Below the pieces are notes generated by a model. That model did not search any database. It saw nothing but the letters and a program-made list of their open reading frames with translations, and was not told the DNA's origin. DNA of 64,000 nt. Origin: Chondrosia reniformis (taxonomy: Eukaryota; Porifera; Demospongiae; Chondrillida; Chondrillidae). Of this stretch, positions 1-64,000 are shown piece by piece; position 1 is the first letter of the stretch, and every line of letters begins with the position of its first letter. The translations under genes and the position numbers were made by a program. The stretch covers positions 4,774,001-4,838,000 of the forward strand of contig OX359191.1 of NCBI GenBank assembly GCA_947172415.1, given 5' to 3'.

Positions 1-43
1 CTTTAGTTAAATATATAGGTTATAGTTATATAACAGTTAGATC

Positions 44-71
44 ACTCTCTCTCGCTCTCTCTCTCTCTTTT
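44..71. repeat. CT-rich microsatellite
   Basis: A run of CT dinucleotides with one CG interruption is visible. It is simple sequence with no coding meaning. Confidence 0.9.
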
Positions 72-335
72 GCCTATAGTGCATGCCTCCTTATGGTACG
101 CCATCGTCTCAAAAGCACAGTTTTTGTACAGTTTCTTTAATATGTGAAAATATTACTTGTAAAGATTATGAGTTATAACATCTCTCCCAGCATTACTTGA
201 AGTTTACAAGTAATCCCAGGGTAACGAACGTGGACCGGGAGATGCAGCTTACCCCAATAAAACTGTGATTTACAGCAAAGATTATAAGAGGTTAATCTTT
301 TGCTTGTAAATCAGAGTGATAGCTTTTAAATAGCC

Positions 336-556
336 ATGATTGTACACACAAGTGTACCCAGAGCTCAACATTGTACGCACAAGTGTACCCAGAGCATTGT
401 ACACACAAGTGTACCCAGAGCTCAAACATTGTACACACAAGTGTACCCAGAGCATTGTACACACAAGTGTACCCAGAGCTCAAACATTGTACACACAAGT
501 GTGCCCAGAGCTCGAGCATTGTACACACAAGTGTGCCCAGAGCTCGAGCATTGTAC
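336..556. repeat. Minisatellite of hairpin units (GTACAC..GTGTAC)
   Basis: About eight tandem copies of a unit containing TTGTACACACAAGTGTACCC followed by AGAGC, with two unit lengths (about 26 and about 32 bases, the longer ending CTCAAAC or CTCGAGC). Each unit is a short inverted repeat (GTACAC, loop ACAA, GTGTAC). Reading frames across it on both strands are open only because the repeat lacks stops. Confidence 0.9.
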
Positions 557-559
557 ACT

Positions 560-1044
560 CAATTTCACAGTCAATAGATATCACCTTCTAGCATACAAAA
601 TAAATAAAAAAAACAAAATTTATATTGGGCATATCGGTTTCCTACATACCATAGGATGGGTTATACATGTAATTGCGAGTTAAATAATTGTGGTTTGTAT
701 TAAAATTCAAACTTCGATATTGATCGGTTTGCTTCTCCGATAACATGAGATGGAAGACTGTTTCTTCTATTGTTGGAAGACTGTTGGAAGCAGACAAATG
801 CTTTAGATACATATGTAGGAGACTCATTCTTGCCACTTCCAAAGTGTGATGATTATTTGTAATTCCAAAATATTTGATTGGAATCAAAATTTATATATAC
901 AATTCGCATTTAATTGCCCATCGCAATTAAAAGCCCTCCTATGGTATGTAGGAAATTGATATGCCCGATAAATATTTTGTTTATTATTTATAGTCTGCAT
1001 TTATTTGGTAGGCTAGAAGGTGATCTCTATTGACTGTGAAATTG
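560..1044. mobile_element. MITE with about 100-bp terminal inverted repeats
   Basis: The left end CAATTTCACAGTCAATAG is the inverse of the right end CTATTGACTGTGAAATTG. The inverse match continues inward through CACCTTCTAGC, AAATAAAT, GGGCATATC, TTTCCTACATACCATAGGA and AATTGCG, giving arms of roughly 100 bases with scattered mismatches. The interior has no transposase. It sits at the end of the preceding minisatellite; I could not define a clean target duplication. Confidence 0.8.
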
Positions 1045-1560
1045 TCAATTTTCATAAAAGAAAGCTTTTAAACACAACACTGTCATAGTGATTCCCTGCA
1101 CTTTTATGATATAAGTGAAGATGTTGGTCTTTTTTTGACATCATACCTTGTGTCACCTTTAAAATGGGATTAAGTATAACCCACCTTCTCTGGTTGCCAT
1201 AAGGTAAATATGTGGCTATGGTTATTTGTAATAGGGAGGCTATATAGTGCAACTCTATTTCTGTTATCCAGGTGCATGGTTTATCCATATGTGTAGTCTC
1301 TATATAGTTGTCCATTCTGGGATATGTTTGAGTCATTATAAGTGGAGGACTGCTTAGTCCCTCACAAGAAATGCACATAAATTGAACAAGTGCAGCTCTA
1401 ATTGCTGCATGATTAAATTCAGTACCTGTGATTTGTTTTGAAAGGGCTCTAAAACCGCAATTTCCTTCACCTAGAACCTCATCTCAAATATGAGGATATA
1501 TTTCAGGGCATGGCTTAGGATTGATTTGATCAGGTTCTGCAGTTTTGTCTATAATTTGAA
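1045..1560. other. Spacer between MITE and Helitron; nothing recognised
   Basis: AT-rich sequence without a recognisable domain. It may contain the 3' end of the minus-strand Helitron that follows, but I could not identify a convincing terminal hairpin with a CTRR end. Confidence 0.4.
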
Positions 1561-1688
1561 TAGTGGTGTACTTTTAAAGAGTGGCTATGGCACCCTTTTC
1601 CCATTCCAAAGTAGGTGGTGGTTTTACTAAAGAAATGCCCAGGTTAACAGTAGTAGTGTCACTGCTATTACTAGCTGTACTTATTTGG

Positions 1689-2798
1689 CTACACTTTTTT
1701 GGAAGAAGCACTTCCTGCTTTAGGAGTTCTTCTCTTTCTAGTGCTATTGCCTTCTTTTGTTTGCACTGAAGACACCTGATGTGCAACTGTAGGTGTGTTA
1801 GGTGTTTCATGGGAAACACATACCGTTTCTGGGAACAAGTCCTCATTCATCTTATCAAATGGCAGAGGAGCATTACTAATTTTGTCAGGTCGTAATGGAT
1901 AAGTGACATTACCTAATGAAGGCAGGCAACTTGGTCTGATTTCATCTTGTGCATCACACCATTGTAGTAGTAGCTTGTAAAACTCATTAATGTGAATTGC
2001 TGAAGGAGTATATTTCCAGATTGTCAAGTCATCAATGTTCCTGACCCTACTATGGGGAACATAAGCTTGACTGCTTGCAAAGAAATTTTTATTTAATAGT
2101 ACAATAGCTTTCTTTACTGTCATGCCCTGTACACAATGGACTGTGACTGCATAACCAGGAATCACAGGAAATTGGCGACGCACAATATGATAGGATGCTC
2201 CTGCTATTTTAATAATTTGCTTAAATCGAGGTAAGGCTAGACATTGCCCTGGTTTGTCAACTTGACACAATACAATACAATTTGTGGCAAGTAAAATAAT
2301 TTGAGCAATTGTGCCATTTAACCAACCTCGTTGAACATTTATGTTTCGTCTTACTACAACTCTTGCACCCACTTCCAAATGCAATTCATCAGGAAGTCTG
2401 TCTGAAACTTTCTGAATTAGATTTTTATCTGTAGCCCTTATTGGCATACCATTGTGATCTGTGTCAATTGCTTCATATTTCATACTGACACCATCCAACA
2501 TTTCTAAGCATAAATCATTGTAGTGTTTGCATTCATCTCGTTTGGAGCCAATTATCACAGTGGCATTAAAGTCTACCTTCCCCAGGTCTTCCTGTTGCCA
2601 TCTAGATGCCAAGATGGTTGCCACCTCTTCGTCATGTATACACATCCTAACTTTGTCTAGTAGACACTGCAATTGGGGATCTTTAGCCCTCACTACTTCC
2701 CGTAGTGAGAATATGTTAAATGTCCTCCACAAGTCAGTACCAAAGATGTTTCTGTTGGACACAGCTGGTAGCTGAGCAGGATCACCTAGTAGTATCAC
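1689..2798 (-). pseudogene. Helitron PIF1-like helicase, C-terminal half
   Basis: A 369-codon open frame encodes the second half of a PIF1/RecD-like DNA helicase, which in Helitrons unwinds DNA during rolling-circle transposition. Near the N-terminus is the GDPAQLPAV motif (motif III region) followed by LREVVRAKDP. Near residue 210-250 are GYAVTVHCVQGMTVKKA and the last helicase motif in the form YVPHSRVRNIDDL, where the usual PIF1 form is YVALSRV. The tail is Lys/Arg/Ser rich. The frame upstream (2799-3095) contains stops, so this piece is separated from its Walker A half. It is the 3' part of the minus-strand Helitron. The altered YVxxSR motif and the upstream breaks argue that this copy is inactive. 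Confidence 0.85.
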
Positions 2799-3412
2799 AT
2801 GTCTACTTCCCTAAGGATGCCTTGAGCTTCCCTTTTTTGCATATCGCCTGTAGAGACCTTCCATGGTCCGGAATAAAGTAGCATCAACCATGGAAAACTC
2901 ATGTATAATAATGACATCAGTTTTCCGTAGTGCCGTAGTCTGTGCAGTGCCATGCTGAAGACCACAGTTCAAATCAATATCTAACTTGAAAAACTGGTGT
3001 ATGGCAACCCCATCTATAAGGTGTGCAGCTACACCACTAGATGCAAGCTTTGTGACTACTAAACCTTGGCTTCTTCAGTGAGCAACAATAGCATTTAGTA
3101 CAAAGGATTTGCCTGTACCTGCAGGACCAACAATTGCTGCTGAATTTTTTTCTTGGCATCAATATTTTCTGTGGTCCACTGAAGAGCAAACTTTTGTGAG
3201 GGCGTAAATTTATCTTCATAACTTTGAAGATTCGGCTTGCTATGAGGTAACAAAGTACCATATTCACTGCCGGGATGTGCCAACAAGGTGTCAGTTACTT
3301 CAGCTTCTTCTTCCACAATATCAGCTCCAAGTGGAATGTCAGCCATAAATGTGTCACCTTCATTGGCAGAAATAAAATTGTGGTCCACAAAGAGTTGAAC
3401 CAGTGTTTTCAA
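2799..3412 (-). pseudogene. Helitron PIF1-like helicase, N-terminal half (Walker A)
   Basis: Frames on the minus strand read AAIVGPAGTGKSFVLNAI (Walker A, about 3080-3140), preceded by KFTPSQKFALQWTTENI, a typical PIF1 start with the Q-motif-like region, and acidic linker sequence. The piece from 3095 to 3412 is open. It then shifts frame through the Walker A and runs into a stop after about ten codons (VAH-stop). Between 2800 and 3080 the frames read helicase-like text (an II-VHEFS-MVD type Walker B region) interrupted by stops. Together with 1689-2798 this rebuilds the helicase of the same Helitron. The number of separate breaks was not determined exactly. Confidence 0.75.
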
Positions 3413-3523
3413 CTCCTCATATTTGAAGCCTTTTGATACAGCTGTATGGAGACAGCTCAGTGCATCTCCTTCCTTGTCACAGAGACCCTTTTCTACACAC
3501 AGCTGCCTCCAAGACCGTGGAGG

Positions 3524-3973
3524 CTAACTGACCACATGATCTTCTTGTGTTAGTGGCACACTCAGGAGATATTTTTGTTCGTATAATTGTTCCTGAGTTT
3601 CACCAGCTGGGGCCAAGAAGTGAAAACGAGTCACTGCAACTTTGGCTTTTCTCCTCCAATACTGGCCTCTTTTATCCATTAAGACAGTTTCAGCTGGGTA
3701 ACCAACAAGTGATTGGACTAGATCCGATTTTGTGACCATGTCATCATGCAACCAATGTGGATTCTTGATTACATCCATACACACTTCCATATGAACTTTT
3801 GCAAGGAAGTTATCTGCCGTTTGGATGTCTACTTCATCAACATCATTGACTCTTTTTAGAGATGTATCTGTGAATGCTTCAACAAATATGGACATTAAAT
3901 CCTTATGACAGTTAGTCCTCTCTAATTTGGTCAGGACAGCAGTCATTTTGCTGTCTGTTGACACAAGTTGCAT
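3524..3973 (-). pseudogene. Helitron linker between Rep and helicase
   Basis: A 149-codon frame between the Rep and helicase domains reads as the central region of Helitron proteins: a stretch beginning MQLVSTDSKMTAVLTKLERT, then NPHWLHDDMVTKSDLVQSLVGYP, and a basic patch RGQYWRRKAKVAVTRFHFLAP, ending near 3524. It has no independent catalytic motif. It overlaps the end of the Rep frame by about 30 bases in another frame, so a frameshift sits near 3950. It is assigned by position and by general resemblance, not by a diagnostic motif. Confidence 0.6.
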
Positions 3974-4953
3974 GTTTGATTGTATTCTTGTCTTTTGAGA
4001 AGAAACCTCTTTGTCTCGTAATAATTTGTATTTATAGAATTCATCAAAGTCCCCTTATCAGAACCTTCCTCAAATGTTGAAGGGTAAGACTGTTGATCAG
4101 CCATTTTCTTAGCAGCTGTTCTTCTTTCACTTGGAAGAACCTGTCTCCACCACTTGTAGTAGTCAGGATAGGTGATTGCTTTCAGTTCATTTGGTCTTTG
4201 TAGGTATGTTTTAAATTTATCTATATAGAAAATGTCTTCTGACTCAGGCGGAAGCCCTTCTAAGAATCTCTTATGTTTTAGGCATTTTGTGGCTGGTCTC
4301 ACCTCAGTAGGTAAGTAGATAGCTAAGCATGACAGAGAGTGCTGTTGGTAGCTCATCAGCACCTCTAAAGCCTCAACAGCCCCTTTGACTCTGGTTTTGA
4401 GGTACCTTTCAGGTGCAGATGTGCCCTCTGGTAACTCGATATTTGTGGTAGGCTCGGCCTTAGACATGTACTTGGCCAAGTACATTTCAAAACCGTGTCT
4501 ACTAACTCGCTGGACATTCAATCCTGCACCCCAGACCACAAGCATTTCTAGGTTGTAAGGCAAAACCATTTTGTCCTCATCATGATGGCGTGCATATAAA
4601 TAACGTGTGTTGTCTTCATCTAGCTCATCCATCTCCTGAGGTACATTATAAGGAAAGCCAAATTTACACTTGTTAGTAGTCTGGCCAAATGCCTTTTGGA
4701 AGCATTTAGAGGTGCATGTACCATGCATTTGTAGCTTTTTAACCAACTTCCTTGTGTATTTGGCTGTGGGATTTTTTGTATCTTTGGCACGTGGCATTTC
4801 AGCTACACCTGCATCATCTGGGAGAGTTCTAGGCTCTATCCAAAGCAGCATATGCCAATGCACTGCTCCTCTTTTCTGGTATTCCTTCTTCCAGACATAG
4901 TCCACAACCTTTCCTAGTGGGGCTTCTTTACCCTTTTTGAGGTAATTATTCAT
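3943..4953 (-). pseudogene. Helitron Rep (HUH endonuclease, Y2)
   Basis: A 336-codon frame holds the Rep nuclease core that nicks and joins DNA in rolling-circle transposition. Residues about 19-44 read VVDYVWKKEYQKRGAVHWHM followed by LLWIEP; the HWH triplet is the HUH metal-binding motif. Residues about 160-175 contain EMYLAKYMSKAEP, with two tyrosines four residues apart and the conserved lysine, the Y2 motif. A Cys-rich segment (CTSKCFQKAF, CKFGFPY) lies between them, as is usual for the family. The N-terminal part of the domain is in the separate frame at 4960-5214, and the C-terminal join to 3524-3973 is frameshifted. Catalytic residues are intact although the gene is broken. Confidence 0.9.
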
Positions 4954-4959
4954 AAATCA

Positions 4960-5214
4960 CTAAAACCTCTCTTCTGCTGCCATGACAGATACATCAGGGT
5001 AGTTACCCACTGGTTGGGAGTTTGTGGCAGCGTCTAACTGGATGTCCTCTGGCTTCTCAGCTGCTCCCCATCCTGACCTAACAGTTGCTTGGATGTGTGG
5101 ACAAGCATCATTCACTGTCAGAGTAACAAAGAAGTTGGGGAGACCTCTTGTTGGGTCATGGCAATGAGATCCAGGCCAAACACCTTCCAATATTGGGGTG
5201 ATCCAGGAATGCAA
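4960..5214 (-). pseudogene. Helitron_like_N domain, N-terminal part
   Basis: This 84-codon frame contains RGLPNFFVTLTVNDACPHIQ, which matches the G-x-P-x-FF-x-TLT-x-ND signature of the Helitron_like_N domain immediately upstream of the HUH motif. The next frame upstream reads GSPQYWKVFGLDLIAM. The frame closes with a TAG just before the Rep frame at 4953, so one or two bases have been lost or gained near 4955-4965 and another shift lies near 5170-5215. Confidence 0.8.
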
Positions 5215-5259
5215 TTTGGCATCTCTTTGCCATATGAAGAGTAGGGGTCATCACTTTGT

Positions 5260-5490
5260 TCAGCTGTGAGTACTTTTTGGGTTGTCAATTTCTCTGTTAG
5301 GAAACAGCTTTGGTTCTAGGTATATCTCTCCATAATGCAGCTTTGTCATGTCTTTGAGCTTATCAATAGCCTGCTCCATCCTCTCACTTTGACTTTCTCG
5401 AAGATGTTGTATTCCAGCTGCTTGCTGTACACTGTGGATGGCTGGAAACTGATCGAAATACTGAGAACTGGAGGGGAAAATCATCCCCAA
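5260..5490 (-). pseudogene. Helitron protein, pre-Rep linker fragment
   Basis: A 76-codon frame with QSERMEQAIDKLKDMTKLHYGE, predicted helical, then an EPKLFPNREIDNPK stretch. It lies in order between the Cys-rich part and the Rep domain of the minus-strand Helitron. It has no diagnostic motif of its own and is assigned by position and orientation. Confidence 0.45.
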
Positions 5491-5711
5491 TGCTTCTTGT
5501 TGAAGAAGGTCATCATAAGTAAATTGCTAATGTTCAATCAGCCTAGGATTGAGAATTGATGGCCTTTCCTGATATCTGTACAGTGTCTCAAAGTTGGAGT
5601 AAATCTCACTGTACAGGTAGTTGTGCCCCTTCAACCACTTCAAGGCCTGATGTATTCTTACATCACTTTCTGGCTTCTTGCTGTGCTTTCTAACATCTTC
5701 CTCTTTAGTAG

Positions 5712-5993
5712 CTAAAAAGCCAAAAAGCCATAATAGTGTCTGTCCTGCCTGTGACCTGTGTACACTTGGCCTAGGACATGTCTAGACTGTCTGGGTGGAG
5801 CATCACGTAATGTGGTTGAGTACAGCCCAGAAAGACTGACTTGGCTCTTCTCGTAGTCATTAGCTAGATTAGCAATGGCTCCTGGCAACTCCATATTCCA
5901 ATTTTCACTTACCTTGGACCTATTGGAAGATGGAGGCAAGTGGACATGCCCAACATGTTGGTCTGTGGGAATGGCCTTTCTTTTTTTGCACAC
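5712..5993 (-). pseudogene. Helitron protein, CxxC linker fragment
   Basis: Reading in from about 6050, the frame gives WYSCPVCKKRKAIPTDQHVG, a CxxC pair with a basic tail, then HVHLPPSSN and a segment ending HYYGFLAF. The CxxC could be part of a zinc-binding knuckle. It sits between the GRP-repeat region and the pre-Rep linker of the same element, in line with the Cys-containing stretch seen ahead of DUF6570/Rep in other Helitrons. Function beyond that is unknown. Confidence 0.5.
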
Positions 5994-6058
5994 AGGGCAG
6001 CTGTACCATTTACCACTGGTATGTATAAATGTTAGATTGTGCTCATAAGGCAGAGCTT

Positions 6059-6799
6059 TCAGGTATGCAGCTCCAGGTGCCTTTCTATGTTAACATCCTT
6101 TGGAGGGGGAATAAGGCATGTCCGACTGTTGTCTACAGTGGAAAAGAGTATTTTCCCATATTTCCAGCAAACAGCCTTGGCAAGGGGCAAACTGTCGAAT
6201 TTCTTTTGTTTAACTATGAGATTTTTAATCCTTTTAAGTTTGTCTTCTGATACATTGAAGACATTGCTATCAGTGCACCATTGTTCCTCAACTTCTTGAT
6301 TTATGCACATTTCTTTGTCCTCTCTTGTGCATGTCTGCTGACATTGTGCTGTAGTCTTGCTCCTTCTTGATTGCTGGTCTACAGCACCTAGACGTCTTCC
6401 ACCTGCTACACCAATGTCATACCCAGCTTCGTTAGTGGTACCCGTGGGTCTGCCACCGGACTTACTGACATCATACCCAGCTTCGTTAGTGGTACCCGTG
6501 GGTCTGCCACCGGACTTACTGACATCATACCCAGCTTCGGCAGTGGTACCCGTGGGTCTGCCACCGGACTTACTTACATCATACCCAGCTTCGGTAGTGA
6601 TACCTGTGGGTCTGCCGTTCGAAACACTGTACCCAGCTGAAGCAGTTGTACCCAGAGGTCTACCCTTTGTCACTGTTTTACTCAATGCAGTGTTTTTTAG
6701 CGATTTAGATTTAAGAGCGACACCACAGTGTTTGCACTGTTTTTGCTTAACATGCACACTTTTATTACAATTATAGCAAGTTCTAAATAGGTTTCGCAT
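6059..6799 (-). CDS. Helitron N-terminal protein: zinc ribbon plus GRP (AT-hook-like) repeats
   Basis: A 246-codon open frame begins MRNLFRTCYNCNKSVHVKQK and contains two CxxC pairs (CYNC and CKHC, 13 residues apart), a small zinc ribbon at residues 8-25. It is followed by five GRP-containing repeats, the central ones being GGRPTGTTNEAGYDVSKS (18 residues, 54 bases). GRP flanked by basic or Gly residues is the core of AT-hooks, so minor-groove DNA binding is a reasonable inference. A further CxxxC-containing acidic stretch follows. Its start (ATG at 6797-6799) is the likely start of the Helitron protein. It is the only part of this element's gene that remains open over more than 200 codons together with the Rep and the helicase C-terminal half. 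Confidence 0.7.
   Translation of the reverse strand: MRNLFRTCYNCNKSVHVKQKQCKHCGVALKSKSLKNTALSKTVTKGRPLGTTASAGYSVSNGRPTGITTEAGYDVSKSGGRPTGTTAEAGYDVSKSGGRPTGTTNEAGYDVSKSGGRPTGTTNEAGYDIGVAGGRRLGAVDQQSRRSKTTAQCQQTCTREDKEMCINQEVEEQWCTDSNVFNVSEDKLKRIKNLIVKQKKFDSLPLAKAVCWKYGKILFSTVDNSRTCLIPPPKDVNIERHLELHT
6411..6600. repeat. 54-bp in-frame tandem repeat
   Basis: Three and a half near-identical 54-base copies encode the GGRPTGTT..AGYDVSKS units of the Helitron N-terminal protein. The copies differ at only a few positions, so the repeat is recent or homogenised. Confidence 0.9.
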
Positions 6800-6800
6800 G

Positions 6801-7235
6801 TTTTTACATTTATGTACTTCTCACCAATTTCCTGATTGTTTCAACTGATATTTGAAGTAGATATTATTAATTCTGCAGATACAGATTGGAAAATGTATAA
6901 GCTATGATGCACACATGCCATTTCTTTAGCTTTAGTAAGTATATTCCTCATTGAACTCTATTAGAAATTTAACCTCTTTCTGGCCAATATTACAATAGAA
7001 TTTTTTCAGTATAGTAACTTTTTCCTCATGTAGGCAGTAAACTTACTTGATTCTAAACTAAACTTTCTTCTCACCAAGGACATGGTAGAACATTATAACA
7101 ATAGACTTTTTTAACTTGAAGGTGTAAAAATATCTATTAATTAGCGCTGCTATAGTGTTTATAGGTACAAGCCATATGTATGTTCATATATCCCTACATC
7201 TTCACTATTTTTATGAATTATTTATATTAAGCAAA
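6801..7235. other. AT-rich spacer; nothing recognised
   Basis: No open frame, repeat or RNA signal that I could support. Confidence 0.5.
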
Positions 7236-7567
7236 TTAAAAACATTTTAAAAAATGAAATTAAAAGTAGGAATGGCCCATGCAACAAATGGCAAACACAT
7301 CTGGAAAACAAGACAGTGACCATGTGATAAGGCATACTGAAATTTAAGTGACTTAACCATACATATCACTTCTATGTTTGGGCGCAGCAGTATCATGATA
7401 GTTGAAGTAGGGATTATGCGCCCAAACATAGAAGTGATGTGTATGGTTAAGTCTCAGTATGCCTTATCACATGGTCACTGTCTTGTTTTGCTACTTTTTC
7501 TAGATGTGTTTGCCATTTGTTGCATGGCCCATCCCTACTTCTAATTTCATTTTTTAAAATGTTTTTA
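7236..7567. mobile_element. Long near-perfect palindrome (foldback MITE-like)
   Basis: The left arm 7236-7388 (including GGCCCATGCAACAAATGGCA, CAAGACAGTGACCATGTGAT, CACTTCTATGTTTGGGCGC) is repeated inverted at about 7413-7567 (GCGCCCAAACATAGAAGTG, ATCACATGGTCACTGTCTTG, TGCCATTTGTTGCATGGCC). Small indels interrupt the arms. The spacer is only about 24 bases (AGCAGTATCATGATAGTTGA region). No coding content. RNA from either strand would fold into a hairpin of about 150 base pairs. Confidence 0.9.
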
Positions 7568-8199
7568 TTTTGCTTGTTTTCCCCCTTTTTTCTTAATATT
7601 ATTTGTTTATTATTATTTTATAAGTATTCTCTTGGTGATAACTTTGCAAAGAGAGAAAGAGAGAGCAGATAACCCAGAAATCTTAATTACAAAATGGCAT
7701 CCGAAAAGGTCCCACTCTTAAGACCTTTAGAAATAACATGCTTCGTGTAGAACGTGTTTAAACCTAGTGTAGTCTATTCCCTGGTTTAGGTTCGATTTGG
7801 TACGATTTCTATCAAAGGGAATAGGGTATTTCCTTCGACAGGAGCGGTAGCTCAAGAAAAGAAATAATAATAATAATAATAATAATGAGGCCGAGAAATT
7901 TAGGAATTTTTCAAGATGGTAGCTTTTTGTTTTTCGTTTGCTGCTGGTCTTACTCTTATTTAATGGTTATCTCTGAACTTTATGTAGAATTCAATTACAA
8001 TTTGAGCGCTCCTTCATGATGAGTGCTACAGTCGATTTTACCATGAATTCTGCTAAACATGCATATACATGTTTGCAATCAGTTGTCTGCAAAACTCCTT
8101 TTTTACTAACACACTATACAAGTGTGCAAATTCTTAAACCTTTTTCTTTCTATATACGTATATGTAACTTTCTTCTTTCTATATATGTATATGTATAAT
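7568..8199. other. Intergenic, low-complexity; nothing coding recognised
   Basis: Contains a TAA/AAT trinucleotide run (about 7862-7889) and T-rich stretches. No supported gene. Confidence 0.5.
7862..7889. repeat. (TAA)n microsatellite
   Basis: About nine TAA/AAT units in a row. Confidence 0.9.
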
Positions 8200-8245
8200 C
8201 TTATTTATTGATTACCTTATATTGTAACTTGCACTGTATACAGTA
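8200..8245 (-). repeat. R1 repeat terminus (minus orientation)
   Basis: ACCTTATATTGTAACTTGCACTGTATAC is the inverse of the R1 left end CAGTGCAAGTTACAATATA seen at 56668 and 62336. Only the terminal part is recognisable here. Confidence 0.6.
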
Positions 8246-8950
8246 CAATGAAAAATACATACACTATCTTATTTTTTATCTTTACATATAAATCACTAAA
8301 GCATCTTCAATTGTAAGTTAAAGGTGAAAGTAAATCAGAAGTAAAACCAAATTATTAACTGTAGCCTTAGCCATTGAACGTACCACTAGAACTCAAATAG
8401 AACACACAGTCTTATTAAAGACTTTGAACATGCTCCAAATAATGTAATTAGGTACACAGTAGCCAAAAACATTTTGCTCCTGATAACAGAAAATTGTTGA
8501 CCTTAGCAATAGGACAACATAATACTATTGACTTGCACCAAAAATGGTTGACCTTATAATTACCCTATTGATCATGAGTTGCACCAAAATGGCGTCTTTT
8601 CTTACTTACGAATGCGAGACTAGACACTCTTCTCGGCATCGGCGCATTTCCGAAAACTGAATATTTCTGAGCACTTCCCAAACGATTCTCCATAATTCGC
8701 GAGAGTTAGGATGTCACCTAAAAACTACAGAAAACGCGTGAACAAACAGACACACAAACTCTTCTGAATTGTATAGATTATTATATACCTCTATATTTCG
8801 TGTTGCTGCCATTCAATTAAGCTTTATTCTTATCCATGTGTGTACTTATATATATTGCACTGTGTAGTGTACTTGAGTGTAATTAGCTAACAAAGTATTT
8901 CACTATAGTTATAGACATTCACTATGAGCAATTTCGTTACTGTATGTCGT
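8246..8950. other. Intergenic; nothing recognised
   Basis: AT-rich sequence without supported coding or repeat features. Several short direct similarities (GTTGACCTTA, GCACCAAAA twice near 8500-8590) look degenerate. Confidence 0.4.
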
Positions 8951-8954
8951 ACAG

Positions 8955-9122
8955 ATGGATAAGAATAAAGCCTTGTTGAACATCAGCAAACATGAATTTA
9001 CTAATTTTGGAAGTTTCAAAACAGAGGTCTTCATCAGCAATATATGAGGAATGGGAATACAATTCAATATAAATAGGAAATTAGTAAATTCATGTTGCTG
9101 ACAGTCAACAAGGCTTTATTCT
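8955..9122 (-). mobile_element. Inverted-repeat remnant with hammerhead-like core (Penelope-type terminal repeat)
   Basis: The arm ATAAAGCCTTGTTGAACATC AGCAAACATGAATTTACTAA (8960-9002) is repeated inverted at 9083-9122, with a central segment. On the minus strand this segment reads GCTGATGAAGACCTCTG then GAAACTTCC, similar in layout to hammerhead-like cores found in terminal repeats of Penelope-like elements (CTGATGA, stem II, GAAA). Stem II is degenerate here. The same layout occurs at 38640-38720 beside a Penelope C-terminus. Confidence 0.55.
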
Positions 9123-9164
9123 CATAATGATCGCAACAAACACTCCTTATTCCTACACATGAAC

Positions 9165-9850
9165 AAGTAAAAATATTAACAGAAAACGTAAGAAGAGAAA
9201 ACAGAGCTTAAATTACCAAAGTAATACGGTCGACCAAACGAATTCAGTCTTTCGCATCAATATAGGAACAACTCAGCCTCAAACTTGACGGGGACGTATA
9301 CAAAAACGCTTTATCTAACCTTCGCTACAACTTGCCTGTTCACTAGCTCCTTCTAGTAGGAGAGCGTCGACTTGTCATAGCCATTCTCGAAAGGATGATC
9401 TTCTTTATAACAAGGGGGTGAGGTTTTCGCAACATCATATAATAATCCACTAAATATGTACTGAGCGATATACAAAGGTGTTGATGACACTTTAGGGAAA
9501 CATCACAATACATCACCAAATTGTGCAATCATAAGCCAGAATTCTTCATTATATCTTGATTATTTTGAAACTTTAATTAAACAAAACTTCGCCAGACGTT
9601 TTACATACACATGTACCATGATATATGTCTGTTTAACATTGATCTGACCAGTTGATAATTTTATCAATATAACACTTAATTTCAATATAAATTTTCTATA
9701 GCTTTTCTATTGTCCTTTGGCATTTTATATACAGACTTTGTCCTCCGTTTTCTAACAAATGGAGACCTAAATCAAAAATCCCTTAATTTAAAATGAGTTT
9801 TATACCCTAAACTTTATGATATCTTTGTAAAGGTTCATCTTTCAACTTTT
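9165..9850 (-). repeat. R1 dispersed repeat, inverted copy
   Basis: In reverse orientation this matches 62460-63235: GACGGGGACGTATACAAA, CTTTATCTAACCTTCGCTAC, AAACTTCGCCAGACG, TACACATGTACCATGATAT and GACTTTGTCCTCCGTTTTC all recur there inverted. It lacks the second arm of the hairpin present in the right-hand copy. No coding capacity. Confidence 0.8.
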
Positions 9851-9879
9851 AGAGCGTCTAGAGATGCAGTTTTTTCTAT

Positions 9880-10205
9880 TCTTCTGTCTGCCAAACGTTT
9901 CGACCCTGGGGGTCTTCTTCAGTGACTGGTGTTGGTCTTCAAGGTGTCTTCATTTATAGGCATCTTTTCCCGCCATTTTCGATTACCTCATCAGTGATGT
10001 CATCGGTTACATCATTTCCGGAGGAAGGAGAGGTGAAGGGAGTATTCATAAAAAAGGGTTTCCAACCACTTCTTAGTACAATTCCTTGATCTAAGTTCAT
10101 TCTTACCTGACATTGTTGGATCTTCAGGGCTTCCTTAATTCTTCTTCTGTACCAGTTCTCTTCCCTCTCCACCACTCTGGCTTGGCTCCACTCAATTGGA
10201 TGACC
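9880..10205 (-). pseudogene. Penelope-like element, 3' end with GIY-YIG tail remnant
   Basis: Minus strand from 10205 reads TGHPIEWSQARVVEREENWY then RRRIKEALKIQQCQVRMNLD and QGIVLRSGWKPFF. The H-x-I-x-W, RRIKEA and MNxDxGxxL-x-W pattern is the C-terminal tail after the GIY-YIG nuclease of Penelope-like reverse transcriptases. After the coding end the minus strand reads CACTGAAGAAGACCCCCAGG then GTCGAAACG (about 9877-9911), resembling the hammerhead-like segment of these elements but with CTGAAGA in place of CTGATGA. The RT and the GIY-YIG core are absent: the fragment is 5'-truncated where it meets the M45 minisatellite at about 10205. Confidence 0.75.
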
Positions 10206-10912
10206 AGTTTTTAGGGGTTCTAAGTGTGTCTAAAGTTGTTTGAGTGTAGCTTAGCAGAGGCGTTCTATGTCTGTCTAAAATTGTTCGGGTGTAGCTTAGC
10301 AGAGGGGTTCTACATTTGTCTAAAGTTGTACGAGTGTAGCTTAGCAGAGGCATTCCAAGTCTGTCTAAAGCTGTTCGAGTGTAGCTTAGCAGAGGGGTTC
10401 TACATTTGTGTAAAGTTGTTTGAGTGTAACTAGACAGAGGCATTCTACGTCTGTCTATAGTTGTTCGAGTGTGGCTTAGCAGAGGGATTCTACATTTGTC
10501 TAAAGTTGTTCGAGTGTAGGTTAGAAGAGGGGTTCTATGTCTGTCTAAAATTGTTCGGGTGTAGCTTAGCAGAGGGGTTCTACATTTGTCTAAAGTTGTA
10601 CGAGTGTAGCTTAGCAGAGGCATTCCAAGTCTGTCTAAAGCTGTTCGAGTGTAGCTTAGCAGAGGGGTTCTACATTTGTGTAAAGTTGTTCGAGTGTAAC
10701 TAGACAGAGGCGTTCTACGTCTGTCTATAGTTGTTCGAGTGTGGCTTAGCAGAGGGATTCTACATTTGTCTAAAGTTGTTCGAGTGTAGGTTAGCAGAGG
10801 GGTTCTATGTCTGTCTAAAGTTGTTCAAGTGTAACTTGACAGAGGCGTTCTAAGTCTGTCTAAAGTTGTTTTAGTGTACCTTAGCAGAGGCGTTCTAAGT
10901 CTGTCTAAAGTT
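10206..10912. repeat. M45 minisatellite array, left block
   Basis: About 15 tandem copies of a 45-base unit, consensus GTTCTAAGTCTGTCTAAAGT then TGTTCGAGTGTAGCTTAGCA GAGGG, alternating with a GTTCTACATTTGTCTAAAGT variant. Reading frames are open across it on both strands because 45 is divisible by three; they are not genes. The array resumes at about 13100, so the Merlin element lies inside it. Confidence 0.95.
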
Positions 10913-11299
10913 GGGATCAACTAGCAAACACGAACACAGCAGCCATGATAGTAAGTTTTATGTCTTATTTTTAACATATATTTAAAGGGATTTTGATCCG
11001 TTTTCTTGTGCTTTTCATGCTAAAAATTGTCAGCGAAAGGCGCATATATACGTTTGCAAAGGTGCATACTTTCTCTTTAGGATTTGATATGATCTATTCA
11101 TGAAGTTACCCAGGGTTTGAAATCATTGGGGCATCTTCTTTTTGTAATTTAACATACACTAATAATTTCATTATCATTGGGGGTAACTAATTTAGAGATT
11201 ATATCCATAACATTGCTATACCATGTATCTTTGAGGTTAGATTTCGATAAAAGCAAAAGCATCTTTTTGGACATGTATTTATTAGGCATTATAGCAGCT

Positions 11300-11456
11300 C
11301 TCTAGCATAAAATAGTTAATTATCCTTAGGATTTGATATCCCCTTTTTGTTATAGAAATGTTATAAGGTTAGGGTTAGAGTTAGGGTTAGGTTTAGGGTT
11401 GGTAAGTTTAATGTTTCATACCTTTTTTCTGCAGATTGTGAATGAAAAGAAAGAAT
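11300..11456. repeat. Merlin left terminal inverted repeat with TTAGGG-like tract
   Basis: Inverse of about 12936-13075. It carries an extra run of GGTTAGGGTTAGAGTTAGGG-type telomere-like hexamers (11367-11402) that the right arm lacks, so these expanded after the element formed. Confidence 0.8.
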
Positions 11457-11761
11457 TAGTGTGAAAAAACCTGTTTATACTTATTTTCTTATCAATATAT
11501 ATAAAATTTATTGTGAAGTTGTTACTATTTTAAGTCACAAAATCTAGCGTGATGTAATCGTAATTGCGCAACTAATACATGGGTACATATAAGACAATTA
11601 TGCAATTCTTGTCTAAGCCTTCGTAATAAAGGATAAATACCTAATATACGTAATAATACTGATCGACTTAACTTCCATTATTTTCATCTGTTTAATTTGA
11701 TTCATATGCTTAATTAAATTCTGATGTAATTTATTAAGCGGTTTATTTCGGCGATTTGAAG

Positions 11762-12853
11762 ATGTCTTTCATGGAAATAGGAAAAGTGGCTTTTGGCTCC
11801 ACAGATGATTTGATTAGCAGGTTTCAATCAAAAAGGTTGCTAGCTAGCACCATGACTTGCAGTAATTGCAGCATTAATATAGACTGGGGTCCTCGAAAAG
11901 ACATTAAAGATGGATTCAGTTTTGTAATTTCATAAAATGCAGTGCTTTATATAACAAACATTGAAAATTATAAAAAATGTAAATGTTAAGATTAATAATT
12001 AAACAATTAGTGTATGTTAAATTAATAGATGGAGATGTCCAAGTTGCAAAAATACCAAATTAATTCGACAGGGCAGCTTCTTCAGCAGATCCAAACTGAC
12101 TTTGCAGAGGTGGCTGCTATTGATTCATTGGTGGGCCTGGGAGTACAAGGTCACCAGTGCTGCAGTCAATATGGAGGTGGCAGAGAGTTCAGCATGTGAC
12201 GTCTACCAGTGGCTGCGTGAAGTCTGCTCCACAAAGCTAATTAGCATGCGGATAGAGCTAGGAGGGGTAGGGAAGGCTGTTCAAATTGATGAAAGTCTTT
12301 TTTCCACAAATCTAAAGTAAGAAAAATAAAATAAACATCAAAAACTTTTAATTTGTGACAGAATGAAAATTTACTTACTTTGCACTTTGTGTCTATGTAG
12401 TATCACCGTGGAAGAGCACCAGCTCAGGAAAGATGGGTTTTTGCGATGTGTGACATGTCCTATGAACCAGCATTAGGCTACATGGAGCTGGTGCCTGATA
12501 AAAGAGCATCAACATTACTGCCCATTATCCAGGCCAACATCAAGCCTGGAACTACCATCAGATCAGATCAATGGGCAGCATACAGTAACGTGGCTCAGCT
12601 ACCTAATGTTGCTAGCCACGTTACTGTCAATCATAGCCTGCATTTTGTGGACCCAAACACATGTGTCCACACACAAAATATCGAATCCTATTGGCAGAGA
12701 GTCAAGGATAAGTTTAAATCTATGAGAGGGGTATCCAGTGAACGCCTGCCTGGATACCTGGATGAATATATGTGGCGGGAGAGGCACGGGAGGACTAAAA
12801 TTGATGCCTTTAACAACATAATAACACATATTAACAATCAATATCCTGTTTAG
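11762..12853 (+). pseudogene. Merlin transposase, three exons (ISXO2-like DDE)
   Basis: Exon 1 (11762-11923) encodes MSFMEIGKVAF and a CSNC pair. Exon 2 (12029-12316) encodes WRCPSCKNTKLIRQGSFFSR, completing a zinc ribbon, and the first catalytic Asp in VQIDES (12288). Exon 3 (12401-12853) begins YHRGRAPAQERWVF, carries the second Asp in IRSDQWAAYSNV, VNHSLHFVDP..THTQ-type text (VDPNTCVHTQ) and the catalytic Glu in NIESYWQRVK (12683), then ends after YLDEYMWRERHG. This is the ISXO2-like DDE domain of Merlin/IS1595 transposases, which cut and paste DNA. All DDE residues are present. Introns have good donors and acceptors (GTAATT, GTAAGA; TAG), but both junctions are out of register by one base as read, so either a base was lost at each junction or my splice choices are wrong. 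Length (about 300 residues) suits the family. Confidence 0.85.
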
Positions 12854-12935
12854 ACTTTCTTTGACATACTACCCTTTTATACTCACTACCCTTTTACACT
12901 CAGTATTACCACCTTTGTAAGTTCTTATGAAATGC

Positions 12936-13075
12936 ATTTCTTTCTTTTCATTCAAAATCTGCAGAAAAAGGTATATATGAAACATGAAACTTACTAACTA
13001 AAACTCTAACCTTATAACATTTATATTACGAAAAGGGGACATCAAATCACAAGGGTTACTACATTATGCTAAAAA
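12936..13075. repeat. Merlin right terminal inverted repeat
   Basis: Inverse of 11300-11456 (TTTCTTTCTTTTCATTC, ATCTGCAGAAAAAGG, CCTTATAACAT, GGGGACATCAAATC). Lacks the TTAGGG-like expansion. Confidence 0.8.
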
Positions 13076-13099
13076 GCTGATATAGTGCAAAAGTATGCA

Positions 13100-13185
13100 T
13101 CTTATGCAGCTTGACAGAAGTGTTCTAGGTGTGTCTAAGGTTGTACAAGTGTAGCTTAGCAGAGGCGTTCTACCTGTGTCTGATG
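13100..13185. repeat. M45 minisatellite, right remnant
   Basis: About two units (TGTGTCTAAGGTTGTACAAG, TGTAGCTTAGCAGAGGCGTT) continue the array interrupted by the Merlin element. Confidence 0.85.
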
Positions 13186-13940
13186 TTGTCTGTAATAATA
13201 GCACTACAACTTTAACTTATCTCATTGTACAAATTGTGTAGTTGATCATCATCTTTACTCAACCCTTTTTTACATAAAAAGTCCTGCAATGGATTTGGTC
13301 TCATGCTCGTGAAAGAGAGTTGAAAATTAATATTGGTTAATTGTCTTGACTATCTTTTAATTTTCCCGAATCAGGTTAATTAATGAATAATTAATTACAC
13401 AAACAGTGCATATATATGTTTATAGTTCTACTGAAAGAAAATGTTCCCGCCTCCAGAAACTTTTATTGAATGGAACGTCTAAAGGAAAAAAGAGAAAAAT
13501 CATTAATTTTTTTTATTTTACATATGTTATACATTCAAGTGCATGTTGTTTACCATTGAACCCTTCCCCTCTCTACCCACATTGCTTTTGGGGAGTTGCA
13601 TCTTTTGCACCTCCCCCTGAAGCCAAAGTTGTAGAACCTGCATCTACACATGGAAAAGAGATTATAATAACATACACAAAAAACTGGTTAAGACACATCT
13701 TACCTGTTACATGTCCACCCTTTCTTGCCTGCCTTTTTTGTGTTTGAGGGCGGGGAACTGGGTCAGAGGGTGGGGAGGTGGAGGTAGTGGGTGTAGTGCT
13801 TGGACACTCACACTCGAGTGATGTCCAGTCATGCCACAGATCTTCCTGCCTGTACTTAGGAAGTCTTAAGTTACCTTAGAAATGTTAAGTCCTTCTTAAG
13901 ACCACCTTTAGATTCAATGTAAATATATCCCATGCAATGA
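13186..13940. other. Intergenic; nothing recognised
   Basis: A 113-codon frame at 13406-13747 has no recognisable domain and an A/T-rich, low-complexity start. I see no supported gene here. Confidence 0.4.
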
Positions 13941-13944
13941 AATG

Positions 13945-14428
13945 TGGCCATCTTGAGAGAGTATTCTGAGACAACTTAGTAACTATAGGTGGAACTTAAG
14001 AAAGTTTTATGATTCCTAAGTAGTATTACTGAAGAGTGGCCATCTTGAGAAGTGTCATTCAGAGTATTCTGAGAATACTTAGTAACTAGGAGGAACTTAA
14101 AAGGTCTTATGATTCCTAAGTAGTAATACTGAAGAGTGGCCATCTTGAGAAGGGTCATTCAGAGTATTCTGAGGCTACTTAACACCTAGATGGAACTTAA
14201 GAAAGTCTTATGATTCCTAAGTAGTATTACTGAAGAGTGGCCATCTTGAGAAGGGTCATTCAGAGTATTCTGAGAATCCTTAGTAATAAGGTGGAACTTA
14301 AGAAAGTCTTATGATTCCTAAGTAATATTACTGAAGAGTGGCCATCTTGAGAAGGGTCATTCAGAGTATTCTGAGAATACTTAGTAACTAGGTGGAACTT
14401 AAGATAGTCTTATGATTCCCAGCTATAA
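13945..14428. repeat. About 100-bp tandem repeat, five copies
   Basis: The phrase GAGTGGCCATCTTGAGAAG recurs at about 100-base spacing (14034, 14134, 14235, 14336), with GGTCATTCAGAGTATTCTGA and GGAACTTAAGAAAGTCTTAT in each unit. The first copy (13945) is degenerate. Confidence 0.9.
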
Positions 14429-14493
14429 TAACAAAATAATGCCATCTGTTTGAATATTAATTATTGAAGCTGCAAATAGGGAGAAAACTCAAA

Positions 14494-16713
14494 TTATAAT
14501 AAGTAAATGTTAATCTGCTTTTGGAAATAGTTCACGTGGTGCACTTGGCTGAGCTTCAGTCTCACACATTTTTCTGCAAGTCGTGGACTTTTCCTTGCTG
14601 GCATGTCAGTGTTACCCCCAGGTGGTCTTTTTGGGGGTAGGTCTTCAACTCTATATGTATTAAGTCTACATAAGGTCTGTGTCAAGCATGTATATACATC
14701 TTTGCAGCTAACATACTCAAAACTCTTTCTGTAATCTTTTAGGGAGACACCAAGTCTCCCAAGTTTTTCTGCAAGGGCTTGCTTTTCGTCATTTACATTG
14801 GGAATAGGGGTCTTTTTGAACTCATAAAGCTGTTATAAATTGCATACAACTATTATAAAGATTTCTATAAAGCTGATCTGAAAAAACTCCAAATAATTTA
14901 TTAATGTAATTGATCTTGGAAAGGGCCATACTAGGTATATTTAACAGCAGATTATGTGCTTATACAGGAAGTTCCCCTCTGTGGTTTAATTTCTCTCAAT
15001 TGTCCTAGACTTGCCTCTTCAAGTCTCCTGAAGGCTTCAACTGCTCCTTCCTTATTTCCTTTTCCGCTAAACGTTTTTTCATTAATAGGTGAGAAAGGTT
15101 AAGGATATGTCCAGGAAGCAGTAGTGTATAAGCCATTACAGACTGGTCGCTTCCAGCACTGTGGTCCTTTTCCTTTTCTGCATTTATGTACACATTATAT
15201 ATGCAACAACTTGTATACGTATATATATATATAAGTTTGTTACCTGATATAACACTTGCAATGTACTCGTTGATGTCACCTATTCCAGCCATAAATGCAA
15301 CATGCTGTATGCACATCTCTACAAAATCTGCTAATGCAATCACTGCTTCTGAGCATATTTCCATAGGAATGCCCTCTATTGATGCATTTTCAAGTTTGAA
15401 GAGAACATGAAAGGCAGCTGAAACCCTGACAATAAGTCCTTTCCCTTTACTCAACATACCTTCCCAAGTCACATTAGCATATGGATTAATGCATGAAAGT
15501 TAGTATGGTATACAGATGTGTATAAGCAAGGTCAAGGACATAAATCTTAACCTGCGAGTAGCTCATCAATGACTGATAATGCTTCAAGTTGCTCCTGTAT
15601 GACATCATATTTGGCTTTAAAGGCTTCACATGATCTTGGCAGTGTCCAGGCATGACTAATTTTCTTACTGGGACTCCAAAGGGATTTCAATAGCTCCACT
15701 GTGTTGATCCAATTGTGCATGAATGCATACTACAATTTGCTGTATACATCGTAATTAGGGTTGTGACTGACCAATGCTTTCACTGAATAGCTCATCAACT
15801 GGTTCTAGGTCTTCAAACCTATTGTACCAGGGCTTTGGAAAAAACCAAAAGAATCTCTGTGAAAGGCCCTTCTCTGCATTTGAGGTCATTTCTATGAGGT
15901 TTCTTGCTACACTGGGTTGTGTAAACCCTCCAATAGTAAGGCTTGTATGCTCCATGGAGAAATTAGCTTTGCCATGAACTATCAGCAAAAGATAAATTTA
16001 TGATTGAATAACCAGCGATATACGAATTAAAAATATTTAAGATCCGTTATATTAATGTGCACAATCTTAACCTGTTCTCCTTGACCAAGGAGTGCCATTG
16101 TACAGCTGAAGAAACAGAGCCAAATCATGAGAATCTGCCAGTCCTCGTCCCTTGTACAAATTGATTTGAGTCAGAAAGGTTGATAGCTCATCGTATAATC
16201 CTAGCAACTTAGAATGGTTTTCATCCATCAAAGCTCCCATTTTTTCAAAAGTGGCTTCTTCCAACAACCAAGAAGGTTCTCTGGTAGTCTTGCATTTAGA
16301 TCTCACCTTGCCAATTAGGCTGAGTAAGTACTTGTAAAGCGGTGTTTTACCACTACCTGTTGGCATTCCAATTGCCATCCAAATTAAAACAGACTCTTCC
16401 CAATTAGTGCCAGGAATAGTAACTGTAGCATGACTCATACAGTATACCACAAGGGTTAGTAAACCTCCCAGGACTGCTGTTGCAGGCATATTCAATGCCT
16501 TCCCTACCTGTTTACAACCCTGAATTTACGAATAAATATACTAACACCATGCACACTTCTGATTGCTGCAGGAAATACATTTATGTGATTTACCTTGGTA
16601 AAATATGAAGGATAAAGATCCCAGTTAACATCTCTTTGCCAACACTGTTCCAGCCTATTTCTAGTATCCATGTGTAAGGCTTTAACCTTCCCTTTAGGGG
16701 TCACTGTTGCCAT
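14494..16713 (-). CDS. DUF3987-type P-loop ATPase gene, multi-exon
   Basis: Exon 1 (16594-16713) starts MATVTPKGKVKALHMDTRNR and ends YFTK at a GTAAAT donor. Exon 2 (16072-16507) joins in frame (VGKALNMPATAVLGG) and holds the Walker A IGMPTGSGKTPLYKYLLSLI plus GLYDELSTFLTQINLYKGRG, the DE of a Walker B-like region, and FLQLYNGTPWSRRT. Exon 3 (15772-15978) joins in frame as VHGKANFSMEHTSLTIGGFT and includes GLSQRFFWFFPKPW. Later coding text at about 15550-15700 (WTLPRSCEAFKAKYDVIQEQ), 15245-15475 (GLIVRVSAAFHVLFKL) and 14520-14830 (AEKLGRLGVSLKDYRKSFEY; then PPKRPPGGNT and KSPRLAEK) fits the C-terminal half, with exon borders uncertain. These match DUF3987, P-loop proteins related to phage primase/helicase proteins. 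The exact activity is unknown. Exons 1-3 show no break. It is divergent from the KDZ-type gene that starts at 16973. Confidence 0.75.
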
Positions 16714-16972
16714 TATTAATCAACTGATAATAGCTGCTATTCCAACAGCATTATATACTACCACTAAGGTAAAGGGTCTTTTTGTGCTTTGTTGCCGTAA
16801 CTGTTCTAAGACTAAGACAATAAAACAATGGCTGTGGTTGTGTGGAAGTAGCCTCACCATAAAGTGTTAATATGGGTTTACTTAACGCTCATTGGCTGCT
16901 AATAGGTCACACCTATGTATATAGCTTGTCATAGAAGGAAGTAGAGGTAAACTGCAGTGAGTAGTGTATCAA
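16714..16972. promoter_or_regulatory. Shared bidirectional promoter region
   Basis: Only about 260 bases separate the starts of the DUF3987 gene (minus) and the KDZ-type gene (plus). It contains GCTCATTGGCTGC (CCAAT-type box, plus strand ATTGG at about 16890) and TATATAG (about 16919). A shared promoter is inferred from spacing; no transcription start is visible. Confidence 0.4.
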
Positions 16973-19400
16973 ATGTCTTTATTAAAATTTAGTAAATCTG
17001 TCTAAGGATGTTTCTGTGCTTCAACGAATGGTGTTTGCAGCAGCCCATTTGCCATGTGAATTACCAAATCTTTGGGAAGTAGAGGTAGAGTTTGCCAGTT
17101 TAGTATCTGATTCCAAGAACAGTAGCCTAACCCCAGAAAAAGCACAAGTTTTAATTGAAAACCTTGGAGATCTCAATGAGGAAGTCTTCACTTCAATAAA
17201 GAATAATGCCATGTTACTTGAATTAGTCCGCTACTGTCCTAAAGCCGACAAAGCTCCCAAACCTATAGGTATTATACTTATGTCATCTAGAGAGAATTGC
17301 CAGAATTGCAACTCTAAGCTGGTCTTAAGAAGTGATAGACCTAGCCCTATTGTCATTTATGATGACCTACTTGGATCACTACCTGGAAATCACTATCACA
17401 AATACTGTCGTAAAACAGGATGCCAATTTTATCAGTATTATGGCTACCATTCACAAGGTAATACTGCGAAAATCTTCTATGATGAAGAATGGGCATCACT
17501 GGCCTACTTTGTAACCTCTCAAAGGAGTGCCTTTGCAATGAGATTTTTGAAATTCTACAATGCAGATCTGCTAATTGGCCAGGTTAGTTACAAGCAGAGG
17601 TCTGACATATACAACTATTTCCATGGCTACAGCAGTCTAAGTGAACTTTCTGAAGCTACTAAAGAAGCAGAGTCTAGTACCAAGTGAGTATAACTGTTAC
17701 AAAAAAGCTTTATCCTATTAAAACATTGAGACACAATAGTTATCATTCAACATACAGTTATCAAGAAAGAAAGTGCCTTGATAGACGAAAATTTGAGGAT
17801 GGTCATGTGCGCTTTGCAGTCCTTCAAGTGATAGCATGGTATAAGGATCAATTTTCTTTAAATGACACACCACTTTTGGCTTCCGTAAATGAAACTCTGA
17901 AATCTGTGACATCAAAATATTTCAGTAGTTTTACACAAACATATTCTGGTAAGGTAAAATTATACATATATCCCCACACTGCAACCTAATGTAGCTATAT
18001 TATATACAATAATATAGCACATCAATGTAATTTTTCTGGCTGCCATACTGTATTGGTAATTGATGGTAATATGAAGAACCACCGTGACGTATGTAAAGCG
18101 AAGGATGCAGGTTATATTGAATTTGAGGGATTGGTAGGTGTGTGGACAACTAATGATAATTACTCTTGGGACCATAAATGATGGAATGTTTCCTAACCCA
18201 TGCATCTATGTATATTGCAGGTGCCATTAAAATAGGCTGTACTAAAACACCAGCATACAAATCAAGATTCTGTGATTAACACAAACCACGACTCTTCATG
18301 CCATCTGGACAAAATAAAGATTCAAACATTGATCCACCAGGTCCTTCATAGGCTGCTGACAATGACTTCCCAGTGATTCATTTCATAACAGATAAACGTA
18401 CTACTAGGGCAGGAACTTACTACCAGGTATATTCAACTCAAGTTTATGGCTTATAGCAAGAATCAGTATATGTGCATCTTATGTTTTACTGATTGCAAGG
18501 TGGCATGGCTTGGCCAAGAAACGTCCAAATCTACTTGGGAACTGGCTGACAGTCTACCCAAATCAGTAATATCTGAGTATGAGAAAGGCTTCCAGGCAGA
18601 CGTGTCTACTGAAACCCAAACCTATGGTGGCCACTCTACTCACATAATTAGCTAAACGGAGTCCTCCCTTAAAGGTCAACCACCACCAACTAAGAAGACC
18701 AAGACTGCACAACCAACAAAGGGCTGGTTAGTTCGTTTATTAATACTTTGAGACTACACAGTTGAATGAATACGTCTTCATATTTTCATATTAAACAGTT
18801 CTATACCCAATCCTGGAATATTTGAAGAATCCAGCATAAATCTAGCCTGTAACACAGAAAAAGATAAAGTCAAACTCAATGAGAATACAGCAGGTGTGAG
18901 CCTAGTATATATAAGCATGCAATAAGATACTTAGAGCTGTAGGTATACCCTGCCTTTACAAGGATATGCTTGCCTATTAGGAATACTTGCAGGTATATGG
19001 CTATGTGAAGTGATAACTTTAGTGCTGGAACTCTTCCTTTCTGAGGCTAAGTCACAGGTTTATGGTGCACTCCATGACTTCTGCAGAAGCAACCCAGTAT
19101 CAACTGAGGGCTTAGGTATATACGTAGGATTCTATCGTTTGGATTAGTTTTACTTAAAATTGATAGCTTTGGCACTATAGATATTTTTCTGTTATTATGA
19201 ATAGACTTCATATGCTATAATGATGGCTGCCACCTTCGTAAATATGCCAATCATCCATCATGAAAGGATCTTACCACTTTTACTAAGCAAATTGCCAACT
19301 GTGAAATTGTTGCGGACAAGATGCATTTTGCTGGCCATAGGGAGAGCTGGTGCAAGAAACATTGCAACCCTAATGATCATCCTGTTTTGAATTTAGTAGG
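16973..19400 (+). pseudogene. KDZ-type transposon gene: CxC5/CxC6 clusters, chromodomain-like, KDZ motifs
   Basis: Exon 1 (16973-17683, one early frameshift near 17000) reads VFAAAHLPCELPNLWEVEVE and a Cys cluster CQNCNSKL..CRKTGC (CxC5-like). Exon 2 (17758-17948) joins in frame: STNYQERKCLDRRKFEDGHV. Exon 3 (18018-18137) joins as TYSAHQCNFSGCHTVL then VIDGNMKNHRDVCKAKDAGY. Exon 4 (18221-18426) gives IKIGCTKTPAYKSRFCD, an in-frame TAA, then HKPR; this is CxC6-like. Next comes VAWLGQETSKSTWELADSLP (18498-18660), chromodomain-like. About 18940-19110 reads ITLVLELFLSEAKSQVYGAL, and 19211-19399 reads YNDGCHLRKYANHPS, a TGA, then VADKMHFAGHRESWCKKHCN, KDZ transposase core motifs. The splice frames agree at three junctions, so the model is strong. 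Two or more stops and loss of the 3' end indicate decay. Confidence 0.75.
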
Positions 19401-19435
19401 TAACCTGCCTTAATGTCTACTACACTTTCAAATCC

Positions 19436-19512
19436 TTTTTAGGGGCTGCCTCTGGCAGCCCCTCTATTGTTTTCCTAACGCGATTTATGTATGGCTTCAT
19501 GTTATGGATATA
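19436..19512. repeat. Dispersed repeat with GGGGCTGCC palindrome, copy 1
   Basis: GGGGCTGCCTCTGGCAGCCCC is a perfect hairpin, followed by TATTGTTTTC, ACGCGATTTATGTATGGCTT and CATGTTATGG. The same order occurs at 56585-56662, where the palindrome is degraded. Confidence 0.8.
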
Positions 19513-19546
19513 TATATATATATATATATACAAATATATATATAAT
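19508..19546. repeat. (TA)n microsatellite
   Basis: Alternating TA run directly after the dispersed repeat. Confidence 0.9.
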
Positions 19547-19778
19547 ACGAGTTCATACGCAACTATTATGACACATTTTATACGTCGATATATGGATAAT
19601 ACGAGTTCATACGCAACTATTGTAACACTTAATTTATACGTCAATACTTCGTTTTTGCAAATGGCGGCGTTCAGGAAGCTTTAGTTAACGAAGCTTTTCT
19701 GTCGCTATTTATAATTTTTAGGACACCTTAGCGTCCTCAATCGTTAGGATTAAGAACAGTATATCAAAGCCCAACGAT

Positions 19779-19856
19779 GCGGCCAAGTAGTTTGCGTAAA
19801 TTCGGGGGCGGTAGCCCCACGAATTTTTAGACTCGAACTACTTGTCTAATGTATCG
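19779..19856. repeat. Short inverted repeat, AAGTAGTT..AACTACTT, copy 1
   Basis: GCGGCCAAGTAGTTTGCGTA .. ACTCGAACTACTT folds with an inner GGGGCGGTAGCCCC hairpin. A relative lies at 25666-25733. Confidence 0.7.
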
Positions 19857-20027
19857 TAGGTTGATACCGAAATATGCAAACAAACGTTTTCTTGGCTCTC
19901 TTGTTATGCCAGAATGACAAGGCATATGAATGAACAACACTTTATGTTTTTCATGCTCTATTTATGTGATCTACACAACCATAAAGTTATTTCCACACAA
20001 TAATAATACTAAAAAGATGACACGAAA

Positions 20028-20182
20028 TTCTGGAGTTACTTTGTATTCTCAGAATAGGGCTATTTAATATAGGGGTCAAAGGTTAGACAGTATGGGAGAG
20101 AGGCAGGAAATTCTGGAGTTACTTTGTATTCTCAGAATAGGGCTATTTAATATAGGAGTCAAAGGTTAGACAGTATGGGAAG
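20028..20182. repeat. Tandem duplication of about 70 bp
   Basis: GAAATTCTGGAGTTACTTTG and the following CTCAGAATAGGGCTATTTAA, TCAAAGGTTAGACAGTATGG occur twice, at 20027 and 20106. Confidence 0.9.
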
Positions 20183-20299
20183 AAAACAAATACAGACTAG
20201 ATAAACTTAATCTCAGAATAGTCTGGTATAGTCTTATGTTAGTTTGTGAAGTTCTTAAGAAAAGGTAAGAAGGTCTGTGGCATGAGTGGACATGAGTGG

Positions 20300-20480
20300 C
20301 TTGGAAGGGGGGGTAAGAAAGTGGGAGTAATATTGGGTGGAGGGGGAGGATTGTTGGGTGTGATAGGTGTAATGTTCATTGGGGGTGGTGTATTGGTGAG
20401 GGTGGTGGGAGTAGGGTTGGGTGGGGGTAGAGAAGTGGTGGGGGTGGTGGGGTTAATGTTTGGTTGGGGGGGTGGGTTTA
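20300..20480. repeat. G-rich GGTGG/GGGTGG tract
   Basis: A strongly G-rich plus strand (runs such as GGGTGGGGGT) that would read as a Pro-rich peptide on the minus strand. It is homologous to the tract at 41845-42020. G-quadruplex formation is plausible from the runs. Confidence 0.75.
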
Positions 20481-21187
20481 TGTTTTCTTCAAGCAAGAGT
20501 GCATCGTCCTATAATATATTTAAATAGAAAACGGGATCTAAACTATGGAAACTACAGTATCTCTCAACCGGTTACAGGCTTACCTACAGCTAGGGTATAT
20601 GGACACATTCCTATTGCAATGATATACCCTGTACAAGGATATATGTCCGTAATACAGAATATTGAGGTGTCTGTAAATCAGACGTTAGTTAAATACGTAC
20701 GTCTACGGGCAACAATCCAGACCTTATATTTTTGTCCACATAATCGCAACGTCCGCATTTCAGAGAGTCCCGAATAAGGGGTTACACTGTATACTTCAAT
20801 AAATTCGTATACACATGTTATACACTTCCTTTCGTTAAAATTCTTACCAATTAATAAAATATAGTTGATAATCACTTGCATGGTTATCAGGTTTATTTTG
20901 TTTAGTTTACGCCTACAGGTGGTATAGTTTACGTGTCACTAAAACAGGGTGAGTGAGTCTGCCATTCTTTATTTAGAGCTTTATCGTCTGGTATATCATG
21001 CAAGAAATGAAATTCACTACTTCCATCGTATCCATTCTCGTGTTTGTAGTGTCTGAAATTTTTATCGAACAGCTGCAATCTTGTCCAACAGCCGAAGTTC
21101 ACTATAACGGCTGAAATTTGGCGTTTAAAGCGAACATTTGGCGGTAACAATATTATCGATATCGCTATAACAACCTAAGCTACAACG

Positions 21188-21280
21188 ATGAACGTCGAAA
21201 AGTGGCTTTTGCTTATAACAGCGTTTTTCAATGCTATAGCTATCTATGACTCCCTTCGTAAACGCCAAACATCATCTCTA
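21188..21280 (+). other. D1 leader exon (31 codons) with splice donor, copy A
   Basis: ATG opens a 31-codon frame reading MNVEKWLLLITAFFNAIAIY then DSLRKRQTSSL, ending exactly at a GTGAGT donor. The first 20 residues are hydrophobic and signal-peptide-like. The second D1 copy (42742-42834) has the same length, start and donor with five amino acid changes. I could not connect it to a downstream exon in phase. Confidence 0.4.
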
Positions 21281-21929
21281 GTGAGTATATTGATTATCTT
21301 TCACTAAGCAATAACGCTTATATATATAAGTATATAGTAGACCTCCTATATTATATACGCGCTGCTTATACATTAACTTATAATTATGTAAAGACGACTT
21401 GGCCTTTGATCGCCGTCTCTAAACAAACAGTAGTGTACAATCCATAAAAGATTAATATTTCAATACTCCATGTCAAGAATTGGTGAACACAAAGACATAG
21501 GGTGCTACACTGTGAGGGAGGGAAACACATTATCAAATCAAATCTTAGGAGGCACCCCCGTACTCAAGCTACTTGCTCATATTTCAGTATTAAGGCATCA
21601 AGCGTACGTTTCACCGGTTCCAATTCGTCGTTTGAAGTCCGTAAGTCTTTAAAACCTTGTACGCAGGCTTTACTTTGGTTTTCATCAGTTCAGTTTTCAT
21701 TACTGTCATTCTCATCAGTGACGCTAGTGAAGAGAAAGCTAATTAAAGCTTAGAATAGTATGCCGAAGTTAGCCTAAGTGTTGGGCATTTTGTTTACAAG
21801 CATTCGAAGATGGAAGCCATATCAAAATTTTATTTGAAATATAGCATAGGGATTTCACGGTGCCTCGTTAGTCCTATAGTCTCACGGCTCATGACTCCCT
21901 CTACTAAAGTCTTATAGTATATTAAGGCA

Positions 21930-22225
21930 GAGGGGTTCTACATTTGTCTAAAGTTGTTCGAGTGTAGCTTAGCAGAGGACTTCTACATTTGTCTAAGGTT
22001 TTTCGAGTGTAACTTGACAGAGGCGTTCTAAGTCTGTCTAAAATTGTTCGAGTGTAGCTTAGCAGAGGGGTTCGACATTTGTCTAAAGTTGTTCGAGTAT
22101 AGATTAGCAGAAGGGTTCTAAGTCTGTTTAAAGTTGTTCGAGTGTAGCTTAGCAGAGGGGTTCTAAGTGTGTCTAAAGTTGTACGAGTTTAGCTTAGCAG
22201 AGGGGTTCTACATTTGTCTAAAGTT
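21930..22225. repeat. M45 array in D1 copy A
   Basis: About 6.5 units of the 45-base minisatellite, bounded on the right by the spacer beginning TTACGGTGCCTCCAAATATA. Confidence 0.9.
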
Positions 22226-22402
22226 ACGGTGCCTCCAAATATACCCTATTCTGTTAGTCTTTTAGTCTTACAGCTCATGACGTCCCTGTACTAAAGTCTT
22301 ATAGTACATTTAGGCTGTAAGTTTACTTCTAACTTAAATTAGATTCCTGTGTTTACAAATAGGACAGTATTTGTTTATAAACTGTTTATAATAAATATAT
22401 CC

Positions 22403-23256
22403 TTAATCCTGTCAGAATAGGCAACCACACGGTTGAAGATGTTAAAGTTTTACACACAGGATTGCTTTCCAGTGGGTCCGTGGATTTACTGGCTCCCCCA
22501 TTTGATACTGCCCTCAGATTGTATCCTTGTTCAGTGGATGTAGAAGGATATAATGAAACCCAGATTACATGTTTGGCAAAAGACAATCAACTGTATAGAA
22601 TTGATGCAGAACATGCAATTCTACAGAGGCGAGGACAATTCTATACCCATGTTAATTACAATGAGGTTCCTGAACACCTCATTCCACAGGATGACAAAGA
22701 TTGTGCTGCATTACCTCGTCAATTGAAGTTAGCAGTTGGTGCCAGAGTGATGCTTTGCCGTAACATCCACTGTGGTGATGGCCTTGTGAACGGTTCCAGA
22801 GGTATAATTGTGGGATTCAAATGACCAGGAACAACAAATAATTAGAGAAAACCTGGTGAAATGCCTACAGAGGTGTATGTCAAATTCTTTGATCCAAATG
22901 CGGGAAGCCTCTCAAAGGTGACAATTGCCTCCGGTGATCAGGAAGTTGTGCCGATTGTAGCAATTTCAGCATGTGTCTATGGAAAGGAAGGCACACTCTT
23001 GCAGAGAACACAGATTCCTTTGATTCTCTGCTGGGTAGCCACTTCACATAAAGTGCAAGGTTTGTCACTTGATGCAGCAGTCATGGATCTTGGTAAGGAC
23101 GTTTTTGAACCTGGTTTGGCCTATGTAGCTCTAAGTCGTGTGTGTACTCTAAATGGAGTGGCCCTACTGAACTTTGAGCCACAAAAGATGACAGGAAACA
23201 AGAGAGTTCATGAGGAAATGGCATGCAAGGCTGCGACAACAGTCTACTTGTGGTAG
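22403..23256 (+). pseudogene. Helitron PIF1-like helicase, C-terminal fragment
   Basis: From 22403 the sequence is colinear with 53760-54600 of the plus-strand Helitron: LLSSGSVDLLAPPFDTALRL, AALPRQLKLAVGARVMLCRN, GDGLVNGSRGIIVGF, a break near 22822, then PTEVYVKFFDPNAGSLSKV, PLILCWVATSHKVQGLSLDA and YVALSRVCTLNGVALLNFEP. These are the late PIF1 motifs (QGLSLD, YVALSRV) intact. The 5' part of the element is missing: it is cut exactly where D1 copy A ends. It belongs to the same Helitron family as 48-55.7 kb. Confidence 0.85.
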
Positions 23257-23619
23257 TGTATTACAAGGTGACTGGCAGACATCAGATCTATCGGTTCAGA
23301 ACTGCAAACGTCCTGACAAATCAAACAGTGAAAACAGGGCCAATCCTTTGGTGGAGGGCAACAGTGCTGCATTGCATAGTGAGAAGCAGACATTGTCTAC
23401 TAAAAATAGGGATGATGAGTTACATGGCAAGCAGTAGCCTTCAGTAGTCCACATGGAAATCAGTCAATCTGTACACTTAAATCTGATTGTTAATGTTGAT
23501 GCACAGCTGGTGTCCTCACTGAAAACGGCACTAGAAGTGATAGTAAATGAAAATAGTCCAACTGTTGAGTCGATAACAAAATGTGCAAACTCTCACAGCC
23601 ATGAACTAGACTGTATTTT

Positions 23620-24325
23620 ATAAGTGATAAATATACCTTGCAGGGCTACATTTAGCAACTGTCATCTAGTTGATATTTTGGAAAAGGAGAAGATCTTTGC
23701 AGCTGTAACTTCTCAATATGTCCCAGTGTGCATTAAAGGAGATGGTAATTGCATGTATAACATGTTTCCTTCTCACTTTCTGGTACTGAGCAGTATATGT
23801 GGCACTTGAGGTTGTTGACTGCTTATAGTATAATTGTACATCAAGAACGCATGATAAAAGTCATACAACCAGTTGCAGGAATACATATACCGCCAGGGGA
23901 ATGAGAGCCTCTTGCAGTTGCTAAGGCAGCAGAGAGACAATGGTTGGAAATCCTTTGCAGTTAAATCCACGATAAAGCATGGGGTGACCAATTTATTTGT
24001 ATGCCCTAGCTCTGATTTTAAATGGCCTATCTAGTTGTATTGTGTGATGTGCAACAGAAGTCTCTATTATGAAGGGGTAAGGCTCCAACCAATTAAGCAT
24101 GACATTACACAAGCTGAATGAAAAGATCTTTTTAAAATGAGAGATAAGTGATTAAATAACTATTATTGCTATTGTCCTGACTCCGTCCTGGGAGATAAAG
24201 TGCCACTTTTAGGTTTTTTGGATTCCTCTCATTTCACTGCCTTACTTCCAGTAGAATCTGCAAAGGTTTCAACAGATTTTGCTCCATTTGCCACCTTTTT
24301 GTCACAGTGTGGTCCTGAAGAATGA
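23620..24325 (+). pseudogene. Helitron OTU-like cysteine protease remnant
   Basis: VPVCIKGDGNCMYNMF (about 23725) is the OTU GDGNC catalytic loop with its Cys. About 24200-24320 reads PLLGFLDSSHFTALLPV, with the SHF His region, and ends APFATFLSQCGPEE. The middle is broken by stops. OTU domains are deubiquitinase-type cysteine proteases known in some animal Helitrons. It is colinear with 54988-55658, and unlike that copy it keeps the Asp before GNC. Confidence 0.75.
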
Positions 24326-24376
24326 TTAAAAGGAGCAGTGCAGTGGCAATGGGCCACTGCATTGGGATGTGGTTAA

Positions 24377-24862
24377 CCCTTTAATGACCGCAAACGATAT
24401 ACATCGTCATGATAATTATATGCAGCCGATAACCGTTGACGATATACATCGTCATAGATAGGCGGCAGGCTTTCCCGGCGAATTATTAGCATATGCGCCG
24501 CCAAAGCAAACTCTAACAGGTGTTAAGTGGTCGTCAGACAGTTGCACTTTATGATTAGTGCACACAGGTGGCAGGAACCTTCCCTCCGTGGCGAAAAAAG
24601 CCTACGAATTAACCGTATACGTACCGTGTGAGTGAAGAGAACTGACCAGGCTCTAAATGCAACCACATAGGGTTAGGATTAGGGTTAGTGCCTGGTCCGT
24701 TCTCTTCACTTGATTTGAAAGGATAAACTTGACGAGAATCCACTTCCTCAGTCGTAAAAGCAACCTTATCTTACCCGTAGCACTTACGTACATCACGTGG
24801 CCTTCGAAAAAGTCAGTCATAAGGTATAGAGCCGCCCACGCAATAAGTTGGCGCGGAAAGGG
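24377..24862. mobile_element. piggyBac-type MITE (486 bp) with TTAA duplication
   Basis: TTAA (24373-24376) CCCTTTAATGACCGC ... GCGCGGAAAGGG TTAA (24863-24866). The CCCTTT/AAAGGG ends and TTAA target site are the piggyBac hallmark. Internally an ACGATATACATCGTCAT palindrome occurs twice and a GGGTTAGGATTAGGGTTAG tract is present. No transposase. It interrupts sequence just after the OTU remnant. Confidence 0.9.
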
Positions 24863-24866
24863 TTAA

Positions 24867-25665
24867 AGACAACCGTGGTGGTGATATATACATTCACATT
24901 AATTGTCCAGCCATACAGGGTGTTGGTATAAATGCATGCCTGTTAGTGATTGTGCATGCTTTGTTTGTATGTTATAAGAGGTAATTTGTTTTGTATACTT
25001 TTTAATTGTATGCATGCAGATGTGTTCACATACTTTTCTTTTCTATTTCTATTGCAAAGAAGGATAAGGAGGAGTAATGTCACTCGTAAGCCAATTATTA
25101 ATCATTTTTTACATTGCAATGAATATTTAATGATTTCAGGGAGGTTTTCTTTAATTGCAGGTTATCCAGTTTTATAGCCACTTAAAGTTTATGTCTGCAC
25201 AATGAGGAAAATGTAGATCAAGTTACACTTAGTGATTCTGGAGATGTCATGCAAAAGAGACATTTTATTTAATGTCACATGGTAAGTAGATGCTTTACAC
25301 TATTGTTGTTTAGCACACATCATGCATTCAGTGTTAAAATCTCTTTTTTTATTCAGGAGAGACTAATTCTTGCAAGCCAAAATTTGATAAACTGTGGAAC
25401 CAGTCTGCTACTAATTTCTACATGGTTATAGTCACTTACATTAACTTAACTCGGAACTTCAGGGTTCCTGACAAATTTATTTTTCTAACTAACTTTTGGT
25501 AACTTTTGGTATTAGTTCCATTTACTGTATTCATTTCTAAGTATTTCATTTCATAACATAGATATATATGATAATAGAAGTTGCAAAAATATAATACACA
25601 TTCTACAATTTACATCTTGAGAATATCTTAAGCTTAGAATATGACAGTATACAAAATCATCCGAA
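24867..25665. other. Intergenic; possible Helitron tail, nothing recognised
   Basis: No supported domain or repeat. Continues from the Helitron fragment across the piggyBac MITE. Confidence 0.4.
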
Positions 25666-25733
25666 AGCGGCCAAGTAGTTCGAGTGCGTGGGAGGAGGCA
25701 GCCGTCACGAGTTTTTTTACTCGAACTACTAGT
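25666..25733. repeat. Short inverted repeat, AAGTAGTT..AACTACT, copy 2
   Basis: GCGGCCAAGTAGTTCGAGT .. TTTACTCGAACTACT, the better conserved relative of 19779-19856, directly abutting the start of the S13 satellite. Confidence 0.7.
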
Positions 25734-25850
25734 TAGTTTAATTTACTAGTTGTTTGTATTAGTTGTACGTACTAGTTCTATGTACTAGTTATGTACTAGT
25801 TGTGTACTGGTTGTATGTAGTACTTGTGTGTAAGAGTTATGTGTGAGCGC
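25734..25850. repeat. S13 satellite, block 1
   Basis: Degenerate units of TATGTACTAGTTG. Confidence 0.85.
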
Positions 25851-26040
25851 CGCCAGTAGAAATCGCAGAAAATGTCCACCTACGATTTTTGAGAAAATGG
25901 CCGAAAACGTTTTGGTTCTAAAAAGTGCTGTTTCTTCTTCATTAAAAGTCGTATGAAGCTAAAATCGATTTTATATGACCTTACAAAGCTTAGGCGGGGA
26001 GATTTAGGCGGGAAATTATAGATTCACGGAAGCTTTGTCT

Positions 26041-26862
26041 ACGATGTTGGCAATTTAATCCACCCTTCGAAAATGGACATTTTGGATCGATCTTCGACTA
26101 TTAACAGCTTAGAGAGTTGTTTGCCCGAGTCTAGCTTACCTGTAGACAACAATCTGGTAACGAAGAGTACTCCTGCAAGGCAAGAGAATTTTACAATAAA
26201 ATGACAAAGAAGTGTAGAGATGACTGGAGAACTTTGAATAATGCCACAGATAAGCATAAATTTACCTTAGTCCTTAGTGCTGACTATCAGCAGGCCAAAT
26301 TGATTCCATACTGGGGTCATTCCCCTCAGCCTGGGCCAACTTACTATATGATGAAGCACTCCAACGACATATTTGGAATCATCGACCACCGTGAAGACAG
26401 TGCACAAACTTACATCTTTGGCGAGGAAGTAGGTCCAAAGAATACGGATCACACCATTTCCTTTCTTCAAAAGTACATACAATCTGTACAGAAGGAAAAT
26501 CCTTGGCTTAATCGTGTACTTCTGTTTCTTGATAATGCCACAAGTACAAACAAGAACAAATACTTAATTTCATGGGCAAAGAGATGGTAGAACAGAAGAA
26601 ACTTAGCTCAATACACATCTGCTTTCTTGTTGCTGGTCATACAAAATTTTCTCCAGACCGTTTATTTGCCTCATGTTCAAAGACCTATAATTGCAGTGAT
26701 GTCTTCAACCAGGAAGACCTTGGGTCTGTATACTCCAGGTACAGTAACACTTCGATCAGCCAAGGTGAAGATATTTATTCTTGGAGGGAGTACCTGCAGT
26801 CTGCTGGTTGTGCAGAAGTCAAAGGAATAAGCAGCCTACACAAATTCTTCATGTACTAGTTG
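26041..26862 (+). pseudogene. DUF7869-like (putative transposase-derived) fragment
   Basis: In frame from about 26150 the sequence reads SGNEEYSCKAREFYNKM, then LVLSADYQQAKLIPYWGHSP, IDHREDSAQTYIFGEE, and LNRVLLFLDNATSTNKNKYL. After a one-base shift near 26575 it continues HICFLVAGHTKFSPDRLFAS and ends SSLHKF where the S13 satellite resumes. The D-x-Q..P, LDN-x-x-x-x-NKN and VGHTKFSPD layout is typical of DUF7869 proteins, an invertebrate multi-copy family often regarded as transposon-derived with an RNase H-like fold; that assignment is from memory of the family pattern. The frameshift and the lack of N-terminal domains indicate a dead fragment. Confidence 0.6.
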
Positions 26863-28307
26863 TATGTACTAGTTATATGTATTAGTTTTATGTACACGTT
26901 CTATGTACTAGTTCCATATACTGGTGTGGTGGCAGTTGTATGAACTAGTTCTATGTACTCGTTCTATGTAGTAGTTCCATATATGTACTAGTTTTGGTGT
27001 TACTTGTATGTACTAGTTGTAGTACTAGTTTAATTTACTAGTTGTATGTATTAGTTCTACGTACTAGTTCTCTGTACTAGTTATGTTCTAATTGTGTGTA
27101 TTAGTTGTATTTTCTACTTCTATGTACTAGTTATGTACTAGTTGTTTTGACTAGTTATATGTATTAGTTTTATGTACTCGTTCTATGTACTAGTTCCATA
27201 TACTAGTTGTGCTAGTAGTTGTATGAACTAGTTATGTACTAGTTGTTGGTGCTAGTTGTATGTACTAGTTATGAACTATATAGTTGTGTGAAATAGTTTT
27301 TATGAACTAGTTGTAGATACTAGTACTGGTAATATTTTGTAGTTGTAAGTTCTAATTGTATGTACTAGTTGTATGCACTCTATTTACTAGTTGTAGGTAT
27401 TAGTTGTATGTACTTGTTATATGTACTAGTTACATGTACTAGATACTAGTTTTATATACTATTGGTATGTTCTAATTGTGTGTACTGATTATATGTACTG
27501 GTAATATGTACTAGTAGTGTGTACTAGTTGTATGTACTAGATGTATGTACATGTTGTATGTAATAGTTCTATGGATTAGTTGTGTGAACTAGTTGTATGT
27601 ACTAGGTTTATGGACTAGTTGTATGCAATCGTTGCTAGTTGTATATAATAGTTGTGTGTGCTAGTTGTATGTGCTGGTACTAGTTCAATTTACTAGTTGT
27701 AGGTACTAGTTGTATGTACTAGTTGAAAGGAATAATTGTTTGTCCTAGTTGTATGTAATAGTTATGTACTATTTTTTGTGCTAGTTATATGTACAAGTTG
27801 TATATACTGGTATGAACTAGTTGTATGGACTAGTTGGATGAACTAGTTACATGTACTAGTACTAGAAATATTTACTAGTTGTATGTACTAGTTGTATGTA
27901 CTAATTTTATGTACTACTACAAGTTATATTTACTATTAGTATGTACTATTTGTATGTACTGGTTTGATGTACTAGTTGTTTGTACTAGTTTTAGGAACTA
28001 GTTGTATGAACTAGTTATATATATTGAACTGGTTATATTTACTAGTTGCAGGTACTGGTTGTATGAACTAGTTATATGTACTAGTACAAGTAATATTTAC
28101 TAGTTGTACGTTCTAGTTATATGTTCTAGTTACATGTTCTAGTTGTATGTACTAGTTGTATGCACTAATTATATGTAGTAGTTCACTGTACTACATTTAT
28201 ATACTAGTTGTATGTTCCCCTTCTAAGTACTAGTTGTAGTACTAGTTTAATATGCTAGTTTTATGTACTTTTTGTAGGTACTAGTGTTATTTACTAGTTA
28301 TGTACTA
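26863..28307. repeat. S13 satellite, block 2
   Basis: Diverged tandem units around TATGTACTAGTTG, with ACTAGT and GTAC palindromes in each unit. Higher divergence and unit-length variation than in M45. Confidence 0.9.
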
Positions 28308-28880
28308 CTGTAGAATCTCGTTAACACAAAATCGGTTATCTTGAAAAATCGCTTACCACAAAAGTTTGATAACACGAAAAATCGGTTAACGTGAAAGAAA
28401 TGTGGCATGCACAAAGTGTTAAAATCATTTAATACGAAATTTAATTATGGCGGCTAAGCGGAAATCGTTAACCAGTAAAAAAAGGTGCAAATATTGAAGA
28501 CTATCAAACAAAGTAGAGGTCAAATGGTGCAAAATGTAGAATTGCAAATGAATTGGGCATTGCCAATTCAACTTTATCTGGGACAAGACCCGTGTCTTAC
28601 ATGCTTTTGAAATGTCAATATTCAAGCCAGAAAGGAAAAAGATTGCAAAATTTGAAGAGGTAGAGGACGCTTTGTTGCTTTGGTTTAAGGCTATTTGCGT
28701 CAAAAACGTACCAGTGAGGCAAGCGAATTGGCAGGACTATAATTAGTCGCTTATAAATCTTAATACTACATTTCTATGTACACTATACTTCTTTTTAAGC
28801 ATTATACTGTTAACACGAAATACTTTTAACACAAAATTTGCAAACAGTCCCTTGGATTTCGTGTTAACGAGATTCTACTG
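28308..28880 (+). mobile_element. pogo/Tigger-like element, internally deleted
   Basis: Terminal inverted repeats C(T/A)GTAGAATCTCGTTAACAC at both ends flanked by TA. Internally, in plus frames, MAAKRKSLTSKK (28445), then KTRVLHAFEMSIFKPERKKI and VEDALLLWFKAICVKNVPVR, which match the CENP-B/Tigger helix-turn-helix N-terminus. The DDE part is missing. It inserted inside the S13 satellite. Confidence 0.85.
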
Positions 28881-30000
28881 TAGTTGTATGTACTAGTTGT
28901 ATGTACTTGTTGTATGCACTAGTTACTAGTAGTATGGTCTAGTTGTAGGTACAATTTGTATGTACCAGGTGTATGTATTAGTTGTATGTACTAGTAGCCT
29001 GTATGAAGAAGTTGTATGTACTAGTTCAAAATACTAGTTGTATGTTCTCCTTTCTACATTGTATGTACTACTTGTATGTGCTACTTTTATGTTCTAGTTC
29101 TAGTTACATGTACTAGTTGTAGGTACTAGCTGTGTGTACTTGGTATATGTGCTAGTTGCTTGTACTAAATACTAGTTGTATCGACTATTTGTATGTTCTA
29201 ATTGTGTGTACTAGTTATATGTACTGGTAATATGAACAAGTAGTGTGTACTAGTTGTATGTACTAGTTTTATGTACTGGTTTTATGGACTAGTTGTATGC
29301 ACTCGTTGCTAGTTGCATGTACTAGTTGTATGTATAAGTAGTATGTCCAAATACTTGTTCAATTTTCTAGTTGTAGGTCCTAGTCATATGTACAAGTTGA
29401 AAGGAATAGTTGTATGTCCTAGTTGTATGTACTAGTTATGTACTAGTTGTTTGTGCTAGTTGTATGTACTAGATGTATGGATCAATTGTATGTACTTGTT
29501 GCTAGTTGTGTGTGCTAGTTGTATCCAGTAGTTCTAGTTATATTTACTAGTATTAGGTACTAGTGTTATGTACTAGTTGTATGTACTATTTGGAGTTCTG
29601 GTTTAATGTACTAGTTGTATGTACTAGTCGTATGTACTAGTTATATGTAACAGTTACCTGTGTATGTTCTAGTCATTTGTACTAGTTGTATATACAAGTT
29701 GTATGTACTTGTAGTAAGTACTAGTTGAATGGATTAGTTGTATGTACTACTTATATGTAGCAGTTGTTTGTACTTGTTGAAAGTACTACTTGAATGTACT
29801 AGTGGAATGTACTAGTTGTTTGTACTAGTACTAGTTATATTTACGACTTGAATGTACTATTTGCTTGTACTAGTACTAGTTATATTTACGACTTGAAGGT
29901 ACTAGTTGCTTGCACTAGTTAAATGTAATAGTTGCATGAACTAATGTTGTGTACTCATTGCTTGTTGTATGTAATAGTGTATGTACTAGTTAGATTTACT
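28881..30000. repeat. S13 satellite, block 3
   Basis: Continuation of the 13-base satellite after the Tigger-like insertion, including a duplicated subsegment around TTTACGACTTGAATGTACTA (about 29840-29905). Confidence 0.9.
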
Positions 30001-30412
30001 ATGATTTTGCACATGTAAGGAACTTTAGCTGTATTTGTCTGTACATCTATGCTGCTCCATATGTGGTTCACTATTGGGACCAGCACCAAAGAAATTGTCC
30101 ATTCAAGGACATTTGGTGGTGTTCCTAGAAATGAAGCCATATGGACAAATCCTTCAGCACTTTGGGAAGCCATACTTTTGAGGTAAGTCCTTTAATTGTA
30201 TGCATTGTGTTGTGTCACCTAAACTTTTGCTAAAATGATTTTGCACATGTAAGGAACTTTAGCTGTGTTTGTCTGTTCATCCATGCTGTTCCATATGTGG
30301 TTCACTATTGGGACCAGCACCAAAGAAATTGTCCATTCAAGGACATTTGGTGGTGTTCCTAGAAATGAAGCCATTTGGACAAATCCTTTAACTGTATGTA
30401 TTGTGTTGGGAA
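30001..30412. repeat. Tandem duplication of about 200 bp
   Basis: ATGATTTTGCACATGTAAGG through TTGTCCATTCAAGGACATTT and ATGGACAAATCC occurs at 30001 and 30235 with few changes. The second copy lacks about 36 bases near its end, including a GGTAAGTCC donor-like sequence. The unit stays open on the minus strand in both copies (SFLGTPPNVLEWTISLVLVP), but I recognise no family. Confidence 0.85.
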
Positions 30413-30675
30413 ATTTAAAATGACTTGATGTTATGTACATTGAACACTAACCAGCCAGCAAAGAGGGATACCTAGACTTTGTTAAGTCTTTCATGCATCC
30501 TCATTACCAGTAAATTAGTGAAGTATGTACTGATGACTGACATACATTTCAGCATAACAATGAAGTGGAATATGCATGGCTGGGTAGAATGTTGATCTGA
30601 ACAGATAGACTCATTAGCATATGCATGGCCAATCTTCTGAGAAGTGATGGCTTTGAAAAAAGCCTTTATTAGAAA

Positions 30676-30776
30676 TTGTAATAGAGCCACACAACGACTC
30701 TTATAATAGAGCCACACAACGACTCTTATAATAGAGCCACACAACGACTCTTATAATAGAGCCACACAACGACTCT
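30676..30776. repeat. 25-bp tandem repeat, four copies
   Basis: AATAGAGCCACACAACGACTC with a TTAT linker repeats four times almost perfectly, just downstream of the minus-strand pseudogene end. Confidence 0.95.
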
Positions 30777-33700
30777 CTAATGAAGATTACATACCAATTT
30801 TAAGCAAAGCTTTATGTCCTTAGCATACTCACTGTACATGGTATTAATGGGAGATACTTGGGCTATTTGGAGATCTAAACTATGTTTCTTAGCTGAGATC
30901 TTTTTCCTAAAGTAACGGGCTAGTGAATGATACCTTTCCTTCTGAGAAGGCAACATATGCCTATATCCTTGCTTATACATACACCGCAATTGATCAAATA
31001 CATTCAAATCAGCGGAAGAGCCAAGCAATTTGGCAATAGCTTTACACACTGATGATTCAAGAGATACTTCAGGACAACTATTCAGTACCTCATCTACTTG
31101 TATATCTACAGTACCTTCTGTGTTCAGGTTAGGATTTTGCTCATCATTTCCATTACTATTTTCCTTTTGGACAAAACCATCTTCACCAGTTTCAGATGCT
31201 ATAGAACTTTCCTCACTCTTAATTGTTTTCCTACATGGAGTGGAAGACTTAGGAGAAGCCAAAGTAGGCTGAATAAATGTTGCTTCAAATGAAAACTCAG
31301 GTTCACTTGAAACACTCACACAGTTAGCAGAGGAAATTTCAGATATGTTACCTTCCCTTTCATTTTCTCTTTCCATGATTATAGGAAGTGTTATTTTCCT
31401 TTCAATAACCTCCTTCCAACAGGATTCGGACCTTTCAGCAACATCTTCCATTGAAGCATTACGGAAATGTAACAATTCAGGCCCTTTAGATGAGATTTCT
31501 TCACCATCCTGCGAGTCATGGAAACAAAGCTGCCACATGAGTCTCTGTGCCACCAAACCCCTTCACCACACTTTAAATAAGGACTTATTCTTTTAAGGTG
31601 AGCCTTGTAGGAATCTGTCCTTCCAATAATAAACTCTTCCTTGAAGATAGTGCCTGGGTAGGGAGGAAGTTTTGAAGCAGACTGACTAATTCTTGAGTTT
31701 TCCTTTCTCAATTTTAACAAAGGGTTGCTGGTTTTTTGATTCCTTTTACATTGAAGTCTTTTCAGTACCCCTGGTAGCATGTTTTCTGGCTTGTGATCAT
31801 TACACTTTGCTGCTGATTCAGCACTCTTGAAGATTCTCTCCTCATTTTCAGTGTTGGTTGACCTGCAGCTAACAACTTCATGTTGCATAGGACCATGCAC
31901 AGGTAAAGCATGAAAATAATTTGAGATCATTGTGTCACCAAACAGCTCACAATGCAGCTCATGAACAATATATGCACAATTATAAAACTGTAGGCATTGT
32001 TTGGACTTCTGTTAGAATCTTTTGAATACAGAATATTAGACAGTTGAACAAGACAGCAAATAAAAGTAGCCGCAGTACTTGGAGTATCATATAAGTGGAA
32101 TATGTGAGCTACATCTACTAGTGCTTTACGAAGGTCAGAACCATACAAATTTGCCTTCTTCCACAAGGTACTAAAATAATCACACAAAGTTTTTAGCCTT
32201 GAAGGCCCCAAAACCGAGGGCAATTGTCTAAAGACAGCACCTAGATAGCCCTTTAAATCATGGAGAGGCTCACAAGGAAGGACACTGTAGCTATCTAGAT
32301 GAAACTCATCTAATGAACTTTCAGGTGCCATCATCAGTAAAGAGGGAACTCTTTGCACTCCCCGGAGCATTTCCTTTAGGACATTTAATCTACCCTTTTT
32401 ATCAGACTGATAGTCCTTAACACCCCTTTTCTCTAACTCAAATTTAACTGATTTGTGTTTAATTCTTCGTAGTACTTTATCTTACCAGGAACTTTACCAA
32501 AGTGTCCTCCTGTAGCCACTTTAAGATTTTTCTGCAGCGTCCTTTGTTCACACTTAACTGCATGCTGAAAATCTGCAAAACTATTACGGTGACAAACACA
32601 AGCAACATAAGGATAATTTCCACCACATGTGATTCCAGCTTCAAATTGTGCTGCAGGTTTATCACCCTTGAAGAAACGTAGCCTATCAGTAATTCTGATT
32701 CCAATTGAACTTAGAACCTCATCACTTACACCATCCAATTCTGAGAGTCGCTCAGGAATTAAAGTAGCCTGATCTTGTAGTGATGAGGACCCATGAGCAA
32801 CTACATGAATTTCTCCTTCTTGGAGAAACTCTTCTACATTTTTACCTATTTCATTTTCAGTCATGAACACAATGGGGTCATACATAACCCCAACCATTAT
32901 GGCTAAAACTCCATGTGATGCTAGACTTGAGTGGTCATGCCATATCCAGATAGTCCTTGTCCTCTTATATTTGGAAAGGAGGTGTTTCAATTCCTCCAAA
33001 CTCAAATTTTCAAATTGATTCATAGAACATCCTGCCCCTTTCCTAAGTACACCTAGAATATATTCCTTACTCATTGCTTCAATCTCAACATCAGTATGAA
33101 GCCTCATAAATTTTTCATGGGCCTTCAGTAAACCATTTCGAATGTCAAACAAAGGAAATTTACGACTTGGGGCAACAGTTTCAACCCTTTCTCCTTTGTG
33201 ATATCATACTAAAGTAATGGGAATACATGGTATGCCTTCATTTAATACACCACTTTGGACAAGGGAACGGTCAATGTCTACTAATCGCCTTTTGTTAGGA
33301 GGTACAGGTACTGCCATAGATGTGCTTTGGAATCTTTTTTTGTAGACTTTGGCTTTGGAACTATTTCAAGCCCTGGAATTGAAGGATTAATTTCTTGAGC
33401 AAGTAACCAAATTTTATTACTGCCATCAGTACACTGACATTAAACAATTTAGCTATATCACTAGCTATAAATTTAGTATTAGGGTCCCATGTTTTTAAGC
33501 ATTCACAAAGTTCTGGAAATTTGCTGCATTCATGTGGTCTCAGTGGATACCGTTTCCTTTTTGGGGCTTTGTCATCAGTGGGTGGCTCAAAAAATTGTTC
33601 TTTTCGAAAGCTATCAGCCTTGCTTAAACTAATATTATTTGAATAAACAGCTTCAAGGGTACTAGAATCAAGTATGCCCTTAAACACTACGATTAACTCC

Positions 33701-34288
33701 TTTTGTGCTTCTTTAACTAACTTATTAACATCCCCTTTACTGTAACACCTATTTCTAGAATGGTCGCTCAGGGGCTTAGCAAAATTCTGTTTTTTCCCAT
33801 TATATGTTTCCTTTGAAGCATTTTCTTTCTCATAATCTGATATCTCAAAAAAAGGCTTCAGTGGAAAGGTTTTCTGGATTTCTGGAAACTGCATAGCACA
33901 AGCAACACAGTTTGACAAAGAATGTCTTTCCTTTTCAGACGAGGACAATTCAGACTAATTGAAAGAAGAAAAAGCTTTTACATAGTTTTCCTTAAATGTT
34001 GAAGTATTAAAACCTTTTGCAAAAGCTTTTTCTATCATTTTACAGTGGGATTCAAACAAACTAATGGATTTAAGACCTTTTCTCAAAATAGTTTGGGCCA
34101 ATCACAAATTGTGGTCCCACAAATAAGCTTTGAAATCTTTCTACAATATTGAACTCAACCTTCTCAGTCTTGCTTTTACTCTCCTTCTCCTCAGATGTTC
34201 CAGCACTCCTTTTAGGTAGACATTCATACACCAATGTGCGGCAAAAGCCACAGTTAAAAGATCTTCCCGAAATTTTCACAAATGGCAT
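30777..34288 (-). pseudogene. Large decayed gene of an uncharacterised invertebrate family
   Basis: Minus strand, in order: MPFVKISGRSFNCGFCRTLV (34288), a break near 34072, KSISLFESHCKMIEKAFAKG, a TAG near 33955, a basic region KAPKRKRYPLRPHECSKF, a break, RFQSTSMAVPVPPNKRRLVD, a TGA near 33210, FPLFDIRNGLLKAHEKFM, TRTIWIWHDHSSLASHGVLA, ITDRLRFFKGDKPAAQFEAG, a break near 32435, DSYSVLPCEPLHDLKGYLGA, YFHALPVHGPMQHEVVS, and after another shift CFHDSQDGEEISSKGPEL. From memory, IW-x-DHS, D-x-LRFF-x-GD-x-PAxQFEAG and EPLHDxKG recur in large uncharacterised protein sets of cnidarians, sponges and molluscs. I cannot name a function; acidic positions in a possible RNase H-like fold make a transposase origin conceivable. 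At least five disruptions. Confidence 0.6.
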
Positions 34289-35335
34289 CTAAACATTCAA
34301 AGGAAAGCAAAAATGAATTAATGCTATTCTGTCTTATTATTTCTACTTATGAGTGTCGCAGTAAATTTTGCCTTAAGCTTTATGGATCGCAGTTATAATT
34401 AGGTTTGGCTTTTTAAGGATCTTAATGTCACTAAGTCTACATCTGCATGCAAAACTAGCCTTATGTTATTGGCATGATAGCTATCTAAAAGCTATTCTAT
34501 TTATCTTTTGATTATATGCTCATATGTCTTCGCCATTGATAATTACATAGATATTAGCAGACATGCAATATACTGTTTCCACTTACCTCTTACGACAACA
34601 AAAAACTTCGATCAAGGAAACTGTATCGTTATCGAGAAGCCTTACGTGAAATATCAACTTCGGAAGTGTAATGTTTGTATAACGTGTTACCAAATATTTG
34701 GGTGCATATGCAACGTCATAAGACGTCATTGTATGACGGCTTGGCAATACTACTAGTATTAGGCTGACTGTCACGTGACAATACCTATATTCGAAGGAGA
34801 AGAGACAAATGGAAAATGAACCGCTTACCAGACAGTGGAGGATTGTATATCTAACCATTTTTTGACATCAATCTCTTCAGTAAGTAACAGCCTAAAAGTT
34901 GTATGTATACTCCTGGAATATTCCCTTATTTAACTGAGATATGAAGTACTAGAGGCGCCTGATAAAGGTACGAAAATACGTTTTCGATTATAATTAAAAA
35001 AGTAAAGGGAATTTAAAAGGAGTATACATACCATCGTTAGATATCATTATCCTTCATAGATTGGTGTCAACATTTATTCTATATTCGTATTTTCCACTGT
35101 CTAATAAAACATTTTTGGCGATTTGGCACCTATCACTTACGGCCGCTAACCTTCTCCTTTAAGCCTGCAATCGTGACGCTCTTGTAGCCAAATTATTAAG
35201 AAAGAATAGCACTTCAAATCTATATAATTTGTTTAGTGATACGATGTTTCTAAAGTAAAATACAATAAATTAAAAAAGAGTGTTAGTTGACGACTTTTGT
35301 AGATATTTTTCGGAAGTGTTGACATGTTCCACTTG
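34289..35335. other. Spacer 5' of the decayed gene; nothing recognised
   Basis: AT-rich. Could hold the promoter of the minus-strand pseudogene. No supported gene on either strand. Confidence 0.4.
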
Positions 35336-35905
35336 CGTGTAGGTACTAATGGTATGTACTAGTTGAGTGTAATAGTTGTATGTAGAAATTGTATGTACTA
35401 GTTGTATGTACTAGTTGTATGTACTATTGTATGTACTAGTTGTAGGTACTACTTGTAGTTCTAGTTTAATGTACTAGTTCTTTGTGCTAGTCGTATGTAC
35501 TAGTACTGGTTATATTTACTACTTAAAGGTACTAGTCACTTGTACCAGTCGAATGTAATAGTTGTATGAACTAATGTTATGAAGTCATTGCTAGTTGTAT
35601 GTACTAGTTGTATGTAATAGTACTAGTTATATTTAGTAATTGTAGGTATTAGTTGTATGTACTAGTTGAGTGTAGTAGTTGTAGGTACAAATTGTATGTA
35701 CTAGTTGTATGTCCTAGTTATGTACTAACTGTTTGTTCTAGTTGTATGTACTAGTTGTTTTTGCTAGTTGTATGTACCAGTTGTAGGAACTTGTTGTATG
35801 AACTAGTTGTATGTACTAGTACTGGTAATATTTGCTTGTTGTAGGTACTAGTGTTATGTACCAGTTGTAAGTACTAGTACAAGTTATAGGTACTAGTTGT
35901 ATGTA
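35336..35905. repeat. S13 satellite, block 4
   Basis: TATGTACTAGTTG-type units, ending abruptly at the non-LTR element. Confidence 0.9.
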
Positions 35906-37002
35906 CTCCCAAGTCACTCGTGTGTCCAACTCCACATCTTCTCCAGGCTCTACAACCTCTGGTGTTTCGCAGGGCTCAATTCTTGGCCCCACTCTGTTCT
36001 CGCTTTTTATTAATGACTTGCCTAGTGTTCTCCCTCCTGACTCTACTGTCCTCTTTGCTGACGACACTACAATCTTTCTTGTCGGCAGCAACTGCAGCCC
36101 CCTGAGCTCCTCACTTCAATCATGTCTTGACCTTGCCAGTAGCTGGATGACCAATAATGGGCTGAAGCTGAATGCTGATAAGACCAAGTGCATGCTCATT
36201 CGTTCCTCAAGAACCAGAGTTGATCCACCACCCCTCCACATCCACCTCTCTGGCTCTGAAATTGAGCAGGTCTCCAATTTCAAGCTTCTTGGTGTCCTTG
36301 TTAACGACACTCTGACCTGGACTGACCACATCAACCACGTTGCTTCTAGGATGGGACGTGGTGTGAACCTCCTCAGGCGTTTATCCTTTGGTTGACTACT
36401 GCGATGTGGTATGGGACAACTGTACCCAACATGACTCTCGTCATCTCCAGTCCCTTTTCAATTATGCTTGTCGTCTTGCCCTCCATCGCCCTCGTCTCTC
36501 ATCTTCCTCTGCCCTCTGTAAGGAACTCGGTCTTACTTCACTGCACTACCGTAGGAGGCTTAATCTTGCGGAGCTAACTTACAAGTGTCTCAATTCATTT
36601 GCTCCTCCCTATCTCTCATCCCTCTTCCGTCTCCCCTCCCACCACCACAACACACGAAGGAATAACCTCATCAACCTTCCCGCGGTCAGGACGACATTTG
36701 GACAGCATGTAGTTTCATTTCGAGGTGCATCCCTGTGGCGGTCTCTACCTTCCTCACTACGTGATTCTGGATCACTAAAGATTTTCTCAAGGACTGCACA
36801 CGATTATTTTGACTCACACACATGATCCTTTCCTTTTATATTTATTAAATCTGCATGACTCTTACTTATTTGAATCTCAGAACTGTTATGTTTTTGTCCT
36901 TTTGTATTACTGTATTTTACAGGGTGCCTAGAATAGTAGCCACTGGCTAAAGGCTTTCCCTGTTTATATAAGCTTACTAAACCAAACCAAACCAAACCAA
37001 AC
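35906..37002 (+). pseudogene. 5'-truncated non-LTR retrotransposon (RT C-terminal half)
   Basis: Opens with SGVSQGSILGPTLFSLFIND and the RT catalytic box VLFADDTTIF, followed by GLKLNADKTKCMLI and FKLLGVLVNDTLTWTDHINH (35906-36395). A second frame gives YCDVVWDNCTQ, CRLALHRPR, YRRRLNLAELTYKCL and SFRGASLWRSLPSSLRDSG (36388-36825). About 35-40 codons expected between RRLSF and DYCDVVW are missing, so there is an internal deletion with a frameshift. The 3' end is a CCAAA repeat (about 36978-37002). The pattern suits the CR1/L2/Jockey group; the clade is not certain. It is inserted in S13 satellite. Confidence 0.85.
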
Positions 37003-38636
37003 TAGTTACTAGTAGTTTGTACTAGTTGTATTTACTAGTTGTATGTACTAGTTGCATGTAAGAGTTCTATGTACTAGTTTTAGTTCTATTTTAATGTACT
37101 GGTTGCATGTACTAGTTAAATGTAATAGTTATATGTGTATTTTCTAGTCATTTGTACTAGTTGAATATACAAGTTCACTGTACTAGATGTAAGTACTAGA
37201 TGTAAGCACTAGTTGTATGTACTATTTATATGTACTACTTTTTTGAACTTGTTGAAAGGACTAGTTGAATGTACTAGTTGTATGTACTAGTTGTTTGTAC
37301 TAGTTGAAAGTAATAGTTGTATGAACTAATTGTATGTACTAGTTGTATATACTAGTTGTTTGAACTAGTTATGAACTAGTTGTATGTACTACTTGTATGA
37401 ACTAGATCTATATATTAGTTATGTACTAGTTGTATGTACTTGTTGTATGTACTAGTTGCATGTACTAGTTCTATGTACTAGTTGCATGTTCTAGTAATAT
37501 TTACTAGTTGCATGTACTAGTTCTATGTACTAGTTGTATGTTCTAGTAATATTTACTAGTTGTAGGTACAATTTGTATGCACTATTTGTATGTACTATTT
37601 GTATGTACTAGTTACTAGTTGTGTAGTCTAGTTGTGTGTTCTAGTTGTATGCATTACTAGTAGGAACTAGTTGTATGTATAAATTGTGTGAACTAGTTGT
37701 ATGTAGCAGTTGTATGTTCTAGTTATGTACTATTTGTATGTACTATTTGCATCTACTAGTTGTATGTACTAGCTATATTTACTAGTTGTAGGTACTAGTT
37801 GTAGGTACTAGTTGTAGGTACTAGTTGTATGTAATAGTTGAATGTTATAGGGTTATGTATTAATTGTATATACTAATTGTATGTACTAGTTGTATGTACT
37901 AGTTGTTTGTGCTAGTTGCAGGTATTAATTGTTTTTTCTAGTTGTATGTACTAAATGATTTAACTAGTTGTTTGAACTAGTTCTATGTACTAGTACTGGT
38001 AATATTTACTAGCTGCATGTACTAGTTTTATGTTCTAGTTACTAAATGTCTACTAATATTTATGTATTAGATGTAGTTCTAGTTAAATGTACTAGTTGTA
38101 TGTACTAGTCATATATACTAGTTATATGTAATAGTTATATGTGTAAGTCCTAGTCATTTGTACTAATTGTTTATACAAGTTGTATGTACTAGTAGTAAGT
38201 ACCAGTTGCTTGAACTAGTTGTAGCACTAGATGTATGTACTATTTATATGGACTAGTTATATGTGTATGCACTAGTTATATGTAGTAATTGTGTGAACTA
38301 GCTATAGGTACCTTTATGTACTAGTTGTATGTACTAGTATTATGTACTAATTGTATGTGCTAGTTGTATGAACTAGTTATATGAACTAGTTGTATGTACT
38401 TGTTGAAAGTACTAGTTGAATGCACTAGTGGTGTGTAATAGTTGTTTGTACTAGTTGAATGTAACAGTTGTATGAACTAATTCTATGTACTAGTTGTATA
38501 TATTAATTGTTTGTACTAGTTATGTACTAGTTGTATGTACTAGTCGTATAAACTGGTTGTATGCACTATATAGTACTGGGAATATTTACTAGATGTAGGT
38601 ACTAGTTGTATGTACTAATTGTATGTAGTAAAGGGA
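37003..38636. repeat. S13 satellite, block 5
   Basis: Longest stretch of well-conserved TATGTACTAGTTG units, ending at the Penelope remnant. Confidence 0.9.
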
Positions 38637-38639
38637 TTC

Positions 38640-38720
38640 AGATGAGTCTCAGCAACACAATGTTTTAATCAAATTTGGACATTTCCACCCGAAGGTCTTC
38701 ATCAGCAATGAGGAGATGAC
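38640..38720 (-). other. Hammerhead-like core next to Penelope C-terminus
   Basis: Minus strand reads GCTGATGAAGACCTTCGGGT then GGAAATGTCC: CTGATGA, a small UUCG-capped stem (GACC/GGGT) and GAAA. This resembles type I hammerhead ribozyme motifs of Penelope-like elements, but there is an extra A and the stem-closing pair is not canonical, and I could not draw a complete stem I. It is called a relic, not an active ribozyme. Confidence 0.45.
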
Positions 38721-38803
38721 TACTAACCATGTTTATAATGGGAAGGTGACAGGGAATGAGTAGTGATGTAATGCCACATAATGAATAGAAGTAAATTACT
38801 ATG

Positions 38804-39640
38804 TTAGTTAATAATATCATTCCAAATTGGATCTAAATGTAAACCTGATTCCAAGTTAATGCAGTGAGTCTTTTGAATCGGCATGGCTTCTTTAATCTTT
38901 CTCTTTAGTCTGCGGGTCTCCTGGGTTATGATGGTACCTTTGTCCCATGCGATGTCGTGTGAAGTATTCATAACATGAACAGCTACAGAATTGTTTGTGT
39001 CCATTCTACACAAGGACCTCTTGTGCTCCTTCACTCTTCCATTGATGGTTTTGCCTGTCTCACAGATGTATGCTTCACAGCAAGTACAGGGAATCTGGCA
39101 TATGACACCAGTCTTCTGATAGCTGTCTAAGGGTGTAGTTAATATTGATCTCAAGGTCTTCGTAGCTTTGTTGGCAATCCTGATATTGAATGGTTGGCAG
39201 GTCCTCTGTAAAGTTTCATTCAAGCCTTTGATATAAGGAAGACAATGCGTCAGCTCCTCCTTATTGTTTGTTTGGCAGTCATTGCTCTTATTTTTCTTGT
39301 GTAATGCTTTCCTGATGAGTTTCATGGATAACCTTTAGATCTGAAGGTTGATGTGAGGTGTTGTAACTGTTCTTTAAAATATTCTCCTTTGCATACAATG
39401 ATAGCTCTTTTCTTCAGACAGTGATGATACCGATTTTGGTAGCTGGGTGATGGTTTGATGTGTAATGTATGTAGCTGTCTGTGTGAGTGGCTTTGCGGTA
39501 AACACTGGTCTCTAATTGTTCCCTCCTTCTAACCAAGACATCAAGAAAAGGTATTGACCCTTCTGATTCCTCTTCCATAGTAAACTGAATAGATGGTTTA
39601 TAGAGTTGAGATGAATGAAGGCAGGTGTTTGGTGCGCTAT
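38804..39640 (-). pseudogene. Penelope-like element: RT end plus GIY-YIG nuclease
   Basis: Minus strand from about 39640: IQFTMEEESEGSIPFLDVLV, TSVYRKATHTDSYIHYTSNH, an internal stop, then (39325-38804) CLPYIKGLNETLQRT, GVICQIPCTCCEAYICETGK, INGRVKEHKRSL and IKEAMPIQK, ending SGLHLDPIWNDIIN. The VYRKxTHTDxYxxxxSNHHP region and the C-terminal GIY-YIG nuclease (V-I-C..C-x-x-C-x-x-Y-I-x-ETGKTINGRxxEHK) define Penelope-like retrotransposons, which prime reverse transcription at nicked or chromosome-end DNA. The family's YIGET is YICET here. The catalytic RT core upstream is absent or unrecognisable, so this is a 5'-truncated copy with at least two breaks. Confidence 0.85.
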
Positions 39641-40035
39641 CAGTTCTTTAGTCCATAAATCTGAGTCTTTGATTGGCCTTGAAAGTATCGCATGAACAAG
39701 CAGGTGAGCTATCTTTTTGTATTACATCAAAAATGTACAGCACGTTATGTCCCAACCACTGACTTCTTCCCACAGACGATTGTGCGCTGGTGCATTGCCT
39801 GAAGAGGAATGCTTCAGCACGGTAGAAATCGCTAAATTCACGAGTCCCTGCCCTCCTGTTGTTGGCAACGGCTGCCAAGTTTGAATAGGAAAGAAGATTT
39901 ACTCAGGTGTGACTGTGGCTATAGGTGTGTTCAATGGTTATTTTATCGATTATCGATAATCGTAGGCTACGTATAGTTATAGACTCTGCACCCTCTACTG
40001 AACATAACCAACCAATAACCTACAGGTTCTCAAAA
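39641..40035. other. Spacer; nothing recognised
   Basis: No supported domain. Contains TTATCGATTATCGATAATCG, a short palindrome (about 39942-39961). Confidence 0.4.
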
Positions 40036-40039
40036 GGCA

Positions 40040-41215
40040 ATGACGGATTTGGAAAATCACTATTTAAATGGATGCTTCGAAATTCCCGTAATGCAAGAAA
40101 ATAGACAGACAACACCCAAGATAAGTCAGCCAACTCCTAAGACCAGTGAGACACACATGGATGGATGCATTGACATTGCTCCAATGCAAGAAAACGAACA
40201 AATAACACCCAAGGCAAGCCAGTGTAAGAACATAAAAAACGTGTCACATTGGCTGAAATCAAGACCATAATGAAGAGTCCGCAGATGTAGAAGGGAATAC
40301 AGGTGAAAAACCAAAGAGAAGGAAAAGGAATAGCAAGACAAAGAAAAAAAAATGAAGAAACTGGTGTGATATATATTGGTCCTAGCAGAGTTTGATGAGG
40401 CTCAGAAAACCACTATTGCAGAAGAGATGAGGAGAGACTTAAAGAAAGTTGTAGAAAATAACGTGAAGATTGAAAAATCCATGGAAATAATGCAGAGGAG
40501 TATGAAAGAAATGATTGAAAAGGAACAGATGATGCAGAGGAGAATGGAAAAAATGATTGAAAAGTAACAGATAATATAGAGGAGTATGGAAGAAATGAAG
40601 GAACAGATGATGCAATTACAGTCAACATATTCACAGCCAATTTCAGATATATTAAATTTTCCACAATTGCCTTCATTTAACTTTCGTGAAACAGAGCCTC
40701 AAATGTCACCTGTGATGCTGACTGCTTCTACACCTGGTCCAGCATCACTCCAGAAAACTACAGAGTCATATGCGCACCTATGATGCTGGCTACCTCTACC
40801 CCAACATCCCTACCTCTCCAGAAAGAGTCACCTGTGATGTTCACTACACCTATTCCCATTACCAAGGTCAGCAGTAAATTCACTGAACTGCCATCAAGTG
40901 AGATTAACAAACAACAACTTCAGAGTATACCTGATGTTTTGGAGAAACATACTGCATTGCGTACTGAATGTAAACTAGGAGTGCTAGCTGTCAAATTAGC
41001 CAGAGAAGCAATATTTGGTGACCCAATCTTAAGAAGATGCACACCAAAAGGGTGGAATGATACCCCCGCATTGCCACAAGCAGAACTAAATTTACTTAAA
41101 ACCATTCTTATTGAGCCATTTCCACGTTTTTGGTCTTGCCCAGAAGAATATGAAAAAATGGGTTGTTGCCCAAGAAGCAATTGCTCAAGCCTGTAAGTGG
41201 CTTAGGAAGAAACTG
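40040..41215 (+). pseudogene. BEN-like-domain protein remnant with coiled coil
   Basis: Start MTDLENHYLNGCFEIPVMQE with an internally repeated PMQEN..TPK phrase, then after frame changes a basic stretch GEKPKRRKRNSKTKKKK (nuclear localisation type), a coiled coil AEEMRRDLKKVVENNVKIEK with repeated MEKMIEK units (40376-40567, ending in a TAA), a Pro/Ser/Thr linker and a C-terminal domain GVLAVKLAREAIFGDPILRR, ALPQAELNLLKTILIEPFPR. A one-base change in an A run near 41155 shifts the frame; corrected reading of the tail is WVVAQEAIAQACKWLRKKL. The FGD-x-xL, LP-x-x-x-L-x-x-LK and C-K-x-LRKK layout resembles BEN DNA-binding/protein-interaction domains of invertebrate proteins. Four or more disruptions; a spliced gene with small introns is less likely but not excluded. 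Confidence 0.5.
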
Positions 41216-41334
41216 TGAACTAACTATATTTGATAGTAACCTACATTTTATTATGTATAGTTTTAATTAAAAGATATTATTTATAACTTACTGTAACTGT
41301 ATTATTAAATACGTACTTTGGTCACAGCAATACC

Positions 41335-41850
41335 TTAACCCTCGTACCCACTCATTAATAACGCTGGCTGAAATATTGCTGTATGATAAAATACGGATTT
41401 TAATTTAAAGAAATACACTAACATTATAACAGTATAATAATGAAATTCTAAGAGTATAAAATTTCCTATTAATAGCCTGTTGCACTTCCTTGACACTCTA
41501 TAACAGCCGGAATAACTTTCTTCAGATGTCCAATGCACCTCTGGCACTTGTCAGCAGTCACTGTTGCCTAAGATTCTTTTATTCCATCGATGAGTTCTTG
41601 CTTTGTTTTTGGCTTTTTTCTCTCCGAATGTACTCCTTTAACTCATGCCAGAGGTTTTCAATCGGATTTAAATCAGGAGACTCTGGAGGAGTGGGCCACC
41701 AGTTTATTCCTGCTTCACTGTAGAAATCTTTGGCTGCCTTGGAACAATGTTTCGGGTCATTATCTTGGACAAAGCGATGGCCATAAGGATAAACTTCCTT
41801 AATGAATGGTAAAAGTGATGCCTTTAAAATAGAAATATAAAGAGGTGGTG
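41335..41850 (-). pseudogene. Tc1-type transposase C-terminal fragment (DD34E)
   Basis: Minus strand reads HRFVQDNDPKHCSKAAKDFY, SEAGINWWPTPPESPDLNPI and ENLWHELKEYIRRE. There are 34 residues between the Asp of QDND and the Glu of PIENLW, the Tc1 spacing. After a break near 41579 the C-terminus continues CQVPEVHWTSEESYSGCYRV. Upstream, the coding frame runs straight into the Pro-rich translation of the D1 G-rich tract, so the N-terminal two thirds (DNA-binding domain and first Asp) has been replaced. Dead fragment. Confidence 0.9.
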
Positions 41851-42432
41851 GGTAGGGGGGGCAAGTTAGTGGGAGTAATGTTGGGTGGAGTTGGAGGATT
41901 GTTGGCTGTGATAGGGGTAATGTTCGGTGGGGGTGGTGTATTGGTGACGGTGGTGGGAGTAGGTTTGGGTGGGGGTGGTGAAGTGCTGGGGGTGGTGGGG
42001 TTAATGTTTGGTTGGGGGGTGGGTTTATGTTTTCTTCTAACAAGAGTGTATCGTCCAATAATATATTTAAATAGAATACGGGATCTAAACGATATTTACA
42101 TAACCGTAACAGTATACCAATACTACGGAAACTATAGAGTATATCTCAACCGGTTACAGGCTTACCTACAGCTAGGGTATATGGACACATTCTTATTGCA
42201 ATGATATAATCTGTACAAAGATATATGTCCAAATTACGGAATATTGAGGTGTCTATAAATCAGACGTTAAATATGTACGTCTACAGGCAACAATCGGGAC
42301 TTTATATTTGTGTCCGCATAATCGCGACGTCCGCATTTCAGAGAGTCCCGAATAAGGGGATACACTGTATACTTCAATAAATTCGTATACACATGTTATA
42401 CACTTCCTTTCATTAAAATTCTTACCAATTAA

Positions 42433-42476
42433 TAAAATAAACTTGATAATCAATGGTTATCAAGTTTATTTTGTTT
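42433..42476. repeat. Perfect hairpin in D1 copy B
   Basis: AAAATAAACTTGATAATC .. GATTATCAAGTTTATTTT-type arms with a short loop. The counterpart in copy A (20863-20903) is longer and imperfect. Confidence 0.75.
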
Positions 42477-42741
42477 AGTTTGCGTACGCCTACAGGTGGT
42501 ATAGTTTCGTGTCGCTAAAACAGGGCCGAGTGAGTCCGCCATTCTTTATTTAGAGGTATATCGTCTGGTAAATAATGCAAGAAATGAATTCACTACTTCC
42601 ATCGTATCCATTCTCATGTTCGCAAGCGTCTGAAATGTTTATCGCACAACTAGAATCTTGTCCAACAGCCGAAGTTCGCTATAATGGCTGAAATTTGGCG
42701 TTTGAAGTGAGCATTTGGCGGTAACAACCTACGCTACAACG

Positions 42742-42834
42742 ATGAACGTCAAAAAGTGGCTTTTGCTTAAAACAGCATTTTTCAACGCTACAGCTATCTA
42801 TGACTCCCTTCCTGAACGGCAAACATCAAGTCTA
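42742..42834 (+). other. D1 leader exon (31 codons) with splice donor, copy B
   Basis: MNVKKWLLLKTAFFNATAIY then DSLPERQTSSL, ending at GTGAGT. Same length and borders as 21188-21280. The changes (E to K, I to K, I to T, R to P, K to E) make the leader less hydrophobic. Confidence 0.4.
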
Positions 42835-43021
42835 GTGAGTATATTGATTATCTTTTACTGAGCAATAACGCTTATATTTATAAGTAGTAGATCTCCTATA
42901 TTATATACGCGCTGCGTTTACATTAACTTATAATTATGTAAAGACGACTTGGCCTTTGATTGCCGTCTCTAAACAAACAGTAGTGTACAATCCATATAAA
43001 AATTAATATTTACACTACTCC

Positions 43022-43193
43022 ATGTCAAGAATCGGTGAACACAAAGACATAGGGTGCTACACTGTAGAGGGAGGGAAACACATTATCAAATCAAGTGATA
43101 GGAGGCAGCCCCGTATTCGAGCTACTTACTCATATTTCAGTATTAAGGCATCCGGCGTACGTTTCACCAGTTCCAATTCATCGTTTGAAGTCC
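43022..43193 (+). other. Possible D1 exon ending at GTAAGT
   Basis: Reads MSRIGEHKDIGCYTVEGGKH then IIKSSDRRQPRIRATYSYFS and ends at TTTGAAGTCC|GTAAGT, a good donor. Copy A (21470-21645) has the same donor but a frameshift inside. No domain recognised, and I could not join it in phase to the leader exon. Confidence 0.3.
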
Positions 43194-43461
43194 GTAAGTC
43201 TTTAAAACCTTGTACGCAGGCTTTACTTTGGTTTTCATCAGTTTAGTTTTCATCAATGTCATTTTCATCAGTGACGCTAGTGAAGAGAAAGCTAATTAAA
43301 GCTTAGAATAGTATGCCAAAGTGAGCCTAAGCGTTGGGCATCTTGTTTACAAGCATTCGAAGATGGAAGCCATATCAAAGGTTTATTTGAAATACAGCAT
43401 AGGGATTTCCCGAGGCCTCCAAATACAGACTTTTCTTATGACTCATGACTTCCTTACAGTA

Positions 43462-44168
43462 CATTAAGGCAGAGATGTTCTACATTTGTCTAAAGTTGTT
43501 CGAGTGTAGCTTGGCAGAGGGGTTCTAAGTCTGTCTAAAGTTGTTCGAGTGTAACTTGACAGAAGCGTTCTAAGTCTGTCAAAAGTTGTTCAAGTGTAAC
43601 TTGACAGAGGGTTTCTACATTTGTCTAAAGTTGTTCGAGTGTAGCTTAGCAGAAGGGTTCTAAGTCTGTCAAAAGTTGTTCGAGTGTAACTTCACAGAGG
43701 CGTTCTAAGTCTGTATATAGTTGTTCGAGTGTAGCTTAGCAGAGGGGTTCCAAGTGTGTCTAAAGCTGTTCGAGTGTAGCTTAGCAGAGGCGTTCTATGT
43801 CTGTCTAAAATTGTTCGAGTTTTCTTAGCAGAGGGTTTCTACATTTGTCTAAAGTGGTACGAGTGTAGCTTAACAGAGGCGTTCCAAGTCTGTCTAAAGT
43901 GGTACGAGTGTAGCTTAACAGAGGCGTTCCAAGTCTGTCTAAAGTTGTTCGAGTGTAGCTTAGCAGAGGGGTTCTACATTTGTCTTAAGTTGTTCGAGTG
44001 TAATTGACAAAAGAGTTCTAAGTCTGTCTAAAGTTGTTTGTGTGTAGCTAGCAGAGGGTTTCTACATTTGTCTAAAGTTGTTCGAGTGTAACTTGACAGA
44101 GGCGTTCTAAGTCTGTCTAAAGTTGTTAGAGTGTAGCTTAGCAGAGGGGTTCTACATTTGTCTAAAGT
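43462..44168. repeat. M45 array, block 1 of D1 copy B
   Basis: About 15 units of 45 bases, ending at the spacer TTACGGTGCCTCCAAATATA. Confidence 0.9.
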
Positions 44169-44600
44169 TACGGTGCCTCCAAATATACACTTTTCTGTTA
44201 GTCTTATAGTCTTACAGCTCATAACTTCCCCCTACTAAAGTCTCACAGTATATTAAGGCAGAGGTGTTCTACATTTGTCTAAAGTTGTTCGAGTGTAGCT
44301 TAGCAGAGGCGTTCTAAGTCTGTCTAAAGTTGTACGAGTGTGACTTGACAGAGGCGTTCTAAGTCTGTCTAAAGTTGTACGAGTGTGACTTGACAGAGGC
44401 GTTCTAAGTCTGTCTAAAGTTGTTAGAGTGTAGCTTAGCAGAGGGGTTCTACATTTGTCTAAAGTTGTTCGAGTGTAGCTTAGCAAAGGGGTTCTAAGTC
44501 TGTCTAAAGTTGTTCAAGTGTAACTTGACAGAGGCGTTCTAAGTCTGTCTAAAGTTGTTAGAGTGTAGCTTAGCAAAGGGGTTCTACATTTGTCTAAAGT
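44169..44600. repeat. M45 higher-order unit: spacer plus block 2
   Basis: A spacer of about 95 bases (ACGGTGCCTCC .. CATTAAGGCAGAGGTGTTCT) followed by about 7 units of 45 bases. The same spacer starts again at 44600. Confidence 0.85.
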
Positions 44601-45350
44601 TACGGTGCCTCCAAATATACACTTTTCTGTTAGTCTTATAGTCTTACAGCTCATAACTTCCCCTTACTAAAGTCTCACAGTACATTAAGGCAGAGGTGTT
44701 CTACATTTGTCTAAAGTTGTTCGAGTGTAGCTTAGCAGAGGCGTTCTAAGTCTGTCTAAAGTTGTACGAGTGTGACTTGACAGAGGCGTTCTAAGTCTGT
44801 CTAAAGTTGTTCGAGTGTAACTTGACAGAGGCGTTCTAAGTCTGTCTAAAATTGTACGAGTGTGACTTGACAGAAGCGTTCTAAGTCTGTCTAAAGTTGT
44901 TCGAGTGTGACTTGAGAGAAGCGTTCTAAGTCTGTCTAAAGCTGTTCGAGTGTAGCTTAGCAGGGGCATCCTGTGTCTGTCTAAAATTGTTCAAGTGTAG
45001 CTTAGCAGAGGGGTTCTACATTTGTCTAAAGTTGTTCGAGTGTAACTTAACAGAGGCGTTCTAAGTCTGTCTATGGTTGTTCGAGTGTAGCTTAGCAGAG
45101 GGGTTCTACATTTGTCTAAAGTTGTTTGAGTGTAGCTTAGCAGAGGGGTTCTAAAATTGTCTAAAGTTGTTCGAGTGTAATTGACAAAGGCGTTCAAAAT
45201 CTGTCTAAAGTTGTTAGAGTGTGGCTTAGCCGAGGGGTTCTACCTTTGTCTAAAGTTGTTCGAGTGTAACTTGACAGAGGCGTTCTAAGTCTGTCTAAAG
45301 TTGTTAGAGTGTAGCTTAGCAGAGGGGTTCTACATTTGTCTAAAGTTACG
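44601..45350. repeat. M45 higher-order unit: spacer plus block 3
   Basis: Second spacer plus about 14 units, ending where the D1 tail (ACGGTGCCTCCAAATATACA) begins. Confidence 0.85.
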
Positions 45351-45511
45351 GTGCCTCCAAATATACACTTTTCTGTTAGTCTTATAGTCTTACAGCTCAT
45401 GACTTCCCTCTATTAAAGTCTTACAGTACATTTAGGCTGTAAGTTTACTTCTAACTTTAATTAGATTCCCGTGTTTACAAACATGACAGTATTTGTTTAT
45501 AAACTGTTTAT

Positions 45512-47437
45512 AATAAACACTGTTATGTTTGTATCATCTATTGATAATCATGCTAATCAGTAATAAGAAGCGTACGGCAAAGACACCGACGGCGCCTGTC
45601 AAATGAATACACCAGTCTTTTGCGCTCTTAAGGCCTTCTTTTGATTTTTAACCATATTACATGATATCCATAATTAAGTCCGGCGCCGTACGAAATCATT
45701 TTGTCTTTGTTTACGACAAATTACATCTATGCATAAATACCTTTACTATAACGTTTAATATACTTTTTCAAATTGTATTATCAATAAACAAGGGCAAATA
45801 TTACCATGATTGTGATAAAGATGATGGTACTGTAAGGATGGGACAGTGACGTTTAATCATAGATTATGTATACTACGTAGCGTTACGTTATATAGATAAT
45901 CTATGGTTTAATATAGGCATAATTCCTTTGTTTCCTTTCTATGCTAAGGACGGCAGGTACCAAAGTTTTTTAGCTACGTGGATGAAGAGAAAAACTTACC
46001 CATTTGTGTGAAACTCTTTGGATATGATTTAGAGATTTAGGGAAGCTTTTATAAATGACTTGATACGTCAAATAGCCTTTGAAGAGGGATAGAATAAAGG
46101 ATTTCATATGATTATCGTATATCACTTTGAACGTTACCAATTCATTCGGCGATTTGCCGAAGTATTAGGGTCATGGTACGATAAGGGGAGCAGATTCAAG
46201 TCCAATTCCTATAGATAATCTATGAAATAGAGCGATCGAGGTGGTAACGCTTCCGGTTGTATAGAATAAACTATATAGCGTCAGCAATGGCGCCAAGCTT
46301 CTCAAGCTCTCCATCGAAAGGTTACCTTGCTAGGTAATATAGGTATAGAATGAAGAAAAGACAGGAACTTGCCATTATATACAAAGAATCGTGTAAATCG
46401 TTTATGTATCTGTAGTAGTAGCACCGCTAAGTTCTTTAATGAATACAACATATCCCTAATAACATTGTCATGTACTAAACTGACTCCACTAGTTAATAGA
46501 AGAGAAGTAAAATAGGCTATTCTTTTAATACAGTAAAGAAAAACGCTTCAGATGGGTAAATTGTCCAGCAAACTTTGAGTGTCTTTATCTTAGAATATGA
46601 TATAAATCTGTTAAAGGAGAGTTACTCTCTGAACTCATCGTTACAATGTATCTCTCACTTGATTAATAATAAGAGAAATATATGCTTTTTAAATTATAGT
46701 AACACAAAATGTGGTTCCAGATTATATACATTGTCAAAAACAAACGATAAAGTGTGTCTGACTACGGCCATCTTCACACTTCTAAGACAAAAATTGGGAA
46801 GCATAACAACCCTTGCTCACATCATGTTATGTTGTTTCCAATCCTTTTAAGAGTTGTATACAGACCTAGTCATATTATGCAATACTTAATTGCCTTTGGA
46901 AAACTTACGGACACCTCCCATATTTAGCAATTGGAATGCAGTTAATGACATTTTTATTTCAATATATATATAGCTTTCCAAGGTATTATTATGAGTGAAA
47001 AACTGAATTTATTTGCTTATGAAACTGCATTTATGGTATGCAAAGTGCAGCCAGAACTGCCTAGCTGAAAAGTTAATTTGATGTATAAATAGCATGCAAC
47101 ATTAATACTACATCCTTTTTACCCAATGCAGAAGGAGTCATCCCAGAACAGTGAACATGGAAAAAACAGTAAGAAATACTGCACAGAACACAAGCCAACT
47201 TAGCCATCATGGATACCGTAAAGTGACAATATTGTATGTGTGAGTTTTATCTATAATTATGCGAGGTAATAACAAGGCGCACGAATTTCTATCGCACTAT
47301 TTAATTGCTATATTTATAAAAATCGACAACACTAACTTCAAGCATGTCGCAACGAATTACTTCTTCAAGCGTTGATACTGAACGTGTTTGTGGAAGAATC
47401 AGCGACAGCGGCAATAATGTTGAAGCGGCCATTTTTG
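45512..47437. other. AT-rich intergenic; nothing coding recognised
   Basis: An inverted repeat around ATAGATTATC/GATAATCTAT lies at 45857-45907, with a third copy at 46206-46220. Open frames here have no recognisable domain. Confidence 0.5.
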
Positions 47438-47457
47438 AGTAAGTCAAAATCATCATT

Positions 47458-47771
47458 ATTGAGGCGACATCTATCTGTTGAGGGATTGGGGCCTGGACGA
47501 TAAGTAGTCCTGTCCCAGTCCTTGCCTGTCGACCTCTGGAAAGCAGTGGTGGATTGGTGTATGGAGGTACTCCCTCCTATTATGACGGTCAACTTTGGCC
47601 CGACGTGCACCCGTCTGCTGCTGTCGGAAGGAGGAAAAGCCAAGGCTTCTGGCTAAAAACCCAAAGAAAGGAAAACATAACTGACTGAGGGTTGTCCAAG
47701 CCAGATACTCCTTGCCTTAGTACACTAAGGCAAGAAGTAACAAGGTTCTCCGTTAAGGCTTTTGTTTTTCA
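47458..47771. mobile_element. 314-bp insertion flanked by 20-bp target duplication
   Basis: AGTAAGTCAAAATCATCATT occurs at 47438-47457 and again at 47772-47791. The insert between is relatively GC-rich and contains a perfect palindrome CTTGCCTTAG TACA CTAAGGCAAG (47711-47734). Duplications of this length are typical of target-primed retrotransposition, so a SINE or truncated retroelement is likely. I see no clear A/B boxes or poly(A). Confidence 0.7.
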
Positions 47772-47943
47772 AGTAAGTCAAAATCATCATTTCTGTTTAC
47801 TATATAATAGTTATTATTAGTTCAGAATTGTGCCTTCATGTTATACTAGAAGACTGTGGGTGGGGCAGTTGTCTAGAGGTCATGGGTGGGGCAGCTAGCT
47901 GCTCAAGGGGTGGCGCTAATCTTAATAGACAAGATCGAATGCA

Positions 47944-47951
47944 TATAAAAA
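47944..47951 (+). promoter_or_regulatory. TATA-box candidate upstream of Helitron 2
   Basis: TATAAAAAGG in GCATATAAAAAGGGC, on the coding strand upstream of the Helitron gene. The match to the consensus is good but position alone supports it. Confidence 0.3.
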
Positions 47952-48263
47952 GGGCTAATGTGTTTAGAGGCCAAATTTTCAAAAATCTCAATAATATTTT
48001 CACATCCATAAAATTGTATCTTTACGGTAATTGTTCTATGCTGTGTGACTGGGTTTCCTTTTGTATATATATTAGTTGCCTTTTTATTCTTTTTTCCAGG
48101 CTATAGATGTCTGAAACATGAACAATACATGGTATGTATGCACTCTAACACCACTCCATTTGCATACATCTCACATTAACAGACTGTCATGATAGGCACT
48201 ATCTACAAACATAATTACATTCAGTCTGTCATTTCTTGGCTCTGTTTCTGGATTCAAATTAAA

Positions 48264-48470
48264 TCACCCTGTGGCTGGGGTTGATTACCCTGTGGCTGGG
48301 GTTGCTCACCCTGTGGCTGGGGTTGCACACCCTGTGGCTGGGTTCAATTACCCTGTGGCTGGGGTTGCCCACACTGTGGCTGGGGTTACTCACCCTGTGA
48401 CTGGGGTCCTGGACCCTGCTGCCGGGGTCCTGCACCCTCATACTGGGGTCACTCACACTGTATCTGGAAT
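48264..48470. repeat. 21-bp minisatellite (7-residue unit)
   Basis: About nine units of ACCCTGTGGCTGGGGTTG plus three variable bases. On plus it would read HPVAGVA-type heptads, on minus NPSHRV; neither has a clear start. It lies 5' of the Helitron coding region. Confidence 0.85.
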
Positions 48471-48709
48471 GGATTGTCTTGTGTTTGGCAATCTGAAAAA
48501 TGTCCTTCTACTTACAGTATGATCCATGAAATAAAAATGTACATTGACCTGAATGAAATGAACCTTGATGGTTTCACAATCCTTATGTCAGTAACATATG
48601 AGCCTCGCCATGGTCATTTTACAACTAATTGCTTGGAGTACCATGACATTCCAATGAAGTATTATCATTTGGTTTTGTATTGCACAAGAATATGTGCATC
48701 CATCAATGA

Positions 48710-48943
48710 AGGCAATGGTTCAGGTGTACATTGCATCACCTGCTAAGCAGAAGGCGCTACTGTAAAGGCAACTTTCGCTTAGCTCGTGTATTAAGTATAC
48801 TGCTATTGCTGGGTGGAGATGTTGAACTGAACCCAGGCCCACGTCAGAATGAGATACATAATGAACTGACAATGCCTACATCAGCTGTTAATCCAGTTAT
48901 GGATCAAACTGCAATTGAAGGTCAAGGAACACATGGACAGTGA
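48710..48943 (+). pseudogene. Helitron N-terminal segment with 2A-like motif
   Basis: The frame, open from 48710, reads CKGNFRLARVLSILLLLGG then DVELNPGP (48818-48841) and continues RQNEIHNELTMPTSAVNP. D-V/I-E-x-N-P-G-P preceded by a hydrophobic helix is the 2A oligopeptide signature; 2A makes the ribosome skip the final Gly-Pro bond so two proteins arise from one frame. The hydrophobic SILLLLGG stretch could also act as a signal sequence, as reported for some animal 2A sequences. There is no in-frame ATG before the motif; GGTTCAG at 48717-48723 could be a splice acceptor, or the start is lost. The frame shifts after 48943 into SACQRKRLDAE of the repeat region. The motif residues are all intact. 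Confidence 0.7.
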
Positions 48944-48968
48944 AATAAAGAAATGTTCTACACTGGCC

Positions 48969-49884
48969 ATGTTGTCAGCATGTCAGAGAAAGCGGCTAGA
49001 TGCTGAAACAGTTGAAGACCACCGTATAAAGGTTATTTAAAATGTCCGAGAACCAGAGACTGCGGCTGCAATATGCGACTGAGAAGCAACGTGCTGTGAA
49101 GCTTGCTACACTCACTGAAAATAACAGGAAACGGCTGTACTCAGAAATCAAGGTAGATCGTGCAACAAGACTTGCCACCCTCTGTGAAAATCAGAGTAAG
49201 AGATTGCAGTCAGAAAGCAATGAAGATCGTGCTGCAAGGCTTGCCACCCTCCCTGAAAATCAGAGTAAGAGGCTGCAGTCCAAAAGCAATGAAGATCATG
49301 GTGCAAGACTTGCTACCCTCTGTGAAAATCAGAGTAAGAGGCTACAGTCAGAAATTGATGAAGATCGTGCTGCAAGACTTGCCACCCTGTGTGAAAATCA
49401 GAGTAAGAGGTTGCAGTCAGAAAGCAATGAAGATCGTGCTGCAAGACTTGCCACCCTCTGTGAAAATCAGAGTAAGAGGCTGCAGTCCGAAAGCAGTGAA
49501 GATCGTGCTGCAAGACTTGCCACCCTCTGTGAAAATCAGAGTAAGAGGCTACAGTCAGAAATTGATGAAGATCGTGCTGCAAGACTTGCCACCCTCTGTG
49601 AAAATCAGAGTAAGAGGTTGCAGTCAGAAAGCAATGAAGATCGTGCTGCAAGACTTGCCACCCTCTCTGAAAATCAGAGTAAGAGGTTGCAGTCAGAAAG
49701 CAATGAAGATCGTGCTGCAAGACTTGCCACCCTCTCTGAAAATCAGAGTAAGAGGTTGCAGTCAGAAAGCAATGAAGATCGTACTGCAAGACTTGCCACC
49801 CTCTCTGAAAATCAGAGGAAGAGGTTGAAGATTAAGAATGCAAGCATGGAGGAGGCAAAAACGACTTCTGCAAGTAAAGTGTAA
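48969..49884 (+). CDS. Helitron 23-residue repeat protein region
   Basis: After one frame change (SACQRKRLDAETVEDHRIKV to MSENQRLRLQYATEKQRAVK at 49042) a 280-codon frame consists of about ten copies of CENQSKRLQSESNEDRAARL plus ATL, 23 residues or 69 bases each. The unit alternates basic (SKRLQ) and acidic (SNED) patches and is probably helical. Similar R-x-x-RLA arrays precede the Rep domain in many animal Helitron proteins; the role is unknown, DNA or protein binding being plausible. It is the only long intact frame in this element, probably because unequal exchange among repeats keeps it homogeneous. It is followed by a stop at 49884 with the gene continuing in another frame. Confidence 0.65.
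49149..49835. repeat. 69-bp in-frame tandem repeat
   Basis: Ten units with a few recurrent variants (SEIDEDRAARL and SESNEDRAARL), indicating duplication of blocks of units. Confidence 0.95.
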
Positions 49885-50335
49885 CTCAAAAGGAGAAATA
49901 ACCAGTAGTGTGCCATGTAATAGCATTGTTTCAAATACCAAGGTAAATGTGACCCGCATTAGTTCAATTTACGAATCCACTGATAGGTTGGAGAGTGACA
50001 GTCTGAAGGAAGTTCAAAGAGAATCAACCCAAAGTGATGATTCAGTCATGGATGATACTGGTAAGGAAAATCTTATCAGCCAAAAGTCTGAAGAGGTGGA
50101 CATGGAAGTGGGTGGAAGTGTAATTGGGTCTGGTGTTGTTATTGCATCTGCCGTGCAAGTACCAATACTTGAGATTTCAATACCATCAAAACAAGGTTTA
50201 AAGTTAAAAAATAACTTGAAAAAGCAATTCTTAAGGGGCCGACCCATAAGTGGTTTTCATGTGAAAGGTTGTGCTATGAGCAGTTGGGTGCCCTGTACAG
50301 CTGCGATGTGGCAAATGATCTACTTGCGGTGGTGA
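49838..50335 (+). pseudogene. Helitron linker, acidic/Ser-rich region
   Basis: A 165-codon frame overlapping the end of the repeat region in a different frame: NVTRISSIYESTDRLESDSL, STQSDDSVMDDTGKENLISQ, then KNNLKKQFLRGRPISGFHVK. It lies between the repeats and the DUF6570-like part. A Cys-containing stretch after it (WLCNKCKSAMERKK, about 50370-50405) is in another frame and resembles the CxxC preceding DUF6570 in other Helitrons. Confidence 0.5.
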
Positions 50336-50459
50336 ATGAATCAACTTAAGCAAGTATAGAAAGTGTTTGGTTGTGTAACAAGTGCAAGAGTGCTATGGAA
50401 AGAAAAAAATTCCAGCAGGATCACAGTTTAATAAAATAAAAGTACCAGAGGTCCTTTCA

Positions 50460-51172
50460 GTGTTCATTGGACTAAACACATTAGAGCAGCGTTTGATTTC
50501 AAAGGCTACTGTTTTATGAAAATGGTCATTTTGCCATTGGGTGGACAAAGGGCTGTTAGAGGCCAGGTAATCAACTTTCCTGCTAATGTTGACTGTATCA
50601 TTTCAGAGCTCCCTCGTTTTCCCAGTGGTGAAGATATTCTTTACATTCAGCAACCAGACTCTATTGAAAATAGACCAAATGACTCTGTCCTTGATACAAT
50701 TTACCATACCTGTCGATACTCCAATGTGATGCAAGCTCTGAAATGGTTAAAGCAACATAACCCCTTGTATGGTGACATCACCATCACTAAGATGTCAGAA
50801 GACATGTTCAACCATAAAGAAGAAAAAGTCACTGACGGTGAAAATGTGAATGAAGATATTTTAGAAATGGATGAAACAGGAATTGTTAGGTTGGATGCTC
50901 TCCAGCCCATTGTAGAGGATGTTGACTTGATACAAGGTAGTATACCAATAGAACAACAGATACATAAGTTGCAGAGAGTAACAACCATACCACTAAGTAT
51001 ATTTGAGAATCAAAATGATTTAGAAGTATTGGCTTTTCCGACCCTTTACCCCAATGGTGATAATGGTTTTGGCACCATCAGAGAAGTCAAAGTTACACCT
51101 TTAGGATATTTTCAAACAAGAATGCTTAGTGATGACTCAAGATGGGCATGTCATCCTGCTTATATCATCTGA
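50460..51172 (+). pseudogene. Helitron DUF6570-like region
   Basis: Reading VPEVLSVFIGLNTLEQRLIS then, in the main frame from 50516, MKMVILPLGGQRAVRGQVIN FPANVDCIISELPRFPSGED. The pattern of L-x-x-LN-x-LE-x-x-LI, GGQ and GxVxNxP is typical of DUF6570, found ahead of the Rep domain of animal Helitrons. The tail DLEVLAFPTLYPNGDNGFG and YFQTRMLSDDSRWACHPAYI begins the Helitron_like_N domain. A frameshift lies near 50510, and a TGA closes the frame at 51172. Confidence 0.7.
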
Positions 51173-51179
51173 AGTTGCA

Positions 51180-51468
51180 GAGCAGCATTTCCATTGCTAT
51201 GAGAATGAGATCATTCAGAATAGGCCACTGTAAGAAGTCTAACAAGGAAACCAATGAGAAGGAGCTGCTCACAGCTGGTTTGCTGCGAGGACGCCTGCAA
51301 AATAACCCTCACTTGCGTGAAAATTGTTATAGCTTCATGAGAAATATTCGTGGAACACAGGCTTATTGGAACTCAGTAAAGATCCAGCTATTTGCCATGT
51401 TTCACACCCTAGGTCCTCCCATATTCTTTGTCACACTGAGTGCTGACGATAATAATTGGTGGACTTAA
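51180..51468 (+). pseudogene. Helitron_like_N domain, N-terminal part
   Basis: Contains YSFMRNIRGTQAYWNSVKIQ, LFAMFHTLGPPIFFVTLSAD and DNNWW: the RG-x-x-YW-x-x-x-x-x-L-x-AM and LGPP-x-FF-x-TLSADD signature of the family. Frameshifted with respect to its neighbours on both sides (near 51172 and 51460). Confidence 0.85.
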
Positions 51469-51962
51469 TGATAGTGCTAAGCAGGAGTATGGTATGGAAT
51501 CTGTCAGAGGAACAGGTAGCTAATTTATCAGCCAGCAAGGGGAGAGAACTGATGAGGACAAATCCAGTGGTTACAGCTAGGCATTTTGCACATCGCTTTC
51601 AGTGCTTCCTCAGGGAAGTGATTAAAGGATCTGGGCAACCTGTTGGTGAAGTAGTTGACTCCTTTTGGAGAATTGAATTCCAGTCGAGGGGATCTCCACA
51701 TGTCCATTCCATGTGGTGGATAAGGGATGCTACAAACTTAGATACTACAGCTGGAAGGCAGATTGCTCCACAGTACATTGATAGGTACATTTCTGTCAAT
51801 ATTCCAACACAAGGTTGTAAAGATGAAGAACTTCATTCATTGGTGTTGAGAGTGCAGCAGCACCATCATACGTCAACTTGCAGGAAAGCTAACGAAGGGG
51901 GAAAAATGTGGCAGACTGCCAATTTGATTTTCCTCAACCTATGTCAGAAGATACACGGCTGA
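51456..51962 (+). pseudogene. Helitron Rep core with HUH motif
   Basis: Reads VTARHFAHRFQCFLREVIKG, VGEVVDSFWRIEFQSRGSPH and VHSMWWI. The His-Val-His triplet (CAT 51699, CAT 51705) is the HUH metal-binding motif of the nicking endonuclease. A Cys/His stretch (QQHHHTSTCRK) follows, then the frame closes near 51962. The Y2 part is in the next frame (52074). The HUH residues are intact. Confidence 0.88.
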
Positions 51963-52073
51963 AAAGCCATAATGATCCTTGAAACAAGTCCAGGTTCTAT
52001 GTCTTGAAGAGATCAGCAGGGGAAGAAAACTGCAATCCATAAAATACACACCTTCTGAAGGCATGGAAAGCTA

Positions 52074-52619
52074 ATGGATATACAATTGATTGGATCAGTA
52101 TATGGCACAGCTGCATATGTGTGTTCCTACATGTGTAAATCAGAAAGTAAAGAGGTCAGGAAAGCTATCCGAGATGCATTGGAAAGCTTGCCTCCTCAGG
52201 CTTCAACAAGAAAGCATCTGTCAAAGACTGGCAACACAATGCTGACCCATTGTGAGTTGAGTGCCCAGGAGGCAGCATATCGATTGTGTCACTTGCCTTT
52301 GAAAGAAAATTCAAGAAAAGTTGTATTCCTTAACACTGCCAGACCAGAAAAGAGAACGCGGTTGCTCAAGAGTAGGTCTGAATTGCTTGAATTGGAGGAT
52401 GATTCCTCTGATATTTTTGCCCCTGGTATCTTTGATAGATATGCCTCTAGACCTGACACACCAGAATTTGCAAGCATGACCTTGGCTCACTTTGCAGTGT
52501 GGTATGATGTAGATACACGAGGTGTTGGGAAAGCTGGAAATGGACCAGCACAGCCTCATAACCAGTTGCAGAATGACATGGGATGGGTTCATCTGAGAAG
52601 GAAGCAAGCCTGTCTTTGA
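52074..52619 (+). pseudogene. Helitron Rep C-terminal part with Y2 motif
   Basis: IGSVYGTAAYVCSYMCKSES contains two tyrosines four residues apart (codons 52116 and 52128) with the following Lys, the Y2 motif that covalently holds cut DNA. It is followed by LSKTGNTMLTHCELSAQEAA YRLCHLPLKENSRKVVFLNT, the Q/S-A-x-EA-x-x-L..LP-x-x-SR-x-V-x-F-NT segment common to Helitrons. The frame ends at 52619 shortly before the helicase frame. Confidence 0.85.
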
Positions 52620-52667
52620 ATCCCAATACAGACAGTAGAAAGTCATAGTGATGACTATTACTACAGT

Positions 52668-53567
52668 TTGCTGCTACTATACATCCCTTGGAGGAAGGAA
52701 CCTGAGGATCTGTTGAAAGGTCACTCTTCTACAATGGAGGCTTTGATTTTACAAAAAGGAGATATGGCTATTTTGAATGCCCCCAATCATGCCTTTGCAG
52801 ATGAAGTGCAGAAGGCTGTTGTGCAATTACAAGCATTGAAAGACAATGTCTACCAATATGTCGTTGTCCCAATGGCACAGCAGGCTCAAAGGGAGGATGC
52901 TGCACAACCCTTTATTGAGGCTGAAGGAGGGTTGATGAACCCAGAGCATTTCATGGATCCAGCATGCCTTGATGATGACGATCTGAGTGCAATAAATGAA
53001 GAACATATGCTCCTAAATGACAATTATGTCGACATTGGAGCTATGAGTAGACACTCCCTTACCGATAGGGAATTTAGGCAACTCATTGCAAGTTTGAATA
53101 CAAAGCAGCGTATTCCATTTGACATTGTTGTGCACTACACTCGTGAGTTGCACAAACACAGAATGAAAATACGCCACAAACCTCCAGAACCATTTCATCT
53201 GTTTGTGACAGGTGGAGCAGGCACTGGAAAAGCCCATGTAATTAGGGCTATTAACAAGCATATGGAACGTTCTATGTCAGGGAGTCAAGATATGCATGCC
53301 TGTATGTTGATGGCACCCACGGGGGTTGCAGCCTTCAACATTGGAGGCCTCACAATCCATAGAGCATTGCGGCTTCAGTTGGAGCATGGCAGAACTTCTC
53401 ATCAATTGCAGTTGAATGCCCTAGCCCTGTATGACTTGAGGAATCTGTGGCAAGGAGTGCACACCATCATCATTGATGAAATCAGTATGGTGTCTTACCA
53501 GATACTGAAGTCAGTTCACAGTCGACTGTGTGAGATTTATGGCAATTATGAGATTTTGGTGGCTTGA
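52668..53567 (+). pseudogene. Helitron PIF1-like helicase, N-terminal half (altered Walker A)
   Basis: A 299-codon frame: linker YIPWRKEPEDLLKGHSS, then LNTKQRIPFDIVVHYTRELH, Walker A FVTGGAGTGKAHVIRAI (about 53205-53250), MAPTGVAAFNIGGLTIHRAL and Walker B TIIIDEISMVSYQIL (53463-53505). The usual Walker A is GTGKS/T; here the residue after Lys is Ala (GCC), which removes the hydroxyl that coordinates Mg-ATP, so ATPase activity is probably lost in this copy. A one-base shift near 53560 leads into LNVTAVGDLYQLSPVNG, the next helicase motif. Confidence 0.88.
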
Positions 53568-53569
53568 AT

Positions 53570-54617
53570 GTCACTGCAGTGGGTGACTTGTACCAGCTAT
53601 CTCCAGTGAACGGTAGTTTTATATTTAGTTAGAAACCTGGACGCTCATCGGGGCGACTGGCTTCACACCTTTGGAGGGATTTCTTCAAGGTGATTGAACT
53701 GGAAGTGAACATGCATCAGCAGAATGATGCTTCATTCTCAGAGATACTTAATCGGATCAGGATGGGCGTACACACCAAAGAAGATGTGAAAGTTCTGCAA
53801 ATGCGTTTGGTTTCGAGTGGGACTGTAGATTTGGTGGCTTCCCCATTTGATACAGCTCTGACATTGTATCCTTGTACAGTAGATGTTAATGGGCACAATG
53901 AAATGCAGATAAAAAATCTAGCAGAGCAGTCAAATCTATAGTATTGATGCCGAGCATGCAATATTAGAGAGTCGAGGGCAAATTTATGCCAATATTAAAT
54001 ACAATGAGGTTCCTGAACGTCTCATTCCACAAGATGATAAAGACTGTGCTGCACTGCCCCGTATACTGAAGCTAGCAGTTGGTACTAGAGTAATGTTGCG
54101 ACGAAACATTAACTGTGGTGATGGCTTGATGAATGGTGCCAGAGGAACAATTGTAGGCTTAGAGTGGTCAAGAAATGCAAGGCATCAGAGTATGCCTGGT
54201 GAATTACCCACAGAGGTGTATGTGAGATTCTTAGATCCCAATGTGGGGAAATTGTCAAAGGTACCAGTTGTCTCAGAGCAACAGGATGTTGTACCAATTC
54301 AGCCTTTTCTGCACGTTTCTATGGAAAGGAAGGTACACTCCCGCAGAGCACAGATTCCCTTGATTCTGTGCTGGGCAGCAACTGTTCACAAGGTGCAAGG
54401 ATTGTCTCTTGATGCAGCAGTCATGAATTTAGGGAAGGATGTATTTGAACCTGGAATGGCCTATGTTGCTCTTAGTCGTGTGCGCACACTGAATGGAGTG
54501 GCCCTCCTGAACTTTCAGCCAAAGAAGATGACAGCAAACAAGAGAGTCCATGAGGAAATGGAAAGGCTACGACAAGAATCTGCTCATAGTTTGAGGAATC
54601 AGAAAAAGAGGAGCTAA
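53570..54617 (+). pseudogene. Helitron PIF1-like helicase, C-terminal half
   Basis: Three frames in series: GDLYQLSPVNG (53580-53620), FKVIELEVNMHQQNDASFSE .. VSSGTVDLVASPFDTALTLY (53690-53941), and after a shift KLAVGTRVMLRRNINCGDGL to PLILCWAATVHKVQGLSLDA and YVALSRVRTLNGVALLNFQP (54060-54617). The late PIF1 motifs (VHKVQGLSLD, YVALSRVR) are intact. Colinear with 22403-23256. Confidence 0.85.
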
Positions 54618-54987
54618 TATCAGGTCATTTTGTCCAGAATTGTAGTCAAAATGAGGAGAAATCAAGTGCTGTAGTAAAGGGTAGTAGTGCTTTGGTACAC
54701 AATGACAAGTGTATGTCACAATCTTACGTTAAGATTGCGGATAAAGGGACACATGGCAAGGAGTATACATCGGAACAATTGGTGGTTGGCAGTCAGTTTG
54801 TGCATTCAGACATCCCAATTACTTATGTTGACACACTGGTGTTGACACTGAAAACAATACTTGAAGCTATAGTGACTAGTAACACTTTGAATAGTGAGTC
54901 TATAGTAAGGTGGTCAAAGTGTCATCACAGTGAATTACAGACTATTCTTAAAGTTGTCAATCGTCCTTCCGGGCAACTTTCAGTAAT

Positions 54988-55658
54988 ATGCATCATCAAG
55001 TGGATGTTGCAGTAAAAGACAAAATCTTTCCAGCTTTTACATCAGAGTACATGCCAGTTTGCACTAAAGGAGGTGGAAATTGTATGTATCATATGCTATC
55101 TTTGGCCCTCTGTGGAACAGAGCAGTACATGTGCCACTTGAGATTGGTGACCGCTTATGGCCTCATTGTGCATCAACAACATATGCTAAAAGTCATTCAG
55201 CCAACTGCTAGGATACTTCTACCGTTGCAGAAACGAGATACTGCTTTAGTTGCTAAAGCAGCAGAAGTACAGTGGCTGGAACTACTTCGCAGTTCAATCA
55301 CTGACAAGTCATGGGGAAACCAATTTTATCTGCATGCACTTGCAATGATTTTGGAGAGGTCTATTTGGTTGTATGGTGTTGATGTACAGCAGATGCCCTC
55401 AAGATGAAGGAAAGCAGCTCCAACCAATTAAGCAGGATGTAACACCTACTGAATTGCAAGATCTGTTTGAAAAGAGAGACAAGAGGTTGAATAACAGCAT
55501 TTGCTATCACTCAGATGCAGTCCCAGAAGAGCATGTTCCACTTTTAGGATTTCTGGATTCCTCTCATTTCACTGCCATTCTTCCAATGGTGTCTTCAAAA
55601 TGTTCCTTAGGGTTTGCTCCATTTACCACCTTCATGTCACAGTGGGCTCCTGAAGAGT
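54988..55658 (+). pseudogene. Helitron OTU-like cysteine protease domain
   Basis: Begins KIFPAFTSEYMPVCTKGGGN with the catalytic Cys (TGT at 55081) in GGGNCMYHMLSLALCGTE, then CHLRLVTAYGLIVHQQHMLK and KSWGNQFYLHALAMILERSI. After a frameshift near 55400 it ends VPLLGFLDSSHFTAILPMVS with the His of SHF (55565) and ITFMSQWAPEE-type tail. OTU enzymes remove ubiquitin; the domain is known from Helitrons of several animals. The Asp normally before GNC (GDGNC, as in the copy at 23.7 kb) is Gly here, so this copy may have a weakened oxyanion region in addition to the frameshift. Confidence 0.8.
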
Positions 55659-55699
55659 GATGTACACAAATATGCCAACTACCATCATCGGTTGCAGTG

Positions 55700-56583
55700 T
55701 TTGTGTATCATGGTAAGTGAATGGTAGAATACGGTGACTGCAAAGGCTGACGTGGTGATGTCAAGTTATATAGAATTTAGTATTTGAGGCTACTTTCAAC
55801 TCGCTGAAGTATATTTGTAGTTTACGTATAATGTATTTTCTAAGTGTTTGTAAATTTTTTACAGCAACAATGTATTTTGACAATAGGTCACACTCTACAG
55901 CAATACAAGATGTTAGTTTGAGTTCATATGTACTTTGTAATTTTGAATGTTTTCTCTGATGTGTGGTTGGCAGTGTCACAGTTATTTTCCTCTTGTCCTT
56001 TATACTAAGAAGCAAGGATGCCTGGAGCAGTCAATTTAAAAGCTTTCTGGTAAGTCAACAGTTTCAATTTCTTTATTTGTATACCTCATTTGGCTTTCAC
56101 TTACAAAATTCATTGCAAATTTCTAATTGTTCTCACATTATTGCAGGTCACTCCTTACCTTCACAACTAGAGGGAAAAATATTATAAGAAGATACATGTT
56201 TTGAATCACTATGAACGCATAACTTAGACCTGCATCGGGTAGACATGAGGAGTGAGCAAACATTTCATTAGCAAGTCTAACAAGTAAGTGTACATATAAT
56301 ATAATTGCTAATTAACTCATGCACACTACTGCGAAGTGCTGTTAATATGTAAGTGTACTCTTTTCCTTCAGGTGTCCACATATTCCTTCCAACAAATCAA
56401 TGCATTTCTGAGAAGAACTGGATAAACATGTTTGGAACCAAAGAAAGAAACCATACCCATACCATATCTGTCATATCTCATTTATTGCACTATTAATTTA
56501 CAAGTCATTTTAGTGCATACTTCAGTGTTCCTGCAAAACACATGCTTGACAGTACCAAGACCTAATACTCTTCCGTCACACTC
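55700..56583. other. Post-Helitron spacer; nothing recognised
   Basis: AT-rich; probably contains the Helitron 3' end, which I could not delimit. Confidence 0.4.
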
Positions 56584-56584
56584 T

Positions 56585-56662
56585 TTTTAGGGGCTGCCAC
56601 AAGCAGCCTCCTCTATTGTTTTCTTAACACGATTTATGTATGGCTTCATGTTACGGATATAT
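56585..56662. repeat. Dispersed repeat with GGGGCTGCC element, copy 2
   Basis: AGGGGCTGCCACAAGCAGCC, CTCTATTGTTTTCTTAACAC and GATTTATGTATGGCTTCATG match 19436-19512. R1 begins directly after its TA tail. Confidence 0.8.
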
Positions 56663-56663
56663 A

Positions 56664-57090
56664 TATACAGTGCAAGTTACAATATACTAAGGTAATCTAA
56701 TATAAATAATATAATTAATATAATTAATTAATTCATACGGCTCCATAACAGGACTTAGAAACAAAATGGGCATATCATCATAAAGATTAGGGTATAAAAC
56801 TCATTTTTAATTAAGGAATTTTTTATTTAGGTTTCTGTTTCTTAAAAACTGAGGACAAAGTTTGCATATAAAAGGCCATAGGACTATAGAAAACCTATGG
56901 GAAATTTATATGCAAACCATGTTTATATTGATAAAAAATTTCAGTTTGTAAGATAACTGTGAAATCAACATATATCATGGTACATGTGTATAAAAAATGT
57001 TTGGTGAGAAGGTGATGTTTGGTAAGAAATTTTTGGCGAAGTTTTGCTTAATTAAATGAGCAAAATAATCAAGATATAATGCGCATATAG
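56664..57090 (+). repeat. R1 repeat, left flank of the DIRS element
   Basis: CAGTGCAAGTTACAATATAC through AAAAGGCCATAGGACTATAG to TTAAATGAGCAAAATAATCA matches 62336-62730 in the same orientation. Similarity stops at about 57090, where DIRS-specific sequence begins. Confidence 0.85.
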
Positions 57091-57304
57091 GTTAAGTGTT
57101 AAGTTAGTCGTACTTGACTTGTGGTGAAGCAAACTATGAAATCAGTAATTTATATGTCTAGCTTAAGAGACGCCGAGCTAGATTACGTATATGGAAAGCA
57201 TTAATTACCGCGTGCACGTCCACTCTTAGCTCGCAACAAAGAAACATCTCCTTTGTCAATTTCCCTTGTCCCTACGATTACCTAGCTATACATACCGATT
57301 GAGG

Positions 57305-59107
57305 ATGGCCACACCCAAAAAACCCACCGCCTCTCAAACGAGCGAGAGCGACCAGCCTCAGGAATCGCTTCCAAGTCAACTACCACCCCTCGACGACCTA
57401 AGCCCTTCCCAGGCCCAACAGGTGTTGGAGTCAGCGCTGCAGCACTACCGCCGACTAGAAGAGAGCCCATGTATTCCCACGTCCTCGCTGCTGAACGGCG
57501 ATCTTCTTACAGCGGCTCCTACAGGTAAGTACCTTTTCATTGGGATAGATATATGGCCATCATATTATATATAGCAGCTGCATACGATTGATTCAGCGCC
57601 TGTATAAGTCGTCGGCACTACGCGCGCTATCTAGCCAGCTACGGTTATATAGGACTTCATCGTCTGTACAGGTGCAATATATATGTATCTGACATATATA
57701 GGGTGGGAATGTTCAGCGTGAACCAGCGCCCACCTGCATTTATGCTAGGCGGGCCCACGACTCCATCCAGTTGAGAATGAGCGCGGCTATCCAGGTCACG
57801 CCCCCAGGCACGCCCTCAACAACAACAAATTTATGATTGCCATAGTATATTGTAACTTGTATATATATATAATAGACAAAATACAGATCCATGGCTATAC
57901 GGTACAACTTGCTGCTCAGCCTGCCGGTCCACACTCCTCGCACATGCTCTGCTCAACTCTTACGTACTCTGCCCAGCCCCTGCCCTCATTATGCTCCTCG
58001 CGCACGTGCCGCTCAACCAGTCTTGTGTATACGTACTGTACTCAGCCCTCCTCGTGCTCGCACTGCTCAGCCCCCCTCGCCCGCTACTGCTCTCTTCGCT
58101 CTCATATATATGCAGGCATCCAAGACCTCTCCATTCAGCCAGGCCAGATCTTGTCTGCAGCCCAACTGGCCCATCTTGCAGTGAGGCCTGCCGAAGCCAA
58201 CCAGGTCACCCCCCTTCCTCCTCCATCCATGCCCACCCTGCCTCTGATAGCAGCAGGCAACCCCTCCATGCCCCAGAATAACGATGCCATCACTAACCCC
58301 GCATCACACTTGACCATTTGCGACACAGGTGAACTATTGCCCTCTCGCCTGCTACAATGTGTGCGAGACTTTACATTTGTGGAGGTCAATTGGTTCCTTC
58401 CGGCCCCATTGATGCCGACTGCTCTCCAGCAGGATGACTGCAATCATCCACACTGCCACTGCTCCAAACACTCGCACTCTCGACGAAGTAGGAGGACCGT
58501 CGATGACATTTTTACCTGGCTGCTCCGCTTCCATCACTATGCAGCCGCTCTATGCCCTTTTCACCCTCGCATGATCCCAGAATTAATGGCCTACGCTAAC
58601 AGTATACAGCAGGCTCACCTGCAGTTCACGGGGGACGGCTGGCGCGTTTACGATCGTGCCTTTAGGGTACAGGCAGCATTCCAACGCCAAACTAACTGGA
58701 GGCGTGTGGATGCAAGCTTATATGCCCGCTTTGTCACAGCCCAAAGTAGATGGTCGGCTACGTGCCAATTCTGCTGTAGTGCAGGCCACCGCTCAAACGC
58801 ATGCCCATGGGGCGTGGACGAACCCTCCTCTCAGGAACCCAACACCCCAGACCCTCGCCTGGCTCGCCTAAAAAGCACTTTCTCTCAAACGGGCAGGCCA
58901 ATTTGCATTTCCTGGAATGCGGGGGCATGTCGGTTCCCTGACTCGTGCCGGTTCCAGCATGTCTGCTCAGCATGTTCCTTCCCTGGACATCGCTCCTCTG
59001 AATGCAGGAGGAACCCCACCACTGCAAGGGGCCCACCTATGGTGCCACTACCTCCAGCAAAAAGAGCAGTTCCCTCAGGTCAAGCATGCCAAGAGCCATT
59101 TATATAG
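57305..59107 (+). CDS. DIRS Gag-like protein, two exons
   Basis: Exon 1 (57305-57524) starts MATPKKPTASQTSESDQPQE and ends LTAAPTG at CAG|GTAAGT. Exon 2 starts after ATATGCAG at 58116 and joins in phase (G|GC) as GIQDLSIQPGQILSAAQ. Exon 2 carries VRDFTFVEVNWFLPAPL, a central domain, the knuckle CQFCCSAGHRSNAC (CxxCxxxxHxxxxC, about 58760-58803) and a second Cys/His set C..NAGACRFPDSCRFQHVCS then CSFPGHRSSEC, as in Gag proteins of DIRS elements, which bind RNA and form particles. The ATG at 57305 is preferred because it heads the low-complexity Gag start and lacks the upstream aromatic text. The intron (57525-58115) contains CTGCTCAGCC/CTCGCAC-type internal repeats. No break seen in either exon; the 3' end may be spliced to pol (acceptor at 59556). 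Confidence 0.75.
57525..58115 (+). other. Intron in DIRS gag
   Basis: GTAAGT donor, polypyrimidine-rich end and ATATGCAG acceptor, joining two Gag exons in phase. Reading through it gives stops and repeated GCTCCTCGC/GCTCAGCC phrases. Confidence 0.65.
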
Positions 59108-59556
59108 GCAGTTGCTCAGGACCCTATTAGCATATATATTAGACATATATAGCAACCTGTAGCCACTGATGGATATGTGAAATACGTATGACATGACTGA
59201 TATGAAAGTAACTGAGGGCGCATGTTCACCTCTTTGGTGGGAGGCACGTTCTTGGTCCCCCCAATCCACTGGTTCCATGCAGACAGTCATGTAATCTCAA
59301 GCTAACAAACGACAGATATACATGAATGGAGCTATATAGGCATGCACATAGACACCCGTCTCAGCCCGGCATAGCCGTACATATATACACATGCACACAG
59401 GGTCCGCAATATAATACAAGCATAGATATATATATATACCTATATGGCCAGCTGAGGCATTGTACACACACATCTATAGGGCATACGTATGGACAATGTG
59501 GTAGGGGCACTGCATGGTCCTGTGCTAACCAGCCATCCCTCTATTCCTCCGCATAG

Positions 59557-61170
59557 GTCAGCAACACTAGGTTTACACCCGCGACCTACAGGCCCTTACC
59601 AACCACCCAGTCACGGGCCACTCAGGAGGAGATGCCATGGCTGAGCCAGGTTCCTTGGGAGGGGCCCTATCCCCTTTGTCTGCCAAAACTTGGCAAGCAG
59701 CATTGCAAGGTTTTCCAGACAAGCAGTTTATGGCTTGACTAGTGGGGGGCTCCAGGAGGGCTTCCGACTGGGCTACCAAACCTCACGATCCCTCCTCAAG
59801 CCAGCCAAGAGAAACATACCTTCGGCCCATGAACAGCCAGAAGTGGTGGATGCCTACCTAGCCGCAGAGATACAGAAAGGTAGGGTGTTAGTCCCATTCC
59901 CTATGCCTCCGATCAACCCTCTGCACATCAGTCGCTTTGGGGTTATCCCCAAGAAATCGCAACCTGGCAAGTGGCGAATCATTGTGGACCTCTCTTTTCC
60001 AGAGGGGAGAAGTGTGAATTATGGAATCCGTAAGGAAATTTGCTCACTGCGGTACCCGACAATAGACCTGGCTATTGGCCAGATCCTGCAATTGGGAGTG
60101 GGTACTTAACTGTCTAAGCTGGACATTAAGGATGCGTATCGCATAGTGCCTGTACACCCTCAGGATTGGGAACTTCTGGGATTATTCTGGAAAGGTAGCT
60201 ACTATATAGATACCAGGCTGCCCTTCTGCTTACGGTCAGCGCCAAAAATGTTTACGGCATTGGCCAATGCAGCACAGTGGCTCATTATGCAGCAGGGTGT
60301 GGGCCATTGCCTGCACTTCCTGGACGATTTCCTCTTCCTGGAACCCCCGGAGACGGTGGCTATGGCTCTCAAGGTGGCTTCGGCTACCCTCGCAGAGTTA
60401 GGAATCCCCCTAGCCCCAGGAAAACTAGATGGCCCAACCACCAGGCTTACATTCCTGGGGATTGAGCTTGACACCAGCGCTATGATTGCACGACTCTCAG
60501 AAGAAAAGGTGTTACGTATCAAGGCCCTCTTGGATTTGTGGCAAGATAGGAAGGCATGCACAAAACGGGACCTGCTGTCCCTTCTGGGAGTTCTCCAACA
60601 CGCCGCCATGATAGTCCAATATGGCAGGACATTCGTGCGTCGTATCATTGAGCTGTCCAAGGTGGTAAAGGAACTTCACCACTTTGCTCGCCTTAACCTG
60701 GAGTTCAGATCAGACTTACCCTGGTGGAAGCTGTTTATATCAAGATGGAACGGCGTCAGCTTTCTGATGCCAGCACATGTGGCCTCCCCGTCCACCAGTA
60801 TCTATTCTGATGCCTCGGGCTCTAGGGGTTTCGGGGCATGGTGTGACAGCTCGCTGCAATGGTTTCAAGGGAGTTGGCCTCCCAACTGGCAGAAGCAGGC
60901 AATCACAGCAAAGGAGCTATTGCCCATTGCGATCGCAGCAGCAGTGTGGGGTCCCAAGTGGAGCAGACTAGCATTGCGTTTTTGGTGTGACAATGCCTCA
61001 ATTGTACAGGTCATAGCCTCCAGGAAGAGCAACGAGCCCCTTGTCATGCACCTGTAACGTGGCCTCCATCTCCTGGCGATGGAGTTCCACTTTGTATTTT
61101 CGGCTGCACACATAGCAGGCAAAGACAATGGCCCTGCAGATGCCTTGTCCCGTAACTCTGCTTCCTCCTA
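59557..61170 (+). pseudogene. DIRS reverse transcriptase and RNase H
   Basis: After a TAG acceptor (59556) the frame reads YTRDLQALTNHPVTGHSGG and AALQGFPDKQFMA, shifts near 59735 to GGLQEGFRLGYQTS, then FGVIPKKSQPGKWRIIVDLS, an in-frame TAA at 60107, KLDIKDAYRIVPVHPQDW, TRLPFCLRSAPKMFTAL, the catalytic HFLDDFLF (Asp codons 60323 and 60326) and LTFLGIELDTSAMIARL. RNase H begins SIYSDASGSRGFGAW (about 60800) and, past an in-frame TAA at 61055, ends HIAGKDNGPADALSRN. This is the DIRS RT/RNase H, copying the RNA into circular DNA. The RT active-site Asp pair and the RNase H Asp are kept; one frameshift and two stops inactivate the copy. Confidence 0.85.
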
Positions 61171-61174
61171 ACAC

Positions 61175-62236
61175 ATGCAGGTTCCCATGGCCCCCAAGGA
61201 GCCAACCCCACTGCCACTAGATCTCATCCAGCTGTTTCTGGCAACACCACCCCCAGATTGGCTCTCCACCAGCTGGAGGCAGCTGCTAACCACTACCTTG
61301 GGAACGGCATCGCACACTCTACTGCCCAGATGTATAGCTCAGGCAAGCAACAATACCACTCCTTCTGCCAACTGACAGCCCTTTCTCCCATCCCTGCATC
61401 ACAACATCAGCTTATGCTCTTTGCAGCATATTTAGCGAAAAAAGGGCTCCGGTGGCAAACCATCAAGACGTATCTAGCAGCAGTACGCCACCTCCATCTC
61501 ACCAGTGGCCCCAACACTCCCTTCTCAAATGCTAGGCGCCCACGGCTACAACTCCTTCTGCAGGGCATTAAGAGAGCCACATCAAAAATGCCCACGAAAT
61601 CACATCTCCCAATTACACCCGATATCCTATTTAAGGTGGGGAGAGTAATGCAGCAGTCTCCGCATTCTCAGGATAAGCTCATGGTGTGGGCAGCCATGAA
61701 CACCTGCTTTTTTGGGTTCCTGTGGGCAGGAGGGGTCCACCAGCACAATTGACCCCAGTTGGCACCTATGTGTTGGTGACCTGGCGGTGGACTCATTGGA
61801 GGCCCCGGCTAAGACTTTTTGTTACTATAACAACATCCAAGACAGATCCGTTTAGAGAGGGTGTAACCATTACACTTGGGAAAACAGACCAAAAGCTCTG
61901 CCCCCTCACAGCTCTCCTTCCATATGTGGCACTAAGGGGTGCACAAAAAGGCCCACTGTTCCGGTTCACAGATGGCTCCTTTTTACACGACAGCGGTTCG
62001 TAGAGGAAGTTGGCCAGCTTTTGATCACAGCAGGCATTGACCCATCCCCATATTCAGGCCACAGGTTCCGCATTGGGGCAGCTACAACTGCAGGATGCGC
62101 AGGTATGGACGCTGCCTTAATACAGACTCTAGGAAGATGGAAGAGCTCAGCATATCAGCTCTACATTAGGATTCCTAGGAGCTCTTTGGCAGCAGTCTCA
62201 AAGGCACTTGTGTCCCAACCTAGGACAGCTCAAGAG
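61175..62236 (+). pseudogene. DIRS tyrosine recombinase (first catalytic Arg changed)
   Basis: The N-terminal SAM-like domain is in 61258-61752 (GIAHSTAQMYSSGKQQYHSF, LMLFAAYLAKKGLRWQTIKT). The catalytic domain starts NTCFFGFLWAGG; the family has FLRxGE, so the first Arg is Trp here (TGG in place of CGG, a C-to-T change at a CpG). After a shift comes ITTSKTDPFREGVTITL and CPLTALLPYVALRG (61686-62003), and after another the SGHRFRIGAATTAG (His 62060, Arg 62069) and GRWKSSAYQLYIR with the nucleophile Tyr (62162). Tyrosine recombinases of DIRS elements insert circular DNA without target duplication. Two frameshifts and the lost Arg make it inactive. Confidence 0.85.
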
Positions 62237-62367
62237 TAGCTATGGCTTGTATTCCAACTGCAGCCTATTATTTTAAATTTTAACTGAATATTGTTTGAAC
62301 CTCGTATTTCAATTACAAGTTGATGGCTATATATACAGTGCAAGTTACAATATACTAAGGTAATCTA

Positions 62368-62402
62368 AATAAATAAATATTATAATATAATATAATATAA
62401 TA
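62368..62402. repeat. TAATA-type AT microsatellite
   Basis: Repeated TAATA units inside R1; the left R1 copy has a related ATTAATATAATTAATTAATT stretch. Confidence 0.85.
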
Positions 62403-62933
62403 TAATATATTTAAATAATTCATATGGCTTCAAGAAAGGATCTAGAAACAAAATGGGCATATCATTATAAAGTATAGGGTATAAAACTCGTTTTAAATTA
62501 AGGGATTTCTTATTAAGGCCTCCGTTTGTTAGAAAACGGAGGACAAAGTCTGCATATAAAAGGCCATAGGACTATAGAAAACCTATGGAAAATTTATATT
62601 CAAACCATGTGTTATATTAGTAAAAATTTTCAATTTGTCAGATAATTGTGAAACCAACATATATCGTGGTACATGTGCATAGAAAACGTCTGGCGAAGTT
62701 TTGCTTAATTAAATGAGCAAAATAATCAAAATATAATAAAGAATTTAAAGTTACGATTGCGCAAGCTGGTGATGTATTGTGATGTTCTTCTAATGTGTCA
62801 CCAACACCTCTCGTATGTCGCTCCGTAAACATTTAGTGAATCATGTGACATTGCAGAAACATCACCGGCTCGTTGCTCAAGAAGATCATCCCTTCGAGAA
62901 CGGCTATGACAAGTCGACGTTCTCCTATGAGAA

Positions 62934-63121
62934 GGAGCTACCGAATAAGCGAGTTGTAGCGAAGGTTAGATAAAGCATATTTGTATACGTTCATATTAAG
63001 TTTAAGCCAGAAATGTTGCTATATATATAGCCTGAAGGACAATTCTGTCTCAAACTTAATGGGAACGTATACAAATACGCTTTATCTAATCTTCGCTACA
63101 ACTCGCTTATTCGGTAGCTCC
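62934..63121. repeat. Hairpin with about 70-bp arms inside R1
   Basis: GGAGCTACCGAATAAGCGAG and the following TTGTAGCGAAGGTTAGATAA up to TTAAGTTT (62934-63005) are repeated inverted at 63052-63121 with about four mismatches; the loop is about 46 bases. The inverted R1 copy at 9.3 kb contains only one arm. Confidence 0.9.
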
Positions 63122-63235
63122 CTTTATTAATGCAAAAGAAATTCGTTTAGTCGACCGTCTTAAAGCTTCGGTAATTTAAGCTCTGTCTTCTCTTCTTATG
63201 TCTTTTGTTCATATTTTTACTTGCAATTGTCCATG

Positions 63236-63734
63236 TTTAGGAATAAAGAGTGTTATATATTATGCATGTTTAAATACAATCAAGTACTACACAGTGCAAG
63301 TTACAAATTTATACACGGATGCAAGTGACTCCCAAGATAATCACACTGAGTTTGATAATATAATACAGATGGAAATGACTCCCAAAATAATCACAATCAG
63401 GTATATAATTAAACGCTACAAGACTTTAGCCACACTGAAATTCTCAAATTCTGCATACAGAGTAGTAGTCTCTACAGATCATATAAGGTTAAACACAGGG
63501 CCTTCCAATTACCTTTTTCACACCTTAGTATAGACTGAAGATGATGCAACTGCATGCAATTATCAGCAAAAATTCCAGTCTCATGTAGGGGGTCTCAGCC
63601 AATAGTCACTACGGATTTGACTTGCCATCAGTGTGAGCTAGGAGTACCGTTGGTTACTTGCATGCATTCACATAAACAACAGGGTTAGAGACAATTTGGT
63701 AACTTGCACACAAGGACATAAAGGCTGGGGCCTT
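63236..63734. other. Spacer; nothing recognised
   Basis: Open frame text here (111 codons from 63198) has no domain. Includes a further CAGTGCAAGTTACAAATTTA phrase at about 63293 resembling the R1 end. Confidence 0.4.
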
Positions 63735-63749
63735 TTATTTCATTATGAC

Positions 63750-64000
63750 CCTTGTGTGCAAGTTACGCTTAATTAAATGAGCAAAATAATCACAATATAA
63801 GGAAGAATTCAAAGTTACGATTGCGCAAGCTGGTGATGTATTGTGATATTCTTCTAATGCGTCACCAACACCTCTCGTATGTCGACGTTTCCTATGCACA
63901 TGTACCACGATATATGTTGGTTTCACAATTATCTGACAAATTGAAAATTTTTATTAATATAATACATGGTTTGAATATAAATTTTCCATAGGTTTTCTAT
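63750..64000. repeat. Rearranged R1 copy, runs off the window
   Basis: 63766-63884 repeats 62703-62820 in the same orientation, while 63886-64000 is the inverse of 62580-62693 (ATGCACATGTACCACGATAT, CAATTATCTGAC, TTTCCATAGGTTTTCTAT). So direct and inverted pieces of R1 are fused, and the inverted part continues beyond the window end. Confidence 0.8.

Follow-up and report, generated by a model that had tools for sequence, protein, structure and literature searches.

Eukaryotic DDE transposons usually depend on the replication and repair machinery of the host to gain copies and to mend the donor site. In bacteria, the DDE transposons Tn7, Mu and IS21 encode an AAA+ partner of the transposase (TnsC, MuB and IstB; initiator-clade AAA+ proteins) that acts as a regulator. 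Helicase genes have been described in the DDE transposons KolobokH and Kolobok-1_CCri, in the latter on the complementary strand (PMC9587614, available portion). Prokaryotic mobile elements encode primase-DUF3987 proteins, the PrimQH and All3500 families, for which a replicative helicase function was predicted, and the available portion of the same source describes DUF3987 as experimentally uncharacterized in 2018 (PMC5862659). The KDZ (Kyakuja-Dileera-Zisupton) superfamily includes Zisupton and Dileera, which have an 8-bp target duplication (PMC12730594, available portion).

A 64,000-nucleotide stretch of contig OX359191.1 from the sponge Chondrosia reniformis (hereafter, the window) was analyzed. 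A single decayed DNA transposon of the KDZ class spans positions 13816 to ~20305 and carries two genes arranged head-to-head (Table 1). The element shares with the Zisupton/Dileera type of the KDZ superfamily the PF18758 transposase, the CxC5 cluster, the D-D-E motifs and the 8-bp duplication. It differs in that its inverted ends are short and imperfect and are accompanied by long arrays in the subterminal regions, in a chromodomain placed after the first Asp and before the second, and in a divergent DUF3987 gene, whereas fungal KDZ relatives carry a TET/JBP gene (PMC12730594, available portion). The DUF3987 cores of the window and of a copy on C4 are 21-24% identical to two prokaryote-type members; in the PrimQH and All3500 families the same ATPase domain is fused to a primase domain, whereas here it is a separate gene beside a transposase. 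In contrast to the sponge element, the Kolobok elements have a RecQ helicase, a TTAA-specific duplication and a transposase of another superfamily. TnsC, MuB and IstB likewise partner a DDE transposase, whereas the sponge AAA+ protein is predicted to be MCM-like and is found in an intron-bearing genome. No published report of DUF3987 paired with KDZ was found in the literature searched, and the sponge element provides a eukaryotic setting for this domain.

Table 1 Coordinates of the element and its features in the window
Feature	Position	Strand	Details
DUF3987-side terminus, GAGTGATGTCCAGTCATGCC...	13816..13862	+	Matches terminus common to five other insertions
Inverted match to KDZ-side end	13821-13862		42 bp, 83%, E 8e-9
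Subterminal tandem array, DUF3987 side	13958..14419		101-bp unit x 4.6
DUF3987 AAA+ ATPase gene	14494..16713	-	8 exons, decayed
DUF3987 gene, exons 1-4	16594-16713, 16072-16519, 15772-15978, 15552-15698	-	
DUF3987 gene, exons 5-8	15244-15459, 14964-15177, 14717-14829, 14494-14650	-	
Divergent intergenic region	16714..17027		Separates both start codons
KDZ transposase gene	~17028..20003	+	9 exons, decayed; alignment of relatives P0030, P0034, P0038
KDZ gene, exons 1-5	17028 to 17683, 17758-17948, 18018-18137, 18221-18426, 18500-18726	+	
KDZ gene, exons 6-9	18799-18893, 18981-19115, 19205-19395, 19860-20003	+	
CxC5 cysteine cluster, PF18718	17274..17621	+	34 bits, residues 97-212 of ORF 16986-17687
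Exon with first catalytic Asp motif	18018..18137	+	VIDGNMKNHRD
Exon with CxC6-like cluster and chromodomain first half	18221..18426	+	GCTKTPAYKSRFC
Chromodomain second half	18500..18589	+	VAWLGQET...WELADSLPKSVISEYEKG; 14.9 bits, under cut-off
Exon with second catalytic Asp motif	19205..19395	+	YNDGCHLRKY and MHFAGH..WC..HCNP block
Last exon, third acidic residue position	19860..20003	+	EICEQ in C14 copy, EICKQ in window
KDZ-side subterminal repeats	20024..20180		83-bp unit x 1.9
KDZ-side terminus, inverted, ATGTCCACTCATGCCACAG	20251..20305	-	Modelled on C14 end; outer end +/- several bases

The two genes and their products

The window exon that carries the Walker A (GMPTGSGKTP) and Walker B (YDELSTF) motifs (16072-16519) scores 48 bits against PF13148 (curated cut-off, 27 bits), in agreement with the preliminary description of a DUF3987-type P-loop ATPase. 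The window gene is disabled by a frameshift in exon 6 and by loss of the splice donor after that exon. The gene of the C4 copy (L011) is intact and encodes a 546-aa protein that scores 101 bits, placing it in PF13148 together with the window exon. For the DUF3987 gene, pN is 0.13 versus a saturated pS. The copies show that purifying selection kept both the DUF3987 and the KDZ gene.

The KDZ gene extends beyond position 19400. Its first in-frame start, at 17028, lies ~315 bp from the ATPase start at 16713 (296 bp in the C4 copy), which corrects an earlier estimate of ~260 bp. This gene is also disabled in the window, by a frameshift near its start (identified by eye against the C4 copy) and four in-frame stops. 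A six-frame genome search returned no match to PF18758, which we attribute to the splitting of the gene into exons and take as a limit of the method; the match is clear once introns are spliced (46.1 bits for the C14 copy C-terminus; cut-off, 26.6 bits), and relatives P0030, P0034 and P0038 score 42.9-52.1 bits. In the window, the last exon alone scores 15.9 bits, under the cut-off, and one further KDZ piece has no profile match. The D-D-E motifs DGN, DDGCH and EICEQ/EVCEQ are present in the C4 or C14 copies and in P0030, in agreement with the KDZ motifs of the preliminary description; these motifs are assigned as catalytic by their alignment positions. In the window copy, Lys replaces the Glu of EICEQ.

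Of the two cysteine clusters proposed earlier, CxC5 is confirmed by its profile score (cut-off, 26.9 bits), and CxC6 reduces to a C-x-H block that is CxC6-like by alignment only, with no PF18721 match in the six-frame genome search. The chromodomain-like segment is supported by alignment and by the predicted fold of the full-length database relative P0030, which matches HP1/Rhino chromodomains, and not by the window half-exon, which falls under the cut-off of 25.1 bits. P0030 itself scores 42.9 bits for KDZ, 41.2 for CxC5 and 23.3 for Chromo (under the cut-off), and the N-terminal half of the C4 copy scores 26.8 for CxC5 (just under) and 20.8 for Chromo (under). The 50 structural matches listed for the KDZ model are all chromodomains, with no transposase fold among them and none at E 0.001 or better. 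Some of the protein searches scored a capped number of candidates. Two cnidarian relatives were compared at the protein level: Exaiptasia LOC114576501 (P0038), which is over the cut-off for KDZ (43.0 bits) and chromodomain (32.8 bits), just under it for CxC5 (24.2 bits), and 34% identical to the C4 N-terminal half; and the shorter Paramuricea P0052, in which the alignment lacks the CxC5 part.

Copies, ends and linkage

DUF3987 sequence is present on the head side at all five loci of the window's KDZ family found in the genome, at one of them as an exon fragment only. A left boundary is common to five insertions with differing flanks, and segmental duplication was rejected because these flanks differ. 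In C14, one full copy has both of its inverted ends and is flanked by 8 bp of duplicated target, AAAAGACC; it is the only full copy at which a duplication was seen for the KDZ family, none being visible in the flanks of the window copy. The right ends of the C4 and C5 copies were searched for and not found. Terminal inverted repeats consist of a shared 15-bp inverted core in the C14 copy and of a 42-bp match at 83% in the window copy. The 15-mer end motif by itself is weak evidence, because its two matches in the window are equalled in one of 20 simulated control windows. In the C4 copy, a 74-bp unit repeated 16 times occupies the position of the window's left array. The KDZ-side repeats of the window contain 23-bp pieces inverted relative to the left array of the window. 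Without nested inserts, the elements measure ~6.5-6.8 kb.

These related copies show that both genes sit within one set of inverted ends and moved together to several chromosomal sites, and the two genes almost certainly belong to one joint element, as the preliminary description had tentatively suggested. That they are unrelated elements or genes, made neighbors by chance or segmental duplication, would be in keeping with the nested insertions common at these loci (inserts identified by eye), but the arrangement kept at five loci, the common end with differing flanks and the 8-bp duplication leave this explanation a negligible probability. Scarcely more credible is that the element derives from part of an integrated virus that brought a replication helicase of its own: MCM/E1-like helicases do occur in viruses, but no ATPase relative was confirmed in a scan of viral contigs, KDZ had no match in phages, and the elements are of ~6.5-6.8 kb with two genes and transposon ends. 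Among the listed frames of the C14 copy, none was seen to encode capsid or packaging functions.

Copies standing apart from a partner, which would speak against a joint element, are absent among the five loci of the KDZ family; within the stretches examined, they are seen for the ATPase and for another KDZ lineage. Seven of the eight loci listed for this DUF3987 subfamily were examined, the eighth being a small fragment, and three of the seven have no KDZ gene within the 1.5-4.4 kb examined: C2:6831k (none within 4.4 kb; a hAT-like frame instead, by eye), C1:5177k (none within 4 kb; Harbinger-like frames, by eye) and C2:7040k (none within 1.5 kb). Conversely, no DUF3987 was found in the 6.5 kb read around a distant KDZ gene on C7.

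Predicted role of the ATPase

The modelled core of a DUF3987 database relative has a predicted AAA+ fold that resembles MCM helicases, and its nearest structures among the matches listed are MCM chains; Foldseek ranks ClpX unfoldases third and fourth. The model, with a mean pLDDT of 62, is good in the core only. The ATPase is probably a motor acting on DNA; most likely it forms a ring helicase or remodeller that operates while the element transposes or afterwards. In the proposed mechanism, the KDZ transposase would bind the arrays and terminal repeats and would cut and join the element ends, while its chromodomain would guide new insertions towards modified chromatin. The DUF3987 protein would assemble into an MCM/E1-like AAA+ ring that would act at the transposition complex by unwinding or remodelling the DNA there; it would most likely load at a strand-transfer or gap intermediate, and the element would thereby be copied or repaired before loss. 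That the ATPase actually replicates the element, as fold and family may suggest, is a tentative proposal. Overall, a two-gene KDZ-superfamily DNA transposon is very likely the best explanation of the locus.

The main rival is that the ATPase is a transposition regulator and not a helicase. Such a protein would cover or label the target DNA, bring in the transposase and switch it on, and confer target immunity. The analogy with Tn7, Mu and IS21, the separate gene adjoining the transposase and the fact that no primase was seen in the window element are compatible with such a regulator (no polymerase was seen there either). It is the less likely reading: among the matches listed, MCM chains lie closest to the modelled core and no TnsC, MuB or IstB occurs, a result that covers the listed families only, and the prokaryotic sequence family is replication-linked (PMC5862659, available portion). 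Still less probable is a passenger or silencing-escape gene that plays no role in transposition itself. KDZ elements carry extra genes, such as the fungal TET/JBP gene (PMC12730594, available portion), and three DUF3987 loci lack KDZ in the stretch examined; a shared function is argued instead because of the pN versus saturated pS and because DUF3987 also pairs with a transposase-like gene of another kind. Together, an MCM-like AAA+ protein selected along with a transposase and the occurrence of this ATPase family in a second such pairing would allow self-driven replication or target choice to be put to the test in a defined setting.

In that second transposon family, DUF3987 is again head-to-head with its partner, and 8-bp duplications are present at two insertions. 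The partner gene is DDE-like by motif only and has an OTU domain at its end. DUF3987 proteins of the two lineages share 15-23% core identity, and when eleven cores (two of them prokaryote-type) were compared by pairwise identity and in a tree, the KDZ type separated from the second lineage, with uneven branch support. Eukaryotic DDE-type transposons may perhaps have taken up a replicative helicase of prokaryote type on more than one occasion; if so, such elements would encode their own DNA unwinding and would transpose by copy-making and not by simple cut-and-paste. In the database protein P0029, DUF3987 is joined to weak, under-cut-off matches to a DnaG zinc ribbon and Toprim, and a scan of genome contigs for its relatives yielded one locus. 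At one locus, DUF3987 also adjoins an OB-fold gene.

Genes and boundaries of the window element

The pairing of a DUF3987 ATPase gene with a KDZ transposase gene is well supported as a KDZ transposon that carries the ATPase as its second gene. In profile searches, CxC5 in the window transposase scored 34 bits, and the ATPase protein of the C4 copy (here and below, C-numbers denote contigs of the source genome), a 546-residue open frame with GT-AG at every splice site, matched PF13148 at 101 bits. The transposase contains CxC5, a DGN motif, a CxC6-like block, an intron-split chromodomain, a D(D/N)GCH motif and EICEQ, which reads EICKQ in the window, and this order recurs in P0030, P0034 and P0038 (Exaiptasia), relatives taken from the database. 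The gene models are supported because P0030 and P0001, the latter without one exon, read through several exon junctions. Both window genes show decay. The last KDZ intron holds an insert of about 400 bp (19440-19843) that its sister at C14:2300k lacks.

Features of the DUF3987-bearing elements
Feature	Position	Strand	Locus handles	Content
DUF3987 gene	window 14494-16713	-		8 exons
KDZ transposase gene	window about 17028-20003	+		9 exons
Second-family elements	C2:1950839-1959512 (~8.7 kb); C2:3090548-3098912 (~8.4 kb)		L016, L017, L038, L039	TIRs, 8-bp duplications
Third setting	C2:4318200-4329700	all one strand	L045, L015	OB-fold gene, DUF3987, transposase-like gene, in this order

As a DNA query, the C4 copy retrieved the window copy (69%), a full relative on C14, partial relatives on C5, C6 and C9, and further short matches. 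A left boundary is common to five places (C4, C5, C6, C9 and C14) with unrelated flanks; one base differs within the end motif at C5. The C14 copy is 10,401 bp long; AAAAGACC flanks it on each side, and each of its ends carries the inverted core ATGTCCAGTAATGCC. In the window, both ends are present (13816 and about 20305), with subterminal arrays on either side and an inverted match of 42 bp (83%, E 8e-9). The preliminary description had proposed that the pair may be a single transposon, which this boundary and the C14 ends bear out, and the shared terminal repeats sought around it were found. Since 15-16 kb of sequence read at the C4 and C5 copies showed no right end, the target duplication in this family rests on one insertion, that on C14. 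Within the C14 copy, 3,654 bp are a nested insertion (loci L044, L021, L024), cleanly absent from the corresponding point of the C5 copy, with a tyrosine-recombinase-like frame of DIRS or Ngaro type by eye.

Association and maintenance of the two genes

With P0030 as query, the genome yielded five KDZ loci (window, C4, C5, C14:2510-2516k and C14:2300k), as well as a single distant KDZ gene, on C7. DUF3987 sequence lies at the head side in all five loci of the window KDZ family; the C14:2300k locus is a deleted copy, with 94.6% identity to the window element across 2081 bp, and keeps a single exon fragment of DUF3987. No DUF3987 was found within the 6.5 kb read at the distant C7 gene. From the ATPase side, eight loci are listed, and the neighbour check covered seven of them: KDZ is head-to-head at four (window, C4, C5, C14), and three (C2:6831k, C1:5177k, C2:7040k) have no KDZ in the 1.5-4.4 kb examined; the eighth is a small fragment at C2:5019k. 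The C7 gene, at C7:4143000-4146300 (L051), represents a different KDZ-like lineage, with YDNMCHLD and EQTFVW by eye.

When the window copy is compared with that on C4, synonymous sites have reached saturation (pS 0.80-0.85), whereas nonsynonymous change stands at 0.13 for two exons of the ATPase gene (149 and 68 codons) and at 0.22 for 120 codons of the CxC5 part. Judged from these comparisons, both genes were maintained long after the two lineages separated. The ATPase is likely a DNA motor in transposition, and the element may drive its own copying.

KDZ transposons themselves are already known; no description of a recurring DUF3987 partner was found in the open-access literature. Nothing joining a KDZ transposase with DUF3987 was found there; such a report could be in print elsewhere. 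The open-access DUF3987 papers, by title, concern bacteria, archaea or phages throughout. Related papers there match on Zisupton, helicases and sponges (PMC9587614, PMC10379824) and, in one on Teratorn (PMC10175614), on a DDE transposase with a superfamily 3 helicase. In excerpts of PMC12730594, duplications are 8 bp for Zisupton and Dileera and 7 bp for Kyakuja, and fungal KDZ cargo is TET/JBP.

Other settings of DUF3987

In a second C. reniformis family, DUF3987 is head-to-head with a transposase-like gene. The elements have TIRs (~870 bp, 88%) and the ends GG(C/T)AGATGGCAC, and the 8-bp duplications are GTTTTTCC and GAATTTTC. Motifs read by eye (DxxH block) suggest that the partner is DDE-type; Pfam gave no transposase match over cut-off. 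The OTU protease domain in which the gene ends scored 24.2 bits against a cut-off of 23.3; a weak CXC match stayed under cut-off. Nothing on OTU with AAA+ and an accessory protein was found in the open-access literature. The first exon of the partner occurs at 12 loci, as grouped by us. DUF3987 lies within about 10 kb at at least six (C2:1955k, C2:3094k, C2:7286k, C9:2694k, C1:5009k, C2:4322k), and at the other six (C4:1123k, C9:2193k, C6:3664k, C5:4558k, C2:3745k, C2:4759k) none was found among the matches listed. Also among these matches, C1:4676k and C8:5603k have pieces matching the DUF3987 part but are not among the 12 loci with this exon. A third, partial copy lies at C2:7282-7287k.

In the third setting, the transposase-like gene is a relative of the second-family one, and the OB-fold gene, RPA-like by eye, is a weak match (19.2 bits, cut-off 24); element ends were not found. 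Identity between the KDZ-type cores of DUF3987 and the others is no more than 15-23%, suggesting that they were recruited separately or split very long ago. For PF01896, the small subunit of the eukaryotic-type primase, the best-scoring locus is C5:2072k, with three extra loci (C2:4331519-4334588, C6:6053667-6057402, C5:3726497-3728150), one of which adjoins the DUF3987 locus at C2:4324-4330k.

Elsewhere in the window, ISXO2/IS1595-like transposase frames (12021-12853; PF12762, 69.8 bits) have a 67% identical relative near DUF3987 at C1:5014k. Frames at 22381-23256 match the Pif1 2B domain (41.7 bits), perhaps a Helitron-type helicase end, and satellite-like short-unit arrays at 10192-10824 and 21922-22220 are alike by eye.
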